DNA of 64,000 nt from a virus: positions 1 to 64,000 of IMG/VR virus record IMGVR_UViG_3300041585_000108, one strand, 5' to 3'. Both the position numbers and the translations under genes were made by a program. This document shows positions 1-64,000 of this stretch, piece after piece; positions within the stretch are counted from its first letter, which is position 1, and each line of letters starts with the position of its first letter. The notes below the pieces were generated by a model that did no database searches, had not been told where the DNA came from, and was given only the letters and a program-made list of their open reading frames with translations.

Positions 1-202
1 TTGGCATTGGTTTCTTTTCAAATAATGCTAAACCCTTTAAGCGAAGATCGAGCATCCACTGTGGCTCAGATTTCTTTTGTGAAATATCGCGAACTACTTC
101 TTCGTTAATTCCACGCTTGGCATTTTTGCCAGCATCACTTTTATCTGACCAACCGTACTCGTAGTTTCCGAGGCCTTCTAGTTCTGGATGTGCAGTACTC
201 AC
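1..202 (-). CDS. sufB: Fe-S cluster assembly protein SufB, N-terminal fragment (runs off left edge)
   Basis: Only the first 67 residues are in the window. They contain stretches typical of actinobacterial SufB: PELEGLGNYEYGW near the start, then EEVVRDISQKKSEPQWMLDL and KGLALFEKKPMP. In the family SufB is part of the SufBCD scaffold that builds Fe-S clusters. The start is GTG at 202, with AAGGGG five bases upstream, and it overlaps the stop of the preceding small ORF (GTGA), so it is translationally coupled. Codon use is visibly richer in G and C than in most genes here, suggesting transfer from a host chromosome. Whether the rest is intact lies outside the window. Confidence 0.85.
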   Translation of the reverse strand, partial: MSTAHPELEGLGNYEYGWSDKSDAGKNAKRGINEEVVRDISQKKSEPQWMLDLRLKGLALFEKKPMP

Positions 203-327
203 TTTTGCCCCTTAGAATAGGTAAGATCTTGCCGATTTAAGAAATTATGGCACAAAAATACCATAGATCTATTAATTTCGGCAAGATCGTTTCGAAAATC
301 TAACACTCCTTGTGTTAAGTTTTTCAT
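199..327 (-). CDS. small hypothetical protein upstream of sufB
   Basis: 42-residue ORF starting MKNLTQGVLDFRNDL, with GGTGGGAGA just before its ATG, and ending in a TGA that overlaps the sufB GTG. No family recognised. An 11-bp inverted repeat (225-235 and 278-288) lies inside it, so part of the stretch may act as a regulatory site or RNA hairpin. The overlap with sufB suggests one transcript and coupled translation. Confidence 0.5.
   Translation of the reverse strand: MKNLTQGVLDFRNDLAEINRSMVFLCHNFLNRQDLTYSKGQK
225..288. repeat. 11-bp perfect inverted repeat upstream of sufB
   Basis: GATCTTGCCGA at 225-235 is repeated in inverted orientation as TCGGCAAGATC at 278-288, with a nested TATGG/CCATA pair between. 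Arm centres are about 53 bp apart, roughly five helical turns. It could be a looped operator or a large RNA hairpin controlling sufB. It lies within a small ORF, so coincidence cannot be excluded. Confidence 0.55.
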
Positions 328-340
328 TCTCCCACCTCTC

Positions 341-418
341 TTAGTGCACTAAAAATCTTTTTGTATCCAGAATTATGCTCTTTTTGTATCCGAAATTATG
401 CTCTGCCAAGTTATTCAA
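341..418 (-). pseudogene. small ORF apparently frameshifted by a 23-bp tandem duplication
   Basis: A TTG start at 418 follows AAGGGAG and opens a 25-residue frame that ends at 341. The frame contains two tandem 23-bp near copies (357-379 and 380-402). Because 23 is not a multiple of three, the second copy is read in another frame. With one copy removed, the frame would read through to a TGA at 324-326 that overlaps the ATG of the next ORF at 327, the same ATGA coupling used by neighbouring genes. This suggests a small gene disrupted by a recent duplication. Confidence 0.35.
357..402. repeat. 23-bp tandem direct repeat (two copies, two differences)
   Basis: CTTTTTGTATCC followed by two variable bases and AAATTATGCT-like sequence occurs twice, at 357-379 and 380-402. 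The copies differ at two adjacent positions. On the minus strand each copy can encode EHN-F/S-GYKK in one frame. Confidence 0.9.
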
Positions 419-471
419 AGCTATCTCCCTTAACTTGGAATAATGATACTGTTAATACAAGTTAATAGGCT

Positions 472-630
472 CTACGCTACCTCACAACCAACTCCTACAC
501 TACCTTGTAGCCACCTTACGGTGTCAAGATCGTATTCATTTATTATGTCTTGTGCTATCTGTTCACGAACTGCTTGTGCCATCATATCAAACTCAGCCTC
601 TGTTGTCAATGGGGAACCATCAACTCGCAT
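472..630 (-). CDS. hypothetical small acidic protein
   Basis: 52 residues from ATG 630, which has GGGAG about eleven bases upstream. An in-frame ATG at 702 lacks a Shine-Dalgarno sequence and would overlap the DUF2061-like gene by 40 bp, so 630 is preferred. The product has an acidic amphipathic middle (EAEFDMMAQAVREQIAQD). No family recognised. It lies between the DUF2061-like gene and the small ORFs leading to sufB. Confidence 0.5.
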   Translation of the reverse strand: MRVDGSPLTTEAEFDMMAQAVREQIAQDIINEYDLDTVRWLQGSVGVGCEVA

Positions 631-661
631 GGTATTTAAAACTCCCGACTTTAGAGTTTTA

Positions 662-865
662 TTATACTTGACCCCATTTGACCTTATTCCAACCGCGTTC
701 ATGAAAATAATAAAAAACTGTCTTGGTTAAAACCTCAAAGCCAGCAATAGAAGCGGCTGTTATTGCCTTATGGGTAATAAAATAGGACAAAAGAAAAGTA
801 TCAGCCGTGCCAATTATTCGCCACGAGATTGCCTTAACAAAAGAGCGTTTCTTTGTTACCTTCAA
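662..865 (-). CDS. DUF2061-like small membrane protein
   Basis: 67 residues. The KRSFVKAISWRIIGTADTFL motif and two hydrophobic segments match the DUF2061 family of small predicted membrane proteins. TTG start at 865 with GGAG upstream. It lies directly downstream of the APS-kinase/nucleotidyltransferase fusion; I recall DUF2061 proteins being found beside or fused to APS kinases in bacteria, which supports a functional link. Its biochemical role is unknown. Confidence 0.75.
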   Translation of the reverse strand: MKVTKKRSFVKAISWRIIGTADTFLLSYFITHKAITAASIAGFEVLTKTVFYYFHERGWNKVKWGQV

Positions 866-898
866 TGTCCTGCTCCAAAGGCAAGAAAATTAAGAATT

Positions 899-1654
899 TT
901 AGATACCCATTTCTTTTCTTTTTTGAGTAGCCGAGATTGCTTCAATTTCATCACCGAGTTTAACCTGTTCAATTTTATACCCCACATCTCGCCCATAGAC
1001 GATATTAGTAATATTTGGAAATTTAACAACCATAGAATTAGACATCTTAGGGTCTTTTTCAATATAGGTCTTAACTTCAATGAAAGTTAATGGGTCTTTC
1101 TCGCTTGTTTTATAAGTATTTCGAACACCCAGAACTACCTGTTTTGTGCGCTTACCAGCCTCATCAAATAGGGCATGGTGTCCATCATGCCACGGTTGAT
1201 AGCGACCAAGCATAAGAGTAGTTGGCTCACGCCAATCATGTAAGTTAAACAGCTCAATAACCTGTTTTACCTCTTCTTCAATGGTTTGACCCAGCTTTAT
1301 TTCAAGGTCAAATTTCTCTGGATTTACCCATAAAGCATTAGTATCTGCAAAGCGACTCTCATGAATTCTGTTCACCCATATTAAAATATCAGGCGTACCA
1401 AATGCCAATCTTGTTTCATTGGTTGGGCATATAAAGTCTACGATAACAATTTGATTTTGGATAGAGAGCATTTTTGCCATTTCACCAAGTCTGCGAGCGT
1501 GTTCAATCCTATCTTCAATATTAAAACCAAGGTCAGAGTTTATGGTTGCCCTCACATAATCTGCATTTATATGTGTGGCATTTATGCGATCAGCCAGTTC
1601 AATCGCCAAAGATGTCTTGCCAGAACCCGCTAAACCTATAATTTGAATTATCAT
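899..1654 (-). CDS. APS kinase (CysC-like) domain fused to an HxGH nucleotidyltransferase domain
   Basis: 251 residues. Residues 1-140 look like adenylylsulfate kinase: P-loop GLAGSGKTS at 7-15, NADYVR at 30-35, and GFNIEDRIEHARRLGEMA at 43-60, which corresponds to the APS-kinase GFSxEDR helix. APS kinase makes PAPS from APS and ATP. Residues 145-251 form a small nucleotidyltransferase: GRYQPWHDGHHAL carries the HxGH motif (H156, H159), and ISATQKR near 240 resembles the ISATxxR element of adenylyl/cytidylyltransferases. The order kinase then transferase echoes animal PAPS synthetase, but the second domain is far shorter than ATP sulfurylase and may have another substrate. ATG 1654 overlaps the upstream stop (ATGA). 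Confidence 0.8.
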   Translation of the reverse strand: MIIQIIGLAGSGKTSLAIELADRINATHINADYVRATINSDLGFNIEDRIEHARRLGEMAKMLSIQNQIVIVDFICPTNETRLAFGTPDILIWVNRIHESRFADTNALWVNPEKFDLEIKLGQTIEEEVKQVIELFNLHDWREPTTLMLGRYQPWHDGHHALFDEAGKRTKQVVLGVRNTYKTSEKDPLTFIEVKTYIEKDPKMSNSMVVKFPNITNIVYGRDVGYKIEQVKLGDEIEAISATQKRKEMGI

Positions 1655-1776
1655 AAGATGATTGCCTGATAGATTGTATTAAGTTCTTCAACCGCTGCTG
1701 CGAACTCAAGTCCATGATGGTTTGTCCACTCCCCTGTATTAAAACTAGATTGATTAGTATGCCTATCTTTAATCAT
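1651..1776 (-). CDS. hypothetical 41-residue protein
   Basis: Starts MIKDRHTNQSSF at ATG 1776, with AAAAGGG about ten bases upstream. A longer frame from 1845 would overlap the Fe-S carrier gene by 53 bp and is less likely. The stop overlaps the next ATG (ATGA), linking it to the APS-kinase fusion. No family recognised. Confidence 0.5.
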   Translation of the reverse strand: MIKDRHTNQSSFNTGEWTNHHGLEFAAAVEELNTIYQAIIL

Positions 1777-1792
1777 TTTAATCAACCCTTTT

Positions 1793-2125
1793 TTATCCAA
1801 AAGAATCACCACAAGCACAAGACCCACCAGCGTTTGGATTATCAATAGTAAATCCTATTTTCTCAATAGTCTCTACATAGTCCATAGTAGATCCCTCTAA
1901 ATAAGGCATAGACATTTTATCTATTCTGATATCAAACCCAGTAGTATAGGGCATAACTATATCTCCTTCTTTAATCTCGTAATCAAAGTAGGTCTGATAT
2001 CTTAGTCCAGAGCACCCACCTGGCTGTACAGACAATCGCAAAAATTGTTTTTTGTCTGGTGTTGTAATTTGTGATTCTTTAATTAGTTCTGCAACTTTCA
2101 TTTCAGCAGCGGTAGTTAAAATCAT
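1793..2125 (-). CDS. A-type iron-sulfur carrier/insertion protein (HesB/IscA/ErpA family)
   Basis: 110 residues, the usual length of the family. All three cluster-binding cysteines are present: C38 in QPGGCSGLRYQ, and C103 and C105 in GGSCACGDSFG. A-type carriers pass Fe-S clusters from a scaffold such as SufB to target proteins. Its start overlaps the last of the cysteine-rich microproteins (ATGA). Together with sufB at the left edge it forms a partial Fe-S assembly set in one rightmost-to-leftmost operon; candidate clients in this window are the Cas4-like nuclease and WhiB. I cannot tell from sequence whether ErpA, IscA or SufA is the best name. Confidence 0.9.
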   Translation of the reverse strand: MILTTAAEMKVAELIKESQITTPDKKQFLRLSVQPGGCSGLRYQTYFDYEIKEGDIVMPYTTGFDIRIDKMSMPYLEGSTMDYVETIEKIGFTIDNPNAGGSCACGDSFG

Positions 2126-2214
2126 TTGTTCTCCATATCATCATCCATTGCACCACAACTAACACAAGTTACTTGTCCATCTAAGTCTATTTCATACTCG
2201 CAGGCATGTGTCAT
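2122..2214 (-). CDS. cysteine-containing microprotein (30 aa)
   Basis: 30 residues beginning MTHACEYEIDLDGQVTCVSC, with a CxxC pair and one further Cys. Start and stop overlap the flanking genes by four bases each (ATGA), so it is probably translated by coupling. Possibly a single zinc knuckle; function unknown. Confidence 0.55.
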   Translation of the reverse strand: MTHACEYEIDLDGQVTCVSCGAMDDDMENK

Positions 2215-2315
2215 GCTTCACACATTAGACATATTAAGTTTCCTGATGGATGAGTTAGTCCTGTTATAAACCACTTCAAACATCTTATGCATTGTATTTT
2301 AGTTAAAGGATCCAT
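2211..2315 (-). CDS. zinc-ribbon-like microprotein (34 aa)
   Basis: 34 residues, MDPLTKIQCIRCLKWF, ending NLICLMCEA. Two CxxC pairs 18-19 residues apart suit one zinc ribbon. GGAGAG lies six bases upstream of the ATG. It overlaps both neighbours. The compact CxxC-CxxC pattern and good ribosome site argue for a real gene. Confidence 0.65.
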   Translation of the reverse strand: MDPLTKIQCIRCLKWFITGLTHPSGNLICLMCEA

Positions 2316-2466
2316 CTTCTCTCCTTATCACCCTTTTAGTTTCGTTAAAACATATGTCACATATGCCTTTATATAAGTAGTCCCCCTGAATTTGTTTTTC
2401 TATATTTATTAGTTTTCCAGGAACATTTCCTTTGCAGGAATAGCAGTATGCATTAAACTCAATCAA
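2299..2466 (-). CDS. zinc-ribbon-like small protein (55 aa, TTG start)
   Basis: 55 residues with CYSC near the N-terminus (C8, C11) and CDIC at C36/C39, then a basic segment NETKRVIRRE. This is a typical two-CxxC zinc ribbon. Start TTG at 2466 overlaps the preceding stop; AGGGA lies about eleven bases upstream. Overlaps the next gene by 17 bp. Confidence 0.65.
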   Translation of the reverse strand: MIEFNAYCYSCKGNVPGKLINIEKQIQGDYLYKGICDICFNETKRVIRREDGSFN

Positions 2467-2563
2467 GGGTATCTATATCCCTGTAGGGGCATACAGCATG
2501 CGCTAACTGGCAGCCAGTATTGTGTTCTGGACTACATACCTTACATGTCTTAGGAGTGTCCAT
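2459..2563 (-). CDS. cysteine-rich microprotein (34 aa)
   Basis: 34 residues, MDTPKTCKVCSPEHNTGCQL then HAVCPYRD. CxxC plus two further Cys and two His could bind one metal. GAGGAG lies ten bases upstream of ATG 2563, within the end of the previous gene. Confidence 0.55.
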   Translation of the reverse strand: MDTPKTCKVCSPEHNTGCQLAHAVCPYRDIDTLD

Positions 2564-2639
2564 AGTGGGCTAACTCCTCAAGGCATGTCTCACACAAACA
2601 ATCAAGTGTGTCTATTATAACGCTAGTCATCTCTGTCAT
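2550..2639 (-). CDS. cysteine-containing microprotein (29 aa)
   Basis: 29 residues, MTEMTSVIIDTLDCLCETCL then EELAHYGHS, with three Cys and two His. It overlaps the membrane microprotein before it (ATGA) and the next gene by 14 bp. Function unknown. Confidence 0.5.
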   Translation of the reverse strand: MTEMTSVIIDTLDCLCETCLEELAHYGHS

Positions 2640-2734
2640 TTGTGCTTCTTTCTCTCAAGGTGATGCAATATATTTAGGTAGGTGTTAATGGCTATTAACG
2701 ATAGTATGCCTAATTGAATTAGATGCGATGTCAT
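2636..2734 (-). CDS. single-pass membrane microprotein (32 aa)
   Basis: 32 residues: a hydrophobic run LIQLGILSLIAINTYLNIL followed by the basic tail ERKKHK, as in a small membrane-anchored peptide. The ATG overlaps the upstream stop (ATGA), and its own stop overlaps the next start. Function unknown. Confidence 0.5.
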   Translation of the reverse strand: MTSHLIQLGILSLIAINTYLNILHHLERKKHK

Positions 2735-3117
2735 TCAAAGTCTACCTGTGTCTCAAAAATATTTTTTTCTTTAATTCTCCAAGCATCCCCAGTTAATGGA
2801 TCTTCATGCCAATGATATTGCCAATAAGCATTACCTTTTGAGTCATAATCATCCCACTCAGCCTCTGCCATATCTTCTTTTAAATCTTTTAGCCATCCAT
2901 CCATGTCTATTTGATACAATGTTGACCAACAAGATGAAATTAAATCAGATATCTTCCAGGCTTTGGAATAAAAACGGTATTTAAATCCATAGTCCTGATC
3001 TTCATCTAAATAAACAGCCTTTAATAAACAAGTGCTACCAATAGAACTAATGTAGTTAGATACCCATCGCAGTGGCAGGATCTTAGTCCTGTGTACTATC
3101 ATTGAGTGCTTCAACAT
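2731..3117 (-). CDS. hypothetical acidic, aromatic-rich protein
   Basis: 128 residues, not recognised. The C-terminal half is acidic and rich in Trp and Tyr (AEWDDYDSKGNAYWQYHWHE). GGGGGA lies four to five bases before ATG 3117. It is the first gene downstream of the promoter at 3212-3240 and heads the chain of overlapping small genes that ends at sufB. Confidence 0.65.
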   Translation of the reverse strand: MLKHSMIVHRTKILPLRWVSNYISSIGSTCLLKAVYLDEDQDYGFKYRFYSKAWKISDLISSCWSTLYQIDMDGWLKDLKEDMAEAEWDDYDSKGNAYWQYHWHEDPLTGDAWRIKEKNIFETQVDFE

Positions 3118-3211
3118 CTTTCCCCCATTCTAGTCTGCCGTCTTTATAAGCAGGCTAATATGCTAATGACCGCCAGTTTATTTTTATTATTTTAGGCTGT
3201 TTTATATTTTT

Positions 3212-3240
3212 AGTATACTATATTCTACAAATGAAGTCAA
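3212..3240 (-). promoter_or_regulatory. sigma-70-type promoter for the 3117-to-1 operon
   Basis: On the minus strand TTGACT (3240-3235), 17 bp, TATACT (3217-3212). One base from consensus in each box. Transcription would start near 3205, leaving a leader of about 90 bases before ATG 3117. Confidence 0.75.
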
Positions 3241-3254
3241 TAGATTATGTTAAT

Positions 3255-3926
3255 CTAATCGTAATTTTTTCTTTTCCATGATGTTTTTTTATACCAATCT
3301 TTTGCCTTTGATCTTCTATATTTTTTTGAGCTTTCAAACAATCCTATTTCTATTTCTGTTTTCCATGAGTCATTGCCAAATGGAATTATTTGAGCTACTG
3401 GGGTTCCAGCTTTTATTACTCCCTCAAATCCTTGTTTTACATAAAATGGTATTGCTCCATGAGGAATTAAAGTAAACTCTCCATCTATTACTCCACTTAA
3501 TGTTGTAAATGGAAGATCATGTCTGTTTAATGGATGAGTAAATAGAATGCTTGCCCCCGTGGGTATGGTTAAAGCAGTGCATAAATCCCAAGCAAATTCT
3601 GTGCTATAGTGATTAAATGGAATAATTGAAATGCTTTCTGCATCTCTAGTAGAACCATTGTATATACTTCCGTCCAATAATTTAATTTCTGGGTTTTTAT
3701 TACTACAAATAACTTCTATGTCATAGGGAAGGCTTACGATATACCCAGTTAAAAATGCATCTAAAAAGGGCATACATTTTTTTAAACTATTAATTTTTTC
3801 AGATTTGTACCACTCTGGTATAAAATTTTTAGATGGGAGTATAGAATCTTTTTGTAAAGATTCATACTTTATTATGTATTTTGACAATTTAAGTCTAATT
3901 TGAAGATAACGATATACTGCTTTCAA
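3255..3926 (-). CDS. conserved phage protein of unknown function (beta-rich)
   Basis: 223 residues. Segments such as ASILFTHPLNRHDLPFTT, GAIPFYVKQGFEG and AGTPVAQIIPF resemble a conserved phage/bacterial family of unknown function that I cannot name with certainty. The gene at 27444-28148 shows the same pattern in its second half (PAGTNIACILPI), so the two look like distant paralogues. Start TTG at 3926 lies inside the end of the peroxidase gene, with GAGG three bases away; this close spacing makes the start uncertain. Confidence 0.65.
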   Translation of the reverse strand: MKAVYRYLQIRLKLSKYIIKYESLQKDSILPSKNFIPEWYKSEKINSLKKCMPFLDAFLTGYIVSLPYDIEVICSNKNPEIKLLDGSIYNGSTRDAESISIIPFNHYSTEFAWDLCTALTIPTGASILFTHPLNRHDLPFTTLSGVIDGEFTLIPHGAIPFYVKQGFEGVIKAGTPVAQIIPFGNDSWKTEIEIGLFESSKKYRRSKAKDWYKKTSWKRKNYD

Positions 3927-4356
3927 CTTCCTCTATTGTGGTATGAGGAGGCATAAATTTAATAGTGTCATTAGCCACTATAAATTTACTAAAATTCCAA
4001 GGGATACTTTCTAGATTAGATTTTAAAGCTAAATGTTTAAATAACGGATGAGAATCTTCGCCATTAACATCAATTTTTTTTGACATTAAAAAGCTAACAC
4101 TATAATTTTTTTGACAAAAATCTTTAATTTCTTCATCTGTTCCAGGCTCTTGTGAGTTAAATTGATTGCAGGGAAACCCCACTATGACCAATCCCTGATC
4201 TAAATATTTTTTATGCAGCGACTGCAAGCCTTCGTACTGTTCTGTAAAACCACAATTACTAGCAACATTTACTAGCAACAAAATATTATCTTTAAATTTA
4301 GATAAATTAACAATATTGTTATTGTTGTCTGTAAAACTATAATCATAAATTGACAT
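3895..4356 (-). CDS. glutathione peroxidase family protein
   Basis: 153 residues, full length for a bacterial GPx. Family motifs are clear: LLLVNVASNCGFTEQYEGL with peroxidatic C35, GFPCNQFNSQEPG (C63, Gln69), and WNFSKFIV with W120 and N121 completing the Cys-Gln-Trp-Asn tetrad. The family reduces hydroperoxides, usually with thioredoxin in bacteria; the phage also encodes a thioredoxin. Start ATG 4356 with AAGGATT upstream and a consensus promoter at 4398-4426. Uncommon in phages. Confidence 0.92.
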   Translation of the reverse strand: MSIYDYSFTDNNNNIVNLSKFKDNILLLVNVASNCGFTEQYEGLQSLHKKYLDQGLVIVGFPCNQFNSQEPGTDEEIKDFCQKNYSVSFLMSKKIDVNGEDSHPLFKHLALKSNLESIPWNFSKFIVANDTIKFMPPHTTIEEVESSISLSSN

Positions 4357-4397
4357 AATAATCCTTTTCTATAAATACTAAAATGCTTTATGTAATA

Positions 4398-4426
4398 ATT
4401 ATACTATTATAAACAAAATTTGTCAA
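4398..4426 (-). promoter_or_regulatory. consensus promoter for the peroxidase gene
   Basis: TTGACA (4426-4421), 17 bp, TATAAT (4403-4398) on the minus strand: a perfect match to the sigma-70 consensus. Start near 4391 gives a leader of about 35 bases containing AAGGATT. Confidence 0.85.
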
Positions 4427-4649
4427 TGGGGGTATACCTGTGTTGGTCCATTAATATTTCGTAATATAACATCTCTGGAATATCATGGCCAGCGCTTAAA
4501 TGTTCTTTTATGTGGATAAAAAGATGCTCATCATCTTTAATCACTTCAGAATCAGCATTTTTTGATAGCCAGCAGGCTGCACAGCATATGTACCCTAATA
4601 CGTGAGGATATATATATATATCACTTTCAAAAAACCTACTATAAGACAT
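4407..4649 (-). CDS. putative zinc-binding protein (CCxxC...H...H)
   Basis: 80 residues with ICCAACWLS near residue 22 and HIKEHLSAGHDIPE further on; the pattern resembles a treble-clef or zinc-finger Cys/His set. The start lies three bases after the stop of the preceding small gene. Its end overlaps the peroxidase promoter. Specific function unknown. Confidence 0.6.
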   Translation of the reverse strand: MSYSRFFESDIYIYPHVLGYICCAACWLSKNADSEVIKDDEHLFIHIKEHLSAGHDIPEMLYYEILMDQHRYTPIDKFCL

Positions 4650-4652
4650 TTA

Positions 4653-4784
4653 TTATCCCATGTGTTTAAAATGAAAATGATCTTCGCATACATTTATAAT
4701 TTCACCAGTTTTTAATTCTGGCTCACTGTATTTGCTATCTTCCAAGCAATAAAAACATGGGGGGGTATTTGTGTCCATAACCAT
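4653..4784 (-). CDS. small zinc-ribbon-like protein
   Basis: 43 residues from ATG 4784 (an ATG at 4778 is an alternative): PPCFYCLED then INVCEDHFHFKH, giving CxxC and CxxH. It lies between the oxygenase gene at 4796 and the CCxxC gene at 4649. Function unknown. Confidence 0.6.
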   Translation of the reverse strand: MVMDTNTPPCFYCLEDSKYSEPELKTGEIINVCEDHFHFKHMG

Positions 4785-4795
4785 ATTATATCAGA

Positions 4796-5371
4796 TTATT
4801 CTTTATCATAAAAAGAAACTGGATGCTCATAAATATATGTTTGAGTCATATATCTATTTCCATTTAATATTTCTAAGACTTCGTGCTGTTTATCACTTGG
4901 AAAAATTACCATTGACCCAGCTTTTGGCTTTATGCATAGATCATCATGGATAAAATCAATCTCTCCCCCAACATAGTCATCATTTATATATAAAATTGCA
5001 GTTAAAGATGGCTTAACATTATTTCCATCTTTTTTTACATAGCTATATGCATCACTGTGAGCAGACATTTTAGATCCAGCATTGTATTCTCTAACTAAAA
5101 GCCAGTCGTGACCAACGTTATCATCGTTAAAGCTTAAACCATTACATAAAGAATATTCTGCTACGCAATCAAAAAATGTTTTAATAATTTTTGAATGTAG
5201 TTCCTCTCCTTTATGCAATATTGCAGCACGACCGATTATTGTTTCTCCGCCACCTTTATTTGTATAATATTCCCACCTGTTTTTTTGAATAGAATCAATA
5301 AACTCATTTGAATTTTCTAAAACATTGTGCCATTGCCATATTCCATTTTTTTTATTAACCACTTTATTCAT
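4796..5371 (-). CDS. 2-oxoglutarate/Fe(II)-dependent oxygenase (P4H-like)
   Basis: 191 residues. The jelly-roll signature is present: HSD in KMSAHSDAYSY, then LYINDDYVGGEIDFI, KPKAGSMVIFPS, QHEV as the distal His and GNRYMTQ with the 2OG-binding Arg. The family hydroxylates proteins, nucleic acids or small molecules using Fe(II), O2 and 2-oxoglutarate; the substrate here is unknown. It overlaps the upstream DUF1660-like ORF by eight bases. One of four such polypeptides in the window. Confidence 0.88.
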   Translation of the reverse strand: MNKVVNKKNGIWQWHNVLENSNEFIDSIQKNRWEYYTNKGGGETIIGRAAILHKGEELHSKIIKTFFDCVAEYSLCNGLSFNDDNVGHDWLLVREYNAGSKMSAHSDAYSYVKKDGNNVKPSLTAILYINDDYVGGEIDFIHDDLCIKPKAGSMVIFPSDKQHEVLEILNGNRYMTQTYIYEHPVSFYDKE

Positions 5372-5492
5372 TATTTACCTCTACTGTAGTTGAACATCTT
5401 TCACAATAATTGTATTTTTTCCCAGTAAAAGGGCATGATCCAGCTTCTTTAAGAGCATGACCTTTTATCTTACAAAAAATAAACTTAATCAA
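5364..5492 (-). CDS. DUF1660-like small zinc-binding phage protein
   Basis: 42 residues, TTG start at 5492 overlapping the kinase stop. FCKIKGHALKEAGSCPFTGK followed by YCERC is the pattern I associate with DUF1660 prophage proteins (CKxxGH...CPF...CERC). Likely one zinc site. Function unknown. Confidence 0.7.
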   Translation of the reverse strand: MIKFIFCKIKGHALKEAGSCPFTGKKYNYCERCSTTVEVNNE

Positions 5493-6031
5493 TTATTTTC
5501 CTTTATTATTTCATTAATTATACTATTTAATTCTAGCACACCATGATTATTAATCAAGGTATTGTCAAATTTATAGTTATCTAGATCTGTTTCGGATGGA
5601 TGACCAGTAACTGGACCAACATCCTTTCGAATAATTCTCCAAATTTTTCCACCTTTGGACCTTATTGCATCTGCTTCATTTTTAAATCTAACATCACTGA
5701 TTACAACTTTTTCATTTTTGATATTATTTAACACAATATCAACCCAAAAATTTTCTCCAAACAGATCTCTTCCAACTTCTGTGCCAAAAACTTGAAGAAG
5801 CCTACGAATTTCTGGAACAGACTCTTTAGCTTTGTCTAAACCGTATACGTCTACAATATTTTTATATCTAAGGCTACTAATTTCATCTACCTTTACTATG
5901 GGGTTTAGCCTATACATTGCTTCTTTCATTGGAGCCGCAAAGGACATTTTAATAAACTCATTATGCTTTATTAAATAATCTGCAACAGTATCTTTGCCAG
6001 ATCTAGCATATCCACTTAAGCCAATAATCAT
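5489..6031 (-). CDS. deoxynucleoside monophosphate kinase-like P-loop kinase
   Basis: 180 residues from ATG 6031, which overlaps the upstream stop (ATGA); an upstream ATG at 6049 is less likely. P-loop GLSGYARSGKDTVADYL at the N-terminus, then LLQVFGTEVGRDLFGENFWV and VISDVRFKNEADAI, the pattern of phage dNMP kinases of the T4 gp1 type. It would phosphorylate dNMPs to support phage DNA synthesis. The substrate range cannot be read from sequence. Confidence 0.85.
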   Translation of the reverse strand: MIIGLSGYARSGKDTVADYLIKHNEFIKMSFAAPMKEAMYRLNPIVKVDEISSLRYKNIVDVYGLDKAKESVPEIRRLLQVFGTEVGRDLFGENFWVDIVLNNIKNEKVVISDVRFKNEADAIRSKGGKIWRIIRKDVGPVTGHPSETDLDNYKFDNTLINNHGVLELNSIINEIIKENN

Positions 6032-6525
6032 CTTTTTACGCCATCCCATGTTCCTATTTTAGTTGTAGGTATTCCATTAGATTCCCATAGATTAATGATG
6101 TCTGGGTTATCGTCTACTGCATGCTTTACATCCCAATACTCATTAATTTTTTCTAAAATTTCTTTTTTTATTTCGTAATCTGATCTAAAGTCATTTTCTT
6201 TTCTCATAAACAATGCGTCGTGAGGCACATTATTATTTTTTAGCCACCTAGATGTAAGTGCCCTATAATTTTCATTTCTTGCAGTCACTATAACAATATC
6301 TGAATCATTACATGCTGACCAAACCATGTCAATAACTTCTTTATGGGGGTCACAATTAATTGATTCTGTGTGAAACATATCATAGTATTTTTTAAATGAC
6401 TCGTGTTCTCTATCTTTATTGGTTATCCAGTGAATTACAGAATCTACATTGACTAAAGTTCCATCTACATCAAATATCCAACAATGCTTTTTTTTAATTT
6501 TTTTCTCTTTTCTTTTTTGTATCAC
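6028..6525 (-). CDS. HAD-family phosphatase, polynucleotide 3'-phosphatase-like
   Basis: 165 residues from GTG 6525, four bases beyond the 3' end of tRNA-Lys; a longer frame from 6552 would run into the tRNA. HAD motif I WIFDVDGTL, motif II VIVTARNE, and the late acidic motif AVDDNPDIINLW match the phosphatase domain of T4 PseT-type enzymes without a kinase domain. It could repair 3' phosphates on RNA or DNA, which would suit its place beside tRNA genes, or be a nucleotidase. Confidence 0.8.
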   Translation of the reverse strand: MIQKRKEKKIKKKHCWIFDVDGTLVNVDSVIHWITNKDREHESFKKYYDMFHTESINCDPHKEVIDMVWSACNDSDIVIVTARNENYRALTSRWLKNNNVPHDALFMRKENDFRSDYEIKKEILEKINEYWDVKHAVDDNPDIINLWESNGIPTTKIGTWDGVKR

Positions 6526-6528
6526 CAG

Positions 6529-6601
6529 TGTCCCCAGATGGGCTTGAACCATCGACCCGCAGATTAAAAGTCTGCTGCTCTACCAACTGAGCTATAAGAA
6601 C
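6529..6601 (-). tRNA. tRNA-Lys (anticodon TTT)
   Basis: 73 nt cloverleaf: acceptor GTTCTTA with TGGGGAC, anticodon stem GCAGA/TCTGC around loop CTTTTAA, T arm GATGG-TTCAAGC-CCATC. No encoded CCA. Reads AAA/AAG, abundant codons in this A+T-rich phage. Confidence 0.93.
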
Positions 6602-6605
6602 ATTG

Positions 6606-6678
6606 CTGTCCCACCAGGCCTCGATCCTGGGACATCCAAATTAACAGTTTGGCGCTCTACCAACTGAGCTATGGGACA
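6606..6678 (-). tRNA. tRNA-Asn (anticodon GTT)
   Basis: 73 nt cloverleaf: acceptor TGTCCCA/TGGGACA, anticodon stem CCAAA/TTTGG around CTGTTAA, T arm CCAGG-ATCGAGG-CCTGG. Lies four bases upstream of tRNA-Lys and shares the promoter at 6688-6716. No encoded CCA. Confidence 0.93.
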
Positions 6679-6687
6679 TTTAATAAT

Positions 6688-6716
6688 ATTATACTATTTT
6701 AAAAAAAATTAGTCAA
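6688..6716 (-). promoter_or_regulatory. promoter for the tRNA-Asn/tRNA-Lys pair
   Basis: TTGACT (6716-6711), 17 bp, TATAAT (6693-6688) on the minus strand; predicted start near 6681, three bases before the tRNA 5' end at 6678. Confidence 0.85.
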
Positions 6717-6719
6717 TAG

Positions 6720-7379
6720 CTATTCATCGCTTACTGGCTTATAGTTAATTAATTCTAAAATACGATCAGAATCAAATCCTTCGAAAGCTTTTTCTTTATC
6801 TGATGTAGCCCAAAAGATTATTGCATATTTATTTCCAGAAGTAATTCTTTTCCCACCATGCCATAATCCTGATGGGAATAAAGAAAGCGAGTTAGCTTCT
6901 GGCTTAATGCAAACTCCACCCATAGAGTTTTCATATAATGGGAAAGATGATTCTGAAGTAAACTCTTCTAAAAATGCAGCCTCTCCGCCTTCATAATCAT
7001 CATTAAGATAAAGGACTCCGCTATAAGACAAAGATGGGAAGTCTCCGTGAGCATCTTGATGAATTCTTAACTGTATGTCCTTGCTAAGTTTTGTTAATGA
7101 AAATCCATAAAAATATTGAGTTTCATCTGAGGGCAAATGACTAGATTGGTTTTCCATAAACTTGTTTGCATATTTCATGCATATTCCTTCTATGTCTTTA
7201 AAAAGAGTTGCTGGTTTTTCATCTGGAAAAACTGCTCTGACCGCAAGCCCCTTATTAAAAGCAATTCCTATTCTATGCCTAAACTTAGACTTATCTGAAG
7301 AGTTTTCATCAATCCAGTTTATAAAAAACTTTGCATCTTCTTTACTTATAAAGTCTTTAATCATTTTTAGTTTATCCAT
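6720..7379 (-). CDS. 2-oxoglutarate/Fe(II)-dependent oxygenase
   Basis: 219 residues. HQDAHGD supplies HxD, then LYLNDDYEGGEAAFLEEF, CIKPEANSLSLFPSG, LWHGG (distal His) and SGNKYAI at the 2OG-binding position. Same fold class as 4796-5371 but clearly different in sequence, with a longer insert between strands. Its start overlaps the end of the double-dioxygenase gene upstream, suggesting joint expression. Substrate unknown. Confidence 0.88.
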   Translation of the reverse strand: MDKLKMIKDFISKEDAKFFINWIDENSSDKSKFRHRIGIAFNKGLAVRAVFPDEKPATLFKDIEGICMKYANKFMENQSSHLPSDETQYFYGFSLTKLSKDIQLRIHQDAHGDFPSLSYSGVLYLNDDYEGGEAAFLEEFTSESSFPLYENSMGGVCIKPEANSLSLFPSGLWHGGKRITSGNKYAIIFWATSDKEKAFEGFDSDRILELINYKPVSDE

Positions 7380-8517
7380 TTTTGATATCCTTTTCTTTTA
7401 TATTTGTTGCCCATATTGGCATTGCTATTCTTATTCCTGATAAAACTTTTGTTATTTCATGCAGTTCAGTAGAGTCAAAAATAACAAGGCTGCATTTTTT
7501 TGGATCAATAGTAATATTTTTATTTACAAAATTTAAATAACCTCCGTCAAAATCTTCATTTAAATAAATTACACCACTTCTAAATAAGTGTTCTGCTCCT
7601 ATATGGTTATCCGCATGCCCTGGAAGTCTAGTCCCTGGTCCTAACATTGTAAGCCATTGTGCTGCTAAATATATTTTTTCATCATCTTTAAAAAAATTAT
7701 TACACTCTAATAAAAATTTAGTAGAGTATTTTTCTAACAAATGTGAAATTTCTGGATGAACAGAAGGTTTATGTATTTCTGGCATTGCTGACTCATATCT
7801 AATTCTATTACTTTCTATAGCTTTTTGAGGCCTATAAAATCTTGTTTCATCTTTATTATTTAATTTTATATAATCTACAATAAAATCAGAATCTTTTTCG
7901 TCTATAAAATTTTCTATTATTTTAATCTTTATATTTTTAGGGGCTAATTTAATTGTTTTTATTTCGCAATTTGGCATTATGTCTATTAACAAATGAACTC
8001 TGTCTAAATCGCTATTATTTTTTACGCTATGAAGGTTAAGGTTATTTATTTCATAACAATCTCCTTGCTTCATGTGTATTTCTTCTTCGCCTACTGTATA
8101 ATAAACTTCCTCATTTGTTATTATGGGTATGTGAAATCTTCTTACTCTAGATAAATAGTCGCCACTGTCTTTGTGAGCAAAAACTTCGCTTTTAGCATTT
8201 AGTTTGATTAAAAGAATCCTTGCCGATTGACCAAACATTATTTCTTCTAGCTCTTTTACTATATGAGAAAAAAGATAAAAAGTTTCTTCATCTTTCAGCT
8301 CTTTTGAAAACAAAGTGCCTCTTTCCCAATGTAGAGAAGAGTCTTGAATTATGTATGTATTTGTATTTACATGAGGATTTGGTCTGCCTTTGTAAACTAT
8401 GCTTTGTCTAGAAACTTCAATGTCCCACTCAGACAAAAAATTTTTAACTTTATTGTTTAATTCTTTTATGTCAAAAGATTTAAGTAATTTAAAATTAAAA
8501 TTAATTTTGTTTTTCAT
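7372..8517 (-). CDS. fusion of an aspartyl/asparaginyl hydroxylase-like domain and a 2OG-Fe(II) oxygenase domain
   Basis: 381 residues. The N-terminal half has AHKDSGD (HxD), VRRFHIPIITNEEV, EIHMKQGDCYEINNLNLHSV and DRVHLLIDI, as in AspH-type cupin hydroxylases (distal His in NLHSV, Arg in RVHLL). The C-terminal half is a separate prolyl-hydroxylase-like domain: PGHADNHIG (HxD), VIYLNEDFDGGYLNFV, DPKKCSLVIFDS, LHEI (distal His) and SGIRIAMP. Two complete dioxygenase active sites in one chain is unusual. The stop overlaps the next oxygenase gene, and the start overlaps the sulfotransferase gene. Confidence 0.85.
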   Translation of the reverse strand: MKNKINFNFKLLKSFDIKELNNKVKNFLSEWDIEVSRQSIVYKGRPNPHVNTNTYIIQDSSLHWERGTLFSKELKDEETFYLFSHIVKELEEIMFGQSARILLIKLNAKSEVFAHKDSGDYLSRVRRFHIPIITNEEVYYTVGEEEIHMKQGDCYEINNLNLHSVKNNSDLDRVHLLIDIMPNCEIKTIKLAPKNIKIKIIENFIDEKDSDFIVDYIKLNNKDETRFYRPQKAIESNRIRYESAMPEIHKPSVHPEISHLLEKYSTKFLLECNNFFKDDEKIYLAAQWLTMLGPGTRLPGHADNHIGAEHLFRSGVIYLNEDFDGGYLNFVNKNITIDPKKCSLVIFDSTELHEITKVLSGIRIAMPIWATNIKEKDIKNG

Positions 8518-9322
8518 TGATTTCCTTTTCCCTTATCATAGAGTATATTTTGTAGTCTATGTTATTGTTCTCTAATATCTTATCTTTATCCTTACTGTTT
8601 AACATACTAATAAGTTTTTGTGTTGTATAAATTTGGCTTTTATATAAAGTTTCAGAAGAGTTTATAATTTTTTTTGGGTTTAAATTAATTTTAATATTAT
8701 GTTTATCCTCAAACCATTTAGATATTGAAATATAATGCAAGTCAATAGATTCTACTGTGTTTACAATATCAAAAGAATTAATTTTATTAATTGCATTATC
8801 AATAGAGGTTTTATCATTTTTTATAAACCAATTAAATGCCCTACCCAATTTAATTGAATGCCTGCTATAAACGTCTTCAATATTTTTTTCAAAATCTAAA
8901 GAATTTTTAAAAACTACTTCATCCGTAGGGTTACATATATGCCTAGACTGATAATTATTATGCTCAAAAAACTCTTCGTCTTCAAATAAGTAATATTTTA
9001 GCTTATCAAGATATCCGTCTATCGATCTGTATTTTACTGTATCTAAATCATTTCTCCCATGAATAAAATTAAAATAAGATACTCTAGCTTCTATGGGATT
9101 TCTAACCAAACATGATACGGATATTCCTGGAATTTTTTCTAAAGGATAAGTGCCAAAATGCCCAGAAATATAAGTCTCATTAGATATTGGGTATTCGTTT
9201 GGATAACGTGTACTAATATATGTTGAGATATTGTTTTTTTCTAACTCAGATTTTAATTCAGACGAAACACTTTTGCCAGCAGTTTTTGGAATATGTAAAA
9301 AATAAAGTCTATTTTTGTTCAT
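8501..9322 (-). CDS. PAPS-dependent sulfotransferase-like protein
   Basis: 273 residues. The N-terminal HIPKTAGKSV (residues 10-19) is the 5'-phosphosulfate loop of sulfotransferases, and CLVRNPIEARVSYF (71-84) carries the R and S residues that bind the 3'-phosphate of PAP. The family moves sulfate from PAPS to sugars, proteins or small molecules. Its start overlaps the upstream gene, and its end overlaps the double-dioxygenase gene. The APS-kinase fusion at 899-1654 could supply PAPS. The acceptor is unknown. Confidence 0.8.
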   Translation of the reverse strand: MNKNRLYFLHIPKTAGKSVSSELKSELEKNNISTYISTRYPNEYPISNETYISGHFGTYPLEKIPGISVSCLVRNPIEARVSYFNFIHGRNDLDTVKYRSIDGYLDKLKYYLFEDEEFFEHNNYQSRHICNPTDEVVFKNSLDFEKNIEDVYSRHSIKLGRAFNWFIKNDKTSIDNAINKINSFDIVNTVESIDLHYISISKWFEDKHNIKINLNPKKIINSSETLYKSQIYTTQKLISMLNSKDKDKILENNNIDYKIYSMIREKEINEKQN

Positions 9323-9536
9323 ATTTATTCTTTATCCTTATCCATTTGCCATAAGAGTTAGTTGTGCTAGACCCTATATACTCTTGTCCAGTTTCTAAAT
9401 CAATCAATAGCCATTTTCCAGGTGCTTTTGTATGAATTGTTAAATCTATAGCTTTTGTATATTCTTCTACTTCTGCCCCCTGATAAATTCTGGGCAAAAA
9501 GGGGTAGACATTGTTTAGCAAAATTCTTTTTTTCAT
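9309..9536 (-). CDS. hypothetical protein
   Basis: 75 residues, MKKRILLNNVYPFLPRIYQG, then a beta-rich stretch ending GKWIRIKNKYEQK. No family recognised. GAAAGGG lies about twelve bases before the ATG. Its end overlaps the sulfotransferase start, so it belongs to that operon. The 93 bases upstream (9537-9629) hold a weak 7-bp hairpin (AATGGTA/TACCATT) and no gene. Confidence 0.6.
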   Translation of the reverse strand: MKKRILLNNVYPFLPRIYQGAEVEEYTKAIDLTIHTKAPGKWLLIDLETGQEYIGSSTTNSYGKWIRIKNKYEQK

Positions 9537-9629
9537 TAAATGTTTTACCCTTTCAAAGATAAAAAATTATTAATTCTCCTAATAATTAACAAATGGTAAA
9601 TAATTTTATGTACCATTGGCGTTTTATTA

Positions 9630-9818
9630 TTATATTTTTTTTCTACCTGTTTTTTTAGGTGGTCTTGGAGTTGTATTAATCTCACGACGAATGCCATGCT
9701 TATTTGTATCTAACTTAAGACCTTGACGAGGTTGTTTTCTTGGGGTCTCTCTACTTGTTATTGCCCCAGAAGGAGAATTATTAGGTGGAGGAGTCATGCC
9801 TGTACCATCATCACTCAT
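9630..9818 (-). CDS. small basic, proline-rich protein
   Basis: 62 residues: disordered N-terminus MSDDGTGMTPPPNNSPSG, then a basic stretch TPRKQPRQGLK and RPPKKTGRKKI at the end. Could bind nucleic acid or be a structural minor protein. Start overlaps the stop of the next upstream ORF. No family recognised. Confidence 0.55.
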   Translation of the reverse strand: MSDDGTGMTPPPNNSPSGAITSRETPRKQPRQGLKLDTNKHGIRREINTTPRPPKKTGRKKI

Positions 9819-9960
9819 TTATAAATTGTTTTTTCTGTTCTGATTTAGAATTCATTTTTAAAGTTAAACCTGATTCTCCATCTACTGAAACGTCTTGAAT
9901 AGTTACTGGGATAATACCAGTTTCACTACCAACTGATTCGCATCCACATTCGTGACACAT
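9811..9960 (-). CDS. small protein with CHECGC motif
   Basis: 49 residues starting MCHECGCESVGSETG, with three Cys and one His in the first seven positions, then a beta-like segment IIPVTIQDVSVDGESGLTLK. Likely metal-binding at the N-terminus. It overlaps both neighbours by a few bases. Function unknown. Confidence 0.6.
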   Translation of the reverse strand: MCHECGCESVGSETGIIPVTIQDVSVDGESGLTLKMNSKSEQKKQFINE

Positions 9961-10169
9961 TATGCGCCTCTATTGGCGAATGCATTTGCCCAAAAGTTTG
10001 CTTTTTCATCCGCTGCTGGGGCCTCTACGACTGCTGGGGCCTCTACGACTGCTGGGGCCTCTACAACTGCTGCTGGGGCCTCTACGACTGCTGCTGGGGC
10101 CTCTACGACTGCTGGGGCCTCTACAACTGCTGCTGGGGCCTCTACGACTGCGTTATTTTCGTTTGTCAT
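9960..10169 (-). CDS. VVEAPA-repeat protein
   Basis: 69 residues. Residues 8-52 are tandem copies of VVEAPA/VVEAPAA, encoded by GC-rich 18- and 21-base repeats, followed by NFWANAFANRGA. Such Ala-Pro-Glu linkers are elongated and flexible. A related VVEAPVVEE run occurs in the prohead protease/scaffold (62.4-63.8 kb), so this may be a structural or scaffold-related peptide. The repeats are likely to vary in copy number. Confidence 0.65.
   Translation of the reverse strand: MTNENNAVVEAPAAVVEAPAVVEAPAAVVEAPAAVVEAPAVVEAPAVVEAPAADEKANFWANAFANRGA
10016..10152. repeat. 18-21 bp tandem repeat array
   Basis: GCTGGGGCCTCTACGACT-type units (plus strand) repeat about seven times with occasional extra GCT triplets. 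They encode the VVEAPA repeats of the gene on the minus strand. Confidence 0.9.
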
Positions 10170-10369
10170 TAAATCATATCCGATTCATCTGCACCAGAAA
10201 TTGGCAATGCCGAAGAAGATCCTTCTCCGTTAAGTCCCGCATTTCCTTGGGAAGACATATCTGTTGATGCAAAGGCTGCTGCTGGATCTGCAGCATATTG
10301 CTCTCCAATTGAGTGCTGAGTTCCGTTTTTTACTTCGTTAAATCCTGTTAAATTTATTCCATCTGTCAT
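10169..10369 (-). CDS. hypothetical small protein
   Basis: 66 residues, MTDGINLTGFNEVKNG, then a Gly/Ser/Ala-rich low-complexity tail. The next gene's ATG overlaps its stop region. GGAG lies seven bases before ATG 10369, and an extended -10 promoter sits at 10426-10434. No family recognised. Confidence 0.6.
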   Translation of the reverse strand: MTDGINLTGFNEVKNGTQHSIGEQYAADPAAAFASTDMSSQGNAGLNGEGSSSALPISGADESDMI

Positions 10370-10395
10370 TTTATTGCTCCTATAGGTTTTAATTT

Positions 10396-10418
10396 AGACG
10401 GTCCTAGAATGCCGTCTA
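10396..10418. other. small inverted repeat upstream of 10369
   Basis: AGACGG (10396-10401 region) pairs with CCGTCT (about 10412-10417) across a ten-base loop. It would form a 5' leader hairpin in the transcript starting near 10419, or a weak terminator for upstream transcription. Confidence 0.4.
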
Positions 10419-10425
10419 GTTAACC

Positions 10426-10434
10426 ATTATAGCA
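10426..10434 (-). promoter_or_regulatory. extended -10 promoter
   Basis: TGCTATAAT on the minus strand (10434-10426), an extended -10 with a perfect TATAAT. No good -35 is seen. It would serve the 10369-to-9630 small genes. Confidence 0.55.
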
Positions 10435-10451
10435 TTTACTGCATATTAAGA

Positions 10452-10634
10452 CTAGTAAACTAAGATCCTTTTTGCTTTAATGCCTCTATATCCAGTTTTC
10501 TTATTCATAAATCCTGGCTTATTGTAGCCTGCTCTATTTGGAGCAGATGCAATTCTTTGAGCAAGGGATTTTCTATTTTATCTAAATGTCTCCCAGCTTA
10601 TGGTTTTTAAAGATGTTTTTTTACTTGATTCCAT
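10452..10634 (-). pseudogene. basic protein reading frame split by one in-frame TAA
   Basis: From ATG 10634 the frame encodes 18 residues (MESSKKTSLKTISWETFR), meets TAA at 10580-10578, then continues in the same frame for 41 residues (NRKSLAQRIASAPNRAGYNK and a Lys/Arg/Gly-rich end) to TAG at 10454-10452. The downstream part has coding character and no good start of its own. It may be a nonsense mutation, a sequencing error or a recoded stop. If read through it would be a 60-residue basic, probably nucleic-acid-binding protein. The ATG directly follows the flavin monooxygenase stop. Confidence 0.55.
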
Positions 10635-10635
10635 T

Positions 10636-11418
10636 TTATTCTTCAATCATTTCTTTTACTAAAGAATGTATTGCTACAATATTTGTGTCCTCTGGATGAG
10701 GGCTTATTAGTATATCTGTTGCACCTATTTTTTTTAATGCATATATCTGATCTTTTACGCTTTCTTTGTTGCCATATATTGTCCACTGATCAGAACCCTT
10801 GCTATTTTTTAGCATACTATTTATTTTTTTTTCAGAGTTATCAATCATAACACTTAATGATATCATCTGTTTAGAGTTCTTAATAGTATTTGGATCTAAA
10901 TATGAATTCTTATGCATATTAAGCATTGCTAAATGAGTAGCATTATATTTTTCCGCCATTTTTCTTGTTTCATTTGAATGCCCTGCCATCACTATTTCTG
11001 ATACATTATTGCCAGCTAAAGGTAAAAATTTTTGCATCCATAAATCTGTATACTGTAGTCTTTTTTCTGGAGTATTTAAATCATCTGATTTAGAAACAAG
11101 GTCCAAGCTAGAAGTTTCTTCTAGATGTAGGTCTCCTGATACTATATTTAGCATTAGTCTATCAGGGGATATAGATGAAAATGCTTTACAAATCATGGCA
11201 CAATATTCTGGAGTAATTGCATAAGTTCTAATCGCGGGCATGTATTTAAATTTATGATTAGTATTTAGCACCCTAGCCGCTTTTATCCAGCTATCTTCTA
11301 GCTTTGAATGATAAACAAGCAGTGTAGATTCATATCCAAACTCGTCTAGTATATTTGATACAGTCTTTAAATGGGATACGCTTGTATCCCCGCCTCTTTC
11401 CATCCAATGAAATCTCAT
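10636..11418 (-). CDS. luciferase-like flavin-dependent monooxygenase
   Basis: 260 residues. Features of the bacterial luciferase/SsuD-type superfamily: MRFHWMERGG, LDEFGYESTLLVYHSKLEDS (substrate-side helix), MPAIRTYAITPEYCA, FSSISPDRLMLNIVSG (equivalent of the LDxxSxGRxxxNxVTG strand), and VMAGHSNETRKMAEKY. The family uses reduced flavin and O2; the SsuD branch frees sulfite from alkanesulfonates, which is one possible role here. It is shorter than SsuD (about 380), so the substrate is open. The -10 box at 11425-11430 sits six bases before the ATG, giving a leaderless mRNA. Confidence 0.82.
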   Translation of the reverse strand: MRFHWMERGGDTSVSHLKTVSNILDEFGYESTLLVYHSKLEDSWIKAARVLNTNHKFKYMPAIRTYAITPEYCAMICKAFSSISPDRLMLNIVSGDLHLEETSSLDLVSKSDDLNTPEKRLQYTDLWMQKFLPLAGNNVSEIVMAGHSNETRKMAEKYNATHLAMLNMHKNSYLDPNTIKNSKQMISLSVMIDNSEKKINSMLKNSKGSDQWTIYGNKESVKDQIYALKKIGATDILISPHPEDTNIVAIHSLVKEMIEE

Positions 11419-11424
11419 ATTACC

Positions 11425-11453
11425 ATTCTATCATTTATGTAGTAAGGGGGCAA
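11425..11453 (-). promoter_or_regulatory. leaderless promoter of the flavin monooxygenase gene
   Basis: TTGCCC (11453-11448), 17 bp, TAGAAT (11430-11425) with upstream TG (extended -10). Six bases separate the -10 box from ATG 11418, so the transcript should begin at or beside the start codon. No Shine-Dalgarno is present. Confidence 0.65.
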
Positions 11454-11478
11454 GGCTGTTAACTATGACTTACAATGA

Positions 11479-11763
11479 CTAATTAGCCTTTTTGTCTACA
11501 GTCCTAAATGCATCATTTATTTCTGTTAATGATAACCTGCCATCGTCTAAAAAAGCCCTTGCAAGCCTTTCAATGACTGTTGCTACGCCTAACAAACCTG
11601 CAAGCATAATTGCCTGAACTGTTTCAATTCCTACTACTGCTCCAGCACCAAGTACTGATAAACCAGAAGCAGCGAACACTGCAACAATACGCATTAAGAT
11701 ATTTGGAAGAGCCTTCTGTGAGCTCTCTTTTTTTGGAGCTACGAATACTTTTTTAGTTGTCAT
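11479..11763 (-). CDS. small membrane protein, holin candidate
   Basis: 94 residues: basic N-terminus, hydrophobic segments MRIVAVFAASGLSVLGAGAV and TVQAIMLAGLLGVATVI, then a charged tail ERLARAFLDDGRLSLTEIND. Two membrane segments and charged ends fit a phage holin. It follows a second two-segment membrane protein (11765-11932). The CHAP endolysin is 7 kb upstream in the transcription order, so the role in lysis is inferred. Confidence 0.55.
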   Translation of the reverse strand: MTTKKVFVAPKKESSQKALPNILMRIVAVFAASGLSVLGAGAVVGIETVQAIMLAGLLGVATVIERLARAFLDDGRLSLTEINDAFRTVDKKAN

Positions 11764-11764
11764 T

Positions 11765-11932
11765 TTAGTCCTCCTCTCTATTTCTAATTTTATATGTTAG
11801 TGCCCAGAATATTAGCGTGAATACAATTCCGTATCCAACAACATCTTTTGCGCTGCCATCTAAGACAACCCAGGCGATAAACATACCCAGGAGTGTCCAT
11901 GCTTGATCTATCATATCTTTGATGATTTTCAT
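11765..11932 (-). CDS. small two-segment membrane protein, holin/antiholin candidate
   Basis: 55 residues: [20 protein letters not shown], a second hydrophobic stretch VVGYGIVFTLIFWALTY and a charged end KIRNREED. The compact N-in hairpin is typical of small phage holins. ATG 11932 overlaps the stop of the proline-rich protein (TGATG), with GGAAAG upstream. Forms a pair with the next membrane protein. Confidence 0.6.
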   Translation of the reverse strand: MKIIKDMIDQAWTLLGMFIAWVVLDGSAKDVVGYGIVFTLIFWALTYKIRNREED

Positions 11933-13269
11933 CACTTTCCTTTCCTCCTTCTCATACCCTTGGATTCTCCTGAAGAGCCTCCTCCACCTGAACCTCCTCT
12001 TGAATTAGAAGAGCCTCCTCCAGTGGATCCTGCTGCACCTGCTGCATTTATAGCAGCCCCTGTAGCAATAACTGTTACAACAACCATCTTGGTTGCTTCT
12101 TTTCTTTCTGCTGGAGACATGTCTGCCCCAATACTTCCTAGGGCTGCTAATGCTGCTCCTGGATTTGAAAATAATTCTGCAGTAAATGCGGCTGGATCTG
12201 ATATGAGTTCAACTTGAGCAGCGACTTCTGCAGTAATTATAACTTCGTTTTCGTTCTCATCCTGTCTAACCTCAACAGGAGTTTCTGGTGGTAAATCTTG
12301 ATACTCAATTCCTGCTTCTTTTATTTCCGCAGAAGTAAGTGCTTCATTTGGTGCTAATGATGCTACAAGAACTCCAGCAACTGCTATTTTTTCTTCATTA
12401 GTAATAGGCTTAGGTTGTCTTGGCTGTGGCCCTAGTTCTGGCTTTGGTTCTGGCTGTGGCCCTAGTTCTGGCTTTGGCTGTGGCTGTGGCTGAGGTTCTG
12501 GTTGTAGCTGTGGCCCTAGTTCTGGCTTTGGTTCTGGCTTTGGTTCTGGCTTTGGTTCTGGCTGTGGCTGTGGCTTTGGCCCTAGTTCTGGCTTTGGTTC
12601 TGGCTGTGGCTGTGGCTTTGGTTCTGGCTTTGGTTCTGGCTGTGGCTGTGGCTGTGGCCCTAGTTCTGGCTTTGGTTCTGGCTGTGGCTGTGGCTGTGGC
12701 CCTAGTTCTGGCTTTGGCTGTGGCTGTGGCTGAGGTTCTGGTTGTGGCTGTGGCCCTAGTTCTGGCTTTGGTTCTGGCTGTGGCTGTGGCTGTGGCCCTA
12801 GTTCTGGCTTTGGTTCTGGCTGTGGCTGTGGCTGAGGTTCTGGTTGTGGTTGTGGCTGAGGTTCTGGTTGTGGTTGTGGTTGAACTACTGGTGGCAATGG
12901 TGTTGGCTCAGGAGTCGGTTCGGGTTGGGGTTGAGGTTGCGGTGAAGGCTCTGGCTCAGTTGAAGGTTCAGGCTGCGGTGTTGGACTCACAGAAGGCCCA
13001 GGACTAGGTGATGGAAATGGCTGCGCTGTTTGTGTTGGCTCTGAGTTTGGGTTTGATTCTGGGGTACTGGTCGGCAATGGTGAGGATTGCTCGTTTGGAG
13101 CGGGACTTGGTGAAGGCTCTGGAGTCGTTGACGGTGTTGAAGGAGCAGGTTCTGAGCTTGGGCTTTGAGAAGAATCGGCTGCGTGAGCTTTATCTATGCC
13201 AAGGAGCAGGGGTGCTGATACAAGTATTAATACTAAAACTATGCGTAATAATTTTTTTATTTTCCTCAT
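11932..13269 (-). CDS. exported proline-rich repeat protein
   Basis: 445 residues from ATG 13269. Signal peptide: [20 protein letters not shown] then cleavage near DKAHA-ADSS. Residues roughly 30-280 are Ser/Pro and then [14 protein letters not shown] repeats, predicted to be a rigid extended stalk. A compact C-terminal region has acidic ([17 protein letters not shown]) and hydrophobic ([17 protein letters not shown]) segments and ends [18 protein letters not shown]. Upstream in-frame ATGs (13296, 13281) are less likely because the extended -10 box at 13301-13306 puts the transcript start near 13294. Probably secreted or anchored in the host envelope; function unknown. Confidence 0.7.
12410..12890. 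repeat. degenerate tandem repeats encoding Pro-Gln/Pro-Glu/Pro-Lys
   Basis: Plus strand shows alternating TCTGGCTTTGG, TGTGGCTGTGGC and CCCTAGTTCTGGC units over about 480 bp, encoding [10 protein letters not shown]-type repeats on the minus strand. Prone to copy-number change and assembly error. Confidence 0.9.
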
Positions 13270-13300
13270 CTCCCTCTGCATAATAATGTTTAGCAAGATA

Positions 13301-13309
13301 ATTATATCA
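13301..13309 (-). promoter_or_regulatory. extended -10 promoter for the proline-rich gene
   Basis: TGATATAAT (13309-13301) on the minus strand, just downstream of the terminator at 13316-13351. Predicted start near 13294, which supports ATG 13269 as the start codon. Confidence 0.55.
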
Positions 13310-13315
13310 TTTTAT

Positions 13316-13351
13316 TATACAAAAAAGGGACCTACATAAGCAGATCCCTTT
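13316..13351 (-). terminator. rho-independent terminator
   Basis: On the minus strand AAAGGGA (13351-13345), a 14-base loop, TCCCTTT (13330-13324), then further T residues. It closes the transcript that ends with the broken secreted-peptide gene. Confidence 0.75.
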
Positions 13352-13364
13352 AGTGTTGGACTGA

Positions 13365-13530
13365 TTACTTCTTTAACGTAACCTTAGTCTTAGGATTCTT
13401 TGCATTCCACTTCTTAGCAAGAGCATTGTACTGTAACGAAAAGTGGTGCTGCCGAAGATGTTGATACAGAAACTGACATAATTGCTAGGGCTGCAGCAGT
13501 AGCAATTGAGATTTTTTTAAATGAATTCAT
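13365..13530 (-). pseudogene. frameshifted small secreted protein
   Basis: ATG 13530 has a strong AAGGAG site and opens a clear signal peptide (MNSFKKISIATAAALAIMSV then STSSAAP). The frame ends at 13414 with QCSC. In the +1 frame the same stretch continues as YNALAKKWNAKNPKTKVTLKK to TAA 13367-13365, a basic peptide with coding character right before the terminator. This looks like an exported protein that lost its middle through a deletion that shifted the frame. A functional 38-residue product cannot be excluded. Confidence 0.6.
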
Positions 13531-13572
13531 CGTTCTCCTTATTTTAATCTAATCCTAAAACGAATTAAAAAC

Positions 13573-13743
13573 TTAGTTTAATTCTATTACTTTTACTTGA
13601 AAAGAACAAGGGTCTCCACCCTCATCCCACTCTTGCATTTCTTCGTCTGACATGGGGGGGCTATCATGTGTATTGCAAAATACATCTGAGATCCATCCTC
13701 TTTTATAGCCATTTTCTAGCCATATTTCAAACTCTAAATCCAT
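13573..13743 (-). CDS. hypothetical acidic protein
   Basis: 56 residues, MDLEFEIWLENGYKRGWISD, with two Cys and an acidic middle SDEEMQEWDEGGD. ATG 13743 lies inside the end of the thioredoxin gene, a ten-base overlap that suggests coupling. No family recognised. Confidence 0.6.
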   Translation of the reverse strand: MDLEFEIWLENGYKRGWISDVFCNTHDSPPMSDEEMQEWDEGGDPCSFQVKVIELN

Positions 13744-14036
13744 TTTGATAGCTCTTCAAGCATAACATGCTTTGGTTTTGCGCCATTAATTGTTTTTACT
13801 GGCTTACCAAATTTAAATAAAATCATAGTTGGAATAGTTTTGATTTCAAACTGATCGGATTTAATTGGGTTTTCATCAACATTTAGTTTCCCAACCCACA
13901 AACCCTTTTCAATAGAAATTTCATCTAGTATAGGAGATACTTTTTTACATGGTCCACACCATTCAGCCCAAAAATCAATGAGTATTAAATCGTGTGATAG
14001 CAAAGTACTTTCAAAGCTTTTATCTGTTACCTTCAT
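13734..14036 (-). CDS. thioredoxin
   Basis: 100 residues with the canonical active site WAEWCGPCKK (C27, C30) and the cis-proline TIPT loop. Likely reduces disulfides in phage or host proteins; possible partners here are the glutathione peroxidase and ribonucleotide enzymes of the host. Start overlaps the preceding gene's stop by four bases (ATGA type). Confidence 0.93.
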   Translation of the reverse strand: MKVTDKSFESTLLSHDLILIDFWAEWCGPCKKVSPILDEISIEKGLWVGKLNVDENPIKSDQFEIKTIPTMILFKFGKPVKTINGAKPKHVMLEELSKWI

Positions 14037-14242
14037 GGTTGATCTTTTAAAGCTTTTGCTGCGGCGTTAAACCTAAGCATAAACTCTTGTATAACCCAAA
14101 ATGTTGTTTCGCCAGCATTTTTAGACATAGCTTCAGATATTTCTAATGTTCGATCTTCTTCTGCTAGTGCGTTATACCATTTTTGATAAAGCTCTTGTCC
14201 TAAATCTTTAACTATTCCATCTAAAACTGTAATATTAGACAT
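14033..14242 (-). CDS. hypothetical helical protein
   Basis: 69 residues, predicted helical: LGQELYQKWYNALAEEDR and IQEFMLRFNAAAKALKDQP. Not recognised. Overlaps the subtilase gene upstream (8 bp) and thioredoxin downstream (4 bp). Confidence 0.6.
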   Translation of the reverse strand: MSNITVLDGIVKDLGQELYQKWYNALAEEDRTLEISEAMSKNAGETTFWVIQEFMLRFNAAAKALKDQP

Positions 14243-15380
14243 TTAATTTTGCCATCCATAATGCTTTAGTTGCTTCAAGCTTATCCTGAGCCGCTTTTAA
14301 TTCATTAGCATACTGCAATTCTGCTGCTGCAATGGCTATATCAACTTGAATCTTTACTAATGCCTTTTTAGCTGCTAAAGAGTCTGCTAAAATTTTTGCT
14401 GCTAAAGAGTCTGCTTGTGCTTTTTCTAATGCTATTTGCTCATTAGTTTTTGCTATTACTGGGGAAGAAGAAGTATTAATAATAGGCATAAGCTTATTAA
14501 ATGTTCCCTGACGACCAACTGTTTTTGTTGAGATACTTTTTAAATAATCAATCATTTTTTGTCCAGAATAACCAAAATTATCAATTGCGCTTAAATAAGT
14601 TGCAGCAGCAACCTGTGTTGCACCAGATGTTCCAGCAGTATTTTTAACAATATTGTTTGGTCCAGTAAGAGGCATGTTCCCTTTGGCAAAAAAATCTAAA
14701 AGCAAGTTGTCATTATTACTATAAGATGCAATTTCATTAATTTGATCTACTGCACCTATTGATACTACCTCTGAAATACATGATGGCCAATCAATTCTTG
14801 AGTAATCACGAGCATTACCTGCTGCAGAAAATACTGGTATGTTGGCTGACATTAAATTTTGAACTGCAGTTACTGTGCGAGGGAATGTAGGGCAATACTG
14901 TTCTCCTGAAGAGATGTGTAATCCTGAACTGCCTTGTGATATTGAAACTGCTTTGATGTTGTACCTAGATGCATTTTCTGAAACCCAAGCTAAGGCAGAA
15001 GATATTGTTGTTTCTCCAGCAGGCTTTCTTAATCCAGTTGAAGTGTGTGCAATAATTTTAATAAAAAGAATTTTAATATTTGAATTAGTTCGCACTGCTG
15101 CCGATGCCATCATTGTGCCGTGATCAAATCCATTTTTAACAATAAGATCCGAAGACATAGACGCTGATCCAGCACCTTCTTGAAAATTAGTTCCATTAGG
15201 ACACAAATCCCACTGAAGAATACAAACTTCTCCTACAATTTTGTTTTGAAATTCAGGCAAGGAGGTATCGATTGCAGTATCTAGAATTGCTAAAACTGGT
15301 GCATCGTTATTAGCCTGTGCAATTGCAACAGGAGACAGAAGTGATAAGGTAAGTACCGCCGTGATTAGTTTATTTTTCAT
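14235..15380 (-). CDS. exported subtilisin-like serine protease (S8) with coiled-coil tail
   Basis: 381 residues. Signal peptide MKNKLITAVLTLSLLSPVAI, cleavage near AQA-NND. S8 catalytic residues are all present: Asp34 in LAILDTAID, His87 in FDHGTMMAS, oxyanion Asn189 in FSAAGNA and Ser252 in AGTSGATQVAAA. Residues about 310-380 form an Ala/Lys/Glu-rich coiled coil with AADSLAAK-like repeats, which may anchor or multimerise it. No propeptide is evident. The role outside the cell is unknown: wall processing, superinfection blocking or peptide release are possible. Promoter 15387-15414 places the transcript start at the ATG (leaderless). Confidence 0.88.
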   Translation of the reverse strand: MKNKLITAVLTLSLLSPVAIAQANNDAPVLAILDTAIDTSLPEFQNKIVGEVCILQWDLCPNGTNFQEGAGSASMSSDLIVKNGFDHGTMMASAAVRTNSNIKILFIKIIAHTSTGLRKPAGETTISSALAWVSENASRYNIKAVSISQGSSGLHISSGEQYCPTFPRTVTAVQNLMSANIPVFSAAGNARDYSRIDWPSCISEVVSIGAVDQINEIASYSNNDNLLLDFFAKGNMPLTGPNNIVKNTAGTSGATQVAAATYLSAIDNFGYSGQKMIDYLKSISTKTVGRQGTFNKLMPIINTSSSPVIAKTNEQIALEKAQADSLAAKILADSLAAKKALVKIQVDIAIAAAELQYANELKAAQDKLEATKALWMAKLNV

Positions 15381-15386
15381 ATCTTA

Positions 15387-15414
15387 ATTGTACTAAATAT
15401 TAAAATATTGTCAA
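15387..15414 (-). promoter_or_regulatory. leaderless promoter of the subtilase gene
   Basis: TTGACA (15414-15409), 16 bp, TACAAT (15392-15387), then six bases to ATG 15380. No Shine-Dalgarno is present before the start codon. Confidence 0.8.
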
Positions 15415-15563
15415 GGGTTATTCTTATACCATTTACCAGACTCTAAAATACTTAATTTTTCTTTTTCTATAAGCTCATTTACTAATAAAATCAATACGTC
15501 TGTGATGGATGAAATTTGTTCTACTTTACTTTCTAATTGTTTAATTCTTTTAGATTTACTCAA
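15411..15563 (-). CDS. small coiled-coil protein (TTG start)
   Basis: 50 residues: LSKSKRIKQLESKVEQISSI, a heptad pattern through ELIEKEKLSILESGKW. TTG 15563 overlaps the previous stop. Its stop overlaps the -35 box of the subtilase promoter. Function unknown. Confidence 0.6.
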   Translation of the reverse strand: MSKSKRIKQLESKVEQISSITDVLILLVNELIEKEKLSILESGKWYKNNP

Positions 15564-15921
15564 TTATATTCCTGTCTAATAATGTTGGTGCTGTTGCTAA
15601 ACTTCCGCAGGCAAGGCACTCCATGTCTAAATAATAGGTTGCTATTTCATAATCTTCAAAGGCAACCTTAACTAACCAAACTCCAGATCCGCAGGGGCAT
15701 ACGTGTGTTGGGGTTCCTCTTAAATCAATAGCTTTGTCGTAATCTATGGGAGGAACATACTGAGGATCATTTTCTTGAGCTATCTTTAGTATGTCCTGCA
15801 CTGCTTCTTCATACTTATCTATGTAGTAGAACCCAAGCTTAAACCTTCTAAAAAATATTCTAGCAAAAAGGGATAGTGATATTAAACTTATTGTGATTGA
15901 TATAATTAATGCTATCCTCAT
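15556..15921 (-). CDS. membrane-anchored zinc-ribbon protein
   Basis: 121 residues. N-terminal membrane segment (ALIISITISLISLSLFARIF), then a cytoplasmic part with CPCGSGVW at about 75-82 and MECLACGS at about 99-106, a CxC/CxxC zinc ribbon. Leaderless start at ATG 15921 from the promoter at 15928-15956. Function unknown. Confidence 0.7.
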   Translation of the reverse strand: MRIALIISITISLISLSLFARIFFRRFKLGFYYIDKYEEAVQDILKIAQENDPQYVPPIDYDKAIDLRGTPTHVCPCGSGVWLVKVAFEDYEIATYYLDMECLACGSLATAPTLLDRNIIE

Positions 15922-15927
15922 ATAAAA

Positions 15928-15956
15928 ATTATACCTTAAACCTGTATATATGTAAA
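15928..15956 (-). promoter_or_regulatory. leaderless promoter
   Basis: TTTACA (15956-15951), 17 bp, TATAAT (15933-15928), six bases, ATG 15921. It lies within the C-terminal codons of the Ntn hydrolase gene. Confidence 0.8.
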
Positions 15957-16490
15957 GGGTGCAGATACGGACATATTAAATTCTGCGGCTGCTTCTAAAG
16001 CTGCCTTAAGTCTTACTTTTGGGTTTTTTTGATTTTTAGTGGCATGTAAAGCTCCCAGTGCTATTGATCCACCGCTTCCTTCTGCCATATAGTTAACTAT
16101 GTTTTCTCCAACATGAAAGTCTTCATCTATAGTAAAGATTCTACCTTCTAGCCCAACAATAAATATTCCGCCTGTGTCTTCATCTGTTCCGCCTATATCT
16201 CCAAAGCCATGCTCTTTGAATGTAAGCTTGACTGAATCTACAAACTTAGTTCTTAAAAATTTATCTAAACCTGAGTTTGTTTTTGTTGGAGTATACTTTG
16301 GTGGGGTCCAAGAGTACTGAAGTATTTGCCCCATTCTAAAAGAGTCCGTAAATGCAATAGCATACTGACCAACCTTAAAGCATTTAGGCTCTTTTCTTGC
16401 TATTATCCATCCGCTTTTATCATCAGATGCAGCGTGGTCGGAACCCATATAAACAGTTCCATTTTGAGCAATAGCCACAATACAGGTCAT
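15936..16490 (-). CDS. proteasome-like Ntn-hydrolase
   Basis: 184 residues. N-terminus MTCIVAIAQNGTVYMGSDHA matches proteasome beta/HslV-type Ntn hydrolases; removal of Met would expose Thr2 as nucleophile. DHAAS (the Asp17-like position), a Lys in the KEPKCFKVG strand and the glycine-rich turn AEGSGGSIALGAL (the conserved GSGxxxAxGAL) are present. In the family these form rings that degrade proteins with a partner ATPase, but single-ring or self-acting relatives exist. No ATPase partner is seen here. Leaderless start from 16497-16525. Confidence 0.82.
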   Translation of the reverse strand: MTCIVAIAQNGTVYMGSDHAASDDKSGWIIARKEPKCFKVGQYAIAFTDSFRMGQILQYSWTPPKYTPTKTNSGLDKFLRTKFVDSVKLTFKEHGFGDIGGTDEDTGGIFIVGLEGRIFTIDEDFHVGENIVNYMAEGSGGSIALGALHATKNQKNPKVRLKAALEAAAEFNMSVSAPFTYIQV

Positions 16491-16496
16491 AACTTA

Positions 16497-16525
16497 ATTA
16501 TACTAAATTTAAATTCGAAAGTCTA
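16497..16525 (-). promoter_or_regulatory. leaderless promoter of the Ntn-hydrolase gene
   Basis: TAGACT (16525-16520), 17 bp, TATAAT (16502-16497), six bases, ATG 16490. The -35 lies in the end of the preceding gene. Confidence 0.75.
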
Positions 16526-16840
16526 CTCATCAAGCCTATCCATATCTATATGTATTCCAATATGGTCTATTTTGCTTAAACAAGCATCTAAATCTGATTT
16601 TACATGTATAAGCTCTTGTAATGCCTCATAGTATTTATCTTTCCACTCATCTAAATCTTTTTCTAATTTGTACAATTTTATTTGTAGGTCTTTTAATTCT
16701 ATAAGCAGCCCATCATGAGCTTTTTCACTTAACCGAATAAACTCTTTTTTCTTCTGGATTTTGTAATTAAATAAAACTCCTACTAAACCACTAGAAATAG
16801 AAGCAATTAAAGTTACAATTATCTGAGTATATGTTGGCAT
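16523..16840 (-). CDS. membrane-anchored coiled-coil protein
   Basis: 105 residues: N-terminal membrane helix (QIIVTLIASISSGLVGVLFN), a basic junction KIQKKKEF, then a long coiled coil (ELKDLQIKLYKLEKDLDEWK and onward). Topology resembles small spanin- or Rz-like proteins, but no specific match is visible. A TATAAT at 16850-16855 lies nine bases before the ATG and may be its own -10 box. Confidence 0.65.
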   Translation of the reverse strand: MPTYTQIIVTLIASISSGLVGVLFNYKIQKKKEFIRLSEKAHDGLLIELKDLQIKLYKLEKDLDEWKDKYYEALQELIHVKSDLDACLSKIDHIGIHIDMDRLDE

Positions 16841-16861
16841 TATTACATAATTATACCTTAT

Positions 16862-17098
16862 TTAAACTAACAATTCAGAAGCTTTTATTTCTTCTCCTGC
16901 ATATCTTTTCTTTGTAATATAATCTTTAACAATTTCATGCCCATATTGTCTTCCAGATAGTATTACTGTCCATCTAGGCTCTAGTTTATTTGAAATACAT
17001 GTTTCGCACATTAATAAATTAATGGGCAATAATGCAGATCTTTTTAAGACTAAATTTGCCTTACTCTTATTGCAACAATAACATAATACTTTTTCCAT
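16862..17098 (-). CDS. zinc-ribbon protein
   Basis: 78 residues: VLCYCCNKSK at the start and MCETCISNK about 25 residues later make a two-knuckle zinc ribbon, followed by WTVILSGRQYGHEIVKDYI. Similar proteins occur widely in actinophages with unknown role. ATG overlaps the previous stop (TAATG). Confidence 0.7.
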   Translation of the reverse strand: MEKVLCYCCNKSKANLVLKRSALLPINLLMCETCISNKLEPRWTVILSGRQYGHEIVKDYITKKRYAGEEIKASELLV

Positions 17099-17292
17099 TA
17101 ATCTTCCTTCATTTCTGTAAGTGCAATCTCATCTGAAAAAATGAAATCGTTTGTATCAAAAAGCTCAGTAACTTCTTCAAATCCATCGTGATATTTTATC
17201 ATAGACATGTATGCCCCTTGCGATATTACTACGCCATACCTTTGTTCTGGTATGATAAATACTATTGATGCTACGTCACCTTGTTCTTCCAC
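17098..17292 (-). CDS. hypothetical protein
   Basis: 64 residues from GTG 17292, with AAGGA eight bases upstream; an ATG at 17355 would overlap the next gene by 80 bp and lacks a ribosome site. Beta-rich (SIVFIIPEQRYGVVISQGAY) with an acidic C-terminus. No family recognised. Confidence 0.6.
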   Translation of the reverse strand: MEEQGDVASIVFIIPEQRYGVVISQGAYMSMIKYHDGFEEVTELFDTNDFIFSDEIALTEMKED

Positions 17293-17599
17293 CTGGCTTT
17301 CCTTCCAACTCGACTCTAATCCCGTATGATTCCAGGACCTTTTTAACCATTTCAATATAATCTATAACTCTTAATCTCATACTTCCATCGTACTGTGAAA
17401 AATTATCTTCATATAGTCTGATTGCTAAAAACTCAGGATATTTTACTATATCCATCTGTAAGTCGTAAGCTGGGCTAGTAAGCTCTCTTACTTTTCTTGC
17501 CATTTCTTTTGTATAAAAAACTGGTTTGTTTGCTTCCCCAGTCCATTCATTAATTCCAAATTTAAAATGATCTTTATTTTTGTCTATAAAGTTAGCCAT
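17276..17599 (-). CDS. hypothetical phage protein
   Basis: 107 residues, MANFIDKNKDHFKFGINEWT, mixed alpha/beta, ending in a basic GKPGGRTR tail. Not recognised. Start overlaps the WhiB gene by eight bases, so the two are probably co-translated. Confidence 0.65.
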   Translation of the reverse strand: MANFIDKNKDHFKFGINEWTGEANKPVFYTKEMARKVRELTSPAYDLQMDIVKYPEFLAIRLYEDNFSQYDGSMRLRVIDYIEMVKKVLESYGIRVELEGKPGGRTR

Positions 17600-17900
17600 G
17601 AAGCCTCTTTATAGACTTAGATATTTCTTTTGTCTTATGAGAATTTTTTGATTTATCTGGTATGCCAGAGTTTAAATATACTCCACCCCAAACACCATAG
17701 TTATCTGATTTTACTCCAGCAGCATAACAAATTGAAATTACTGGGCAAGACATACACGCTTGATCAATGCTCTTAGCAACATTTACATCAGATTCGTATG
17801 AGTCAAAAAATAAATTTGTATCCATTCCTAAGCACAAGGCAAGGTCTTGCCACTCAAAATTATCTTTCTCAAGCCCTAGGCTATTTAAAAATTTTGACAT
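17592..17900 (-). CDS. WhiB-family Fe-S regulator
   Basis: 102 residues from ATG 17900 (ATGs at 17930 and 17954 would overlap the upstream gene more). WhiB hallmarks: WQDLALCLGMDTNLFF, then ACMSCPVISICYAAG with four cysteines (C23, C49, C52, C58 in this numbering) spaced C-x25-C-x2-C-x5-C, and the GVWGGVYL turn. WhiB proteins bind a 4Fe-4S cluster and the primary sigma factor and are almost confined to actinobacteria and their phages. This is the best single clue to the host. The basic tail KTKEISKSIKRLHG may bind DNA. Confidence 0.92.
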   Translation of the reverse strand: MSKFLNSLGLEKDNFEWQDLALCLGMDTNLFFDSYESDVNVAKSIDQACMSCPVISICYAAGVKSDNYGVWGGVYLNSGIPDKSKNSHKTKEISKSIKRLHG

Positions 17901-18111
17901 ATTTTGCTGGAAGCTTCCATAGCCCGTCATTATTGATTGCAAATTCTTCTGCAATCCCCCATTTATTTCTAAACAATCCTTTATTATTTGTAAATCCTAA
18001 TTGATCTTTTTCCCAAATAACTAATGAATAATTATTCCAAAATGAATCAAGGTCTTTGGACTTGGCTTTTTTAATTAACACATCTACGCCAAGCTCAGTT
18101 AGATTAAGCAA
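17881..18111 (-). CDS. hypothetical protein
   Basis: 76 residues, TTG start at 18111 with AGGAAG upstream. Contains NYSLVIWEKDQLGFTNNKGL and is Trp-rich. Not recognised. It begins 16 bases after the tRNA-Leu gene and overlaps the WhiB gene start. Confidence 0.6.
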   Translation of the reverse strand: MLNLTELGVDVLIKKAKSKDLDSFWNNYSLVIWEKDQLGFTNNKGLFRNKWGIAEEFAINNDGLWKLPAKYVKIFK

Positions 18112-18127
18112 TTGTCTTCCTGTCTAG

Positions 18128-18211
18128 TATCAATAGTCGGATTTGAACCGACACTCCACAATTGGAGGCAAATTTTAAGTCTGCTGCGTCTGCCGATTCC
18201 GCCATACTGAC
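18128..18211 (-). tRNA. tRNA-Leu (anticodon TAA)
   Basis: 84 nt class II cloverleaf: acceptor GTCAGTA/TATTGAT, D arm GCGGAATCGGCAGACGC, anticodon stem GCAGA/TTTGC around CTTAAAA, a variable arm, T arm GTCGG-TTCAAAT-CCGAC. Reads TTA. No encoded CCA. Confidence 0.92.
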
Positions 18212-18225
18212 ATAATGCTAATACT

Positions 18226-18254
18226 ATTATACTATCCTAAATTGGACATGTCAA
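18226..18254 (-). promoter_or_regulatory. consensus promoter for tRNA-Leu
   Basis: TTGACA (18254-18249), 17 bp, TATAAT (18231-18226), predicted start near 18219, eight bases before the tRNA 5' end. Confidence 0.88.
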
Positions 18255-18397
18255 CTATTTTTAAATATTTTTATTAATTCTACGCTTTTTATTTCATCAT
18301 CTACGCTAAATATATCTCTAACATATTCTTTTGCATCCGCCTCATTAAAAGCTTGAACCTCTAGCTCAACATTTAATTCAATATAATAGGTATTCAT
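18251..18397 (-). CDS. hypothetical small protein
   Basis: 48 residues from ATG 18397: MNTYYIELNVELEVQAFNEA, then DAKEYVRDIFSVDDEIKSVE. Beta-alpha pattern. A longer frame from 18508 lies inside the endolysin gene and is rejected. It is the last gene of the lysis operon. Function unknown. Confidence 0.6.
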   Translation of the reverse strand: MNTYYIELNVELEVQAFNEADAKEYVRDIFSVDDEIKSVELIKIFKNS

Positions 18398-18416
18398 TTG
18401 CTTAACTGTTTTCTTG

Positions 18417-18977
18417 CTAGCTGGGCAAACTTTTTGCCGAAGCCCTTTTCTTAGTAGATTTAGCAGGAGATGGAGTTGATCCAAATTTAGGACGACCAAA
18501 TCCAACAATTGAAATCATAACTTTCTTGGGGTTCTTCTTGTAAGCACGAAGTTTCTTGGCAACCTGCCCGCCATTACGTTGGCTTCCCTTGTCATCAGAG
18601 CTTGTATTACCTTCAATGCACCAAACTGTTCCGTCACCATTGTCTTTAACAACAATGCCTACGTGAGAAATTCTATCGACACCATCTGCGGGAAAATCAA
18701 AGTAAGCGATATCTCCTGCATCTGGGTCCGCTAAGTTGCCATCAATCCAAGCTCCAGCTTTCTTAAATGCTGCTGCACCACCAGGTGTGTAAACGGTATT
18801 AGGTACCTTTACTCCAGCTTCGTTAGCACACCAGTTTACGAATGAACCGCACCATGGCTGAAAGTTAGCTTTAGCGTACTTTCCATACTTGGTCTCGTTA
18901 TCTTTTGGACCTTCAATAGTCCCAAGTTCTGCTGTAGCTACTTCAATAAGTTTAGCTACTGTTCCTTTATCTGCCAT
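18417..18977 (-). CDS. CHAP-domain endolysin
   Basis: 186 residues from ATG 18977 (TAATG with the previous gene). CHAP domain over residues about 10-165: C43 in PWCGSFVNWC, H105 in RISHVGIVV and E122 in WCIEGNTSS form the catalytic set. CHAP enzymes cut peptidoglycan cross-bridges or stem peptides. No signal peptide, so release would need a holin; holin-like genes are at 11.5-11.9 kb. A short basic tail (STKKRASAK) replaces a classical wall-binding domain. Confidence 0.88.
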   Translation of the reverse strand: MADKGTVAKLIEVATAELGTIEGPKDNETKYGKYAKANFQPWCGSFVNWCANEAGVKVPNTVYTPGGAAAFKKAGAWIDGNLADPDAGDIAYFDFPADGVDRISHVGIVVKDNGDGTVWCIEGNTSSDDKGSQRNGGQVAKKLRAYKKNPKKVMISIVGFGRPKFGSTPSPAKSTKKRASAKSLPS

Positions 18978-19099
18978 TACTTGTTCCAATCCTCATCTAC
19001 TGGTTGCTCTTCTGGCATTGCACCATCTGGCTTTGCTGCTAAACGTGCAGCGATAGCATCTAAGTCTGCTGTTGAATAACGATATTCTTTTTTAACCAT
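18977..19099 (-). CDS. hypothetical small protein
   Basis: 40 residues: MVKKEYRYSTADLDAIAARL, then AAKPDGAMPEEQPVDEDWNK. AAGGAG lies seven bases before the ATG. Its stop overlaps the endolysin start. Function unknown. Confidence 0.65.
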   Translation of the reverse strand: MVKKEYRYSTADLDAIAARLAAKPDGAMPEEQPVDEDWNK

Positions 19100-19177
19100 T
19101 TGTTGCTCCTTGTTTTGTAGTATCAGGTGTAATTTTTATTACATCCTTTGTGCAGGTCTGAGTTGCCTCATGAATCT

Positions 19178-19186
19178 ATTATACCA
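19178..19186 (-). promoter_or_regulatory. extended -10 promoter of the endolysin operon
   Basis: TGGTATAAT on the minus strand (19186-19178). Transcript would start near 19171, about 70 bases before ATG 19099. Confidence 0.55.
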
Positions 19187-19192
19187 CTTTAA

Positions 19193-20137
19193 CTACATTG
19201 GATTATCCGTTTTATAAAAACCATTATCTTTAATTTGTTTATAAAAATCTTCAGCTATATGCAAATTTTTATGAATGCCCCAGTGTGGTCTATGTCCTGC
19301 TTTCCTGTCTGCACCTTGATAAAATAATTCATTTTTTCTATCTTCAGGGTGACAGTCTAAAGAATTAAATTCACCATATTCGTCTGAGTTTTCAATAATA
19401 TTAGAATTAGTTTCATTTTTATCATAAGGAATTTTCCAATCAAAAGCATCTATATAGCAGTAGCCTTCGTGGTGTTTTGGGTAAAACAAATTAACTTCAT
19501 TGTAAATATTTTTTTGATATATAGGGTCCCAGCTACTCCAAAAAAATTTAATATTATTTGAAATGCAGTATTGTCTTAGCATGTCAATAAAAATATTTTC
19601 ATAAAAAAATACAAATTCTTCTGTCAAAATATGTTGTGGGTCGTAAGGAGCTTTCCCATATGGGATAAAGCTATCATATATTTCTGAATATTCAACCATT
19701 GGCAAATAATCATGTCTTTCAAACTGAGTTCTTTTAAATACATTTTTGGTTTCCATTTTACCTTTTGTATAGGGTGTGTTTATTCTACAAAATGGAAAAA
19801 GTCCTATAACAATTTTAGGGTTGCCAAATTTTTCAAAATAATAAAAAGCTTTTGATACTTGTCCCATTATGGAATCTCCACGCGCACCTAAATTGGAGCT
19901 ACTCAAATTTAATTTTTTAGATAAGACTGAGCTCCATATGTATTCTTCTGGAAGCCCTTGCCCGTACGTCAGAGAACAGCCAAGAAATAGTATGTCTGAA
20001 TTTTCTTCAAACTCTCTGCTTCTATAGCCCAAGCTGTTAATGTTATATTCTATTTCTACTATGTCCGCGTTTTTTCCAACATGCTCTCTTCCTGGGCCTT
20101 CCTGTAATTCATTTACAAAGAGCCTTTTAATATTTTT
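19193..20137 (-). CDS. SGNH/GDSL-family hydrolase (start codon non-canonical)
   Basis: GDSL-type features: FLGCSLTYGQGL with the block I Ser, SNLGARGDS as block II, and HWGIHKNLHIAE near the end as the His block. These enzymes are esterases or deacetylases. The first canonical start is TTG 20032, but the same frame continues upstream as NADIVEIEYNINSLGYRS, which looks conserved and coding, back to a stop shared with the FmdB-like gene. The only possible starts there are ATA, ATT or CTT, so an unusual start is proposed; the upper limit given is approximate. The C-terminus DNGFYKTDNPM echoes that of the neighbouring FmdB-like protein. Confidence 0.7.
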   Translation of the reverse strand, partial: KNIKRLFVNELQEGPGREHVGKNADIVEIEYNINSLGYRSREFEENSDILFLGCSLTYGQGLPEEYIWSSVLSKKLNLSSSNLGARGDSIMGQVSKAFYYFEKFGNPKIVIGLFPFCRINTPYTKGKMETKNVFKRTQFERHDYLPMVEYSEIYDSFIPYGKAPYDPQHILTEEFVFFYENIFIDMLRQYCISNNIKFFWSSWDPIYQKNIYNEVNLFYPKHHEGYCYIDAFDWKIPYDKNETNSNIIENSDEYGEFNSLDCHPEDRKNELFYQGADRKAGHRPHWGIHKNLHIAEDFYKQIKDNGFYKTDNPM

Positions 20138-20139
20138 TA

Positions 20140-20328
20140 TTATTTTAAGTTATCCGTCCTATAAAAACCATTTCCTTTAAACTGTATCGCAAAGGAAGTA
20201 AAAAATCTTGACATAACAGAATCACATTCTTTGCAGAGATATCCTGGATCATTTTCAGACATAGATCTAGTTACTTGAAGTAATGCGTGGGATTTATTTT
20301 GATTACAGTTATATTCATATATGGGCAT
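20140..20328 (-). CDS. FmdB-like putative regulatory zinc-ribbon protein
   Basis: 62 residues from ATG 20328 (TGATG overlap with the nuclease gene). MPIYEYNC at the start, YLCKECDSVMSRFFTS in the middle and KGNGFYRTDN at the end are typical of the FmdB family. The first Cys pair is altered: only one Cys remains in YNCNQNKSH, so metal binding may use the His. Function in phages is unknown. Confidence 0.85.
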   Translation of the reverse strand: MPIYEYNCNQNKSHALLQVTRSMSENDPGYLCKECDSVMSRFFTSFAIQFKGNGFYRTDNLK

Positions 20329-20735
20329 CACTCACCGTTTGTTTTCCTTACTTTAGCTAAGGCCACAAAATCTTTAACTTTTGTGTCCCCCATATATTTC
20401 CAGGCATAACCATTTAAAATCATCTGCTCATTTACTGAAACAGCAGAGTTATCTAAATAAAGCCATCCTAGAATACGACCATACTTTTCAGATGAATTTA
20501 TTTTTTCTGTTTTAATAACAATATTTTTAGCAGAATTAATCTTATTCTTTAAATATGCTTTTGCTTCAAGGCCTAGGGCTTTTTCCATTTTGTTTAAGGT
20601 TCTGCTTTCTGGTGTATCTATACCAGAAAGTCGAACTCTTGAGGTAAACGATATATCAAATCCAAGATCAATATCTACATCTATTGTGTCTCCATCAACA
20701 ACCTTTATTATTTTTTTTACATAATATTCAAACAT
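20328..20735 (-). CDS. staphylococcal-nuclease-like (TNase) protein
   Basis: 135 residues. VVDGDTIDVDIDLG, RVRLSGIDTPESR and KYGRILGWLYL are the characteristic motifs of thermonuclease-type enzymes, including the Asp and Arg residues of the active site. No signal peptide, so it probably acts on nucleic acid inside the cell, for instance in host DNA breakdown. AAGGAG lies six to seven bases before ATG 20735. Confidence 0.88.
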   Translation of the reverse strand: MFEYYVKKIIKVVDGDTIDVDIDLGFDISFTSRVRLSGIDTPESRTLNKMEKALGLEAKAYLKNKINSAKNIVIKTEKINSSEKYGRILGWLYLDNSAVSVNEQMILNGYAWKYMGDTKVKDFVALAKVRKTNGE

Positions 20736-20829
20736 TTTTCTCCTTATTTTAATTTGTTTTTAATAAAATTACAAAAATATTCTGCGGCAATATTAAAAAA
20801 CTTTTTCCTAGTCTTGTGAAACAACGCCG

Positions 20830-20901
20830 CACCCCTGGCTGGAATCGAACCAGCGACAAACAGATTAGAAGTCTGTTGCTCTTCCGCTGAGCTACAGAGG
20901 T
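20830..20901 (-). tRNA. tRNA-Arg (anticodon TCT)
   Basis: 72 nt: acceptor ACCTCTG/CAGGGGT, anticodon stem ACAGA/TCTGT around CTTCTAA, T arm GCTGG-TTCGATT-CCAGC. Reads AGA/AGG. No encoded CCA. Confidence 0.93.
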
Positions 20902-20905
20902 ATTG

Positions 20906-20988
20906 CGAAAGTAACAGGATTTGAACCTGCGGATCTTTCAATCTACGATTTAGCAAACCGTTACATTCGACCACTCTGCCATACTTCC
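20906..20988 (-). tRNA. tRNA-Ser (anticodon GCT)
   Basis: 83 nt class II: acceptor GGAAGTA/TACTTTC, anticodon stem ACGGT/ATCGT around TTGCTAA, variable arm, T arm GCAGG-TTCAAAT-CCTGT. Reads AGC/AGT. Confidence 0.92.
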
Positions 20989-20993
20989 TTTCG

Positions 20994-21065
20994 TAGCCCC
21001 ACAGGTATTTGAACCCTGTTCACCAAGCTGAAAGCCTGGTATTCTTGCCCATGTACGATGGGGCC
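20994..21065 (-). tRNA. tRNA-Glu (anticodon TTC)
   Basis: 72 nt: acceptor GGCCCCA/TGGGGCT, anticodon stem CCAGG/CTTGG around CTTTCAG, T loop TTCAAAT. D and T stems each contain one mismatch. Reads GAA/GAG. Confidence 0.88.
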
Positions 21066-21069
21066 TTAG

Positions 21070-21143
21070 TGTGCTAAGTAGGACTCGAACCTACGACGAC
21101 CAAATTATGAGTTTGGGGCTCTAACCAACTGAGCTATTAGCAC
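21070..21143 (-). tRNA. tRNA with CAT anticodon (Met, or Ile2 if modified)
   Basis: 74 nt: acceptor GTGCTAA/TTAGCAC, anticodon stem CCAAA/TTTGG around CTCATAA, T arm GTAGG-TTCGAGT-CCTAC. The 5' end overlaps the last 23 bases of the carbamoyltransferase frame. Whether it is elongator Met or lysidine-modified Ile2 cannot be told here. Confidence 0.9.
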
Positions 21144-22581
21144 CAGTTATTATATTATACCTATAATGTTCTTGCCAGTCAATAGCGTCTTGTTTGTCAT
21201 TTAATAACGGCTGTCCTTTTATATTTAAGCTTGTATTTAAAAGCACTGGACATCCAGTATCCCAATACCATTTTCTTAAAAGCATATGAAGCCCTGGATG
21301 CTGGTCTCGATTAACTGTTTGAACTCTAGATGTTCCATCTTTATGAACAACAGATGGTATTGCTTTGGGATACTTGCATTTTACTGTATATTGCATATAT
21401 GGAGATGCAAAATTCATATCGAACCATTCATTTGCAAATTCTTCAAGAACTACTGGTGCAAACGGCCTAAATAACTCTCTTTGTTTTATCAAATTAACTT
21501 TATCTTTGATGTCTGGATCCCTAGGATCAGCTAATATACTTCTATTCCCTAAAGCTCTTGGCCCATATTCTGCTCTACCATTTGCTACTACTGCTATTTT
21601 GTTTATTTTTAATTCTTGAAATATTTGGTCTACAGGATATTTGCCTCCCATATCATGCCCAAGGTACGGGGATTCCCATTTTAAATGCTTTCCATATAAG
21701 GCTGCTGCTGCTCCAAGCGAGCTTCCAGCATCTCCTGGATTTGGCATGATCCAAATATCATCAAAAAGTTTCCAAAGTAAGGTGTTGGCCGAAGAATTTA
21801 GTGCACACCCACCCATAAATACAAGATTGGTCTTCCCAGTTATTTTTCTTGCCATCTGCATGAATTCAAAAAGTCTTTGTTCGTAAACCTTTTGAACTGC
21901 TGCTGCAACATCAAACTTATCTTGTTTGCCCATCCATCCCCAATCCCATATTCCTTTGTGAAAATTATATGATTGTTTATTTATTGATGGAAAGTAATCA
22001 TTAATTCTATTAAAATATTTATTTGGGTCCCCATAAGCTGCCATTCCCATCATTATATACTCTTCTTGATTTGGCATTAACCCAATTAGTTTTGTAAATG
22101 CAGAATAAAATAATCCAAAGCTAACTGGGTAATTTTGTTTATGTCTGAGTGTTATTTTTTCCCCTTCTCCAATCCAAACTGTGGAGGTGTTGTATTCTCC
22201 TATTGCATCTAAAACAACAATTACCGCATCATTAAAGTGACTTGTATAATACCCTGCTGCAGCATGAGAATAATGATGTTTAAAATATTTTGTTGGAACT
22301 TTTTCCCCAAACATATTATTAATTACATAGCTTGGTTTCCAGTCTCCAGAACCACCCTTTAAAATAAGCCTTGAGGCTTTTAATAAAGGCTTTTCATAGT
22401 AAGCAATTTTATCTGGGAATCCATACTGTAAAGCATTTTCAATTAAATTATTATTAATGTACCAATCATTTTTTTGCTTGCTATATCTTTCTGCATGTCC
22501 TGCAAATAGTATTTCTCCGTCTTTAATTAAAGATATTGATGCGTCATGAGAAGTCTCATTAATTCCTAAAATTATACTAAT
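21121..22581 (-). CDS. carbamoyltransferase (NodU/CmcH family), probable ATT start
   Basis: About 486 residues. Family features: INETSHDASISLI near the N-terminus (metal-binding His), KHHYSHAAAGYYTS, VVLDAIGEYNTSTVW, MGGCALNSSANTLLW, PGDAGSSLGAA and NGRAEYGPRALGNRSILADP. The family transfers carbamoyl from carbamoyl phosphate to a hydroxyl of a sugar, antibiotic or nucleoside; in a phage it may modify DNA bases or surface sugars. The first canonical start is ATG 22314, which would delete the conserved N-terminal 90 residues; the frame opens at ATT 22581 with AAGGG ten bases upstream, so an AUU start is likely. The end runs into tRNA-Met. Confidence 0.85.
   Translation of the reverse strand: MSIILGINETSHDASISLIKDGEILFAGHAERYSKQKNDWYINNNLIENALQYGFPDKIAYYEKPLLKASRLILKGGSGDWKPSYVINNMFGEKVPTKYFKHHYSHAAAGYYTSHFNDAVIVVLDAIGEYNTSTVWIGEGEKITLRHKQNYPVSFGLFYSAFTKLIGLMPNQEEYIMMGMAAYGDPNKYFNRINDYFPSINKQSYNFHKGIWDWGWMGKQDKFDVAAAVQKVYEQRLFEFMQMARKITGKTNLVFMGGCALNSSANTLLWKLFDDIWIMPNPGDAGSSLGAAAALYGKHLKWESPYLGHDMGGKYPVDQIFQELKINKIAVVANGRAEYGPRALGNRSILADPRDPDIKDKVNLIKQRELFRPFAPVVLEEFANEWFDMNFASPYMQYTVKCKYPKAIPSVVHKDGTSRVQTVNRDQHPGLHMLLRKWYWDTGCPVLLNTSLNIKGQPLLNDKQDAIDWQEHYRYNIITGANSSVG
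21154..21182 (-). promoter_or_regulatory. promoter of the four-tRNA cluster, inside the carbamoyltransferase gene
   Basis: TTGACT (21182-21177), 17 bp, TATAAT (21159-21154); predicted start near 21147, four bases before the tRNA-Met 5' end. The boxes also encode DWQEHYRYN of the carbamoyltransferase C-terminus. Confidence 0.85.
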
Positions 22582-22589
22582 TTTTTGTT

Positions 22590-22749
22590 ATCCCTTCAAT
22601 AAATTTTTTTGTTTAATTAAAATCATAATTAAAATATTTTATTTAATATGTAAATCTATCTTTATTTTTATTTTTTTTATAAAAAATTTTATTGATAATG
22701 GCATAAGCATAGTATTTTATTTTTAAAATCATTACTAAATCCTATTCTA
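22590..22749. other. very A+T-rich spacer upstream of the carbamoyltransferase gene
   Basis: About 160 bases that are nearly all A and T, with runs such as TTTATTTTTATTTTTTTTATAA. Apart from one doubtful micro-ORF (22643-22732) I see no gene. It may hold promoter elements; TTGAAG, 17 bp, TATAAT ends at 22570, but that position would start transcription inside the proposed coding region. Confidence 0.4.
22643..22732 (-). CDS. doubtful micro-ORF (29 aa)
   Basis: ATG 22732 opens 29 residues, MILKIKYYAYAIINKIFYKK then NKNKDRFTY. Basic and aromatic, but the composition simply follows the A+T-rich DNA and no clear ribosome site precedes it. Listed only because the spacer is otherwise empty. Confidence 0.25.
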   Translation of the reverse strand: MILKIKYYAYAIINKIFYKKNKNKDRFTY

Positions 22750-22989
22750 TTAATTTATATTATTTTTATTAAATTCTTCAACAATTTGTTGAACATATTC
22801 AGAAAAATGTTTTCTAATTGAGCCTGCTGGTCTGCTACCAATACTATCATATATTTTTTTGTACTCTAGCACATTTTCATATGTTGTTGGACACAAAATT
22901 ATTTTATTATAAGATTTAAGATTTATTGGTAATGGCACATGTTTTGTACAACACTTACACTGTTTTGCTTTTTCTTGATACTTGCTCAT
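22750..22989 (-). CDS. hypothetical protein with CKCC motif
   Basis: 79 residues: CKCCTKHVPLPINL near the N-terminus and IILCPTTYENVLEY following, then a helical C-terminus. Four Cys suggest a zinc site. The ATG overlaps the terminase stop. Similar in outline to the zinc-ribbon protein at 16862-17098 (both have Cys-rich start followed by LPINL). Confidence 0.65.
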   Translation of the reverse strand: MSKYQEKAKQCKCCTKHVPLPINLKSYNKIILCPTTYENVLEYKKIYDSIGSRPAGSIRKHFSEYVQQIVEEFNKNNIN

Positions 22990-24791
22990 ATTATCTCCAT
23001 ATTTTCAATTGACCTTGCTAGGCTTTCTGGCATTCTTGGTGCACGAATCATATTCTGAACGTACTCAACTTCTCCATCAGAGCTATTGGCAAAATCGTTG
23101 TCGTAGCTCATTGACTCGTAGTCATGAATTTTTATTTCCTCATCCCTTTTTATTCTAGTCTTACTAATACAGTTGTATACTGCCCCACATACAGCATCTG
23201 CTAAATCCTTAGAGCCTTTTCTAGGGTGGTCTATTTTATCTCTCATAATTCTTAGCTGAAGTAATTCATCAATTAATAATGAAATATGTGGGCCTCGCAA
23301 ACGCTCTTCTAAAACTACCATAGCCATATCATCATAATGTTTTTTGGCAACAGAAAGAATTTCAGTATTAATTCCATAAGATTTTAATTGCTGCATCATA
23401 TCATGAGAATTCCATCTGTCAAATGTGCACAGCCTTATGTTGAATCCACGAGTTCTAAGAGACAGGATATAATCTTTTACTTCAGTAAAATCTACAGATT
23501 TATCTGGTGTTGGGGTCCAAAATCTTACTGCATCAATTTCAACTATTGGGGCTGGTTGAGAATAAGTGTCTGTTACTTTTACCTCAACCCACTTATTTAC
23601 GTGTCCCATTGCAACAGCACAATGATCATGTTTTTGAGCAAGGTCTACGTGTATAAAGTACTCTTTGCCTTCTTCTGGTTTAAACCATTCTTCAAGTCTT
23701 CCAAATTTATCTACAGCTAAAGCTGCATTATTGAATGCACTTTCAATTTTACTCCTTGACTTAAAAAAAGCATCTACGGCATCTGATGGCATGCATGCAA
23801 ATCTACTTAGTGCATCTGGTAAATTTTTATGAAATGCAACGGTAAAGTCTGTTATTTTTTTTGTAGGGTTTACTTCCCATGTGGGTCTTTTTAATGCAAA
23901 AACTTTAGGATAAACATATGAAACAATATGGTCTTCTTCCCATGAAACCTCAAACTCATTTCCCTCTGTATTATCTGGAAGATCAATATCTAGTTTCAAT
24001 GTCTGGGTTCTAATAATTGTTTCTTTTTCTGCAATAACTGACTCATAAAATTTTTGAATAGGATCATTTTTAAATCTTGGAAATGAAAGCAAAATAATTT
24101 TACCAAAGTCTGGAAATCTAGAATCAACTGATGCCCTATACATATCGTAGATTGCTTCTGCTGTTTTTGCCTGATCATGCCCGCTTGTATTTTCAGTTGC
24201 AAATCCTGAAATCTCATCTAAAATTACAACTAAAACGTTGTATCCTTCAAAAGCTTCTCTTTCTGAGTGCCCTGAATGAACTGTAATAGATTTATCAAAT
24301 TTTATTTCAGAAGCTTTATCTGTATATTTTCCTGCAAACCATGGTGAGCTTTCGATACGCATCTTAAATCCTTTAAAGAAAACGTTATTTGCTTGTTGAG
24401 CATTTATTGCTATATTAAGAATATCAATAGCATCTCTTGGTGGTTTCCCATAGTATGCTGCTGGATTTTTTAGGCATAGCAATAAATACACTATGTATGC
24501 CACTGAAATAGTTGAAGAATAATCTTTTCCAGACCCTTTGCCTAATTGAGCAATTATCTCAACACATGTCTGCTTAAACATTTTTTTGCCAAGCTCTTCG
24601 CCATAAAGTTTTATGAGGGTAGATTCTTTGTATATCTGAGAGCTTTTTGATATTAAAGTATACTGATGTTCTGAAAGTGGTGGAAGGCTCATGTAGTCTG
24701 GGCTTGTTACAAAAGTTTGCAGATCTACTGGACGTTCTTCAAACTCTTCTCCGTCTAGTATTTCTATAAAATCAGAAAAATCAAACGACAT
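22986..24791 (-). CDS. terminase large subunit
   Basis: 601 residues. ATPase motor: Walker A-like LGKGSGKD at 83-90, Walker B VVILDEI at 188-194, coupling motif LLSFPRF near 233. C-terminal RNase H-type nuclease: HVDLAQKHD near 377 supplies the first acidic residue, with further Asp in FDRWNSHD and KDLADAV. It packages DNA into the prohead. Starts 10 bases inside the upstream HTH gene. It lies about 40 kb away from the capsid gene, unlike the common order terminase-portal-capsid. Confidence 0.92.
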   Translation of the reverse strand: MSFDFSDFIEILDGEEFEERPVDLQTFVTSPDYMSLPPLSEHQYTLISKSSQIYKESTLIKLYGEELGKKMFKQTCVEIIAQLGKGSGKDYSSTISVAYIVYLLLCLKNPAAYYGKPPRDAIDILNIAINAQQANNVFFKGFKMRIESSPWFAGKYTDKASEIKFDKSITVHSGHSEREAFEGYNVLVVILDEISGFATENTSGHDQAKTAEAIYDMYRASVDSRFPDFGKIILLSFPRFKNDPIQKFYESVIAEKETIIRTQTLKLDIDLPDNTEGNEFEVSWEEDHIVSYVYPKVFALKRPTWEVNPTKKITDFTVAFHKNLPDALSRFACMPSDAVDAFFKSRSKIESAFNNAALAVDKFGRLEEWFKPEEGKEYFIHVDLAQKHDHCAVAMGHVNKWVEVKVTDTYSQPAPIVEIDAVRFWTPTPDKSVDFTEVKDYILSLRTRGFNIRLCTFDRWNSHDMMQQLKSYGINTEILSVAKKHYDDMAMVVLEERLRGPHISLLIDELLQLRIMRDKIDHPRKGSKDLADAVCGAVYNCISKTRIKRDEEIKIHDYESMSYDNDFANSSDGEVEYVQNMIRAPRMPESLARSIENMEII

Positions 24792-25320
24792 TTGATTCTT
24801 CTATAATTGTAATAGGCTCAACTATTCCAGTAATTTGAGATAATCTTTTAGCTACTTCTATTTTGCAATGATTGCAGCTAGAGGTTACTTCTTTTAGTAT
24901 ACTAACAAGCATCTCTTGCTTTCTTTCATTTTCTAAAATCTGAGATGCCATCTCATTGTTTTCAAGTAGGCCTACTGACTGAAGCATAGCAATCCTTTTT
25001 GTTTCAATGTCTGCTATTAGCTTTAATGTTCCTGATTTAACGCCCAGTTGTCCTTGGGTATCCGCATCTTCAACTGTTTTCCAGGCCTCTTTAATTAACA
25101 TATCATAGTGTTGATCTGCACCCATAAGGGCTTCCTTGGCTCTATCTCTTACATTAGTATCATTATGAACTACAGACTTCCATTCATCAATGTACTCTAG
25201 AACTTCTTTTCTTGTAAAGCCTGTCATGCTTGCTATCTGAGTAGCAGAATTTCCTCTTAGTAATTCCGACACAACCTTATTCATTTTATCAAAGTGTACG
25301 GAAGGCTCTATTTCGCTCAT
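24781..25320 (-). CDS. probable terminase small subunit
   Basis: 179 residues. N-terminal helix-turn-helix (ATQIASMTGFTRKEVLEYID), long helical middle, and a C-terminal pair of Cys (SSCNHCK). Its position immediately before the large subunit and the HTH suggest the DNA-recognition subunit; the sequence itself does not prove it. Expressed from a perfect-consensus leaderless promoter at 25327-25355. Confidence 0.7.
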   Translation of the reverse strand: MSEIEPSVHFDKMNKVVSELLRGNSATQIASMTGFTRKEVLEYIDEWKSVVHNDTNVRDRAKEALMGADQHYDMLIKEAWKTVEDADTQGQLGVKSGTLKLIADIETKRIAMLQSVGLLENNEMASQILENERKQEMLVSILKEVTSSCNHCKIEVAKRLSQITGIVEPITIIEESNVV

Positions 25321-25326
25321 TAAATT

Positions 25327-25355
25327 ATTATACTTCTAGTCAACTAAAATGTCAA
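25327..25355 (-). promoter_or_regulatory. perfect-consensus leaderless promoter of the terminase genes
   Basis: TTGACA (25355-25350), 17 bp, TATAAT (25332-25327), six bases, ATG 25320. The -35 directly abuts the stop of the small HTH gene. Confidence 0.88.
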
Positions 25356-25502
25356 TTAACGTTTAACTTTTAATTTAAATTTTTCTATATATCTTTGTAT
25401 AGTCATAGCCGATACTTTGCACTCTGTAGCAATTTGAGTAATTGTTTTTTTTTGAACCACATACCTATTTAATAACCACATTTTATCTTGATATAACTTC
25501 AT
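25356..25502 (-). CDS. small helix-turn-helix protein
   Basis: 48 residues: KKTITQIATECKVSAMTIQR is a homeodomain-like HTH, as in resolvase C-termini and TerS DNA-binding domains, followed by basic KFKLKVKR. ATG 25502 overlaps the RuvC-like stop (ATGA). It could regulate the adjoining terminase promoter or be an accessory packaging factor. Confidence 0.7.
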   Translation of the reverse strand: MKLYQDKMWLLNRYVVQKKTITQIATECKVSAMTIQRYIEKFKLKVKR

Positions 25503-26065
25503 CTTCTTGTTAATTCCTTGTTTGCATAGTGAGCTATCCCAAATGAATCTGCTACATCAAAATCATCTAGGGATAAATTATATTTTACATTAAAATAATC
25601 TACAGTTTTTTGTTTTCTCATATTTCTTATTTGATTTTTATACCATGAATCAACATGTCCTGGATAAGCAATTTTAATTGCTTGCTTATCTGCTTTTGTT
25701 GAATTTTTATTTCCTATATATGCCTGCCAAGATATAGGAGGAATAGTTATTACTTTGGCCCCAGTTGACATAAGCTCTGCAATAACAACTCCATAGACAT
25801 AAGAAAGCTTAATAACGGCATCTGGAGATCTTACTAAAACCGCTCCTTCTACAACAATATAGTCTGCTTTAAGTGTATCTAACATTAGATTAGTTTTTAT
25901 TTTAGCATCATAGATTTTTTCATAAATATTGTTTCCAGCTAAATTTATTTTTCCCCACTTCAATGGGATGTCATTTTCCATTAAGCAAAAAGCTATAGAG
26001 TTTGTCGAAGCATCTATTCCTAAAACTCTATTGGCTTTGACTTTTATTAAGCTAGCCAATGTCAT
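25499..26065 (-). CDS. RuvC-like Holliday junction resolvase
   Basis: 188 residues with an RNase H fold pattern: D18 in VLGIDASTNSIAF, E73 in YIVVEGAVLV, and D170/D173 in DFDVADSFGIAHYA form the metal-binding set of RuvC. Likely resolves branched DNA before packaging, which suits its place next to the terminase genes. Overlaps the zinc-finger gene upstream by 14 bases. Confidence 0.85.
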   Translation of the reverse strand: MTLASLIKVKANRVLGIDASTNSIAFCLMENDIPLKWGKINLAGNNIYEKIYDAKIKTNLMLDTLKADYIVVEGAVLVRSPDAVIKLSYVYGVVIAELMSTGAKVITIPPISWQAYIGNKNSTKADKQAIKIAYPGHVDSWYKNQIRNMRKQKTVDYFNVKYNLSLDDFDVADSFGIAHYANKELTRR

Positions 26066-26330
26066 CTAATAGATCCCTTATTTTTTTTTTGTGATTTGAG
26101 CTCTTTGACTTAATGCATTTAGCACAATATAAATCGTTATTATATCTACTTAAAAACCCAACACATCCTTTACATTTTCTTGGAGCCCCATTTTTTATTG
26201 CTTTTTTCTCATAATATTTTTCCATAATTCTTTTATTTGTTGCAATTCTGCAGCACTCATCAGAACAATATTTTTGATTGTGTGTTTTAGAAATAAAATC
26301 TTTTTTACACTTTATATTTAAACATTTCAT
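26052..26330 (-). CDS. double zinc-finger phage protein
   Basis: 92 residues. First site: KCLNIKCKKDF with QKYCSDECCRIATNKR; second site: KCKGC with YCAKCIK. Basic overall (KSSNHKKKIRD). A common type of phage nucleic-acid-binding protein of unknown specific role. ATG overlaps the Cas4-like stop. Confidence 0.7.
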   Translation of the reverse strand: MKCLNIKCKKDFISKTHNQKYCSDECCRIATNKRIMEKYYEKKAIKNGAPRKCKGCVGFLSRYNNDLYCAKCIKSKSSNHKKKIRDLLDDIG

Positions 26331-27118
26331 TATTTTACAACCTTCATTAATTCAATTTCTACTGTGCCAGGGTTTGATCCTTTAGCCCAACATTCTTTTT
26401 TAACTGGACAATAAGTACATGGCAATTTATATTTAGTTGCACCTTCTGGTCTAACTGGCAAATCCCCATCTTTAAAATTATCCCAAACTTGTTCAAGCCA
26501 TGAGAAAGCATCATCGATAATCTTTTTGTTTTTTTCATTCATTGAAATTGGTATGATTAGAACCTCTTGTGTATTTTTGTTTTCATACAAGAAAAATCCC
26601 TCTTTAGCGTTCTTAAGTTTCATATAAGTTAATAGCTGAAGCATATGATTTGGAGAAGATTTCATTTCCGCCTGCCGTGTATCCCAAACTTCTTGTTTAG
26701 CTGTTTTTATTTCACCGATTACAACTTCGCCATCATATTCCATAATTAAATCAATAAATCCTCTTATGGGAGGGTATTCATTAATTATTTCTTCTTCTTC
26801 CGATTTCCATTCAGGCATAGTTTTAATAAGTTTTTGCAATCTTTCATGAGCTTGTGTTCCTTGGGCCATATTAGCAACCGCTACGGCATCATTATCATCA
26901 ATAAAAACTGCACCAGCAAATGCCATGTACCAATATCTAGGACAGGTACCGTGTCCGTACCCCAACGAACTTGGACTAAATGATTTTTTAGTGGTATCCC
27001 CATCTGGACGCTTAGTTTTTTTATAAGATTCATCTAACAACTTTGCAAATTTTTCTGGGTCAAAAAAATTACCAGTATGTTTTTTAAATTTTAAATTCTT
27101 TACTATGTCTCTGGCCAT
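26330..27118 (-). CDS. Cas4/RecB-like exonuclease with a 4Fe-4S motif
   Basis: 262 residues. PD-(D/E)XK residues: H91 in TQAHERLQK, D123 in RGFIDLIMEYD, E136 and K138 in VIGEIKTAK. Four Cys suited to a 4Fe-4S cluster: C59 in GTCPRYW and C234, C237, C243 in PCTYCPVKKECW. This is the Cas4 layout, but no CRISPR or other cas genes are visible, so a role in phage recombination or replication is more likely. One of the candidate clients of the phage Fe-S carrier. Confidence 0.9.
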   Translation of the reverse strand: MARDIVKNLKFKKHTGNFFDPEKFAKLLDESYKKTKRPDGDTTKKSFSPSSLGYGHGTCPRYWYMAFAGAVFIDDNDAVAVANMAQGTQAHERLQKLIKTMPEWKSEEEEIINEYPPIRGFIDLIMEYDGEVVIGEIKTAKQEVWDTRQAEMKSSPNHMLQLLTYMKLKNAKEGFFLYENKNTQEVLIIPISMNEKNKKIIDDAFSWLEQVWDNFKDGDLPVRPEGATKYKLPCTYCPVKKECWAKGSNPGTVEIELMKVVK

Positions 27119-27454
27119 TTATGAGTTATACCTAACTACATATTTAAGAGCATCTACTAATTTGTCTAAAGACTCTTTAACTGAATAATAAATATTTTTT
27201 TTGTTATTGTTTTTTGTACCAGCTTTATCTTTAGCAATAGTAGAATAAACTGAAGCAAGTATTGCAAATTTAGTTGACATAGCTTGTAGCTCCATAATAA
27301 GCATAGGAGCTCTTGCAGATGGAACATCTGGGTTCATTAAAAGCTTTACCACAATAGCAAGGGCTTTATCTAGATGCTCATCATGCATAAACTCATGAAG
27401 ATCATTAAACTCTGTTATATCACTAATTAGCTCTAGCGTATTTTTATCTTCCAT
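27119..27454 (-). CDS. hypothetical helical protein
   Basis: 111 residues from ATG 27454, with AAAAGG eight bases upstream (an ATG at 27472 is possible). Mostly helical: DKALAIVVKLLMNPDVPSA, ELQAMSTKFAILASVYSTI, then KKNIYYSVKESLDKL. Not recognised; encoded immediately before the Cas4-like gene, so possibly a recombination or replication accessory. Confidence 0.65.
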   Translation of the reverse strand: MEDKNTLELISDITEFNDLHEFMHDEHLDKALAIVVKLLMNPDVPSARAPMLIMELQAMSTKFAILASVYSTIAKDKAGTKNNNKKNIYYSVKESLDKLVDALKYVVRYNS

Positions 27455-28148
27455 CTTTAATATCCTTTTCATAGTTTACGTGCAATTTAATTTTGCTAAC
27501 TTCATGTTTCCCTATTACATTGCCCAAATGATCTATTCCTTTTTTATACATTCTTGGCCTTATTCCTTTTGCATTTAATCCTTTTAAATAAGATATGTAG
27601 TCTAAGTTGTCATGAATTCTTTTATATGGAGCAAAGGTATCTTTAATAGTAACAACAGAATCTTGGATGGATCCCAAGGAAATTGGTAATATACAGGCAA
27701 TATTTGTTCCAGCTGGGACAAAATATTCTTTATTTGGGGTGTCTAGTTTCCAAACAACAGAAAAAGAACCAGTAAAAACAGAAGTTGATAAAACTGTACT
27801 TAGAACGTGCGCACCCTCTAGATATTCATTTGGAACAGGCATAGTTATAACGCTTGTATTTTCATCAGTTTTAAAAAGTAAATTTGTTACAAAGCTTACT
27901 GTTCCTTCTCCTCTTCCAACCCAGATATTATTGGAGCCAATTATTCCAACTGCGCCATCGGCCCTAGATCCATTCCACATAAATGAAATGTCTTCTTCAA
28001 AATAAATTCCGTAGCCCAAAGTATTGGCCATCCCAATTGGATCACAATTATAAGTATTTTCATGCATCCACTCTCTTTTCATAGCAAGGGGCCTTATTTT
28101 TGCTGAAGGACTTTCTTTATTGTTGACATACACGTCTAGGTTATACAT
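27444..28148 (-). CDS. conserved phage protein of unknown function (paralogue of 3255-3926)
   Basis: 234 residues: RPLAMKREWMHENTYNCDPI, IYFEEDISFMWNG, then FSVVWKLDTPNKEYFVPAGT and NIACILPISLGSI. The C-terminal PAGTxIAxIxPI element and overall strand order resemble the 3255-3926 protein, suggesting a duplicated family. It starts eight bases inside the preceding gene. Role unknown. Confidence 0.65.
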   Translation of the reverse strand: MYNLDVYVNNKESPSAKIRPLAMKREWMHENTYNCDPIGMANTLGYGIYFEEDISFMWNGSRADGAVGIIGSNNIWVGRGEGTVSFVTNLLFKTDENTSVITMPVPNEYLEGAHVLSTVLSTSVFTGSFSVVWKLDTPNKEYFVPAGTNIACILPISLGSIQDSVVTIKDTFAPYKRIHDNLDYISYLKGLNAKGIRPRMYKKGIDHLGNVIGKHEVSKIKLHVNYEKDIKDGR

Positions 28149-28446
28149 TATTTTTCTCCCAAAATTTTATTAAATCTTCTAAAACTGCCCACTCTATTAT
28201 GCCAAGCCTGACCTTGCTTTCTGATCCTATAATAATTTTTAATGCTGGGTGCATATCTCGATTTACCTTAAAGGTGTCTGTACATATTTTTGCCCAGATC
28301 TCTTTATTTAAAGTAAATGTTGACCCAGCTTCTTTATAATCGACTAAAAATTGTTTCCACTGAGCATCTCCTTTTTGGTAATCTCCTCTCCCAGAATTTT
28401 TTTGAGCTTTAGCCTTATCTCTTTTTACTTCTGATCTTTCAGACAT
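28141..28446 (-). CDS. conserved hypothetical phage protein
   Basis: 101 residues from ATG 28446 (ATG 28452 is two codons earlier). Basic disordered start MSERSEVKRDKAKAQKNSGR, then a compact part with WAKICTDTFKVNRDMHPALK and VRLGIIEWAVLEDLIKFWEK. Overlaps both neighbours. No function recognised. Confidence 0.65.
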   Translation of the reverse strand: MSERSEVKRDKAKAQKNSGRGDYQKGDAQWKQFLVDYKEAGSTFTLNKEIWAKICTDTFKVNRDMHPALKIIIGSESKVRLGIIEWAVLEDLIKFWEKNNV

Positions 28447-29275
28447 CGGCATCTATTTCTTTAATAATAATTTCATTTGTATCTATTTTAATAATTTGAA
28501 GATTTTGATCTACATAATCAGATTCTAGCATAGCAAAATTATTATTTTTATCTAAAAAGTATTTGCTTTTCCAGGGTATATTTTTGTCAGAAACGTAGTC
28601 TAAAAATGTTCTGGCAAAATATCTATCAGCATTAAAATATTGTTTTACCCCATGGTAAAAAGGTTCTGTTGATGGCATTATAACTGCATCTCCTGCCATA
28701 GGCTTATATCTGTAGTTTTTTTTAGAAACATCATCATAAACGCATATATCTCCACCAGAGTAATTGTTATTTAGATAAAAATTAATTGTTGCAACATGTC
28801 TTTTTAGCTTAACTTCATTTGGAAGAGGAAGCTCGTCAATATGGTATTCCATCATTAAATCTTTTTCTGTTTTTTTAAAAAGTTTTTCTTTTTTGTATTC
28901 ATACTTAAAATAATCTATATATATACTTTTCCCTATAGAATTCATCTTGTCCCAGTCTAAAATAAAATCTGGCCATATCCCATTATTTTTAAAATCAAAA
29001 AAATAATCTTTATTTATAAAATTTGTAATGTCATAAATTTCTTTAAGATATTTTTTTTCTTTAATTGATCGATCTGTTTTTAATTTTAAATCTAAATCCC
29101 CATCAAAAGACATTCCTTTTCTTTTTCCCTGTTGGTACCAATCTCTCCATGGGTCTAAAATTGATTCTAAGCTATCTTCTTCAAACAAGTCTATCATTTC
29201 TTGGCTAGACTTAAATATGTTTCTATAAACAACAATTTGAGGTGCAATTACTATCTTTTTAATATCATTAAACAT
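28439..29275 (-). CDS. 2-oxoglutarate/Fe(II)-dependent oxygenase
   Basis: 278 residues. EYHIDELPLP supplies HxD, followed by ATINFYLNNNYSGGDICVYD, YKPMAGDAVIMPS, FYHGVK with the distal His and DRYFARTF with the 2OG-binding Arg. Longer N-terminal region than the other family members in the window. It is placed between the recA end and nuclease genes, apart from the accessory oxygenases at 4.8-8.5 kb, so it may act on DNA or replication proteins. Confidence 0.85.
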   Translation of the reverse strand: MFNDIKKIVIAPQIVVYRNIFKSSQEMIDLFEEDSLESILDPWRDWYQQGKRKGMSFDGDLDLKLKTDRSIKEKKYLKEIYDITNFINKDYFFDFKNNGIWPDFILDWDKMNSIGKSIYIDYFKYEYKKEKLFKKTEKDLMMEYHIDELPLPNEVKLKRHVATINFYLNNNYSGGDICVYDDVSKKNYRYKPMAGDAVIMPSTEPFYHGVKQYFNADRYFARTFLDYVSDKNIPWKSKYFLDKNNNFAMLESDYVDQNLQIIKIDTNEIIIKEIDADV

Positions 29276-29463
29276 TAATTTATCACATACTCTGTTTTAT
29301 GATTATTGGCGCATGTCCAAAACATCATTTGTTGTTCTGGGTCAAACCAGGATTCAGATACATCTAGCTCACATTTTGAGCATGGCTTAACCCCATTAAT
29401 TTTTTCAAGGCTGTCTGAAATTAGTATTTCTTTTTTATCAAAAAACTCATTAAGATTTGGCAT
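29275..29463 (-). CDS. zinc-ribbon protein
   Basis: 62 residues: PCSKCELDVSES with CxxC, FWTCANNHKTEYVIN with C and H. Probably one zinc site. Its start overlaps the recA end by 14 bases. Function unknown. Confidence 0.65.
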   Translation of the reverse strand: MPNLNEFFDKKEILISDSLEKINGVKPCSKCELDVSESWFDPEQQMMFWTCANNHKTEYVIN

Positions 29464-30454
29464 TTATCTCTCCGATTAAGCTGCCTACAACAGCTGGATT
29501 TTCCCTTAAATAGGCTACAGTTTTTGCACGTCCTTGAAAACGTTCTCCATTTACTGTATACCATGCTCCACCTTTTTCAACCAACCCGTACATTTCAGCA
29601 ACATCTAACGTCTCTCCAACTCTATCAACACCTAAAGATTCTCCTTGGTAGTAGAAATCATATTGTCCTGAAAGGTTAGGGGGGCCGAGTTTGTTGTAAT
29701 CAATAATCCAATTGACTGGCCTTCCGACACGCTGTTCAATAATTTTGTCCCCAACTTGAACGCCAGCCTTGATAGCATTAGCTTCAGCTTCTGAAGACCA
29801 GAGCTTGATAACGGTACTAGAGAAAAATTTAACTGCCATTCCTCCTGTTGGGATGTGCGAAGCATGCATTGACCCAAATTGATTTCTTTGCTGGGAGATA
29901 AGAACAAGTAGTGTGTTTTTGTTTGCATAGTTTAACATTTTGACTGCGTGAGTCATATCCTTTGCTTCTGCGCCGATTTGCTTAGTATCTTGCAAATCTT
30001 TCATTTCATTTCCATCTTTTTCAAAATAAATGCCTGGAAGAAGTGCAGATATTGAATCAACAACAATTACATCTACTCCCGCTTCCATCAACTTAACTCC
30101 TACATCAACCATATCATTAACAGTCTTAGCCTGGGAATAAATAAGAGAAGAGGAATCTACTCCCAGCTGTTCTGCCCACTTTTGATCGTAAGAGGCTTCT
30201 GAATCAATCCAAGCGCAGGTTTTGCCTTCTTGTTGTGCTAAAGCAATCATTTGCAAACAAAAAGAAGATTTTCCTGCTGATTTGTTTCCCCATACAAGAA
30301 CCTGTCTACCGTAGCCTAAGCCCCCTTTAAGCGCAACGTTTAATCCGATGCTTGGGGTCAGCTGCTTATGAACTTTAATGTTTTGTGCAGATTGAACTCT
30401 TGCCCTTGTTTTTGGATCTAGTTTTGCCATAATATCTTCTAATGAAATAGTCAT
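29450..30454 (-). CDS. recA: RecA recombinase
   Basis: 334 residues. Walker A WGNKSAGKSS at 55-64, Walker B VDVIVVDSISALLP, and LISQQRNQFG followed by TGGMAVKFFSS as the L2/DNA-binding region. Shorter than bacterial RecA (about 350) and divergent, as is usual for phage forms. It promotes strand exchange in recombination-dependent replication with the polymerase, primase and helicase encoded upstream. GAAAGAA lies before ATG 30454; promoter at 30478-30506. Confidence 0.93.
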   Translation of the reverse strand: MTISLEDIMAKLDPKTRARVQSAQNIKVHKQLTPSIGLNVALKGGLGYGRQVLVWGNKSAGKSSFCLQMIALAQQEGKTCAWIDSEASYDQKWAEQLGVDSSSLIYSQAKTVNDMVDVGVKLMEAGVDVIVVDSISALLPGIYFEKDGNEMKDLQDTKQIGAEAKDMTHAVKMLNYANKNTLLVLISQQRNQFGSMHASHIPTGGMAVKFFSSTVIKLWSSEAEANAIKAGVQVGDKIIEQRVGRPVNWIIDYNKLGPPNLSGQYDFYYQGESLGVDRVGETLDVAEMYGLVEKGGAWYTVNGERFQGRAKTVAYLRENPAVVGSLIGEINAKS

Positions 30455-30477
30455 ATGTATTCTTTCTTCTCTCTAAT

Positions 30478-30506
30478 AGTATAGCATTAAAATAAATTGC
30501 TGTGAA
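30478..30506 (-). promoter_or_regulatory. promoter of recA
   Basis: TTCACA (30506-30501), 17 bp, TATACT (30483-30478) with TG at the extended -10 position. Predicted start near 30471, seventeen bases before ATG 30454. Confidence 0.7.
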
Positions 30507-30508
30507 GC

Positions 30509-30709
30509 CTAAACACCTTTAATTTTTAGCTTAAAGGTAAATGTTTTTTCTTCCTCACTATAATCAACCTGTACTTCTTTATCTTCATTTTCTGCATTAA
30601 TAATTTGAGATACGGGAACAGATATTTCTCCCAGTGTCTCTAGGGCTGCAACTAAAATTTTAGCAATATTTAGTTGTGCGTAGACGTCTTCAATTTTTGC
30701 ATCTGTCAT
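30509..30709 (-). CDS. hypothetical acidic protein
   Basis: 66 residues: MTDAKIEDVYAQLNIAKILV, ending in alternating charged strands (VQVDYSEEEKTFTFKLKIKG). Overlaps the polymerase stop by four bases. Not recognised; possibly a replication accessory from context. Confidence 0.6.
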   Translation of the reverse strand: MTDAKIEDVYAQLNIAKILVAALETLGEISVPVSQIINAENEDKEVQVDYSEEEKTFTFKLKIKGV

Positions 30710-33700
30710 TTTATTTCCTTTACATTTAATGTTCCATCATCTAGGGTAGACAATACAACCTTACACTTCATTCCTTCTCTCATCTTGGCCAATGTCATTT
30801 TGTACATAGTGGGGAAAGCAATTGCTCTTGTTAACTCTTTATGCTTATTAGATAATACAATATGACTCATTGTTTTTCCAGCTTTTGTAACGTATGGAGT
30901 AAAATTTACGACTATATATTCATCTTCTTCTAAGTCGTATTCTTTTTTATAAAGATAGTCCACGAACATATCGTTTGAAGATGGATCAATCTCTGATACT
31001 TTTATGTATCTAGCTATTCTATTATCTCCAACCAAAATAAAATACATCTGTCCAATTTCAATTTGTGTTTGCTCATTATGAAATAAACCAATTGTGCCAG
31101 TCTCATCAACAAGCTCTACTCTTGCCCATCCAGACCCTCTTTTAATTGCTTTAACCATTCCAAACATAACAAAGGAGCCTAAATCATCAAAATCTTCAAT
31201 AGGTCTAGCTTGAGCCTTTACTCTTGGCGGAATTCCTTCTAGATTAAATGTTGGTATTCCTAAGTATTCGTAGTAGTTATCTTTCTCATTGCCAATTCGC
31301 TTATTATCCTTAAAAGCAGCCCCACCAATATTATTAAGAGCAGTAATGGCCCTACTATTAATCCCGCTGCCTTTGGCTGAAGCCTTTTGAACAAAATTGG
31401 AATAGCTTTCGTATGGTCTTTTTTCTATTATTTTATTAGCTATATTGTCAGAAATAAATTTAATTTCTGCAAGACCAAATCTAATTGAATCTTTTTGCAA
31501 AGAAAAGTACAGGTTAGACTCATTGATATGAGGAAGAAGAACCTTAAGCCCAAGTCTTTTAGACTCAATTAAATACTCTGTCCTTGCATCTTTATCATTT
31601 TCATTTTTAAGAATAGAAAACATAAACTCAAGCGGGTAGTGCTTCTTAAGCCACGCAGTGTAATAAGATAACATTGAGTAGGCTACCGCATGTGAACGGT
31701 TAAAAGAATAGCCAGCATGTGCTTCAAAGTCTTGCCAAAGCTTTTCTGCTTTTTTTCTTGTAACATGGCTTGATGCACCATTAATAAACTTATCTTTAAA
31801 CTCATCAAACTCTTTAACATCTTTTTTCTTACCAATAATCTTACGAACTTTATCTGCTTCGGACCAAGACATACCGCCAAGATAAACACAAGCTTGCATA
31901 ACCTGTTCTTGATAAATAATTACACCATATGTATTTTCAATAAAAGGCTTCATGATTGCATGCATGTAATCAACTGCCTCATTACCATTTTTTCTTGCAA
32001 TATACGAAGCCCCAACAGTGTTCATGGCTCCTGGGCGTACCAAAGCATTTGATGCAATAAGATCTTCAAATTTGTCTGTACCCATTTTTATTAAAAGGTT
32101 TGTGTATGGTGTTGCTTCTGCTTGAAACACCCCCTTGGTGTATCCTTCGCTAAGCATCTTATATACTTCTGGATCTTCTAAAGATAGGGCAGAAAGATTT
32201 ATATCTTTTCCAGTTCTTTTTTTAATAGACTTTAATGTATCAGAAATTACTGATAAAGTTTTAAGTCCAAGGGCATCCAGCTTAATAAGACCGATGTCCG
32301 CAACCGTATCCATGTCATAAGCAACAACTGGTATTCTTCCAGAAACTTTATCTTGGGAGTCTTCTCTTGATTCTACTGGCGCAAATTTTCTAAGAGCATC
32401 TTTAGCAACAACTACTCCAGCAGCATGAACTCCAACAGATCTAATTCTTCCTCTTAGTCTATCGGCTAGCCAAACAACTTCTGGGTATTTTGCTCTAAAC
32501 TCTTTTGTATTTGGTGATGAAATAAAATCTTCAAAAGTGTCAATTGATTTCATTGCACGATTTACTTCCTGTAAAGGAACCATAAAAATACGTGCAGCAT
32601 CTCTAATTACACCCTTATCTTTAAAATAAGTGTAGGTTGAAATAGAAGCAACATGCTTAAACTTTTTCTTTAAATAATCTTTGACTTCTTTTCTTCTGCG
32701 ATCTTCAAAGTCTGTATCGATATCTGGAAAGTCATTGCGCTCTGGGTTAATAAATCTAAAAAACAGTAGATCATATTTAATTGGATCTACGTCTGTTATT
32801 CCTAGTGTGTAACATACCAATGAGCCTGCTGCCGATCCTCGTCCTGGACCAACTCTAATGTCATTTGTTTTTGCCCAGTTAATCATATCAGCAATAACTA
32901 AAAAATAAGATGCAAAGTTTTTAGATGCAATCACACCAAGCTCTTCTTGTACTCTATCAATATAAACTTGATTATCTCCAAAGCCTAGGGAATTTAATCC
33001 GTCATAAGCCATATCCCTTAATTTTTCATCTGCATCTGTTTTAGGAACAGGAAGAAGATCTAAATTTTGATTAAAATCGTAGTCTCCAATTTTATCTGAT
33101 ATCTCTATAGTGTTTTCATAGATGTCTGTTCTTGTTATTCCAGCCTTATTAAAATCAGACTCTATCTCAGAACGACTTTGAATAAATAAATTCATATCTT
33201 GAAAAGAAATTCTACGATCTGGATAAAGGTAATTAAACCTTTCCATCATATCTTTTATGTTACGAGACATATCAAAATCAGAGTCTTTGTCTATTTTGGG
33301 TGAAGTAGAAAGAATAAGTAATGCTTCTTCAAGAACTCTATCTTCTTCTTTAGCAAAATGTGCGTCACCTGTTGCAACAGATTTAATCCCTAGCTCATCC
33401 GCTAAATCTAATAAAGCATTATTTATTTCTAGCGGATTGTGAGATTGTACCTCAACATAAAAATCTTCTTGAAAAGTTTTCTTAAAGTCTTTGAGCATAA
33501 GTCGTGCTTCAGACATATCTCCTTTAGCAATAGCCTTGCTAATAAGTCCATTAAGACATCCAGACAATACAATAATGCCTTCTGCATATTCCCTCAAAAT
33601 TTCTTTATCTATACGAGGCTTATGATAAAAACCTTCGTTCCACGCAATTTCTTGCAGAGTATTAATGTTTTCTAAACCTTTTTTGTTTTTAGCCAACAAT

Positions 33701-33975
33701 ATAATGTGGTTATAAGCTTGAATAGATTTATCTGTTTTGGAAGATCTGTCAAACCTATCTGTGGGAGATATGTAAGCCTCTACCCCAAGAATAGGTTTGA
33801 TTCCTAAATTTTTAGCGGCTATCTGCATTTCTCTATGAGAAGACAAAGTCCCATGATCAGTTATTGCAATTGCTGTTTGTCCAGCATCTAAAGCAGCTTG
33901 ACATAATTCGGCAGGAGAATTAAGACCATCCATTAAAGAATAGTAACTATGCACATGTAAGTGTGTGAATGACAT
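30706..33975 (-). CDS. dnaE: DNA polymerase III alpha subunit (DnaE type)
   Basis: 1089 residues, slightly shorter than cellular DnaE (about 1160). N-terminal PHP domain with THLHVHSYYSLMDG and ITDHGTLSSH. C-family palm: GPGRGSAAGSLVCY, catalytic Asp pair in FPDIDTDFEDRRR near residues 418-420, and third Asp in LIKLDALGLKTL near 565. Fingers (FNRSHAVAYSMLSYYTAWLK), tandem HhH and an OB-fold region follow. It is the phage replicative polymerase and would work with the adjacent helicase, primase and ssDNA-binding protein; no sliding clamp gene is seen here. GGAG precedes ATG 33975. Confidence 0.95.
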   Translation of the reverse strand: MSFTHLHVHSYYSLMDGLNSPAELCQAALDAGQTAIAITDHGTLSSHREMQIAAKNLGIKPILGVEAYISPTDRFDRSSKTDKSIQAYNHIILLAKNKKGLENINTLQEIAWNEGFYHKPRIDKEILREYAEGIIVLSGCLNGLISKAIAKGDMSEARLMLKDFKKTFQEDFYVEVQSHNPLEINNALLDLADELGIKSVATGDAHFAKEEDRVLEEALLILSTSPKIDKDSDFDMSRNIKDMMERFNYLYPDRRISFQDMNLFIQSRSEIESDFNKAGITRTDIYENTIEISDKIGDYDFNQNLDLLPVPKTDADEKLRDMAYDGLNSLGFGDNQVYIDRVQEELGVIASKNFASYFLVIADMINWAKTNDIRVGPGRGSAAGSLVCYTLGITDVDPIKYDLLFFRFINPERNDFPDIDTDFEDRRRKEVKDYLKKKFKHVASISTYTYFKDKGVIRDAARIFMVPLQEVNRAMKSIDTFEDFISSPNTKEFRAKYPEVVWLADRLRGRIRSVGVHAAGVVVAKDALRKFAPVESREDSQDKVSGRIPVVAYDMDTVADIGLIKLDALGLKTLSVISDTLKSIKKRTGKDINLSALSLEDPEVYKMLSEGYTKGVFQAEATPYTNLLIKMGTDKFEDLIASNALVRPGAMNTVGASYIARKNGNEAVDYMHAIMKPFIENTYGVIIYQEQVMQACVYLGGMSWSEADKVRKIIGKKKDVKEFDEFKDKFINGASSHVTRKKAEKLWQDFEAHAGYSFNRSHAVAYSMLSYYTAWLKKHYPLEFMFSILKNENDKDARTEYLIESKRLGLKVLLPHINESNLYFSLQKDSIRFGLAEIKFISDNIANKIIEKRPYESYSNFVQKASAKGSGINSRAITALNNIGGAAFKDNKRIGNEKDNYYEYLGIPTFNLEGIPPRVKAQARPIEDFDDLGSFVMFGMVKAIKRGSGWARVELVDETGTIGLFHNEQTQIEIGQMYFILVGDNRIARYIKVSEIDPSSNDMFVDYLYKKEYDLEEDEYIVVNFTPYVTKAGKTMSHIVLSNKHKELTRAIAFPTMYKMTLAKMREGMKCKVVLSTLDDGTLNVKEIK

Positions 33976-33998
33976 CTTAATTCTCCGCCAAAATCATA

Positions 33999-34673
33999 TT
34001 ACCAGTCTAAATTGCTGCTAGTAGCAGAATCAGATTCTGGTTCATGACTTCCGCCTTCACCATTAAAGAAAGCTTCTTGTTCCGTGTAAGGCATGTCACG
34101 AACAGCCAAAGTCTCTAAATCATAGAGTTCTAAGGTAGAGTCATCAAACTTCACTTCATCTTTTGCAAGAGGAATAATAGTATAGCTTGTGTCTGTTTTT
34201 GTTCCTGTACGTTTAATACGCCACATGAGATTTGTGATAGATCCCATTTCTCCAGCATATTCAATTAGTGTAGGTGTAATTGTTTTCCCGCTTGAACCTT
34301 GGGAAAGAATTGCAACATATGGCTCTTCTTTTCCATCATCAATTAAAACATTCATGTAAAGTCGTGAACGACCTTTCCATCCTGCCTTGTAGTCTTTACG
34401 GTGTTGCTCACAACCATAACACTTTCCTTGGTCTTCCATTGAGCATAGCGCCTTGCGCTTATAATCTTTTGGGTTAGTGTGCTCTACTGCAATAAACCCT
34501 AGTCCGTTTTTTTCGTTATAGGATGGTGAATCTGGATCGAGTTCCTGCAAAAACCTTACTTTAACGCTTTCTGCATCTTCCAGCTTTGCCCAACGTGCTT
34601 TGGTGCCATCGCCACTTGGTTGTGGCCTGTCCATTACTTGATTTAGTCCTTTTAACCCTTTTACGATACCCAT
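33999..34673 (-). CDS. probable single-stranded-DNA-binding protein with zinc motif
   Basis: 224 residues. Compact core with CSMEDQGKCYGCEQH (a Cys/His zinc-type loop within a beta-rich region) and an acidic tail SHEPESDSATSSNLDW ending in an aromatic residue, the arrangement seen in phage gp32-like and SSB proteins that recruit replication partners by their C-termini. It lies between primase and polymerase. The assignment rests on layout, not on a diagnostic motif. Confidence 0.65.
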   Translation of the reverse strand: MGIVKGLKGLNQVMDRPQPSGDGTKARWAKLEDAESVKVRFLQELDPDSPSYNEKNGLGFIAVEHTNPKDYKRKALCSMEDQGKCYGCEQHRKDYKAGWKGRSRLYMNVLIDDGKEEPYVAILSQGSSGKTITPTLIEYAGEMGSITNLMWRIKRTGTKTDTSYTIIPLAKDEVKFDDSTLELYDLETLAVRDMPYTEQEAFFNGEGGSHEPESDSATSSNLDW

Positions 34674-34723
34674 GTTATCCTCTTCTTATTTGTAGGTGAT
34701 GGTATAGATCCATCTGTTATTTT

Positions 34724-34752
34724 ATTATATCATATCCAAGAACGATATTCAA
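34724..34752 (-). promoter_or_regulatory. promoter upstream of the ssDNA-binding/polymerase genes
   Basis: TTGAAT (34752-34747), 17 bp, TATAAT (34729-34724), with TGA making an extended -10. Lies at the end of the primase gene; predicted start near 34717, a leader of about 44 bases. Confidence 0.75.
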
Positions 34753-35725
34753 TATCTGATACTGAGTTTTTTATACAGTATTTGATCTCTTCATCTGTTA
34801 AATCCCCTGCATCTTTTGCATCATGTGGATAAACTTTATTGTAATCAAATGCTGCCCACATAATATCTTTGTTCCTTAATTTGCTTGAAATTGACTTTCC
34901 TAATTCTCTTCCAGCTTCATCAGCATCAGTCATTATGATTATCTTGTTAAAAAATCTATTCAATAAGCTTTGTTGTTCATTAGATAAAAATCCTCCTAAA
35001 GTAGCAACTACATTTGGGAATCCAGCTTGATGAATTCTTATAGCATCAAAGTTAGACTCACACACAATTACTTGCTCTCCAATTTTCTTTGCCCTATGAA
35101 CATTGAACAATGTCTTGCTTTTAGGAAGGCTAGTGCTATTTTTAAAAGATTTACCCTCTATAGATCTTCCCACTAACCCAATTGGTTTTCCGTCTGGACT
35201 GTGTACTGGAGTGATAACCATGCTCATTGATGATGAATATCCTAGTCCAAAATGATCTGAGGAATCTTTATCTATTCCCCTGCTTTTTAAATAGTTTATT
35301 GCTAGGATATTAGAGCCTAATTCTGTATGAAGCCTATCTAGTATCTCCTGAGAAAACTCTTCAAACTTTGGCTTATCTTCTAGCATATCTGACATTAGCT
35401 CATCAAAATTATTTAGTGACTCTGTTTCTTTATTTGCTATTAGCCTTAATGATTCAAAGTCGTTCTTGTGCATAGTTCTTTTAATTAATTCAATCAGGGT
35501 TCCAACCTCACTGCATGCTGGATTAAAACAAATAAATGCTCCAGATCTTTGGCTTACGCTAAAGCTAGAGGTATTTCTATTAGAATGAAATGGGCAATAG
35601 CATAGAAAGTCATTTCCAGTTTCACCAACAATATCTAAACCGATTTCTTTTAATATTGATTTGATGTGGCTGGGGGCATACTCCGTGGTATTAATTTGTT
35701 TTGAGTTGTACCCTCTAATTGCCAT
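34730..35725 (-). CDS. DnaG-type DNA primase
   Basis: 331 residues from ATG 35725, which has AGGAAAGAAG upstream; an ATG at 35776 lies deep in the preceding gene. Zinc-binding domain: CYCPFHSNRNTSSFSV (C44, H47), then FICFNPAC (C67, C71; spacing one longer than usual). TOPRIM: VIVCESNFDAIRIHQAG and IIMTDADEAGRELG. It is shorter than cellular DnaG and ends soon after the TOPRIM, without an obvious helicase-binding domain. Works with the DnaB-like helicase encoded just upstream. Confidence 0.9.
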   Translation of the reverse strand: MAIRGYNSKQINTTEYAPSHIKSILKEIGLDIVGETGNDFLCYCPFHSNRNTSSFSVSQRSGAFICFNPACSEVGTLIELIKRTMHKNDFESLRLIANKETESLNNFDELMSDMLEDKPKFEEFSQEILDRLHTELGSNILAINYLKSRGIDKDSSDHFGLGYSSSMSMVITPVHSPDGKPIGLVGRSIEGKSFKNSTSLPKSKTLFNVHRAKKIGEQVIVCESNFDAIRIHQAGFPNVVATLGGFLSNEQQSLLNRFFNKIIIMTDADEAGRELGKSISSKLRNKDIMWAAFDYNKVYPHDAKDAGDLTDEEIKYCIKNSVSDIEYRSWI

Positions 35726-35952
35726 GACTTCTTCTTTCCTACATATATACCATGAAGAGTCATTAAGAATCTCCATGTCTCGCCCGTAAACTCTATTGAG
35801 AATGCTGGGTCCATATCTAAAACTCTTATATAGCCTTTGCCACGCATGTCTTGTACCAACAAGTTTTCATACTGTGGCCTTAAACTTATAAGTTGTGCAT
35901 TGTCATAAAACTCTACTTCAATTTGAAATCTTTTAATTTTTTTGTGCGTCAT
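35650..35952 (-). CDS. hypothetical protein between helicase and primase
   Basis: 100 residues from ATG 35952: MTHKKIKRFQIEVEFYDNAQ, beta-rich, with RVLDMDPAFSIEFTGETWRF. Its last 25 codons overlap the primase start in another frame, unusually long for this genome, so the C-terminus may be rapidly evolving or the true stop may lie earlier. The frame has coding character up to GIYVGKKKSW. Not recognised. Confidence 0.55.
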   Translation of the reverse strand: MTHKKIKRFQIEVEFYDNAQLISLRPQYENLLVQDMRGKGYIRVLDMDPAFSIEFTGETWRFLMTLHGIYVGKKKSWQLEGTTQNKLIPRSMPPATSNQY

Positions 35953-37180
35953 TGGCAAAAGGGTTTTCATAAATTTCTTTGACAACACCTCTGTTGATAT
36001 CCCAATCTAAAAATACTCCAAAGTCATGTCCATGTCTATTTTTTCTAGAAACAATTTCAATCATATCGGTACCCTTGTACTTATGAATAGCCATAGCCAT
36101 ATCTGCATCATACTCAATTGCTTTAGACCATGCAACCTGACTCATCATTGGAGGGTTATCTTGATCTGTAATATCATCTGCTGTGGCAGCAGTAATATCG
36201 ATAATAGGAATATTGTTTCTTACCGCTAAGTTTTTAAACTCACGAGAAATATTCATATTGCGTTCTGTTGGTGCCTTAGAATTATTATTATCTGTAAATA
36301 GCTGATGGTAATCAAGGATAACAATGTCTGGCTTATGCTGATCAATCTTAGCTTGAATAGCATTTGGCGTTACGTTTCCAGAGCCTTCATTTGAAACTAA
36401 AATAAACTTATTCTTGTCCGCAAACTTTTTACTAGACCATGTTCTGAAGTCATCAATATTAATATCGCCTTTAGAAAAATCACTGGCCTTAAATAAACCA
36501 GATCCAAGCATAGTATAAATACGATCACGCATATTCTCTGGAGTCATTTCAAGAGAAACAATCATTGGCTTAAATCCTTGCTCCCAAGCTTTGCAAGCTA
36601 AATATGAGGTAAACCATGTCTTTCCTCTTCCTGGCCAACCAATGGCTACGATAAGGTGTCCTGGAGCCATTCCAGTAGGGTATGCTAAATCGATTGACTG
36701 AAATCCTGTCCTAATACCTGGAGAGCCACCCATCTCGTCTGTACGGACCTTCAGAGCCATTAAATGCTTAATTGCATTATCTGCATCAGTTACATCTAGG
36801 TCTCTTACGTTATTAGTATATTTGTTTAAACTAGAAAGCTGAGATTGCAATTCTCCAATTACTCTGGAGGCTACATCTTCTTTTAGCATTGAGCCGCCTC
36901 GAATAAGAATACTCTTTAGTTTATGAGAAAGAAATTCATTCTTAAGATTATCTAAATAGTATGCTGTTTCTGCAGTAGCATTTAAATCTGGCTCAAAGTC
37001 TTTAAACTTTTCTTGCAGTATTCCAACTTCAGGTATTGACTTAAACTTATTGTAATAGGATTTTAATCCATCCCAAACATCTCCGTGGGAGGTAAATAAC
37101 TCATCTACATTTTCAGCCATGACTGTGCTGATATCTTTATTCTTGCATATAGCAGAAATTAACGTAGCTTCTGTATTCAT
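35933..37180 (-). CDS. DnaB-like replicative helicase
   Basis: 415 residues. Walker A AIGWPGRGKTWF at 179-190, Walker B PDIVILDYHQLF, PIIDITAATADD sensor region, and EIVSRKNRHGHDFG with the arginine finger. The N-terminal domain has the DnaB layout (ATLISAICKN) but is short. It should unwind DNA at the fork together with the primase downstream. Start overlaps the upstream gene by four bases. Confidence 0.92.
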   Translation of the reverse strand: MNTEATLISAICKNKDISTVMAENVDELFTSHGDVWDGLKSYYNKFKSIPEVGILQEKFKDFEPDLNATAETAYYLDNLKNEFLSHKLKSILIRGGSMLKEDVASRVIGELQSQLSSLNKYTNNVRDLDVTDADNAIKHLMALKVRTDEMGGSPGIRTGFQSIDLAYPTGMAPGHLIVAIGWPGRGKTWFTSYLACKAWEQGFKPMIVSLEMTPENMRDRIYTMLGSGLFKASDFSKGDINIDDFRTWSSKKFADKNKFILVSNEGSGNVTPNAIQAKIDQHKPDIVILDYHQLFTDNNNSKAPTERNMNISREFKNLAVRNNIPIIDITAATADDITDQDNPPMMSQVAWSKAIEYDADMAMAIHKYKGTDMIEIVSRKNRHGHDFGVFLDWDINRGVVKEIYENPFANDAQKN

Positions 37181-37497
37181 AATCCGCCTTCTTCCACCAT
37201 TTTTTTAGTATGCTCTCGCAGTAAACGACGAGTTTCAAAATCTTTTTTTAATTCTATCCTAGCTTGATCCATTTTGTCAAAGTTATAATAGAAGAACTGT
37301 AGAGGGTGGCCAGTTTTTTCTAATGAAAAATAATAGCTTAATAGATCTGAGGCTTTATCAAATCCAACGCTATCTATTACATCCTGCATAGCCCATTTTT
37401 CTCTAAATTTATTTAAAGTAGCTGGCTTATTATATTTATCTCTATACAAGTTTTGATAAAGCGTCATAAGGATATATGGATCTTTATTATTTGCCAT
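37177..37497 (-). CDS. conserved phage protein, possible helicase partner
   Basis: 106 residues, basic and helical: LYQNLYRDKYNKPATLNKFR, then KASDLLSYYFSLEKTGH. ATGA-coupled to the helicase gene. The size and place beside DnaB would suit a helicase loader, but no motif proves it. Confidence 0.6.
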   Translation of the reverse strand: MANNKDPYILMTLYQNLYRDKYNKPATLNKFREKWAMQDVIDSVGFDKASDLLSYYFSLEKTGHPLQFFYYNFDKMDQARIELKKDFETRRLLREHTKKMVEEGGL

Positions 37498-37690
37498 TCT
37501 TAAGCTCTTCTTCTACCTCACTTGTTTTTTGAATTAGCTTGCTTTCTACAAAAGCGTATATTCTTTCTGTGGCAGCATCTACTGTTTCCCCCTGCCTAAC
37601 ATCATCTTCAATGCCTACACCAATCTTAATGCTCTCATAGTTACCTAAATTTCTAGTAAATGATAGATCTACTTTAACTCTTGTTGTCAT
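37487..37690 (-). CDS. conserved hypothetical phage protein
   Basis: 67 residues from ATG 37690 (TAATG with the previous gene): MTTRVKVDLSFTRNLGNYES, then GIEDDVRQGETVDAATERIY and a helical acidic tail. A family of unknown function frequent in phages, to my recollection. Confidence 0.65.
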   Translation of the reverse strand: MTTRVKVDLSFTRNLGNYESIKIGVGIEDDVRQGETVDAATERIYAFVESKLIQKTSEVEEELKNGK

Positions 37691-38172
37691 TACTCCGCCT
37701 TCCATACTGGTACAAACCCGCTGTCTGTCTTAGTATACAATATAAAACTATGTTTGAGAAGAGCTAATAGCTCAGCTTTAGATGGAACATTTTTGGAATG
37801 CCCAGACTCCAAAATATACTCATGTAAGTCAAGTACATCCTTATCGCTAAACATATACTTATACCAACCTTGGCCTGGCTCATTGCCTATTGGATAAATT
37901 TTTTGAGGAGTCTTAATTTTTTCCTCTAAAATATAATCTTGAATTGTTACTCTATGCTTGTTAAGCATATTTCCTACTTGAACAATGCTATAGGCATTAC
38001 CCATGCTTTTATTTACTTCAGAGTATGGGTACAAAACTCTTTTATTGTCTGGATAACACCACGCAAACAACTGGTCTTTTGCTCTTGAAGAGCTTAAGAC
38101 TTTATGTATCTTTTCGTTTAAGAAGAAATACCGTATCGCTTTGAGTGATTTTCTTCTATATTTTCCAGCCAT
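37690..38172 (-). CDS. putative DNA-binding protein (MerR-like helix-turn-helix)
   Basis: 160 residues. VGNMLNKHRVTIQDYILEEK followed by TPQKIYPIG suggests an excisionase/MerR-type winged helix with adjacent WYKYMFSDKDVLDLHEYI. Possibly a regulator or replication initiator; it begins the replication gene set after the metallophosphatase. Overlaps the zinc-ribbon gene by 55 bases. Confidence 0.6.
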   Translation of the reverse strand: MAGKYRRKSLKAIRYFFLNEKIHKVLSSSRAKDQLFAWCYPDNKRVLYPYSEVNKSMGNAYSIVQVGNMLNKHRVTIQDYILEEKIKTPQKIYPIGNEPGQGWYKYMFSDKDVLDLHEYILESGHSKNVPSKAELLALLKHSFILYTKTDSGFVPVWKAE

Positions 38173-38306
38173 TGTCCCAACTTATTTGTATTCTTATTCA
38201 TCATCCAGCGCTTGCCGCACATGATGCAAAACAACTCTATATGCATTTTTTGAGAGAATACCCTATCTACAAACACTCTGCCTCTGCATTTATCACAAGT
38301 TATCAT
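38118..38306 (-). CDS. zinc-ribbon protein
   Basis: 62 residues from ATG 38306 (ATGA with the phosphatase gene): MITCDKCRGRVFVDRVFSQK, then FCIMCGKRWMM, a classic CxxC-CxxC zinc ribbon. Likely nucleic-acid binding or regulatory. Confidence 0.7.
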   Translation of the reverse strand: MITCDKCRGRVFVDRVFSQKMHIELFCIMCGKRWMMNKNTNKLGQWLENIEENHSKRYGISS

Positions 38307-39103
38307 ACTTGAAATACTTTCCCATCTACTACGCATGAGTAATCTGGGGAAACATGAATCATCTGAATGTGTGGATAGTCATTAACAATATGAGCAACCG
38401 CAAATCCTTTTTGCCAATCATGGTGCTGAGTATACTTCATGCCTGGACCCTTTTCATCACACATGTGACCAATCTCATATCCACGAAGAACTTCGCCTTG
38501 TCCATTGTTTCTGAGTTCATAGGTTACCATATGAGAAGCAATTCTATGAGAGTGTCCTCTAATTAAAGATACCTGCATGTCTTCCATGTCTTTTTTTACT
38601 GATCCACCTGCTGCAATTGAAAGTCCGTGGTGAACGTGAATGTCTCCAAAACGACGCTTTGGAAGTGCATCATAAAATATATAATCGTAGCCTAAAGAAT
38701 CTAAACTCCACAAAGCTTCTGGTGTTACTTCTTTTGCATAATCTGGAAGCTTCTTGTCAATATAATCAAATATTCTGATGTCGTGATTTCCTAAAGCAGA
38801 AAACAATTGAGCTTGTGGAAGCATTTCTCTTGTTTTTGCATAAAAATCTCGTGCGCCTTTTGCTTCATGTCGCATCATTGGAACAATTAAATCACGACTA
38901 TCATCTTTGTGAAGTTGCATAAATTCTGCAGAACGCCCTTCAGTATATTTACTATAACATGCTTGATCATCTGTATCACCAAGGTAGTCTACAACATCTG
39001 GCTTAAACCACTTCATAACCTTAAACCAAAGCTCAATCATTTTATCATCTTGATAGGGGAATTGCTGATCAGATGAGAGCATCCATTTTAAATCGTTAGA
39101 CAT
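38303..39103 (-). CDS. calcineurin-like metallophosphatase
   Basis: 266 residues from ATG 39103, where GAGGAA lies six bases upstream; an ATG at 39145 falls inside a palindrome and lacks a ribosome site. Metal-binding motifs: SSDQQFP (unusual D-x-Q first motif), DYLGDTDD, LGNHD, HVHHG and IRGHSHR. Members include phosphodiesterases and nuclease subunits; the target is unknown. First gene after a promoter with a 20-bp palindrome in its leader. Confidence 0.85.
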   Translation of the reverse strand: MSNDLKWMLSSDQQFPYQDDKMIELWFKVMKWFKPDVVDYLGDTDDQACYSKYTEGRSAEFMQLHKDDSRDLIVPMMRHEAKGARDFYAKTREMLPQAQLFSALGNHDIRIFDYIDKKLPDYAKEVTPEALWSLDSLGYDYIFYDALPKRRFGDIHVHHGLSIAAGGSVKKDMEDMQVSLIRGHSHRIASHMVTYELRNNGQGEVLRGYEIGHMCDEKGPGMKYTQHHDWQKGFAVAHIVNDYPHIQMIHVSPDYSCVVDGKVFQV

Positions 39104-39122
39104 TATTTCCTCAATGTTAATA

Positions 39123-39142
39123 GGCCATGAATATTCATGGCC
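39123..39142. promoter_or_regulatory. perfect 20-bp palindrome in the leader of the phosphatase/replication operon
   Basis: GGCCATGAATATTCATGGCC reads identically on both strands. It sits about +9 to +28 from the predicted transcript start (near 39151) and just upstream of the ribosome site of ATG 39103. It could be an operator for a dimeric repressor or form a leader hairpin. Confidence 0.75.
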
Positions 39143-39157
39143 CATACGCTACATCAA

Positions 39158-39185
39158 ATTGTAGCATATGGGTTTAGATTGTCAA
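39158..39185 (-). promoter_or_regulatory. promoter of the replication operon
   Basis: TTGACA (39185-39180), 16 bp, TACAAT (39163-39158), with TGC making an extended -10. Predicted start near 39151. Confidence 0.8.
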
Positions 39186-39194
39186 TACTTTATA

Positions 39195-39605
39195 TTATCC
39201 TACAGCAATCCATTGAACATATACTTCCCCGTTTGAGGTTGCTCCAATTGGAAGCATGCTTATGGTAAATCCAGAAGCTGTTAGAGATGTAACTACTGGA
39301 AGATATTTATGCTTTAAAAAGTTTGCAGTGCTTGCTTGCCATATGGTGCATGTTATATTTGGCTGAGCATTAAAAGGTGCATCAAATGTTACTGTTGCCT
39401 TGCCTGTACCTGCAGTATTTACTGGAACCTTAAGTCTGCTAGATTTAATGCTTTTAGTAACTGGTGCATTTTCTGATCCGCCAGTTTCAAATGTTGCATT
39501 TGATAGCTTATTAATTGTATTGATGTTGGCTATAATACTTCTCATTACTTCTGAGGTAATAGGGTCCCCATCATTTATCTGCATTGGTTCTAGTTGTGCT
39601 GCCAT
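39195..39605 (-). CDS. putative tail/receptor-binding accessory protein
   Basis: 136 residues. N-terminal helical part (ITSEVMRSIIANINTINKLS), then a beta domain: GKATVTFDAPFNAQPNITCT, TASGFTISMLPIGATSNGEV, ending VQWIAVG. The beta pattern resembles small carbohydrate-binding tips of tail fibres (H-type lectin-like). It is the last gene of the tail module, after the fibre. Confidence 0.65.
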   Translation of the reverse strand: MAAQLEPMQINDGDPITSEVMRSIIANINTINKLSNATFETGGSENAPVTKSIKSSRLKVPVNTAGTGKATVTFDAPFNAQPNITCTIWQASTANFLKHKYLPVVTSLTASGFTISMLPIGATSNGEVYVQWIAVG

Positions 39606-39752
39606 CTACTTCTCCTCAGACTCCATATTTTTTTGTGTTTCTTGAAGCTGTGTGATTTCAGCACGAAGAATTGCAACATGAGTCTCATATTGTGAGACTA
39701 GTTGGCCTATGCGTTCTTGTAAAGCTTGTACTACTAGTTCTAATTTATCCAT
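39606..39752 (-). CDS. small coiled-coil protein
   Basis: 48 residues, almost wholly coiled coil: MDKLELVVQALQERIGQLVS, then ILRAEITQLQETQKN. Its stop touches the start of the next gene. Probably a structural or fibre-associated peptide. Confidence 0.65.
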   Translation of the reverse strand: MDKLELVVQALQERIGQLVSQYETHVAILRAEITQLQETQKNMESEEK

Positions 39753-39785
39753 TATATCTCCTTTTTGATTTAATTAAGAATACCA

Positions 39786-42590
39786 TTATGATTCAAGTAC
39801 GTCAAGCCTGGCAGAAATAGATGTTAGGGCAGAGCTAATCTCTTGTATTGCTGAAACAATATATGGAATTAGATTTGTTGTCATGACTGATTGATAATCT
39901 GGATCTCCATTTTCATCTACCCCATCCTTTGCTCCCTGCACAAAATCTGGAAACGGTTCGGCAAACTCGTGTGCAATAAAACCTATCTGAGTGTTACGCT
40001 CAGAGTCTGATTTCATAATAAAGGTTCTTACTTTAGCCATATTAATTTTTTCAAGCCCGCCAGAGTAATCTTGTATATTGTCTTTTAGTCTATAATCTGA
40101 AGGACCTCTAAAAGAAGGAGTCCCAGTACTTATATTTATGCCTCCAGCATCAGACATACTATTAAAACTTGATGAGTACATGAATCTAATAGCTTCTACT
40201 GTTCCGCTTGTTGCATATCTTCCAAACCAACCTGCAGGCCCATCAGTTCTTTTTGTAACCATAGATCCATTAGGGTTTAATGACACACTAGTATTTGTAT
40301 CAGACGGCGTGGAAGTAGCAAATCCAGTAGATATAGAATAAAGAAAGTTAATTATTGGTCTATTTGAATAAATCTTCCCACTTTGGCTATAACCGCCAAA
40401 ATAAAGATCAGCGCCATTTTGTGCAGTTAATATAATGTCATTCTGTGCAAAGCCGCCAAAACCAGCATTTGTAAAAAGTCCTGAACCACTGTTAAACATT
40501 AATGCAGAGGAACCAATGTCTAAACGTTGTGTGCCAGAAGTAACAGCAATTGCCCCTCCTGATAAAAATCCAGATGAAGTATCTGTTAGTGTAAGCGTAG
40601 CATCACTACCTAGTACTGTAGTTTTTGTTCCAGAAATAAGTCTTACAACTCCACTAAATTCACCAGAGGCTCCAGTTATATCTCCTTTAAATGTTGCGCT
40701 TCCATTAAAAGCGTCTATAGAAAATGTTGATTGATTTAAAGAATTGTATGCTGCTATTCCAGCACTATTCATAACAACTCTTGCTCCAGTCCCTGGAGCC
40801 GATGCATTAGCATTACCATTAGAAAATACAGTAATTCCCGCTGAATTTATTGCAGTTATATTATTATTAGAGTCTGTTATTGTGCTAGTGCTTTTTGTTA
40901 GTTTTGTAGCTATAGCATTGTTTGCTGCTGTCACATTTGTATTAGTTGTTGTTAAATTTGTATTAGTTGTTGTTAAATTTGTATTAGTTGTTGTTAGTTG
41001 ATCAGTAGTTGCATATCCAGAAATTGTTGTTCCTGAGCCAAATACCGCACCATTCACAAAAAGCGTTCCATCGGATCTAACTCTAAATTTTGCATTTGCA
41101 TCTGGAATATTGTTTCCTGCCCATGCAAGCCAAGTAGAAGAAGCAAATGAGTATCCATTATGTAAATAAAATGCTGTTGTTGCGTTTGCTCCTAATTGTA
41201 TAAAGCCAGTGCTGTCTAAAATAACATTGTTTTTAGATAGCGTGGTGCCACTTAAATTCCATCCCGCAATAGCTCCAGCATTTGCAGTTATTGTTCCAGT
41301 TGCTGCTGAAAGTATTACTGAGTTTGTTCCACTTGCAACCTTTAATCCAGTTGAGTTAAGTGCAAATCCGTTCCCAGTTAAATTTCCAGTAGCATTATCT
41401 ATTGTTCCGTTATATATAGAAGCTCCTGTTGTAGACATAAAGATATTACCACTAAAAGTTCCGCCTTTAGCATTTACATCCCCATCTACAGTAAATTTAG
41501 TTCCGTCCCAAGAAATGTAATTGGACGTACTTCCTCCTACTTTAAGCAAGGCTGACTGATTAGAGTCTATGTACCAGTAATTGTTTGCATTGAAGGAGAG
41601 CCCTCTTTTGCCAGGCTCTACGCCATATCCAAACTTAAACATTCCTATGTCACCCGTTGAACTTGCACCAAAATATCCAGTAGTTGTTACGTTAGTTCCA
41701 ATATAAGGAGTGCCTGATGAAACAACATTTCCTCCAGAAATATATGAAGATGATATGTTATTGTACTCGTCATATGTAGCAACTGCTATTTTATATGTAG
41801 CCCCTGCTGCTAACCCTGCAATTTTATATGAAGTTCCAGTTCCTGGAGAATCAACATATGAATATACTGGGGATGCTCCAATATCACTAGTAAACCTAAT
41901 TCTATATCCTCTAATCCCGCCGCCTGTAACTGGTGCCCAAGATACTAGGGCAAAAGAATTAAATCCTATGCTTCCAGATGCGTCTATTCCTCCACTAGTA
42001 GTAACTAAAGAAACGTTTTCAGGACCAACCGTATCTACTGTAATTGGATCGGTAGCTTGAAATGGACCAAACACAACACTTTTTTTATGATAGTCCTGAT
42101 CTCTTGTGTCTACACGTATCCACCTATTGTTTGTATTTGAAACTAATATTGTTGCTGAATTTCCAGTACCATTCCAAACAAGATATTCTTCTCCAGTAAA
42201 TGTTCCAGTCAAACTTTCATAAATTTGTGCATCAATAAACCATTTATTGTTGGCCAAGCTTTTATCTATTGCATCCCACTTAACGCCATACAGCAAAAGC
42301 CCTGGGGTAACAACTAAATTTGTAACTGGCATAGTAAAATCTGGAACCTCTAAAGTAAATATAAAGTTTGCTGATCTTGGTCCATATATAACCTGAGATG
42401 GATTTTCTGTATCCTGATAAGCATAAGCAAAAGAAAATGGGTACACTCCATTTGCTATTACATTTAATCCAGATCTTTCTACTATAAAAGAACCTGCTGT
42501 TTGTTTTGAAGCAGCAATTGCAGGATTACTTTGTTGTTCTGCAGGGACATTGTTTTTTCCTCCGTCTAAAGCAGATATTTTAAAAACCAT
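39786..42590 (-). CDS. tail fibre with C-terminal S74-type intramolecular chaperone
   Basis: 934 residues. N-terminal part has fibronectin-III-like strands (FALVSWAPVTGGGIRGYRIR near 200-300). The middle is Gly/Asn/Thr-rich fibre repeats with a short TTTNTNL triple repeat near 530-556 that may be a trimeric coil. The C-terminus from about 828 is a Peptidase_S74 chaperone: SDYRLKDNIQ, TQIGFIAHEFAEPFPDFV and a terminal helical bundle. Such domains trimerise the fibre and then cut themselves off. This is the likely host-recognition fibre. Confidence 0.88.
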   Translation of the reverse strand: MVFKISALDGGKNNVPAEQQSNPAIAASKQTAGSFIVERSGLNVIANGVYPFSFAYAYQDTENPSQVIYGPRSANFIFTLEVPDFTMPVTNLVVTPGLLLYGVKWDAIDKSLANNKWFIDAQIYESLTGTFTGEEYLVWNGTGNSATILVSNTNNRWIRVDTRDQDYHKKSVVFGPFQATDPITVDTVGPENVSLVTTSGGIDASGSIGFNSFALVSWAPVTGGGIRGYRIRFTSDIGASPVYSYVDSPGTGTSYKIAGLAAGATYKIAVATYDEYNNISSSYISGGNVVSSGTPYIGTNVTTTGYFGASSTGDIGMFKFGYGVEPGKRGLSFNANNYWYIDSNQSALLKVGGSTSNYISWDGTKFTVDGDVNAKGGTFSGNIFMSTTGASIYNGTIDNATGNLTGNGFALNSTGLKVASGTNSVILSAATGTITANAGAIAGWNLSGTTLSKNNVILDSTGFIQLGANATTAFYLHNGYSFASSTWLAWAGNNIPDANAKFRVRSDGTLFVNGAVFGSGTTISGYATTDQLTTTNTNLTTTNTNLTTTNTNVTAANNAIATKLTKSTSTITDSNNNITAINSAGITVFSNGNANASAPGTGARVVMNSAGIAAYNSLNQSTFSIDAFNGSATFKGDITGASGEFSGVVRLISGTKTTVLGSDATLTLTDTSSGFLSGGAIAVTSGTQRLDIGSSALMFNSGSGLFTNAGFGGFAQNDIILTAQNGADLYFGGYSQSGKIYSNRPIINFLYSISTGFATSTPSDTNTSVSLNPNGSMVTKRTDGPAGWFGRYATSGTVEAIRFMYSSSFNSMSDAGGINISTGTPSFRGPSDYRLKDNIQDYSGGLEKINMAKVRTFIMKSDSERNTQIGFIAHEFAEPFPDFVQGAKDGVDENGDPDYQSVMTTNLIPYIVSAIQEISSALTSISARLDVLES

Positions 42591-43474
42591 TATAAAAACC
42601 CTAAATTAATTTTATATTCTATGTCCATCTCAACACCTAGTGCTTTTACTATTGGAGTGGACAAAACTGATCTGCTTATTAATCCATATTGAGTATTGTA
42701 CGAGTCTTCATCGTTTAGCCTTAATCCATCTAGCAATATAATGCAGGTACCAGTATTTTTTGCTTTGGCGCCAATTTCTATTCTTGTAATTAAAGAAAAA
42801 TTAACTGAGCCAGAAAAAAATCCAGAGTTAAATAAATCAGACAAGGGTTTTTTAATAATTTTATTTCCTACTGTTGTATCGGAATTAAATCTTATTTCTT
42901 TGTAATTCGTGGGAGAACTATAAAACCTAACATAAATATAGTCTAGGTTTAAATCTTGTTGCCTAAAAGCAATAGTTAATCCATCATTTACTCCATAACC
43001 AGAAATATCAAATATTGTATCTAGGCTATATGATTTTGATGAATTAGACAAAGCGGATACGATAAAATAAGATGATCCAATCCTTGGAGCTGGAGATAAA
43101 GCCAAAACAGGTTGGTTTCCATTTTCATCATACCAAGAAGAAACATTTTCAAAGGACGATATATACTGAGATGAATAGTCTGTATTTTGAAGATTTGCTG
43201 TAGGGAATAGACCTATCTCTGAAATAATGCCTTCTACGTCTGGAGGCAGAGTAGTTTTATAAACTATTGAGTAGGTTGTTTCTCCAGTAGATGTATTTGT
43301 TTGTATGTCGGAGCTTCCTAAAAAAACACCTGATCTGTAAAACTCAAACTGCATGTCTTTGTCGTTGTCATTTTCAGCTTGAGGACCTATGCCTACTGCA
43401 ATATCTTTTTGGTTAAAGTTTAATCCATTAGATAGGTAAGAAGTTATAAATCTTTTACCAAATTTTGTTATCAT
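42590..43474 (-). CDS. tail/baseplate structural protein
   Basis: 294 residues. N-terminus MITKFGKRFITSYLSNG and IAVGIGPQAENDNDKDMQFE is the pattern of baseplate wedge or fibre-attachment proteins, followed by a beta-sandwich region (SFENVSSWYDENGNQ to VRFYSSPTNYKEIRF) that could bind carbohydrate. Shares an ATG/stop boundary with the fibre gene. Exact role inferred from place. Confidence 0.65.
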   Translation of the reverse strand: MITKFGKRFITSYLSNGLNFNQKDIAVGIGPQAENDNDKDMQFEFYRSGVFLGSSDIQTNTSTGETTYSIVYKTTLPPDVEGIISEIGLFPTANLQNTDYSSQYISSFENVSSWYDENGNQPVLALSPAPRIGSSYFIVSALSNSSKSYSLDTIFDISGYGVNDGLTIAFRQQDLNLDYIYVRFYSSPTNYKEIRFNSDTTVGNKIIKKPLSDLFNSGFFSGSVNFSLITRIEIGAKAKNTGTCIILLDGLRLNDEDSYNTQYGLISRSVLSTPIVKALGVEMDIEYKINLGFL

Positions 43475-43893
43475 ATTATAATCACACCTGTCACTAAATC
43501 TCCTGCACTATTTTTTACTTCAAATTTTACTTTTAAGAATCTATTGTTATTTGAATCGTAGTATATGTCTGGGTCTAATATTGTTTGACCAGATGAGTAT
43601 CTAGCTCCAGTTTTTCCTATTAAAGTAATATCTTCTAAATTTGGCGATGGTAGTGGAACTACCTCTGGATCTTTAGGTTCATCTGAATTGTTTAGATTTT
43701 CTAGATCTTCTAGATTTTCATCTCCAGGAACACTTTCAACATAAGTCTTATCTGTGGCACCAGTATATAGATTTACTAAATCATATTGATCTGTTTTTAA
43801 TACCCCAATTAAATCAGAGTCTAGTGGTAGTTGAACCTTTACTCCACCTGCTACCTGAGCATTACCAATTTTTGGGTTTTTCTTATTTACCAT
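43471..43893 (-). CDS. small tail-associated protein
   Basis: 140 residues with an Asp/Glu/Asn-rich linker (NLEDLENLNNSDEPKDPE) and a C-terminal beta segment (NNRFLKVKFEVKNSAGDLVT). Not recognised. It has its own -10 box six bases before the ATG (43900-43905), so it may be leaderless and separately regulated within the tail module. Confidence 0.6.
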   Translation of the reverse strand: MVNKKNPKIGNAQVAGGVKVQLPLDSDLIGVLKTDQYDLVNLYTGATDKTYVESVPGDENLEDLENLNNSDEPKDPEVVPLPSPNLEDITLIGKTGARYSSGQTILDPDIYYDSNNNRFLKVKFEVKNSAGDLVTGVIII

Positions 43894-43899
43894 ATTAAG

Positions 43900-43908
43900 A
43901 TTCTACCA
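43900..43908 (-). promoter_or_regulatory. extended -10, leaderless-type promoter inside the tail operon
   Basis: TGGTAGAAT (43908-43900) followed by six bases and ATG 43893. No convincing -35. Same six-base spacing as the other leaderless promoters. Confidence 0.5.
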
Positions 43909-43913
43909 TTTCA

Positions 43914-46900
43914 TTAAACATAAATCGACCTACAAACTATTTTTGTTGATGGCGATTGACTGTACCCTTGCTCAATATCCAAGACTATATATTTGCCAGA
44001 TACCTGACCTACATCTTCTGTTGAATATACTAGGTTACTTGGGTAAGATATCTCTACAATATCTCCAGTTTCTATTAATGGGTTTGGGAATATATCTAGA
44101 GATAAAACAGTTTGTTGTTTAGACCATTGTGTTCTCATCCAATCTGAAAGAGCTTTAGCCTCTGATTCTTTTTGAATCCATGTAGATTCAAATGCTACCT
44201 GCTCCTCATTTTTTGTAGACAAAAACTCTGGATCAATGTACTCAAATGGGTCTAAAGGAGCTATTGTTTCTCCTACAACTATAAAGCTTTTTTCTCCGCC
44301 GTCTGCTAAATCAACAAATGTTCCTGTGTTATTTAAAATGTATGCATCAATTCCAAAGGATGTGGCATTGTATCCAAGCAGGGAAACATTTGGGTTTAAT
44401 ATAATTTGTGGGTATTTTACAAATCCTGGGCGGGTGGCATATCTGGTAGATATTTTTTTAATCTCTCTAGCAACTGGGCCAAACTCTTGAACCCAAGGAG
44501 CTTTTGCAGTACTTGATGAAGTTCCGCTAGCTAAAAAATCTCCAAATATATTTTTTAAAGAAGTTGCTGCTCCTATATAAGACCCATAATTGTCGTAGCT
44601 GGAAGGCTTAAGAAAATCATCTTTGCTTAAAACTGAAGTATATATATAATCAAATGCAGACTCACCTAAAATTCCTATCAGTCCTACCTTGTTTGTCATA
44701 GTTATTGATTCATTCCCCACGGAAGTGTCTGTTGCAGTAATTGTACTGTTATTAAATTTAATCTTAAATATTCTTTTTCCAACACTTTGAGAAACCTTAA
44801 CTTCTATTCTGTAAAGTTCTCCGCCAGATACTCCAGTAATTGAATTGTCTTCAGTTTTTTGAGTATCAGATATTGGTGTTTCAATTCCATTTTTTATTTT
44901 AACTAATTGTACGTCTCTAGAACTTAATCCTTTGTTTGCAACGTTTTGAGAAGTAGACATTTTTAATATATATCCATCTAAGTTGTTTGCAGACAATCCA
45001 ATACCTAGTCCTGCAGACACACTTTGCTCTCCAGTAATTCTTCCATTAGAATCTGTGGCTAATTTAAAAAACATTGCTGTGCCAATAGAAAAATATTGTT
45101 CTGCTGCAAATGGTTCTGATGTTGTAGTTGCGTAATAATAGTAATCGCTTTTAGGTGGAACGACTATCTTTAACAAAGATCTGGATATTTTTTTTGCAGA
45201 TCCGTCTGTTTCCTGTAAAGAAAAAATTGATTGTTCTAGCGTATTAGTTTTTGTTACTGACTTTGCCGTTGGAATATTTACTTTGGATCCAGACCATAAA
45301 CTTTTAATGCTATCTAGGTTTACTTCGTGAGAATCTCCTACCCCTATTCCTTTGCCAGTTGCATCAAATGCATTTCTTTCTTTAATTCTATATTTTAACG
45401 TTGGCTTGAATGAACCAATTACGCTTTCTCCTAAAAATTTTGCAATGTCGGAGTCAGACGTGATCCACTTATTTACAATTGTATTTGGAGCGCTGATGGG
45501 CTTATATTGAAATTGAATTGCGTCATACTCAATAATCTCTTTGTTTATTAAAAAGTAACCGCTCTTATTGTAAAAAGAAGTGTCTGTTAGTCCGCTGTAT
45601 ACTGTTATTGGCGACAAAGATATTGTTCCTAGTTTAGCTGCTGGATCATTTACTAAATCAACTGGTGCAGATGCATTTAAAGTTTCTTGTAGTGCCGCTG
45701 CCCCTAACGCAGAAGGAGGGGAGACATATAGGTTATCTGAAGCTCCAGTATAGTTTGTACTAATAATTGGAGTGTATATAACCTTAGCAGCTTTAACAGA
45801 AGGAACAGTTTCTTTTGTCAAAGAAATAATGTTAGGAAGATTAGAAGATTTTTTTTCGCTTCTAAGCTTAAAGCTAGAAGGTCTTTCTTTATCAAACAAA
45901 TAATCTCTTGGATAAAACTGAAGTTTATCGTAGTTATCAAATGTAGCAATCATTTGAGTATCTCTGCACAGATCTTGTATATGCTGCCAAACAGTTTTAG
46001 TATCATCTGTAAACCAATAAAGGGGAACAATAGTTGCAGAGTCCACAACAGATAAATTATTTTTGCCATAAGTATTAAAGTTATAGCTTGTAAATCCAAC
46101 TCCATCTAGAAGTCTTCTAATAATAGCCTGAGAAGGAGCATTTTGAATTACTATGTCTGGGGCTATTATTTCTTGTAAAAATTTTGCTCCGTCTAAGCCC
46201 TGGATATCAATATCTCCAAACTCAGATATAGTAAATGAGTCTATGTAAAATACTCCTTGAGGTATTGTGTCTGAGCCTATTATATTAAATGGCATTACCT
46301 TTACATTCTTATAAAGATTTATATTTGATTTATCAAATGCTTTTGTCTTGTCGTATTCTATTCCTTTTCTGTCAAATCCTTCCAGATTTAAAGTAAGTGC
46401 ATTTGATGTAACTATTCCAACTGGGACTATACCAGCAGAATCATCAGAAGACATCTTTGATATTTGAAAAGCAACTATTCTATCTGAAACGTCTTGAATA
46501 TATCTTGCGCTTACCTCTATTACTCCTAAAAATGAGTTTGCAGTATTTATTGACGTAACTGTAATAATTATTTTTTTAATGTTAAATGGAATAGCTGGAG
46601 ATAAAAATTTTGTGGTGCTCCAGGTAGACCCATTGTAATAAAGATTAAATACCCCATCATCTGGGACCACTCCATTTGTAGATATAGTTGTTTTTACTCC
46701 TGCATGATTTTCAACTTCAATGGTCCATGCTGTTGGCTTAGAGTAAGAAGTTTCAAATTTAACAACAATATTATTTGTAACCGCAGTTTTAGCAGCTGGA
46801 TACTCAACAGTAAAATTGCAATTAGATAAAGATGTTCCTAGCGCTTGAGGGGAAAGCCAAAATTTGTATTGAAGCTTAGAGCTAGAAAAATAAATTCTTG

Positions 46901-47210
46901 TTTTTAAATCTCCAGAAACGTTATACTTAGGAATTGCTTGAGTTACACTTGGATTATTTATAAAGTAATTTATTCCAGCTACTGCTGGTCTTCTTGGATC
47001 TATTATATTAGTAAGAGGAAATAGTTTTTTAAAAGGATAATATACTTTTCCTGTTACAGGATCTGTTTTAGACGCAGTTTCTACTGGAGAAGTTATTTTT
47101 GCTCCATAAATTAGGTCATTCATATTATATTCAAGCCAGCATCCGCCAGACATGGAATAGGATGTGGATTGGTTTATTTTATCTAAAGTTGTTGGGCTTA
47201 CCGTTTGCAT
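43914..47210 (-). CDS. large minor tail/baseplate protein
   Basis: 1098 residues from ATG 47210 (TAATG with the previous gene). It shows a baseplate-hub pattern: IASMSD-like core near 330-480 with GVFYIDSFTISEFGDIDIQG, VWQHIQDLCRDTQMIATFDN and KLQFYPRDYLF, then long beta regions. The C-terminus (DWMRTQWSKQQTVLSLDIFP, TGDIVEISYPS) resembles proteins that attach tail fibres in siphoviruses. It directly follows the distal tail protein-like gene, the usual order. Confidence 0.75.
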   Translation of the reverse strand: MQTVSPTTLDKINQSTSYSMSGGCWLEYNMNDLIYGAKITSPVETASKTDPVTGKVYYPFKKLFPLTNIIDPRRPAVAGINYFINNPSVTQAIPKYNVSGDLKTRIYFSSSKLQYKFWLSPQALGTSLSNCNFTVEYPAAKTAVTNNIVVKFETSYSKPTAWTIEVENHAGVKTTISTNGVVPDDGVFNLYYNGSTWSTTKFLSPAIPFNIKKIIITVTSINTANSFLGVIEVSARYIQDVSDRIVAFQISKMSSDDSAGIVPVGIVTSNALTLNLEGFDRKGIEYDKTKAFDKSNINLYKNVKVMPFNIIGSDTIPQGVFYIDSFTISEFGDIDIQGLDGAKFLQEIIAPDIVIQNAPSQAIIRRLLDGVGFTSYNFNTYGKNNLSVVDSATIVPLYWFTDDTKTVWQHIQDLCRDTQMIATFDNYDKLQFYPRDYLFDKERPSSFKLRSEKKSSNLPNIISLTKETVPSVKAAKVIYTPIISTNYTGASDNLYVSPPSALGAAALQETLNASAPVDLVNDPAAKLGTISLSPITVYSGLTDTSFYNKSGYFLINKEIIEYDAIQFQYKPISAPNTIVNKWITSDSDIAKFLGESVIGSFKPTLKYRIKERNAFDATGKGIGVGDSHEVNLDSIKSLWSGSKVNIPTAKSVTKTNTLEQSIFSLQETDGSAKKISRSLLKIVVPPKSDYYYYATTTSEPFAAEQYFSIGTAMFFKLATDSNGRITGEQSVSAGLGIGLSANNLDGYILKMSTSQNVANKGLSSRDVQLVKIKNGIETPISDTQKTEDNSITGVSGGELYRIEVKVSQSVGKRIFKIKFNNSTITATDTSVGNESITMTNKVGLIGILGESAFDYIYTSVLSKDDFLKPSSYDNYGSYIGAATSLKNIFGDFLASGTSSSTAKAPWVQEFGPVAREIKKISTRYATRPGFVKYPQIILNPNVSLLGYNATSFGIDAYILNNTGTFVDLADGGEKSFIVVGETIAPLDPFEYIDPEFLSTKNEEQVAFESTWIQKESEAKALSDWMRTQWSKQQTVLSLDIFPNPLIETGDIVEISYPSNLVYSTEDVGQVSGKYIVLDIEQGYSQSPSTKIVCRSIYV

Positions 47211-47659
47211 TAAATTTCTTCCAATGAAATTGATACGTCCCAAAAAGCTTGTGCTGTATCCGCTATTTTTTCTTTAACATTTCTTTTAATTAAATTAAAT
47301 GAGCATGAGGTAAATGAAGCTACAAAATCTTCAGTCCTAGTAGAGTTATATGCAATTCTGGCATTAAATGACCCTTGGCCTTTAGCTCCTAAATAAAACG
47401 ACTTTATGTCTTCTGCCCCCCAGCCGCCGTCTACGGTCATTGTATAGTATGAAGGAAGCATGCTCCATGAGGTAGATAAAGTCTTCTTGTCGGCTATAAA
47501 CAGCTTTCTAAGGCTCCCATTGGCCATTCTAGAAGTCTGCTCAAACCTTTGGGTATCTATTGATATTGGGGATCTATTATGCTCAGTTAATTTTTGCCAG
47601 GTTCCAACGGCATCTTGTAAAAACAATGCGGAACCTACTGGTAAAACTAAAGCTGCCAT
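47210..47659 (-). CDS. probable distal tail protein-like component
   Basis: 149 residues, beta-rich: SMLPSYYTMTVDGGWGAEDI, AKGQGSFNARIAYNSTR, AFWDVSISLEEI. Position immediately after the tape measure and before the large hub gene suggests a distal tail or tail-tip component. GGGG precedes ATG 47659. No diagnostic motif. Confidence 0.6.
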   Translation of the reverse strand: MAALVLPVGSALFLQDAVGTWQKLTEHNRSPISIDTQRFEQTSRMANGSLRKLFIADKKTLSTSWSMLPSYYTMTVDGGWGAEDIKSFYLGAKGQGSFNARIAYNSTRTEDFVASFTSCSFNLIKRNVKEKIADTAQAFWDVSISLEEI

Positions 47660-50600
47660 TATATATTTTTCCCCTGTCCAACCATTTTAACATTAACCTT
47701 AGCTTTTTGTCCAATAACAACCTGTGCTTTTTGAATAATCATATTCGATAGTGCTTCAACATCCATCCCATCAGATGCATAAATATTTTGGTTTACAACA
47801 TATGACGCCCCTGATGTTGATTGGCCACTTACATTAAATGATGATTGAGGAATCTTATATCGTGGAGAGGCGGCTGCCAACTTATTCATTATGTCATTTG
47901 GCATTATATTTGCAGGAGATCCAAGGTGAACCATCTCTGGACCCTTTTCTCCAACCAAGAACATTCCTTTTCCGCCCATGACTCCTGTTGCTGCTTTGCC
48001 CATATAAACAACTTGCCCACCACCAGCGCCACCAACTTTATACTTTTGGCCATTTATTTCAAATGTGTCTCCCAAATTTAATTTTTCTCTTTTAACGATT
48101 GCATTTCTAGCTTCAGCATTAAGAACATCAACTTTTTTACCATCAAATGTTTTTGACTCCATGCTTTTAGAATAATCTCCAGTAACCTTTACATTCTTTT
48201 TTGCTTGTGGATCAATCCCTTTTACAGCGTTAACAACATCTGCCAAAGTCTTGCCACCCTTGATGCTATCAGCTAATGCCTGATTAACTCCAGAAGAAGC
48301 TCCAGATTTTGCAAGTATTCCTAGTGCGTTTTGTTCAGGAGATACTGCAACCTTTCTAGTCATAAGCTCTGAGCCCACATATCCTGTTTGAGTTGCATAT
48401 TTTGAAGACTTAACTCCAGTTGTTGTTTCTGTTGCTCCTACAAGCCCCGCAGCTTCTCTGCCGCCCTCAACTGTTGCAACATACTGCTCAATTGTTTTCC
48501 CTGCAGCAGCTGCATTACCATACAAAGCAGTCATAGCATCATTTACTTTATTTATTGCAGCTTCTTGTTTAGTGTATTTGTCTCTAATCTTATCTAAGCT
48601 TTCACCAGCTAGGGCTGCTGAATTTGCAAGCTTTTCTTGTTTATTTGCCATTGCTTCCAAAGCAGCTTGCAATGGTTTATTTGCAGCCTCAGTTGCTTTA
48701 TCAATTGCTCGTACTTGAGATTCTGTTTGTTGTTGTGAAGTCAGTGACTCTAAATCAATTCTTAAAGATTGTGCTTTTGCAGTGTCTCCAGTTGAAAAAG
48801 CGTTTTCCATTTCAAGTCTTGTTTTTTCAATTTGTCTTCCAAGATCTGCATCTGATTGTGCAGCAGTTAAGGCTTTCTTTCGTGCATCCGCTAACTTATT
48901 ATTAGCGTCAACCTGCTTATTAAGAGATTTAATTCTATCTTTGTCAGATATTTGTTCTGCTACAGACTGTCCCTTTAGCGCCCTGGTATACGACTTAATT
49001 TTTTCTTCTAGTAGCCCTAAGCTTGTATACTGTTCTTTTAATATGCCAATTTTATTTGTAGATTCAACGACTGATCTAATTTTACTAAATGCTTGAGAAA
49101 GCACAGCAGTTTGTGCTGCATTTAATTCAGATAAGTCTCCTTTATATCCCTGTGCTTGAAGTCTAATCTTTTGATACACACTAACAACAGTATCCAGTCC
49201 GTTAATCATTTTTTTAACTTCTGGATTTGTTTTAGCCATTTCATCAACTGTACCTTGAGTAATTATAGCTCCAGCTTCTTTAGACTTATTGATTTTATCA
49301 ATCATTATTTTTTCAGCTTCTGCATAAGTCAATGATTTTGTTTTCCCAGTTAAATCTTTGGCTACAAGTCTTTCTCTTTTTTCAATCAAGTCGTTGATTC
49401 CAGTTTCTGTAGCCATAAGAGCAGTATTTAATGAAGCCGCTTTTTCTTTATTGCCTTGGGTTTTAGTATCTGTTCCAAAGCTTTCTACAGATGAAACAGC
49501 AGAAGTTTGAGCATCTATTATTGATCTAAATTTTGAGTTACCCATTGTTGCTGTAATTGATTGATCTTTTTTGTTAGATAATTGAAGCATAGTAAATACT
49601 TTTTTAGTTGCTTCATCAGCAGACATTCCAGCAGCGATTAGCTGCTCTTTAATTCTACGAACAGCATCTGGAACTTTAGTAGAAGGCTGTCTATCTAATG
49701 CTTTAATTTGTTCAGCAAAAGTTTCTTTAACTTCAACTTTTAATTTTTTGTATTCTGCAATAGTCATTTGAAAAGGAGTTCCGCCATCCTTCATACTTTC
49801 ATAAACAAGTTTATTTGCAGCGGCCATGTCTTTTGAATCTTGAATGGTCTCTTTAATTTTTGAACCAAAATCTGTAAATCTAAGATTAGCTTTTTTAGCA
49901 GCTTCAGCAGTTAATCCAAAGGTTGATAGGTTTAGTTCTTGTCCTTCTTTATAATGCTTAAATGCTTTATACCCTCCATACAATGCTGCAGCAACGGCAG
50001 CCAATGGAAGTATCACTCCTGCTGCAGCGGCAGCGGTAGCACCAAATCCAGCTGTAACTGCTCCAGAACCAGCACTAAGCAGAGCTCTGCTAGCGATCAT
50101 TTTGCTAGCTGATTGAATTAATTGAGGGCCCGCCATCATTCCAACCATGCTTCCCATCATTGCGCCACTTGAGCCTCCAATCTTTCCTCCAATAGCCGTT
50201 CCTGCTGCCATTCCACCGATGGTGCCCAACATCATTCCGCCAGCTCCAGAACCACGGGAAATTGGATTTCCTTGATCGTCTAGAGGCCTAGGCTTATTTA
50301 AAACAGCTCTTCCGTATTGAATCGGATTTAGCATAGCTCTTGTTGTATACCCAAGGTTTGCTTTGAAGCCAAGTCTAGCTGCATTTGGAACTCTTGAGGC
50401 CTCAACTTTGTTACCACTTGCGTCAATGTACCCTGGATTGAAAGCAACTCCTGGTGGCCTAGATGCCATTGTTTGTGGACTGAAATATGATTTTCTAACT
50501 TGCTCCATCTTTGATAATGTTCTACGTGAAGAGTCAGCTAGCTTAGATCCTAATAAACTTATGCCTGCAGACAAATCAGATCCATACATTCTAGCACCTA

Positions 50601-53600
50601 CAATTAATTGATTTGCAGAATACTTTAAAGTAGTAGCACTAAATTTAATGTTTTTTCCTAATGTAATTGCATCTTTTTTAACACTAGTGCCTAATGCATA
50701 TAATGACATCTCTATCTGTTTTGCGGCTGATTTAAGTGCCGCTTGTGTTTTATTTAAAGATTCATGCCCTAATGTAAGCCCTGGCATGTAAGGCAAAGAT
50801 CCTTGAACCCCATAAGAATTTGTTCTAACTCCACGATTTCCTACAAATGTTGTTCTTGACCCAGATAGCGGACCATCTTTATATTCTGGTTGTGCAACTG
50901 GGGCTGGAACATATGCTGCCGCTTTAGCACGTTTTTCTGCCTCCTGCATTGCTCTTTGTGCTGGATTTCCACTGCGACCATAAGCATACTTTCCAGCTTT
51001 AATTATTCCGCCAAGCTCATAGTTTGGAGCTATAGTACCACTTTGCTGAGGACTAAATAGTTCTGGACCTTTTTCTCCAACTATATATTTTTGTCCTGCT
51101 AAGACTGGACCACCCATTTCTCTTTTACCAGCAATGCCAAATATTTCTTTCTGTAGTAATGCTGTTAATGGAGTATCTTTTTTAGAATCCCAATTTAAAT
51201 ATTTTTTTCTAAGAATGTCTTTATCTATTGGGGAAAGCTGTCTAATAAAATTACGATCTGAGATTAAATTTGATGCAGCAGATCTAACTACAGAATCCAT
51301 TACGTGTGGCTCTAATGCATTTTTAAGAGACCCGCTTGCATCCTTTAAATATCCATATGGCTTTTCTTTAGCTAATGCTGCCGCAAATTTATCATAGAAT
51401 AAATTTTGTGTATTTTTAGTTAGGCCAGATGTACCAAATAGTTTGTTTCCCATTCCAATTGTAAGAGAATTTACGCCCCATGGGGCTGACTCATACATGC
51501 TTGGCTTAGGCGCACCTGTTGGTCCAAAGCCTGCACCAATTCTGCGCATAGCCATAGATTTCATGACATTGCCAATTACGCCTCCAGCATTAAATTCATT
51601 AGCGTTTGATTTAAATGCATTATCGCTTAACGATCTTGCGTGTCCTCTTTGTCTTATTCTTAAATCAGTTTCTGTTTTTAATTTAAGTAGAGCAGCTGGA
51701 GTTAATTGCTTGGATGCAGAAGTTTTTACAGCAGAATGAATTCCGTGGAATTCCTCCCAATTTACTTTTCTTCCATCTTCAAGTCTTTTTGTCATGGCTT
51801 TATAAAAAATAGCTTCTTCTTTGTTTAAATCAAATGATTTAATTGTTGCTTTCAGTTTTGGAAGAACTCGATCAATTTCGGAAATCATTTTTTCGTGATA
51901 TTGTTTTGCCGTCATTCCTTTTGGTATTTCTAAAGTTGATTCGGCAAAGAATCTTTTTGCACCGCCCTTAACTCCAAGAAGGTTTATCCTTGCTTGATCA
52001 GACATTGATGGCATATTTGGTTCATATGGTCTAAGTCCAGATGCCATTTTAAATACACCAGCATTTCCCATATCGTTTAATGTTCCGCCAGATAAATTAT
52101 CTCTACTTAAATCTTTATCGCCTCTTAAATTGGCTGCAACTAATTGCTTAAAGTAGTCTTTTTCTGTAAATTTTCCAGACTGTTTTACAAATGCTTTATC
52201 GTATGGGGACTCCAATACCAATAGCTTTCTTTTGCCAGTCGGGTCTGTTGGGTCAATCATAGTCCTTATTGTTTGAACTGGTGTTTTAAGTCCATGGGCT
52301 TCTCTTGCAATAATAGTAGCTCTTTGTTCTGCTAGTGCCGCTCTTTCATCCATAACTGGTTTAACAAATACTACTGATCCATCTGGCTTTTCATAAACTC
52401 CGCCAATGCCTGAAACAGGAAAACTTCTTCCAGATGTAGGAGATCTTAAAGTTCCAAAATCTGTTGGCTTCATTTTGGCAAATCTTCCAGACATAAGAGA
52501 AGCATTGATGTCTTCCATGTTTTTTCTTGCTTTTCTTTGAGTTTCAACTGCTTTGATCCCTCTAGGCATTCCAAGGAACATTCTTCCATAGTTATATTTA
52601 CCAGGTTTTACTGCTCCTCCAATTTCTCCGCCAGAGTTCATGGCAAGTCTTCCGCGGACAAAGAAATTAGCGCGTGGAGTAGGTGCGACTGGCTTTGGTT
52701 TTATTGATCGGGTTTTAGAAGCTTCAAAGACCCTCATGTTTCCACCTAGAGCTTTTACCAAGGATTCTGGTATTGGGCCTTTTCCATTCCATTTGCCAGT
52801 AGAAATAAATTCTTCTATTTTTGGTAAATTTTTCATAAAATCATTTACATTTTTAAAGCCTAAATATTGTGAAACTCGTTTTGCTCTTAAGATTGCTTCA
52901 TCTTTTGTTAATGGCACATAATCATCAATTCCAAGTCTAGCTGTAAGGGATGCGGAAAAATTATTAAATGGGTCATGCATAGCTGATCCAGCATAACCCC
53001 GTGTTGCTATTGGCCCAATTGATCTTTCTATATGAGCTCTATCTGCATTTGGATAAAGAGTAGAACGTGGAAATTTTCTTTTTAATATATTTACTATAAT
53101 AAGTTTTGCTTCTCTGTTTTTTACATCAGATTGAGATATAGCTCTACGTCTTGCTGCCCATTCTTTATCATTCATCCCAGCGGGTCTTGTTTCAACAAGA
53201 TCTGGAAAATTTTCTTTCATTAATTTTTGTTGAGAGTCTGTATAAGAAAGCCCTACACCATCTCTTAAAAATGATTCATGACTAGCTAAAGAAGATTCTA
53301 CAAGAAGTGTGGCTTTTTTAACTGCAATGTCTGGCGTCATTCTAGGATCTTTTGAATTTCTTAATATTGCAGTTGCATCATTTAATATTAAGTTTGGCTT
53401 AACGTCCGCCTGATAAGATGAAGATGTTAAATAATCTAGATATTCTTTTGTGCGTGTTAGTGCAGACATGCCTACATATTGTGAGCTTGAGTTGCTAAAT
53501 ATTTCTGGTGGTTGTAGGCCGTATCTATTTTTATTAGACATAACCATTCCGCCAACAGCTTCTCCAGTACTAATTAAAGAGATTGGACGCTTTGTTTTAT

Positions 53601-56580
53601 TTGCTACATCATAAGATTGTTTATTTTGCTGATATATCTCTGGGCTAACAACTGTTTCTCCTGGAGTTAATATTGCATCAATCATTCCGCCTGAATTATA
53701 TCCTTGTCTTGCGGTTGATACTAATTTTGGATTATTTTTAGAAGCTTCTTGATTTAATACAAATCCACCAAGGGGGACTTTTGCCATAGTATTATCATAG
53801 TTAATGCTTGTATCTCCTGGTACCACCGCTCCATCTTTTCCTGGATGGTAAACGTATCCTCCGCTATTTAATCCTCTTGGCTTTGTTGTTTGAATGCTGT
53901 ATCCAGCGCCTGAAGTTCTAACCCCTAAACCTCTTGCTATTTGATCAACAAGTTTTGAAGTTTCTGTTTTGTGAAATAATTCCTTCATGTTTGATTTTCC
54001 AAGAGCGCTTACTACTGGCTGATTTGTAAGGGGAACCATTCCTAAATTTAATGTTCTTACTTGAGCCGTAGCAATACCCTGAGCTGTTTGAGCCATCATC
54101 GCTTCTACTCTTGCATTTAATGCAAATATTTTAGTTCTTGCTGCTTCAACAGTTAGCTTGCCAGCTTGAAGTTGATCTACTATCATTTCTGTTTCTTTGG
54201 CTGCTAAAGAAGTTATCTTTGTCATTTGTGGAAGAAGAGCTTGATAAGAATCAGTAATTGAAGCAGTCATTGTTCCAGTTGCAGCAATTTCTGTTTTAAG
54301 AAGAGCAATCTCTGCTTTTGACTGCATTGCAATAGCTGCAGTCATTGAGTGCCATTTGGCAGCTTCTGCTGAAACTACTCCAGTTGAAATTCCATTTATA
54401 GATGTTACTCCAGGAATCTTAGGCATATCTGTATTCATGTACACTTGTGGCGCATTTGAAATTCTTTGATTTACAGGCTTTGGTCCAGGAACGGTTGAGA
54501 ATATTGTTTCGTTAGCTCTTTGCTCTGCGGTTTTTGATCCAGTTGGAATCATATGGGACATGTCTCTTGAATATGGCTTGCCAGCCAACGGATTATTTTT
54601 ATCTACAATTCTTCCGCCAACACCCATTACTGGATTTCCTGCAACGGTGGACATACTATTTGAAGTTGCAATTGTAGATGACATTGCTGATTGTTTTAGC
54701 TTTTCAAATGAGGCTGCTAAGGTCATTACCGCATCAGAAAATGTTGCCGCAGCTTTTGTGTCGCTGTAGAATGATTCTTCTACTGTTTTAGCTGCTGCTG
54801 AAGCAGCCACTAACTCTGGAGTTAATAATTTAAATCCTGTTCCGCCCTTTCCAATATTCTTTAAAGCAAATATACCTTTGATTATGTAACCAAAAAAGTT
54901 TGCAAGCACACCCGTAAGCATGATTATAGGACCAGCGATTGCTACTAGCCCACCAATAAATCCAAGCACTGCTTTGATTGGGCCTGGAAGATTTCCAATA
55001 AACTTAAGGATTCCATCTATTGCATTTAATACAAATGCTCCAACCTTTAAGAACTGCTCTCCAACGGTTGCAAGCTCTGCTTTGACTGACTCTAGTGCTC
55101 TTCTATATTTACCAGATGCCGATTCAGTAAGGGTCTTTAATTCTCGTTCAGAAATACTCGCAAGGTCTTGTGTGCTTGCTTTCATTAAGTCTAATACTTG
55201 TAGCGTCTGGCTTCCTTGCTTGCCTAAGTTTTCAAACAAAGCATTAATTCTTGCAAACTGAAACTTACCAAAAAGTTGTTCAATTGCTCTTGCTCTTTGT
55301 AGTGGCTCTAAAGAATCCAATGAGTCTTTGAGCGCCATGATTGTGCCAGTTAAGTTTCCAGCATTTTTATCTACAATTCCTGATAGATCAATTCCAAGTC
55401 CGTTAAACATCTCTTTTGCCACTTTAGTTGGATTGATTATAGATGCAAGTGCTGACTTTAATGCGTTAGCTCCTTCAGACGCATTAATTCCGCCTTCTCT
55501 CATTGCGGTGAGGTATAAAGCTAAATCTTGAATATCTCCACCTAATGCTTTAACAACTGGTCCCGCTTTTGGAATTGCTGTTACTAAATCTTCAAGTGTG
55601 GTAGATGTCTGGTTTTCTACAGCGTTAAGAAAGTCAATTGATTCTGCAAGCTGTGATGTACTTTGGCCAAAAGCAGTTTGAATTGCTAAAGTAGCTTTCA
55701 TTGCATCTTGTCTATCAACTTCACCAAGTACGGCAAGTCTAGTTGTCTGTCTAGTAGAATCTAGTAACTCGGCTCCTTGCTTACCAGTTGCAGCAATATC
55801 TGCAGCCAATGATATTGTTTCTGTAAAGTTTGCGCCTAGGCTTGAAGCAAGTTCTCTAGATAAAGCAGATACATCTCTTCTAACCTGAAGAAGATCTTCT
55901 GTTGAGGTTGCTGTTAATCCACCATAAACTTTTGTAAGTCTTACAAGCGCTTCATCTGCTTGCTTGAATGCTTTTGCTGCAGCCATACCAAATGCTGCTA
56001 GGGGTACTGTAAGTCCTACTGTTAACTGACGACCCGCCCACTGAGTATTTTTACCCCAGTTAATTAATTGTCCTGCGCCATTATTCATCACTTTGTTCAT
56101 GATTGAAAGTTCTTGTCTTAATAAAGCTGTTTTATTTTTAGTAGCATCTAGTCCAGATTGAACCATTACGTTATACTGCATTAGACCTTGAGCATTTTTA
56201 CCAAGTGGTTGAACAAATGCGTTCTCAAGCATTACCTGCTGTTTAGCTAAATCTTTAACTAATGAGCTAGTCTTTTGTGTGTGGCCTTGCCATGTTTTAA
56301 AGTATTGGCCAAGCTTCATTTTTCCGCTATCTAAGTTCTGGCCAAACTTAGATACATCTGATGTTAGTGTTACAAAGTGTCTAGAAAACTGGCCAGTGGA
56401 GCGCATGGTATCGTCAAACTGACGATTCATGACTCCTACCTGGCTAGTTAAGTTTTTGTTTAAACCTATAGTAGTAGTCTGCAGTTTTAGCATTTGTGCC
56501 GTCACTGCTTGTAACTGCGCTGTTAGGCTAGAAAAATTAGCCGTCGCGGTTATGTTGGTGACTATATTTTGATCTGCCAA
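47659..56580 (-). CDS. tail tape measure protein with embedded extra domains
   Basis: 2973 residues. Residues about 190-450 hold the TP901/PhageMin_Tail-type core (AFKQADEALVRLTKVYGGLT, FLNAVENQTSTTLEDLV, ALGGDIQDLALYLTAMREGG). Membrane-like segments lie near 533-567 and 2113-2202. VGEKGPE motifs recur (about 1838 and 2880), as in many tape measures. Two stretches look like separate globular domains: 1015-1280 (unidentified) and about 1370-1600, which has a kinase-like layout (VVFVKPVMDERAALAEQRA, LSRDNLSGGTLNDMGNAG). Coiled coils occupy 2300-2700. At roughly 0.15 nm per residue the upper tail length is near 450 nm, less if the globular inserts do not span the tail. Confidence 0.95.
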   Translation of the reverse strand: MADQNIVTNITATANFSSLTAQLQAVTAQMLKLQTTTIGLNKNLTSQVGVMNRQFDDTMRSTGQFSRHFVTLTSDVSKFGQNLDSGKMKLGQYFKTWQGHTQKTSSLVKDLAKQQVMLENAFVQPLGKNAQGLMQYNVMVQSGLDATKNKTALLRQELSIMNKVMNNGAGQLINWGKNTQWAGRQLTVGLTVPLAAFGMAAAKAFKQADEALVRLTKVYGGLTATSTEDLLQVRRDVSALSRELASSLGANFTETISLAADIAATGKQGAELLDSTRQTTRLAVLGEVDRQDAMKATLAIQTAFGQSTSQLAESIDFLNAVENQTSTTLEDLVTAIPKAGPVVKALGGDIQDLALYLTAMREGGINASEGANALKSALASIINPTKVAKEMFNGLGIDLSGIVDKNAGNLTGTIMALKDSLDSLEPLQRARAIEQLFGKFQFARINALFENLGKQGSQTLQVLDLMKASTQDLASISERELKTLTESASGKYRRALESVKAELATVGEQFLKVGAFVLNAIDGILKFIGNLPGPIKAVLGFIGGLVAIAGPIIMLTGVLANFFGYIIKGIFALKNIGKGGTGFKLLTPELVAASAAAKTVEESFYSDTKAAATFSDAVMTLAASFEKLKQSAMSSTIATSNSMSTVAGNPVMGVGGRIVDKNNPLAGKPYSRDMSHMIPTGSKTAEQRANETIFSTVPGPKPVNQRISNAPQVYMNTDMPKIPGVTSINGISTGVVSAEAAKWHSMTAAIAMQSKAEIALLKTEIAATGTMTASITDSYQALLPQMTKITSLAAKETEMIVDQLQAGKLTVEAARTKIFALNARVEAMMAQTAQGIATAQVRTLNLGMVPLTNQPVVSALGKSNMKELFHKTETSKLVDQIARGLGVRTSGAGYSIQTTKPRGLNSGGYVYHPGKDGAVVPGDTSINYDNTMAKVPLGGFVLNQEASKNNPKLVSTARQGYNSGGMIDAILTPGETVVSPEIYQQNKQSYDVANKTKRPISLISTGEAVGGMVMSNKNRYGLQPPEIFSNSSSQYVGMSALTRTKEYLDYLTSSSYQADVKPNLILNDATAILRNSKDPRMTPDIAVKKATLLVESSLASHESFLRDGVGLSYTDSQQKLMKENFPDLVETRPAGMNDKEWAARRRAISQSDVKNREAKLIIVNILKRKFPRSTLYPNADRAHIERSIGPIATRGYAGSAMHDPFNNFSASLTARLGIDDYVPLTKDEAILRAKRVSQYLGFKNVNDFMKNLPKIEEFISTGKWNGKGPIPESLVKALGGNMRVFEASKTRSIKPKPVAPTPRANFFVRGRLAMNSGGEIGGAVKPGKYNYGRMFLGMPRGIKAVETQRKARKNMEDINASLMSGRFAKMKPTDFGTLRSPTSGRSFPVSGIGGVYEKPDGSVVFVKPVMDERAALAEQRATIIAREAHGLKTPVQTIRTMIDPTDPTGKRKLLVLESPYDKAFVKQSGKFTEKDYFKQLVAANLRGDKDLSRDNLSGGTLNDMGNAGVFKMASGLRPYEPNMPSMSDQARINLLGVKGGAKRFFAESTLEIPKGMTAKQYHEKMISEIDRVLPKLKATIKSFDLNKEEAIFYKAMTKRLEDGRKVNWEEFHGIHSAVKTSASKQLTPAALLKLKTETDLRIRQRGHARSLSDNAFKSNANEFNAGGVIGNVMKSMAMRRIGAGFGPTGAPKPSMYESAPWGVNSLTIGMGNKLFGTSGLTKNTQNLFYDKFAAALAKEKPYGYLKDASGSLKNALEPHVMDSVVRSAASNLISDRNFIRQLSPIDKDILRKKYLNWDSKKDTPLTALLQKEIFGIAGKREMGGPVLAGQKYIVGEKGPELFSPQQSGTIAPNYELGGIIKAGKYAYGRSGNPAQRAMQEAEKRAKAAAYVPAPVAQPEYKDGPLSGSRTTFVGNRGVRTNSYGVQGSLPYMPGLTLGHESLNKTQAALKSAAKQIEMSLYALGTSVKKDAITLGKNIKFSATTLKYSANQLIVGARMYGSDLSAGISLLGSKLADSSRRTLSKMEQVRKSYFSPQTMASRPPGVAFNPGYIDASGNKVEASRVPNAARLGFKANLGYTTRAMLNPIQYGRAVLNKPRPLDDQGNPISRGSGAGGMMLGTIGGMAAGTAIGGKIGGSSGAMMGSMVGMMAGPQLIQSASKMIASRALLSAGSGAVTAGFGATAAAAAGVILPLAAVAAALYGGYKAFKHYKEGQELNLSTFGLTAEAAKKANLRFTDFGSKIKETIQDSKDMAAANKLVYESMKDGGTPFQMTIAEYKKLKVEVKETFAEQIKALDRQPSTKVPDAVRRIKEQLIAAGMSADEATKKVFTMLQLSNKKDQSITATMGNSKFRSIIDAQTSAVSSVESFGTDTKTQGNKEKAASLNTALMATETGINDLIEKRERLVAKDLTGKTKSLTYAEAEKIMIDKINKSKEAGAIITQGTVDEMAKTNPEVKKMINGLDTVVSVYQKIRLQAQGYKGDLSELNAAQTAVLSQAFSKIRSVVESTNKIGILKEQYTSLGLLEEKIKSYTRALKGQSVAEQISDKDRIKSLNKQVDANNKLADARKKALTAAQSDADLGRQIEKTRLEMENAFSTGDTAKAQSLRIDLESLTSQQQTESQVRAIDKATEAANKPLQAALEAMANKQEKLANSAALAGESLDKIRDKYTKQEAAINKVNDAMTALYGNAAAAGKTIEQYVATVEGGREAAGLVGATETTTGVKSSKYATQTGYVGSELMTRKVAVSPEQNALGILAKSGASSGVNQALADSIKGGKTLADVVNAVKGIDPQAKKNVKVTGDYSKSMESKTFDGKKVDVLNAEARNAIVKREKLNLGDTFEINGQKYKVGGAGGGQVVYMGKAATGVMGGKGMFLVGEKGPEMVHLGSPANIMPNDIMNKLAAASPRYKIPQSSFNVSGQSTSGASYVVNQNIYASDGMDVEALSNMIIQKAQVVIGQKAKVNVKMVGQGKNI

Positions 56581-56583
56581 CTA

Positions 56584-57245
56584 CTACTCCCTTTTGTATC
56601 CGAGTCCCGCTCCGATACCAAAACCTGCTTCTGATGCAAACTGTCCTTGTAGCGAAACTACATCTGACGCATTTGCGGTAATTCCTAAAGCTTTTCTTCT
56701 TACATCTTCAAAGCTAGTGTTTTGTTCTTCTTGCTCGCCACCTTCAAGTTCTACTCCTTGTATGGCGGCCAGAAACTTTCTTTTTTCTGATTCAGACTTT
56801 TGCATTGATTTAAAAGTTTGAATCAATTCTGGCATTGAAAGACTATCTTCCAATTCCTCGTAATTCTTATAGTTTCCTATTAAGAATACTTCTCCTTCTA
56901 GCGCAGCTAGATCTAGTTCTGACCAGCTAGAACCGCTGCTGCTAACAAATTTGGATCATCCATCTTTATTCCACCACATACTTCAAGGATTCTATTGATA
57001 GTCGGTACGTCAAGTACGTCTTCAAATGCATCTCTATCTGCTGTTAATTCTGGTAGCTGCTTTTCTAGTGCTACTGCACATGCATCAATCAAAATTGTAA
57101 GGGTTTCATCTTCTGTAGTTACATCAGCTGTTTTTGCAATTGCCGCCATAAATTTTCTAAGCTCTTTAATAGTTAAAGGCTTTAGCTTTACTGTTGCTCC
57201 ATTTTGTAGCTGAATTTCTTCTACATCGTATACTGTTGTTGCCAA
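56584..57245 (-). CDS. tail assembly chaperone GT fusion made by -1 ribosomal frameshifting
   Basis: The short product (57245 to 56913, 110 residues, TTG start with AGGAGG) ends LAAAVLAGQN. The slippery heptamer A-AAT-TTG at 56952-56946 is in the correct zero frame near its end. After a -1 slip the frame continues VSSSGSSWSELDLAALEGEV and onward without a stop to 56584, giving a product of 220 residues ((662+1)/3 is whole). The extension carries NYKNYEELEDSLSMPEL and a Gly-rich end. Siphoviruses make G and GT chaperones this way to load the tail tube on the tape measure, whose gene follows directly. Confidence 0.85.
56913..57245 (-). CDS. tail assembly chaperone G (unshifted product)
   Basis: 110 residues, TTG start at 57245 seven bases after AGGAGG. 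Beta-rich start TVYDVEEIQLQNGATVKLKP, then helices (ELRKFMAAIAKTADVTTEDE) as in the tail chaperone fold. Stop at 56913 after AGQN. Produced from the promoter at 57274-57302 right after the 17-bp terminator. Confidence 0.8.
   Translation of the reverse strand: MATTVYDVEEIQLQNGATVKLKPLTIKELRKFMAAIAKTADVTTEDETLTILIDACAVALEKQLPELTADRDAFEDVLDVPTINRILEVCGGIKMDDPNLLAAAVLAGQN
56946..56952 (-). other. -1 frameshift slippery site AAATTTG
   Basis: X-XXY-YYZ heptamer A-AAT-TTG in the zero frame of the chaperone gene. Downstream GTTCT...AGAAC and GCAGC...GCTGC pairs could form a stimulatory hairpin. Confidence 0.85.
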
Positions 57246-57273
57246 TTTATATCCTCCTAGGATCGTCTATATT

Positions 57274-57302
57274 ATTGTATCATAATGAAAATATCATAGC
57301 AA
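57274..57302 (-). promoter_or_regulatory. promoter of the tail chaperone/tape measure operon
   Basis: TTGCTA (57302-57297), 17 bp, TACAAT (57279-57274) with extended TGA. It directly follows the terminator. Confidence 0.6.
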
Positions 57303-57338
57303 TAAAATACCCCCTAAGAAATTAGGGGGTATTTTATT
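57301..57338. terminator. strong bidirectional-type terminator after the tail tube gene
   Basis: Perfect 17-bp inverted repeat: AATAAAATACCCCCTAA (57301-57317), loop GAAA, and its complement (57322-57338). The outer A/T pairs provide the U-run. It separates the highly expressed tube gene from the chaperones. Confidence 0.88.
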
Positions 57339-57353
57339 ATTTAATTGTATTAA

Positions 57354-58049
57354 TTATATTGGTAGAGCTAGAACGCGGTCTACGATGAAACCATATTCTT
57401 GATTAACGTTTGCGGTCGCACCGTCTGGAAGCAAACGAAATGTAACTGGGAATGTTGATGCTGCGTTACGAGCCAAAGAGAACTGTGACTGTTGTACAGA
57501 AAGAACACGGCGTGCATAATATACGCGCTCAGTTGCTGTTACTTGAGATGTTGGAGCTTGACCAACTGCAATTAGCTGACGCTCTGTTGGAGCCTCACCT
57601 AGTGCACCTCCAGCAATACCAAGCGTATCAATAGTTGATAAACCCGATCCCACATCGGGAATAAGAGTCCCTTGGCGCTGACCAAATACTAGAAGAACGT
57701 TCTCTAGAGTACCTTCTGCCATTTCTGTTGCGATCATAACTTCCATTGACTCCTTGAAAAGCTTTGCTGTATCAAGAAGCTGATCTACTGTAACTGAACC
57801 GTATGATGGGTTATATGTTACCTGAAGACCGTTATTTGTAAAACCAACGTTGCGATATCCAAATGTACCAGTTACCTGGTCGATATTATTAAGTGTCTTG
57901 GTAAAAGACTGACCAGCCACAAAAGCATAAGCGCCTGTGCCTGGAGATTGGTTTTCTAAGTATCCTGCTGTAGTGACGTCAGTGTTCGAAAGGAACAGTG
58001 GTGACGCACCAACAAGAATATTTTTAGCATTACCTGTATTTTGTGCCAT
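57354..58049 (-). CDS. major tail tube protein
   Basis: 231 residues. Its place between head-completion and chaperone genes, its own promoter and terminator, strong AGGAGG site and better codon use all fit the major tail protein. Beta-rich: AYAFVAGQSFTKTLNNIDQV, VTYNPSYGSVTVDQLLDT, ATEMAEGTLENVLLVFGQ, SFPVTFRLLPDG-like end. No close family motif that I can name. Confidence 0.82.
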   Translation of the reverse strand: MAQNTGNAKNILVGASPLFLSNTDVTTAGYLENQSPGTGAYAFVAGQSFTKTLNNIDQVTGTFGYRNVGFTNNGLQVTYNPSYGSVTVDQLLDTAKLFKESMEVMIATEMAEGTLENVLLVFGQRQGTLIPDVGSGLSTIDTLGIAGGALGEAPTERQLIAVGQAPTSQVTATERVYYARRVLSVQQSQFSLARNAASTFPVTFRLLPDGATANVNQEYGFIVDRVLALPI

Positions 58050-58125
58050 TTGTAAAACCTCCTGTTAAATAAATATATATATATTGACTTACTTTAAATC
58101 AAGCTGGCTAGGCTCATTTCCTCTT

Positions 58126-58153
58126 AGTATAATTTTATCTTACAATCAACCAA
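58126..58153 (-). promoter_or_regulatory. possible promoter of the tail tube gene
   Basis: TTGGTT (58153-58148), 16 bp, TATACT (58131-58126). Weak -35, reasonable -10. Predicted leader of about 70 bases ending in AGGAGG. Confidence 0.45.
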
Positions 58154-58161
58154 AAGGCAAA

Positions 58162-58668
58162 CTAATCAAATCTACCTTTTGGCCCTATTGTTCTAGAGTA
58201 CTTAACTTCAAGTATTACATCTGCCGATAAAAATCCTGCTAATTCTGTAGATGGCTCAGTTGGAGACATTTCTAAAATAAGAGTATTATGGAATATGATT
58301 TTGTCTGTATTTTTAGACTCATTTAAGTCTTTGGCGGAATCATCCATTCGTCTAAATACATCTACCATCATATTTCTAATAGTATTAATTTCAGAATAGT
58401 CTAAGGAATAAATAGTAAATGATATTTTCTCACAACATATCATCCAGTTTTCTTCATAGGTGCTCCCCATTTTGTCATAGACAATATGTGTTTTACCACT
58501 TAAAAATTGATTTATTTCTGGAGCTTGCTGAACAGGGATAATAGGAATAATTGACTCTCCTAGATTATCGCTATAGTATGCATTTGCATCAATGATGTTA
58601 TTCTCAAGAAGTTCCTGCCATAGGTGTCTTCTTACTTCATACATGGCATCTATACTATAATCTGTCAT
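58162..58668 (-). CDS. tail terminator/completion-like protein
   Basis: 168 residues: EVRRHLWQELLENNIIDANA, KISFTIYSLDYSEINTIRNM, LILEMSPTEPSTELAGFLSA, VILEVKYSR. The alternating pattern and place just before the tube gene suggest a neck or tail-terminator protein. Overlaps the next upstream gene by one base. Confidence 0.65.
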   Translation of the reverse strand: MTDYSIDAMYEVRRHLWQELLENNIIDANAYYSDNLGESIIPIIPVQQAPEINQFLSGKTHIVYDKMGSTYEENWMICCEKISFTIYSLDYSEINTIRNMMVDVFRRMDDSAKDLNESKNTDKIIFHNTLILEMSPTEPSTELAGFLSADVILEVKYSRTIGPKGRFD

Positions 58669-59462
58669 TATGCTACTCCTCCAAATTGTTTTGTTAATGA
58701 TGAGTCCGCCTGCAGTCTAATTGTACCTGGACTAAAAGAATAACGCACCTTGGATATAGAAGATGGAACTCTCATTGCTTTTTCAAATTTAGATCCAAAT
58801 AGATTTTGAAACCCTGACATCTTAATAGAATTACTTACTAATGGTCCACTAAAATATCTGCTATATGTTAAGTCAAACTGATTAGTAGATGCTCTGCCTC
58901 CAGGACTTTTTATTGTAACTGATTTCCCTTTAGGCATAAATACTTTTTCTCCATCAATTTCAAATACTAGTCTCTCTGCTGACTTAGGTCTAATGGTTAT
59001 AGGCATTCCTTTTTCCATTACTGCCGCTTTGTTTTCAAATACATATCTACTTGTTTGCTCTTTATTTTTTGAAGGAACAGATGATTTGGATAGCTTGAAT
59101 TCATAATCTATTCTAAATGACAATCCAATTCCTTCAATTTTATTTAATTTAAAAAGTCTATTGGTTGCTTGCCCAGTTTTATTCCATTCATAAACATGAT
59201 GTAATGACTTTGGCTTTGTTCTAGCCTGTGAATCAATAAACTGACCAAAGTCTTTTTCTATTTGTTTAAATATTGTTGTTTTAAATAGCCTTTGAAATGC
59301 CTTGTTGGATTCTAATTTTGCAGCGACGTTTGCTTGATAATACAAGAATGCTGATATCTGGGCTACCGTACTATCTTTTAAAACTCCTGCTGCCGTTGTT
59401 CCAACCATTAATCTTTCTAGGCCAGAAGAAGCTTGTAGTAAAGCTATTCCACTAGTCTCCAA
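58668..59462 (-). CDS. head-tail joining protein-like
   Basis: 264 residues: NKAFQRLFKTTIFKQIEKDF, TIRPKSAERLVFEIDGEKVF, VSSISKVRYSFSPGTIRLQA-like end. It fits the size and position of HK97 gp10-like/neck proteins but no signature is certain. Confidence 0.6.
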   Translation of the reverse strand: METSGIALLQASSGLERLMVGTTAAGVLKDSTVAQISAFLYYQANVAAKLESNKAFQRLFKTTIFKQIEKDFGQFIDSQARTKPKSLHHVYEWNKTGQATNRLFKLNKIEGIGLSFRIDYEFKLSKSSVPSKNKEQTSRYVFENKAAVMEKGMPITIRPKSAERLVFEIDGEKVFMPKGKSVTIKSPGGRASTNQFDLTYSRYFSGPLVSNSIKMSGFQNLFGSKFEKAMRVPSSISKVRYSFSPGTIRLQADSSLTKQFGGVA

Positions 59463-59880
59463 TTATCTGGCTCTCTGATCTTTTAGCAATTGAATTGTAT
59501 GCCATTAAAGTTCCAAAGGGGTCGGTAATTGGAGTTGAGCTAGCTATTTCAAATACCGTTGGAGTATCATTAGGATAATTTAATTCTATCCAAATTGGGT
59601 TGTTAGCACTGTCTCTAACATTAGAAACTTTTTCTCTATATGTTAATCTTGACTCAGTTCTAATTTCAATTGTTTGTTTATCAACATACTTGCCAGTAAT
59701 AGTTTGATTATCTCCGCCTCTTGATCCTACAGAGTTAGTTATAATTCCCTTTGCAAAACATGGGACAGTTCTTTGATAGACCCAACTTTTTTTAATAGCT
59801 CCTGTATTTTGCTCTTGATAGTCTTCTTGAACATAAACATCTAGCTTCATACTAAATATAGAATCAACTAGGCTATTCAT
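59452..59880 (-). CDS. head-tail connector/stopper-like protein
   Basis: 142 residues: IFSMKLDVYVQEDYQEQNTG, KSWVYQRTVPCFAKGI, PTVFEIASSTPITDPFG. A beta-barrel layout like head-closure proteins (SPP1 gp16 type). Position supports this. Confidence 0.65.
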   Translation of the reverse strand: MNSLVDSIFSMKLDVYVQEDYQEQNTGAIKKSWVYQRTVPCFAKGIITNSVGSRGGDNQTITGKYVDKQTIEIRTESRLTYREKVSNVRDSANNPIWIELNYPNDTPTVFEIASSTPITDPFGTLMAYNSIAKRSESQIIGD

Positions 59881-59881
59881 A

Positions 59882-60862
59882 TTAAATCACAACCATTTTA
59901 TTTATTACATAAGGAAGCAATAGCTGATCTGCATAATTATTTCCAGTTCCTGCAAATGAGGATGTGTCGTACTGGAATTGCCAATCAAATGTTTGAATGC
60001 TCTTTATGTACTTGTTTCTCCATTCTTTATCCTTAGAGAAAAAATCTTTCATTAATTCTATGCATGCAAGCTCTACCTCGTCTGGAATTTCTGACCATCC
60101 AAATACACCTGACACTCTGTAAATACCACCATTAACAAATGCTCCTTGGTAATAATCTCTTATGCTTGGAGGAATCATTCCGTTTGCAGAATACACTATG
60201 TTGTCTATTTGGTTAGCACGATTTACTCTAATTCCAAAGCCACTTTCAGATACTCCCACATCTGCACTAAAATTATTAATATTATTAATGTTGTCTATTA
60301 ATAATAAATCATTTAAATATAGCTCGTGTAGTTGATTAATTTTTGTAGAAAGTGGAAGAACATCTGCTCCAGTTGAATATACAATAGTTACATCGTCATA
60401 CAAATAAAATTTTTGTTGAGTATAATTTTCAATTAGCTTTCTTGCATATCTTTCTGCTGTTGTTAAATCAGCAAATGTTTTATAGTTTGGATCAGATTGA
60501 TCAAATCCAAAGCCTAGTGCATCTGCTGCTTGAGTAAGATCAGTGTATGGCTTTACCACAAATAGCTTATGCTCTTTTACAACCTGCTCTCCCTCAACCT
60601 CATATTCCCAAACTAACTTTAAGGATCTAGGTCTATCAGTTAAAGATAGTGGAGGATAAACAAGATACACGCCTCTATCTGTTTCGGCTTCTTCTGCTAC
60701 TTGCGTTGACAAAATAGTACTTGGATTTATAGAAGGGGCAATTGCTGGGTCTTCAGTTATGTCATAAAAACTAACAGTTGGCAAATAGTCAGCTTGGCTT
60801 ATTCCGCCCTTCCAAAATACTCTTTGCTTTACTGGAGAATTTGTTCCTACTATAATTTCCAT
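59882..60862 (-). CDS. head-tail adaptor/connector protein
   Basis: 326 residues. The N-terminal half is beta-rich (QRVFWKGGISQADYLPTVSF, RSLKLVWEYEVEGEQVV); the C-terminal half has the helical pattern of gp6/gp15-type connectors (TAERYARKLIENYTQQKFYL, EVELACIELMKDFFSKDKEW). The fusion of a beta domain to the connector is larger than the usual 100-residue adaptor. Confidence 0.7.
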   Translation of the reverse strand: MEIIVGTNSPVKQRVFWKGGISQADYLPTVSFYDITEDPAIAPSINPSTILSTQVAEEAETDRGVYLVYPPLSLTDRPRSLKLVWEYEVEGEQVVKEHKLFVVKPYTDLTQAADALGFGFDQSDPNYKTFADLTTAERYARKLIENYTQQKFYLYDDVTIVYSTGADVLPLSTKINQLHELYLNDLLLIDNINNINNFSADVGVSESGFGIRVNRANQIDNIVYSANGMIPPSIRDYYQGAFVNGGIYRVSGVFGWSEIPDEVELACIELMKDFFSKDKEWRNKYIKSIQTFDWQFQYDTSSFAGTGNNYADQLLLPYVINKMVVI

Positions 60863-60877
60863 TTTTTATGCTTGGGT

Positions 60878-61273
60878 TTAGCTGTAGTAATCCTGAACTT
60901 CTTTAGGCGTTGCTAAACGAAAGCCCTCCTCTATATCAAAAATTTGTTGAGCTTGATCTTTGTGCATTGATACATAAGGGTGTTGCTGGGTAAATGTTTG
61001 CCCTAAAATATCATATCTAAAATTTTCTCTTGTCATCATAACCAGTACATTATCTTCTGGACGCTGTGCCTTTGGATCAAATACTGGAATAATTTCAATC
61101 TCTTCTTTTGCTTCTTCTACATCTTTGATAGTCTTAGCATATACTGAATAGGTTACGCCCTCTTCTGCTAAAGCCGCAATAATTTCTTGTTTGTTTTTTA
61201 AGCCTTCTGTTTCAACTGCAAAGTCCTCTGCAATTGATTTTAATTCGGCTACTTTTAAAGTGTCAAATGACAT
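60878..61273 (-). CDS. head-associated protein with Rho-N/HeH-like domain
   Basis: 131 residues. Residues 1-40 (LKVAELKSIAEDFAVETEGL then KNKQEIIAALAEEG) match the helix-extended-loop-helix domain found beside capsid genes. The rest (NVLVMMTRENFRYDILGQTF) is beta-rich and may decorate the capsid or join the portal. GGAG precedes the ATG; promoter 61301-61329. Confidence 0.7.
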   Translation of the reverse strand: MSFDTLKVAELKSIAEDFAVETEGLKNKQEIIAALAEEGVTYSVYAKTIKDVEEAKEEIEIIPVFDPKAQRPEDNVLVMMTRENFRYDILGQTFTQQHPYVSMHKDQAQQIFDIEEGFRLATPKEVQDYYS

Positions 61274-61300
61274 TTAATTCTCCTTTTTCTAGGTAAAACT

Positions 61301-61329
61301 ATTATAGCATTGTATAATTAAAATGAAAA
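61301..61329 (-). promoter_or_regulatory. promoter of the connector operon
   Basis: TTTTCA (61329-61324), 17 bp, TATAAT (61306-61301) with extended TGC. It overlaps the distal arm of the capsid terminator. Confidence 0.6.
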
Positions 61330-61355
61330 GCCCCTAAAATTAATTAGGGGCCTTT
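61325..61355 (-). terminator. terminator after the major capsid gene
   Basis: GGCCCCTAA then TTAGGGGC on the minus strand (about 61352-61329) with a short A/T loop, followed by TTTTCATTTT. Confidence 0.82.
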
Positions 61356-61372
61356 CGATAGTTAATTCTTAA

Positions 61373-62422
61373 TTAAGAAGCAACTTTAACGTTCTTTACG
61401 ACTACCCAAGCATCTGCTTGTTCAATCTGTACGCCTACTCTTGTGTACATTGTGTACTCAATTGAGTCCTTGCGTGGCCAGAAGAAGCGGTAAACAGTTA
61501 CGTCACGCTTGATGCCAATAACTACGTTATTTGGGAATGTCAAGTGGATGTCACCGTGTGAGCCTGTTGGAGATGCGTAATCTCCAGCCTGTGTTTCTGG
61601 AAGTAGTGGAACTTCAACAACTGGAATACCAAACGCAAATGGCGCTACGTATCCTGCTGGTCCACCAAGTGGTGCAACTCCACCACGGATTACGCTTGAT
61701 GCAATATCCTGTGGAATTGTCTGGTTTGTACCAATGCTGTTGTTGTATAGGAAGTCCTGAATTAAGTTTGAGCCAGCTAGGAAACGAAGGTCTCCACGAC
61801 GCTGCTTGTACTTACGAGGCATTGCTTTGAGTGCCTTGTTAAAGACTTCACGAGAAACTGCTGCTCCAGCTGCGTCTACAACGTGGCCTGATGCTTTAGC
61901 TTTCTTTACAACACCATCAAAGGCCTTGTATAGAGAATCGCTTGAAAGTGTTGTGTTACCATTAAGTAGAACATCTTCAATGTCGTTACCAGCTTGAGTT
62001 GCCATCAAACGTGCAATGTGATCTTCAAGGTCGGCTCCTTCAATGTTATCTTCTAGTGACTCTGTTGAGAGCTCCCAGTCGAGACGTAGCTTCTTAGTTG
62101 TAAGAGAAATTTTTGAGAAAGTAACACCCTTGTTTGAAGAAGTGTCGTCACCCTCTGTTGCAAGCTTCATAAGCTTTTCGCCTACTGACATGCGATCAAT
62201 TTCTGTTGTGTCTGACTTCATTCGAACTGTACGTGCGACCTTACCAATTACGGTTGCGTCGAACAAATAGTCTAGGAAGCGAGCTGATTGTTCTGGGTTT
62301 AGAAGTCCACCGTTGCCAGCTTCTGACGCTACGTGTACTCCTGAACCACCTGTGTTTGATGCAAATCCTGCAGTAGCTGTTGTGCCAGCTGCGATTGCTT
62401 TTTCTAATGTTTCATTGCTCAT
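61373..62422 (-). CDS. major capsid protein (HK97 fold)
   Basis: 349 residues. Helix then core typical of HK97-type capsids: GLLNPEQSARFLDYLFDATV, IGKVARTVRMKSDTTEIDRM, LRLDWELSTESLEDNIEG, LEDHIARLMATQAGNDIEDV, and LRFLAGSNLIQDFLYNNSIG. More G+C and regular codon use indicate high expression. Gene follows the protease/scaffold and is closed by a strong terminator. Confidence 0.9.
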   Translation of the reverse strand: MSNETLEKAIAAGTTATAGFASNTGGSGVHVASEAGNGGLLNPEQSARFLDYLFDATVIGKVARTVRMKSDTTEIDRMSVGEKLMKLATEGDDTSSNKGVTFSKISLTTKKLRLDWELSTESLEDNIEGADLEDHIARLMATQAGNDIEDVLLNGNTTLSSDSLYKAFDGVVKKAKASGHVVDAAGAAVSREVFNKALKAMPRKYKQRRGDLRFLAGSNLIQDFLYNNSIGTNQTIPQDIASSVIRGGVAPLGGPAGYVAPFAFGIPVVEVPLLPETQAGDYASPTGSHGDIHLTFPNNVVIGIKRDVTVYRFFWPRKDSIEYTMYTRVGVQIEQADAWVVVKNVKVAS

Positions 62423-62437
62423 ATTTTTTTACCTACC

Positions 62438-63805
62438 CTAGTTAAATATTTCGTTTACGGAACCGAGGAAAGAACCGTTCCATTTTGATTTTGTGATTGT
62501 TGCTTCTGCAGACCCGCCAAGGTCTGAAGACTTCTTAATTGCTGTATCGCCTTCAACGGCATCTACACGCTTCTGAACACCATCAATAGTGCCCTTTATT
62601 TCTATTACAGCTACACTAAGTGCGCTGTGCTTTTCTGCTAATTCTGTGATCTGAGCATTTAAGCCCTTGCTAAAAGTTTCTACAGTTTCTTTGATTTCTG
62701 AAACCTGCAATGCATTTGTCTCTGTAGCCTTGCTAAGAGTATCTGCAAAGAATCCCTTTAGGTCCACTAACATTTTTGCAAAATCAGGCTGTTCAACTTC
62801 AACTGCAGCTGGTGCTTCTGCATCAACTGACTTAAAGATATCTACAGAAGCAGATTCAGCATCTGCTGTTTCTACAGCTGGTGCTTCTTCAACGGCAGAT
62901 GCGGTTGCATCTACCATGGTCTCTTCAACGACTTTAACTTCTTCAACTACTGGGGCTTCAACAACTGGTGTCTCTGCTGCAACTGAATCTGTACCATGTA
63001 CGTTTAGTTTTTCCATTTCATTACCTCCTTGTACGTTTGCCTGTTTTGCTATTGTTTGTGTTGCAGGCAACGGAACTCTTGACTTCTTAAATGAAGCAAG
63101 AATCTTATCTATCTCTTTGGATTTATTTTGATCTGAGCTTTCAACCCAACCAATTAGCGTAGCATCTTTTCCAGTAATTGGAGATGAGTATGTCTTGTCT
63201 GTTGAGATAAAAACAGATTCGCTATCTTCACAATAAAAAATATTTTCTGTGACAACATCTGCTGCCATTCCTTTAAATATAAGTTGACCATTCATTTTTT
63301 CAATAGAGATGATATTGCACATTTCATTTGCGGGAGAATCAACTATTGATAGTTCAACTAAATCATAGTCCTTAATAAATCTTATAGTCTGCCCTGTTGC
63401 TTTATTCATTTCATCATCTGATTCTTTGATCTTTCCGCCGATTGAAAATCCAGAAAGGGTTCCGTCTAAAATTTTTTCCCATGTATCTTGAGCGCCTTTA
63501 GAGATGTATGATGTTACATAAACTCCGTTATAAAATTCTTTTGTTTTTTGATCGTAGTAAGTTTCTGGTTTAAATGATATAACCTTTCCTACTGCAAGTG
63601 GCTGATGCATCTCACGAAGGTTTCCTCTAAATGCTTCAAATGCTTTCATGCTTGCTTCTGCTGTTACGACATCGCCTGTTTGATCAATATTATCAAGTGT
63701 GGCAAATCCAGATACGGTTCTATTTTCTCTGTTTACTTTTGTAAAAGGAACAGATAAATGAAGGTTTTGTCCGTCAGAAGACCACTGACTTTTTTCTATG
63801 TTCAT
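62438..63805 (-). CDS. prohead protease (S78-like) fused to a scaffold-like domain
   Basis: 455 residues. Residues 1-165 form the protease: RTVSGFATLDNIDQTGDVVT, H67 in NLREMHQPLAVGKV, the Ser motif DGTLSGFSIGG near 115-124 and LVELSIVDSPANE. Residues about 270-455 are Glu/Val/Ala-rich (TPVVEAPVVEEVKVVEE) and coiled-coil (FSKGLNAQITELAEKHSALS), as expected for a scaffold removed by the protease. The ATG at 63805 lacks a clear Shine-Dalgarno. Confidence 0.9.
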   Translation of the reverse strand: MNIEKSQWSSDGQNLHLSVPFTKVNRENRTVSGFATLDNIDQTGDVVTAEASMKAFEAFRGNLREMHQPLAVGKVISFKPETYYDQKTKEFYNGVYVTSYISKGAQDTWEKILDGTLSGFSIGGKIKESDDEMNKATGQTIRFIKDYDLVELSIVDSPANEMCNIISIEKMNGQLIFKGMAADVVTENIFYCEDSESVFISTDKTYSSPITGKDATLIGWVESSDQNKSKEIDKILASFKKSRVPLPATQTIAKQANVQGGNEMEKLNVHGTDSVAAETPVVEAPVVEEVKVVEETMVDATASAVEEAPAVETADAESASVDIFKSVDAEAPAAVEVEQPDFAKMLVDLKGFFADTLSKATETNALQVSEIKETVETFSKGLNAQITELAEKHSALSVAVIEIKGTIDGVQKRVDAVEGDTAIKKSSDLGGSAEATITKSKWNGSFLGSVNEIFN

Positions 63806-63858
63806 ATGCTTAATTTTATACTTAGTTATCTAAAAAGGCAAATAGCAGTTGAGCAGAT

Positions 63859-64000
63859 TTAATCTACTTTACTTCCTTCACCTTTAGCATTTCTTCCTTC
63901 TCCCACTTTATCGGAAGAAGTGGCTGATCTTTCAGAATCTCTAGCTCTTGTTTTCCCAGCCTTGGCTTTTTGATCTGCGGCTTGTTGAGGTTTTAATTCA
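63859..64000 (-). CDS. C-terminal end of a gene entering from the right, probably portal
   Basis: Only the last 46 codons are present: ELKPQQAADQKAKAGKTRAR, then DSERSATSSDKVGEGRNAKG and EGSKVD. A charged, disordered tail. Portal proteins often end this way and lie directly before the prohead protease, so this is a positional guess. Confidence 0.5.
   Translation of the reverse strand, partial: ELKPQQAADQKAKAGKTRARDSERSATSSDKVGEGRNAKGEGSKVD

Follow-up and report, generated by a model that had tools for sequence, protein, structure and literature searches.

Several described systems come close to the locus reported here. The DNA-binding zinc ribbon of the repressor NrdR has the cysteine spacing C-x2-C-x24-C-x2-C, and DUF5679 (PF18930) is a small zinc-ribbon-like domain. 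Phage genomes are known to hold small-protein genes of unassigned function in abundance, with over 2 million found (PMC11323111). Marine viral genomes are known to encode A-type Fe-S carriers as sufA/iscA auxiliary genes (PMC5332604). Our locus resembles phage small-protein genes generally in its dense, short accessory genes, and differs from them in its single-copy, carrier-switching C-terminal peptides, of which no description was found in the literature searched. A full-text search, outside which most subscription papers lie, returned nothing relevant to the tail sequence itself. The likeness to the marine viral genomes is that the gene after the last microgene is an A-type carrier, and carriers are what that report concerns.

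The window, i.e., the whole stretch of DNA that was analysed, comprises bases 1-64,000 of a 75,318-base viral record. The virus infects uncultured freshwater bacteria, and its host is probably actinobacterial, as the presence of a WhiB gene suggests (PMC10202952). Its genome also encodes 2OG-Fe(II) oxygenases, glutathione peroxidase and thioredoxin; several of the oxygenase genes lie at 4796-8517 on the minus strand, one of them fused to an Asp/Arg hydroxylase domain, and the glutathione peroxidase gene lies at 3895-4356. The features of the locus, in order of transcription, are as follows.

2731-3117, minus strand: up128, gene 1 of the eight-gene string, a helical protein ending KNIFETQVDFE-stop
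2731-2757, minus strand: coding sequence of the tail FETQVDFE plus stop, the C-terminal end of up128
2636-2734, minus strand: mp1, 32 aa, single membrane segment, kept only in near relatives L001 and L002
2550-2639, minus strand: mp2, 29 aa, CxCxxC + HxxH, only in L001 and L002
2459-2563, minus strand: mp3, 34 aa, CxxC+H+C+H+C (four Cys, two His), only in L001
2299-2466, minus strand: mp4, 55 aa, predicted zinc-ribbon microprotein, TTG start, two CxxC
2211-2315, minus strand: mp5, 34 aa, CxxC...CLxC, upstream ribosome-site-like AAGGAG
2122-2214, minus strand: mp6, 30 aa, putative zinc head HxC...DxDGQVTCxxCGAMDDD, short untagged end here
1793-2125, minus strand: IscA/ErpA-type Fe-S carrier (PF01521, E 3.9e-16)

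The original prediction, made from the letters of the DNA, was that six small open reading frames between 2734 and 2122, each overlapping its neighbour by 3-17 bases, form a chain leading into the carrier gene. All six are present at these positions, and the overlaps were correct to one base (4-17 nt), being 4, 4, 14, 8, 17 and 4 nt with the preceding gene from mp1 to mp6. Since the first of these overlaps is with up128, the string begins one gene earlier than first noted; with a further 4 nt shared by mp6 and IscA it is an eight-gene string (up128, mp1-mp6, IscA) of which the six microgenes form the middle. Sequences resembling ribosome sites stand before mp5 (AAGGAG) and before IscA (GGAG), and the TTG start of mp4 is supported because the N-termini of its homologs agree. 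Five of the six proteins had been called cysteine-rich and one a single membrane segment, and so we find them: Cys/His sets occur in mp2-mp6, while mp1 has a single hydrophobic stretch, with a Kyte-Doolittle mean of 1.76 over its best 19 residues. Upstream, at 4653-4784 and 5364-5492 on the minus strand, there are two further Cys-rich microgenes whose homologs adjoin mp4 in other phages; the one at 5364-5492 resembles DUF1660 (E 0.003).

The six frames are real in the sequence, far beyond chance. Against 1000 dinucleotide shuffles, none of which matched either value, the observed chain of six ORFs spans 613 nt (longest shuffled same-strand chain 459 nt) and its long ORFs hold seven CxxC motifs (shuffle mean 0.27, maximum 3), a count equalled nowhere else in the window on either strand. 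That the array consists of functionless chance or decaying ORFs is therefore very improbable, the more so given the ATGA overlaps, the ribosome sites, and the invariant cysteines and family-level purifying selection described below; for mp4-mp6 this explanation is already largely refuted. What speaks for it is that mp1-mp3 are without divergent homologs and that some differences between near relatives are non-synonymous.

Two contigs are near-identical to the window across the array region. L001 has all six frames, and at 835-960 it holds a second mp5-family gene. L002 retains mp1, mp2, mp6 and IscA without mp3-mp5, and at the gap it keeps the mp2 stop, the mp6 start and a 9-residue piece from the first codons of mp3, for which deletion is the simplest reading. 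Further afield, homologs of mp6 were found in 237 viral contigs, and 21 and 27 unique members of the mp4 and mp5 families, respectively, in other viral contigs. Median pairwise dN/dS was 0.21 for mp4, 0.27 for mp6, 0.28 for mp5 and 0.42 for T, a membrane-plus-ribbon gene discussed below, with 0.10 for IscA as a comparison. Both CxxC pairs of mp4 and of mp5 (four Cys each) are invariant in the family alignments, as is the CxxC of mp6, whose first pair varies (HxC, CxH, HxH and others). By their dN/dS values mp4, mp5 and mp6 are under purifying selection. Conservation of the frames in related phages, free of disrupting indels, on which the original prediction depended, thus holds for these three; mp1-mp3 were seen only in two near-identical relatives, one without mp3, and no distant homologs of them were present among the loci fetched. 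Because they are without divergent homologs, mp1-mp3 could be young or neutral. A 12-kb megablast query found no match among phage records, and a search of 50,697 such records yielded nothing significant for either mp6 or mp4.

The cysteine sets look like structural zinc ribbons, as predicted from sequence and model. Both mp4 and mp5 have two invariant CxxC knuckles, the mark of a structural zinc ribbon. The model of mp4, at a mean pLDDT of 85, shows a zinc ribbon of four strands, and the cysteine spacing is C-x2-C-x24-C-x2-C. Weak profile matches link mp5 to aIF2-beta/S27e ribbons and mp6 to ribosomal L32. DUF5679 was matched by 9 of 20 mp4 family members (best E 0.001) across its whole 40-position profile; however, the best score listed was 16.3 bits, far below the Pfam gathering cut-off of 27, and the window's own mp4 gave no match to the domain. 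The mp4 model also overlays NrdR zinc ribbons with TM-scores of 0.54-0.60, at non-significant Foldseek E values of 0.25 and above. This overlay and the equal cysteine spacing, together with the weak ribosomal and initiation-factor profile matches, would suit nucleic-acid-binding regulators, with mp4 acting like the DNA-binding ribbon of NrdR. We consider this unlikely: the ribbon fold is common, mp4 shows no significant sequence match to NrdR and lacks its ATP-cone (at 55 aa it ends after the ribbon), and mp6 is acidic (DDD).

The position of the array directly before an Fe-S carrier had suggested a role in metal handling. Predicted metal binding is indeed likely, since the cysteine pairs of mp4 and mp5 do not vary and neither does the CxxC of mp6, but the link to Fe-S proved weak. 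The carrier itself scores above the family cut-off (PF01521, 59.7 bits against 26.3) and has its three conserved cysteines C38, C103 and C105 in place (C...CxC). Gene neighbourhoods were counted in 79 mp6 loci gathered independently of IscA, and only five of these had IscA at a distance of 600 bp or less. Most IscA loci are without mp6, and where both are present mp6 usually comes after IscA, not before it. T is directly downstream of mp6 in 31 of the 79 loci, followed by mp5 in 16, so that the commonest unit is mp6-T-mp5, kept in tight order and occurring without IscA; across related phages the microgene families appear in many combinations and orders. The IscA link is particular to a few lineages, and we infer that in this lineage IscA is a passenger neighbour, not the reason for the array. 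An array for metal or Fe-S handling, whose products would bind iron, zinc or clusters and would supply or control IscA and the phage iron enzymes, could draw on the 4-nt coupling of mp6 to IscA, on the five Cys-rich proteins and on the several 2OG-Fe(II) oxygenases, WhiB, thioredoxin and glutathione peroxidase of the phage. These counts, and the two-knuckle CxxC...CxxC layout and mp4 model that suit structural zinc, make such a function quite unlikely.

Beyond their heads, the proteins of these loci share exchangeable ends. Homologs of mp6 combine a constant head, DLDGQVTCxxCGAMDDD, with several distinct ends, namely FExQ[V/I]DFE, ...NVIE, ITPxxGPNR and DFDExGIPYWDK. The first of these, FExQ[V/I]DFE-COOH, is the terminus of seven or more mutually unrelated small proteins (BLAST gives eight clusters, some with one or two members), including mp6, the MSIDEM family (57 aa), up128, a SAM decarboxylase (PF02675) and other small proteins; it was seen in the window at 2731-2757 (minus strand) and in L007, L014, L143, L188, L161, L224, L265 and L283. 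In loci not selected by the tail, QVDFE and QIDFE are the top C-terminal 5-mers common to unrelated ORFs. The full pattern has a single match in the 75-kb record, at the end of up128, and a shorter pattern has one further site, at 33168 on the plus strand. The up128 family, with homologs in other fetched loci, gave a 25-member alignment; its AlphaFold model has two long helices and a disordered last 8-residue block (mean pLDDT 43), and Foldseek found no match for it. The SAM decarboxylase of L188 (2825-3256; PF02675, E 3e-13) ends FEAQIDFE, and the mp6 of that record is also tagged.

A second exchangeable tail, ITPxxGPNR-COOH, occurs at L161:97-327, L178:2734-2925, L257:4483-4707, L263:612-770 and L280:7644-7847, carried by mp6 and, in tail-selected loci, also by an mp5-type protein and others. 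Proteins of the up128 family, mp6 and other small proteins have a third stretch in common near their ends, DYDExGxxYW[DE]K (window about 2813-2850, minus strand; L153:4977-5198; L180:6004-6222).

The codons of the FExQ[V/I]DFE tail vary synonymously, so the constraint on it acts at the protein level, and we rejected the idea that it works through its DNA, as a ribosome site or a coupling site. It is likewise no hitchhiker of a fixed downstream gene, since the downstream genes differ. That it copies the end of an actinobacterial host protein is unsupported: 257 billion bases gave eight near-chance matches, none titled as an actinobacterium. A possible resemblance of the tail to sliding-clamp motifs, or to the tails of ribonucleotide reductase R2, is a lead.

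The tail is usually present once per record. Although the counts that follow ignore shared ancestry and many records may be fragments, 23 of the 31 mp6-bearing records (the window's included) have FExQ[V/I]DFE, 22 of them exactly once, and among records selected by the tail 47 of 49 have exactly one copy and two have two, so that three records in all carry a pair. Another 17 records, chosen by way of other genes, all lack the tail; one of them (behind L037) does have mp6. ITPxxGPNR was found in nine records, one copy each. Furthermore, the carrier switches: where mp6 is tagged its MSIDEM partner is not, and vice versa. Where mp6 and the MSIDEM family co-occur in loci not chosen by tail, mp6 is tagged in four and MSIDEM in eight, with no locus tagging both or neither (Fisher p 0.002, on counts that again disregard ancestry); over all such loci the tail is on mp6 in 11 and on MSIDEM in 11, with one double. 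The window fits this one-carrier rule, its mp6 being untagged and up128 in the same string tagged. Tentatively, then, FExQ[V/I]DFE-COOH, and likewise ITPxxGPNR-COOH, may be stand-alone docking peptides of which about one copy is needed per phage, on interchangeable carriers (zinc-ribbon microproteins, a helical 57-mer, up128, SAM decarboxylase). This pattern also bears on the proposal that the microproteins inhibit individual host proteins, each acting on a target of its own without any common tail logic. Phage small proteins are known to affect host processes (reviewed in PMC11323111), and the fast turnover of mp1-mp3 and the loss of mp3-mp5 in one relative would fit, but a single-copy peptide that moves between unrelated carriers is left unexplained, and we regard the proposal as improbable. 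Inhibition of host proteins as such would fit with the reading that we prefer.

Our preferred reading, to which we give a probability of roughly 0.5, is that of a polycistronic microgene array in a phage accessory operon, whose products would be zinc-ribbon adaptors, with docking peptides present in single copy. Each microprotein would consist of one module only, a membrane segment or else a small ribbon with structural zinc, and would be translated from a shared mRNA by coupled re-initiation. Through its zinc head a protein may act as a compact adaptor for some macromolecule of host or phage; the short, disordered peptides at C-termini, for example FExQ[V/I]DFE (on up128 here and on mp6 elsewhere), would all dock to the same partner. 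Where gene ends overlap, recombination could move heads and tails between genes, with selection holding each tail peptide at about one copy in a genome. Four parts of this reading, namely structural zinc, coupled translation, adaptor function and tail docking to a common partner, are what we infer from sequences, models and counts.

An overlooked run of microgenes is now tied to families in hundreds of uncultured phage contigs. The array microproteins are part of the large phage small-protein pool, in which zinc-type heads are kept and short end-peptides are traded, each usually occurring once per genome. If the tails are truly docking peptides, they would indicate a single conserved hub, in host or phage, that a synthetic octapeptide could retrieve, and would mean that phages evolve small proteins by trading end-peptides between genes.
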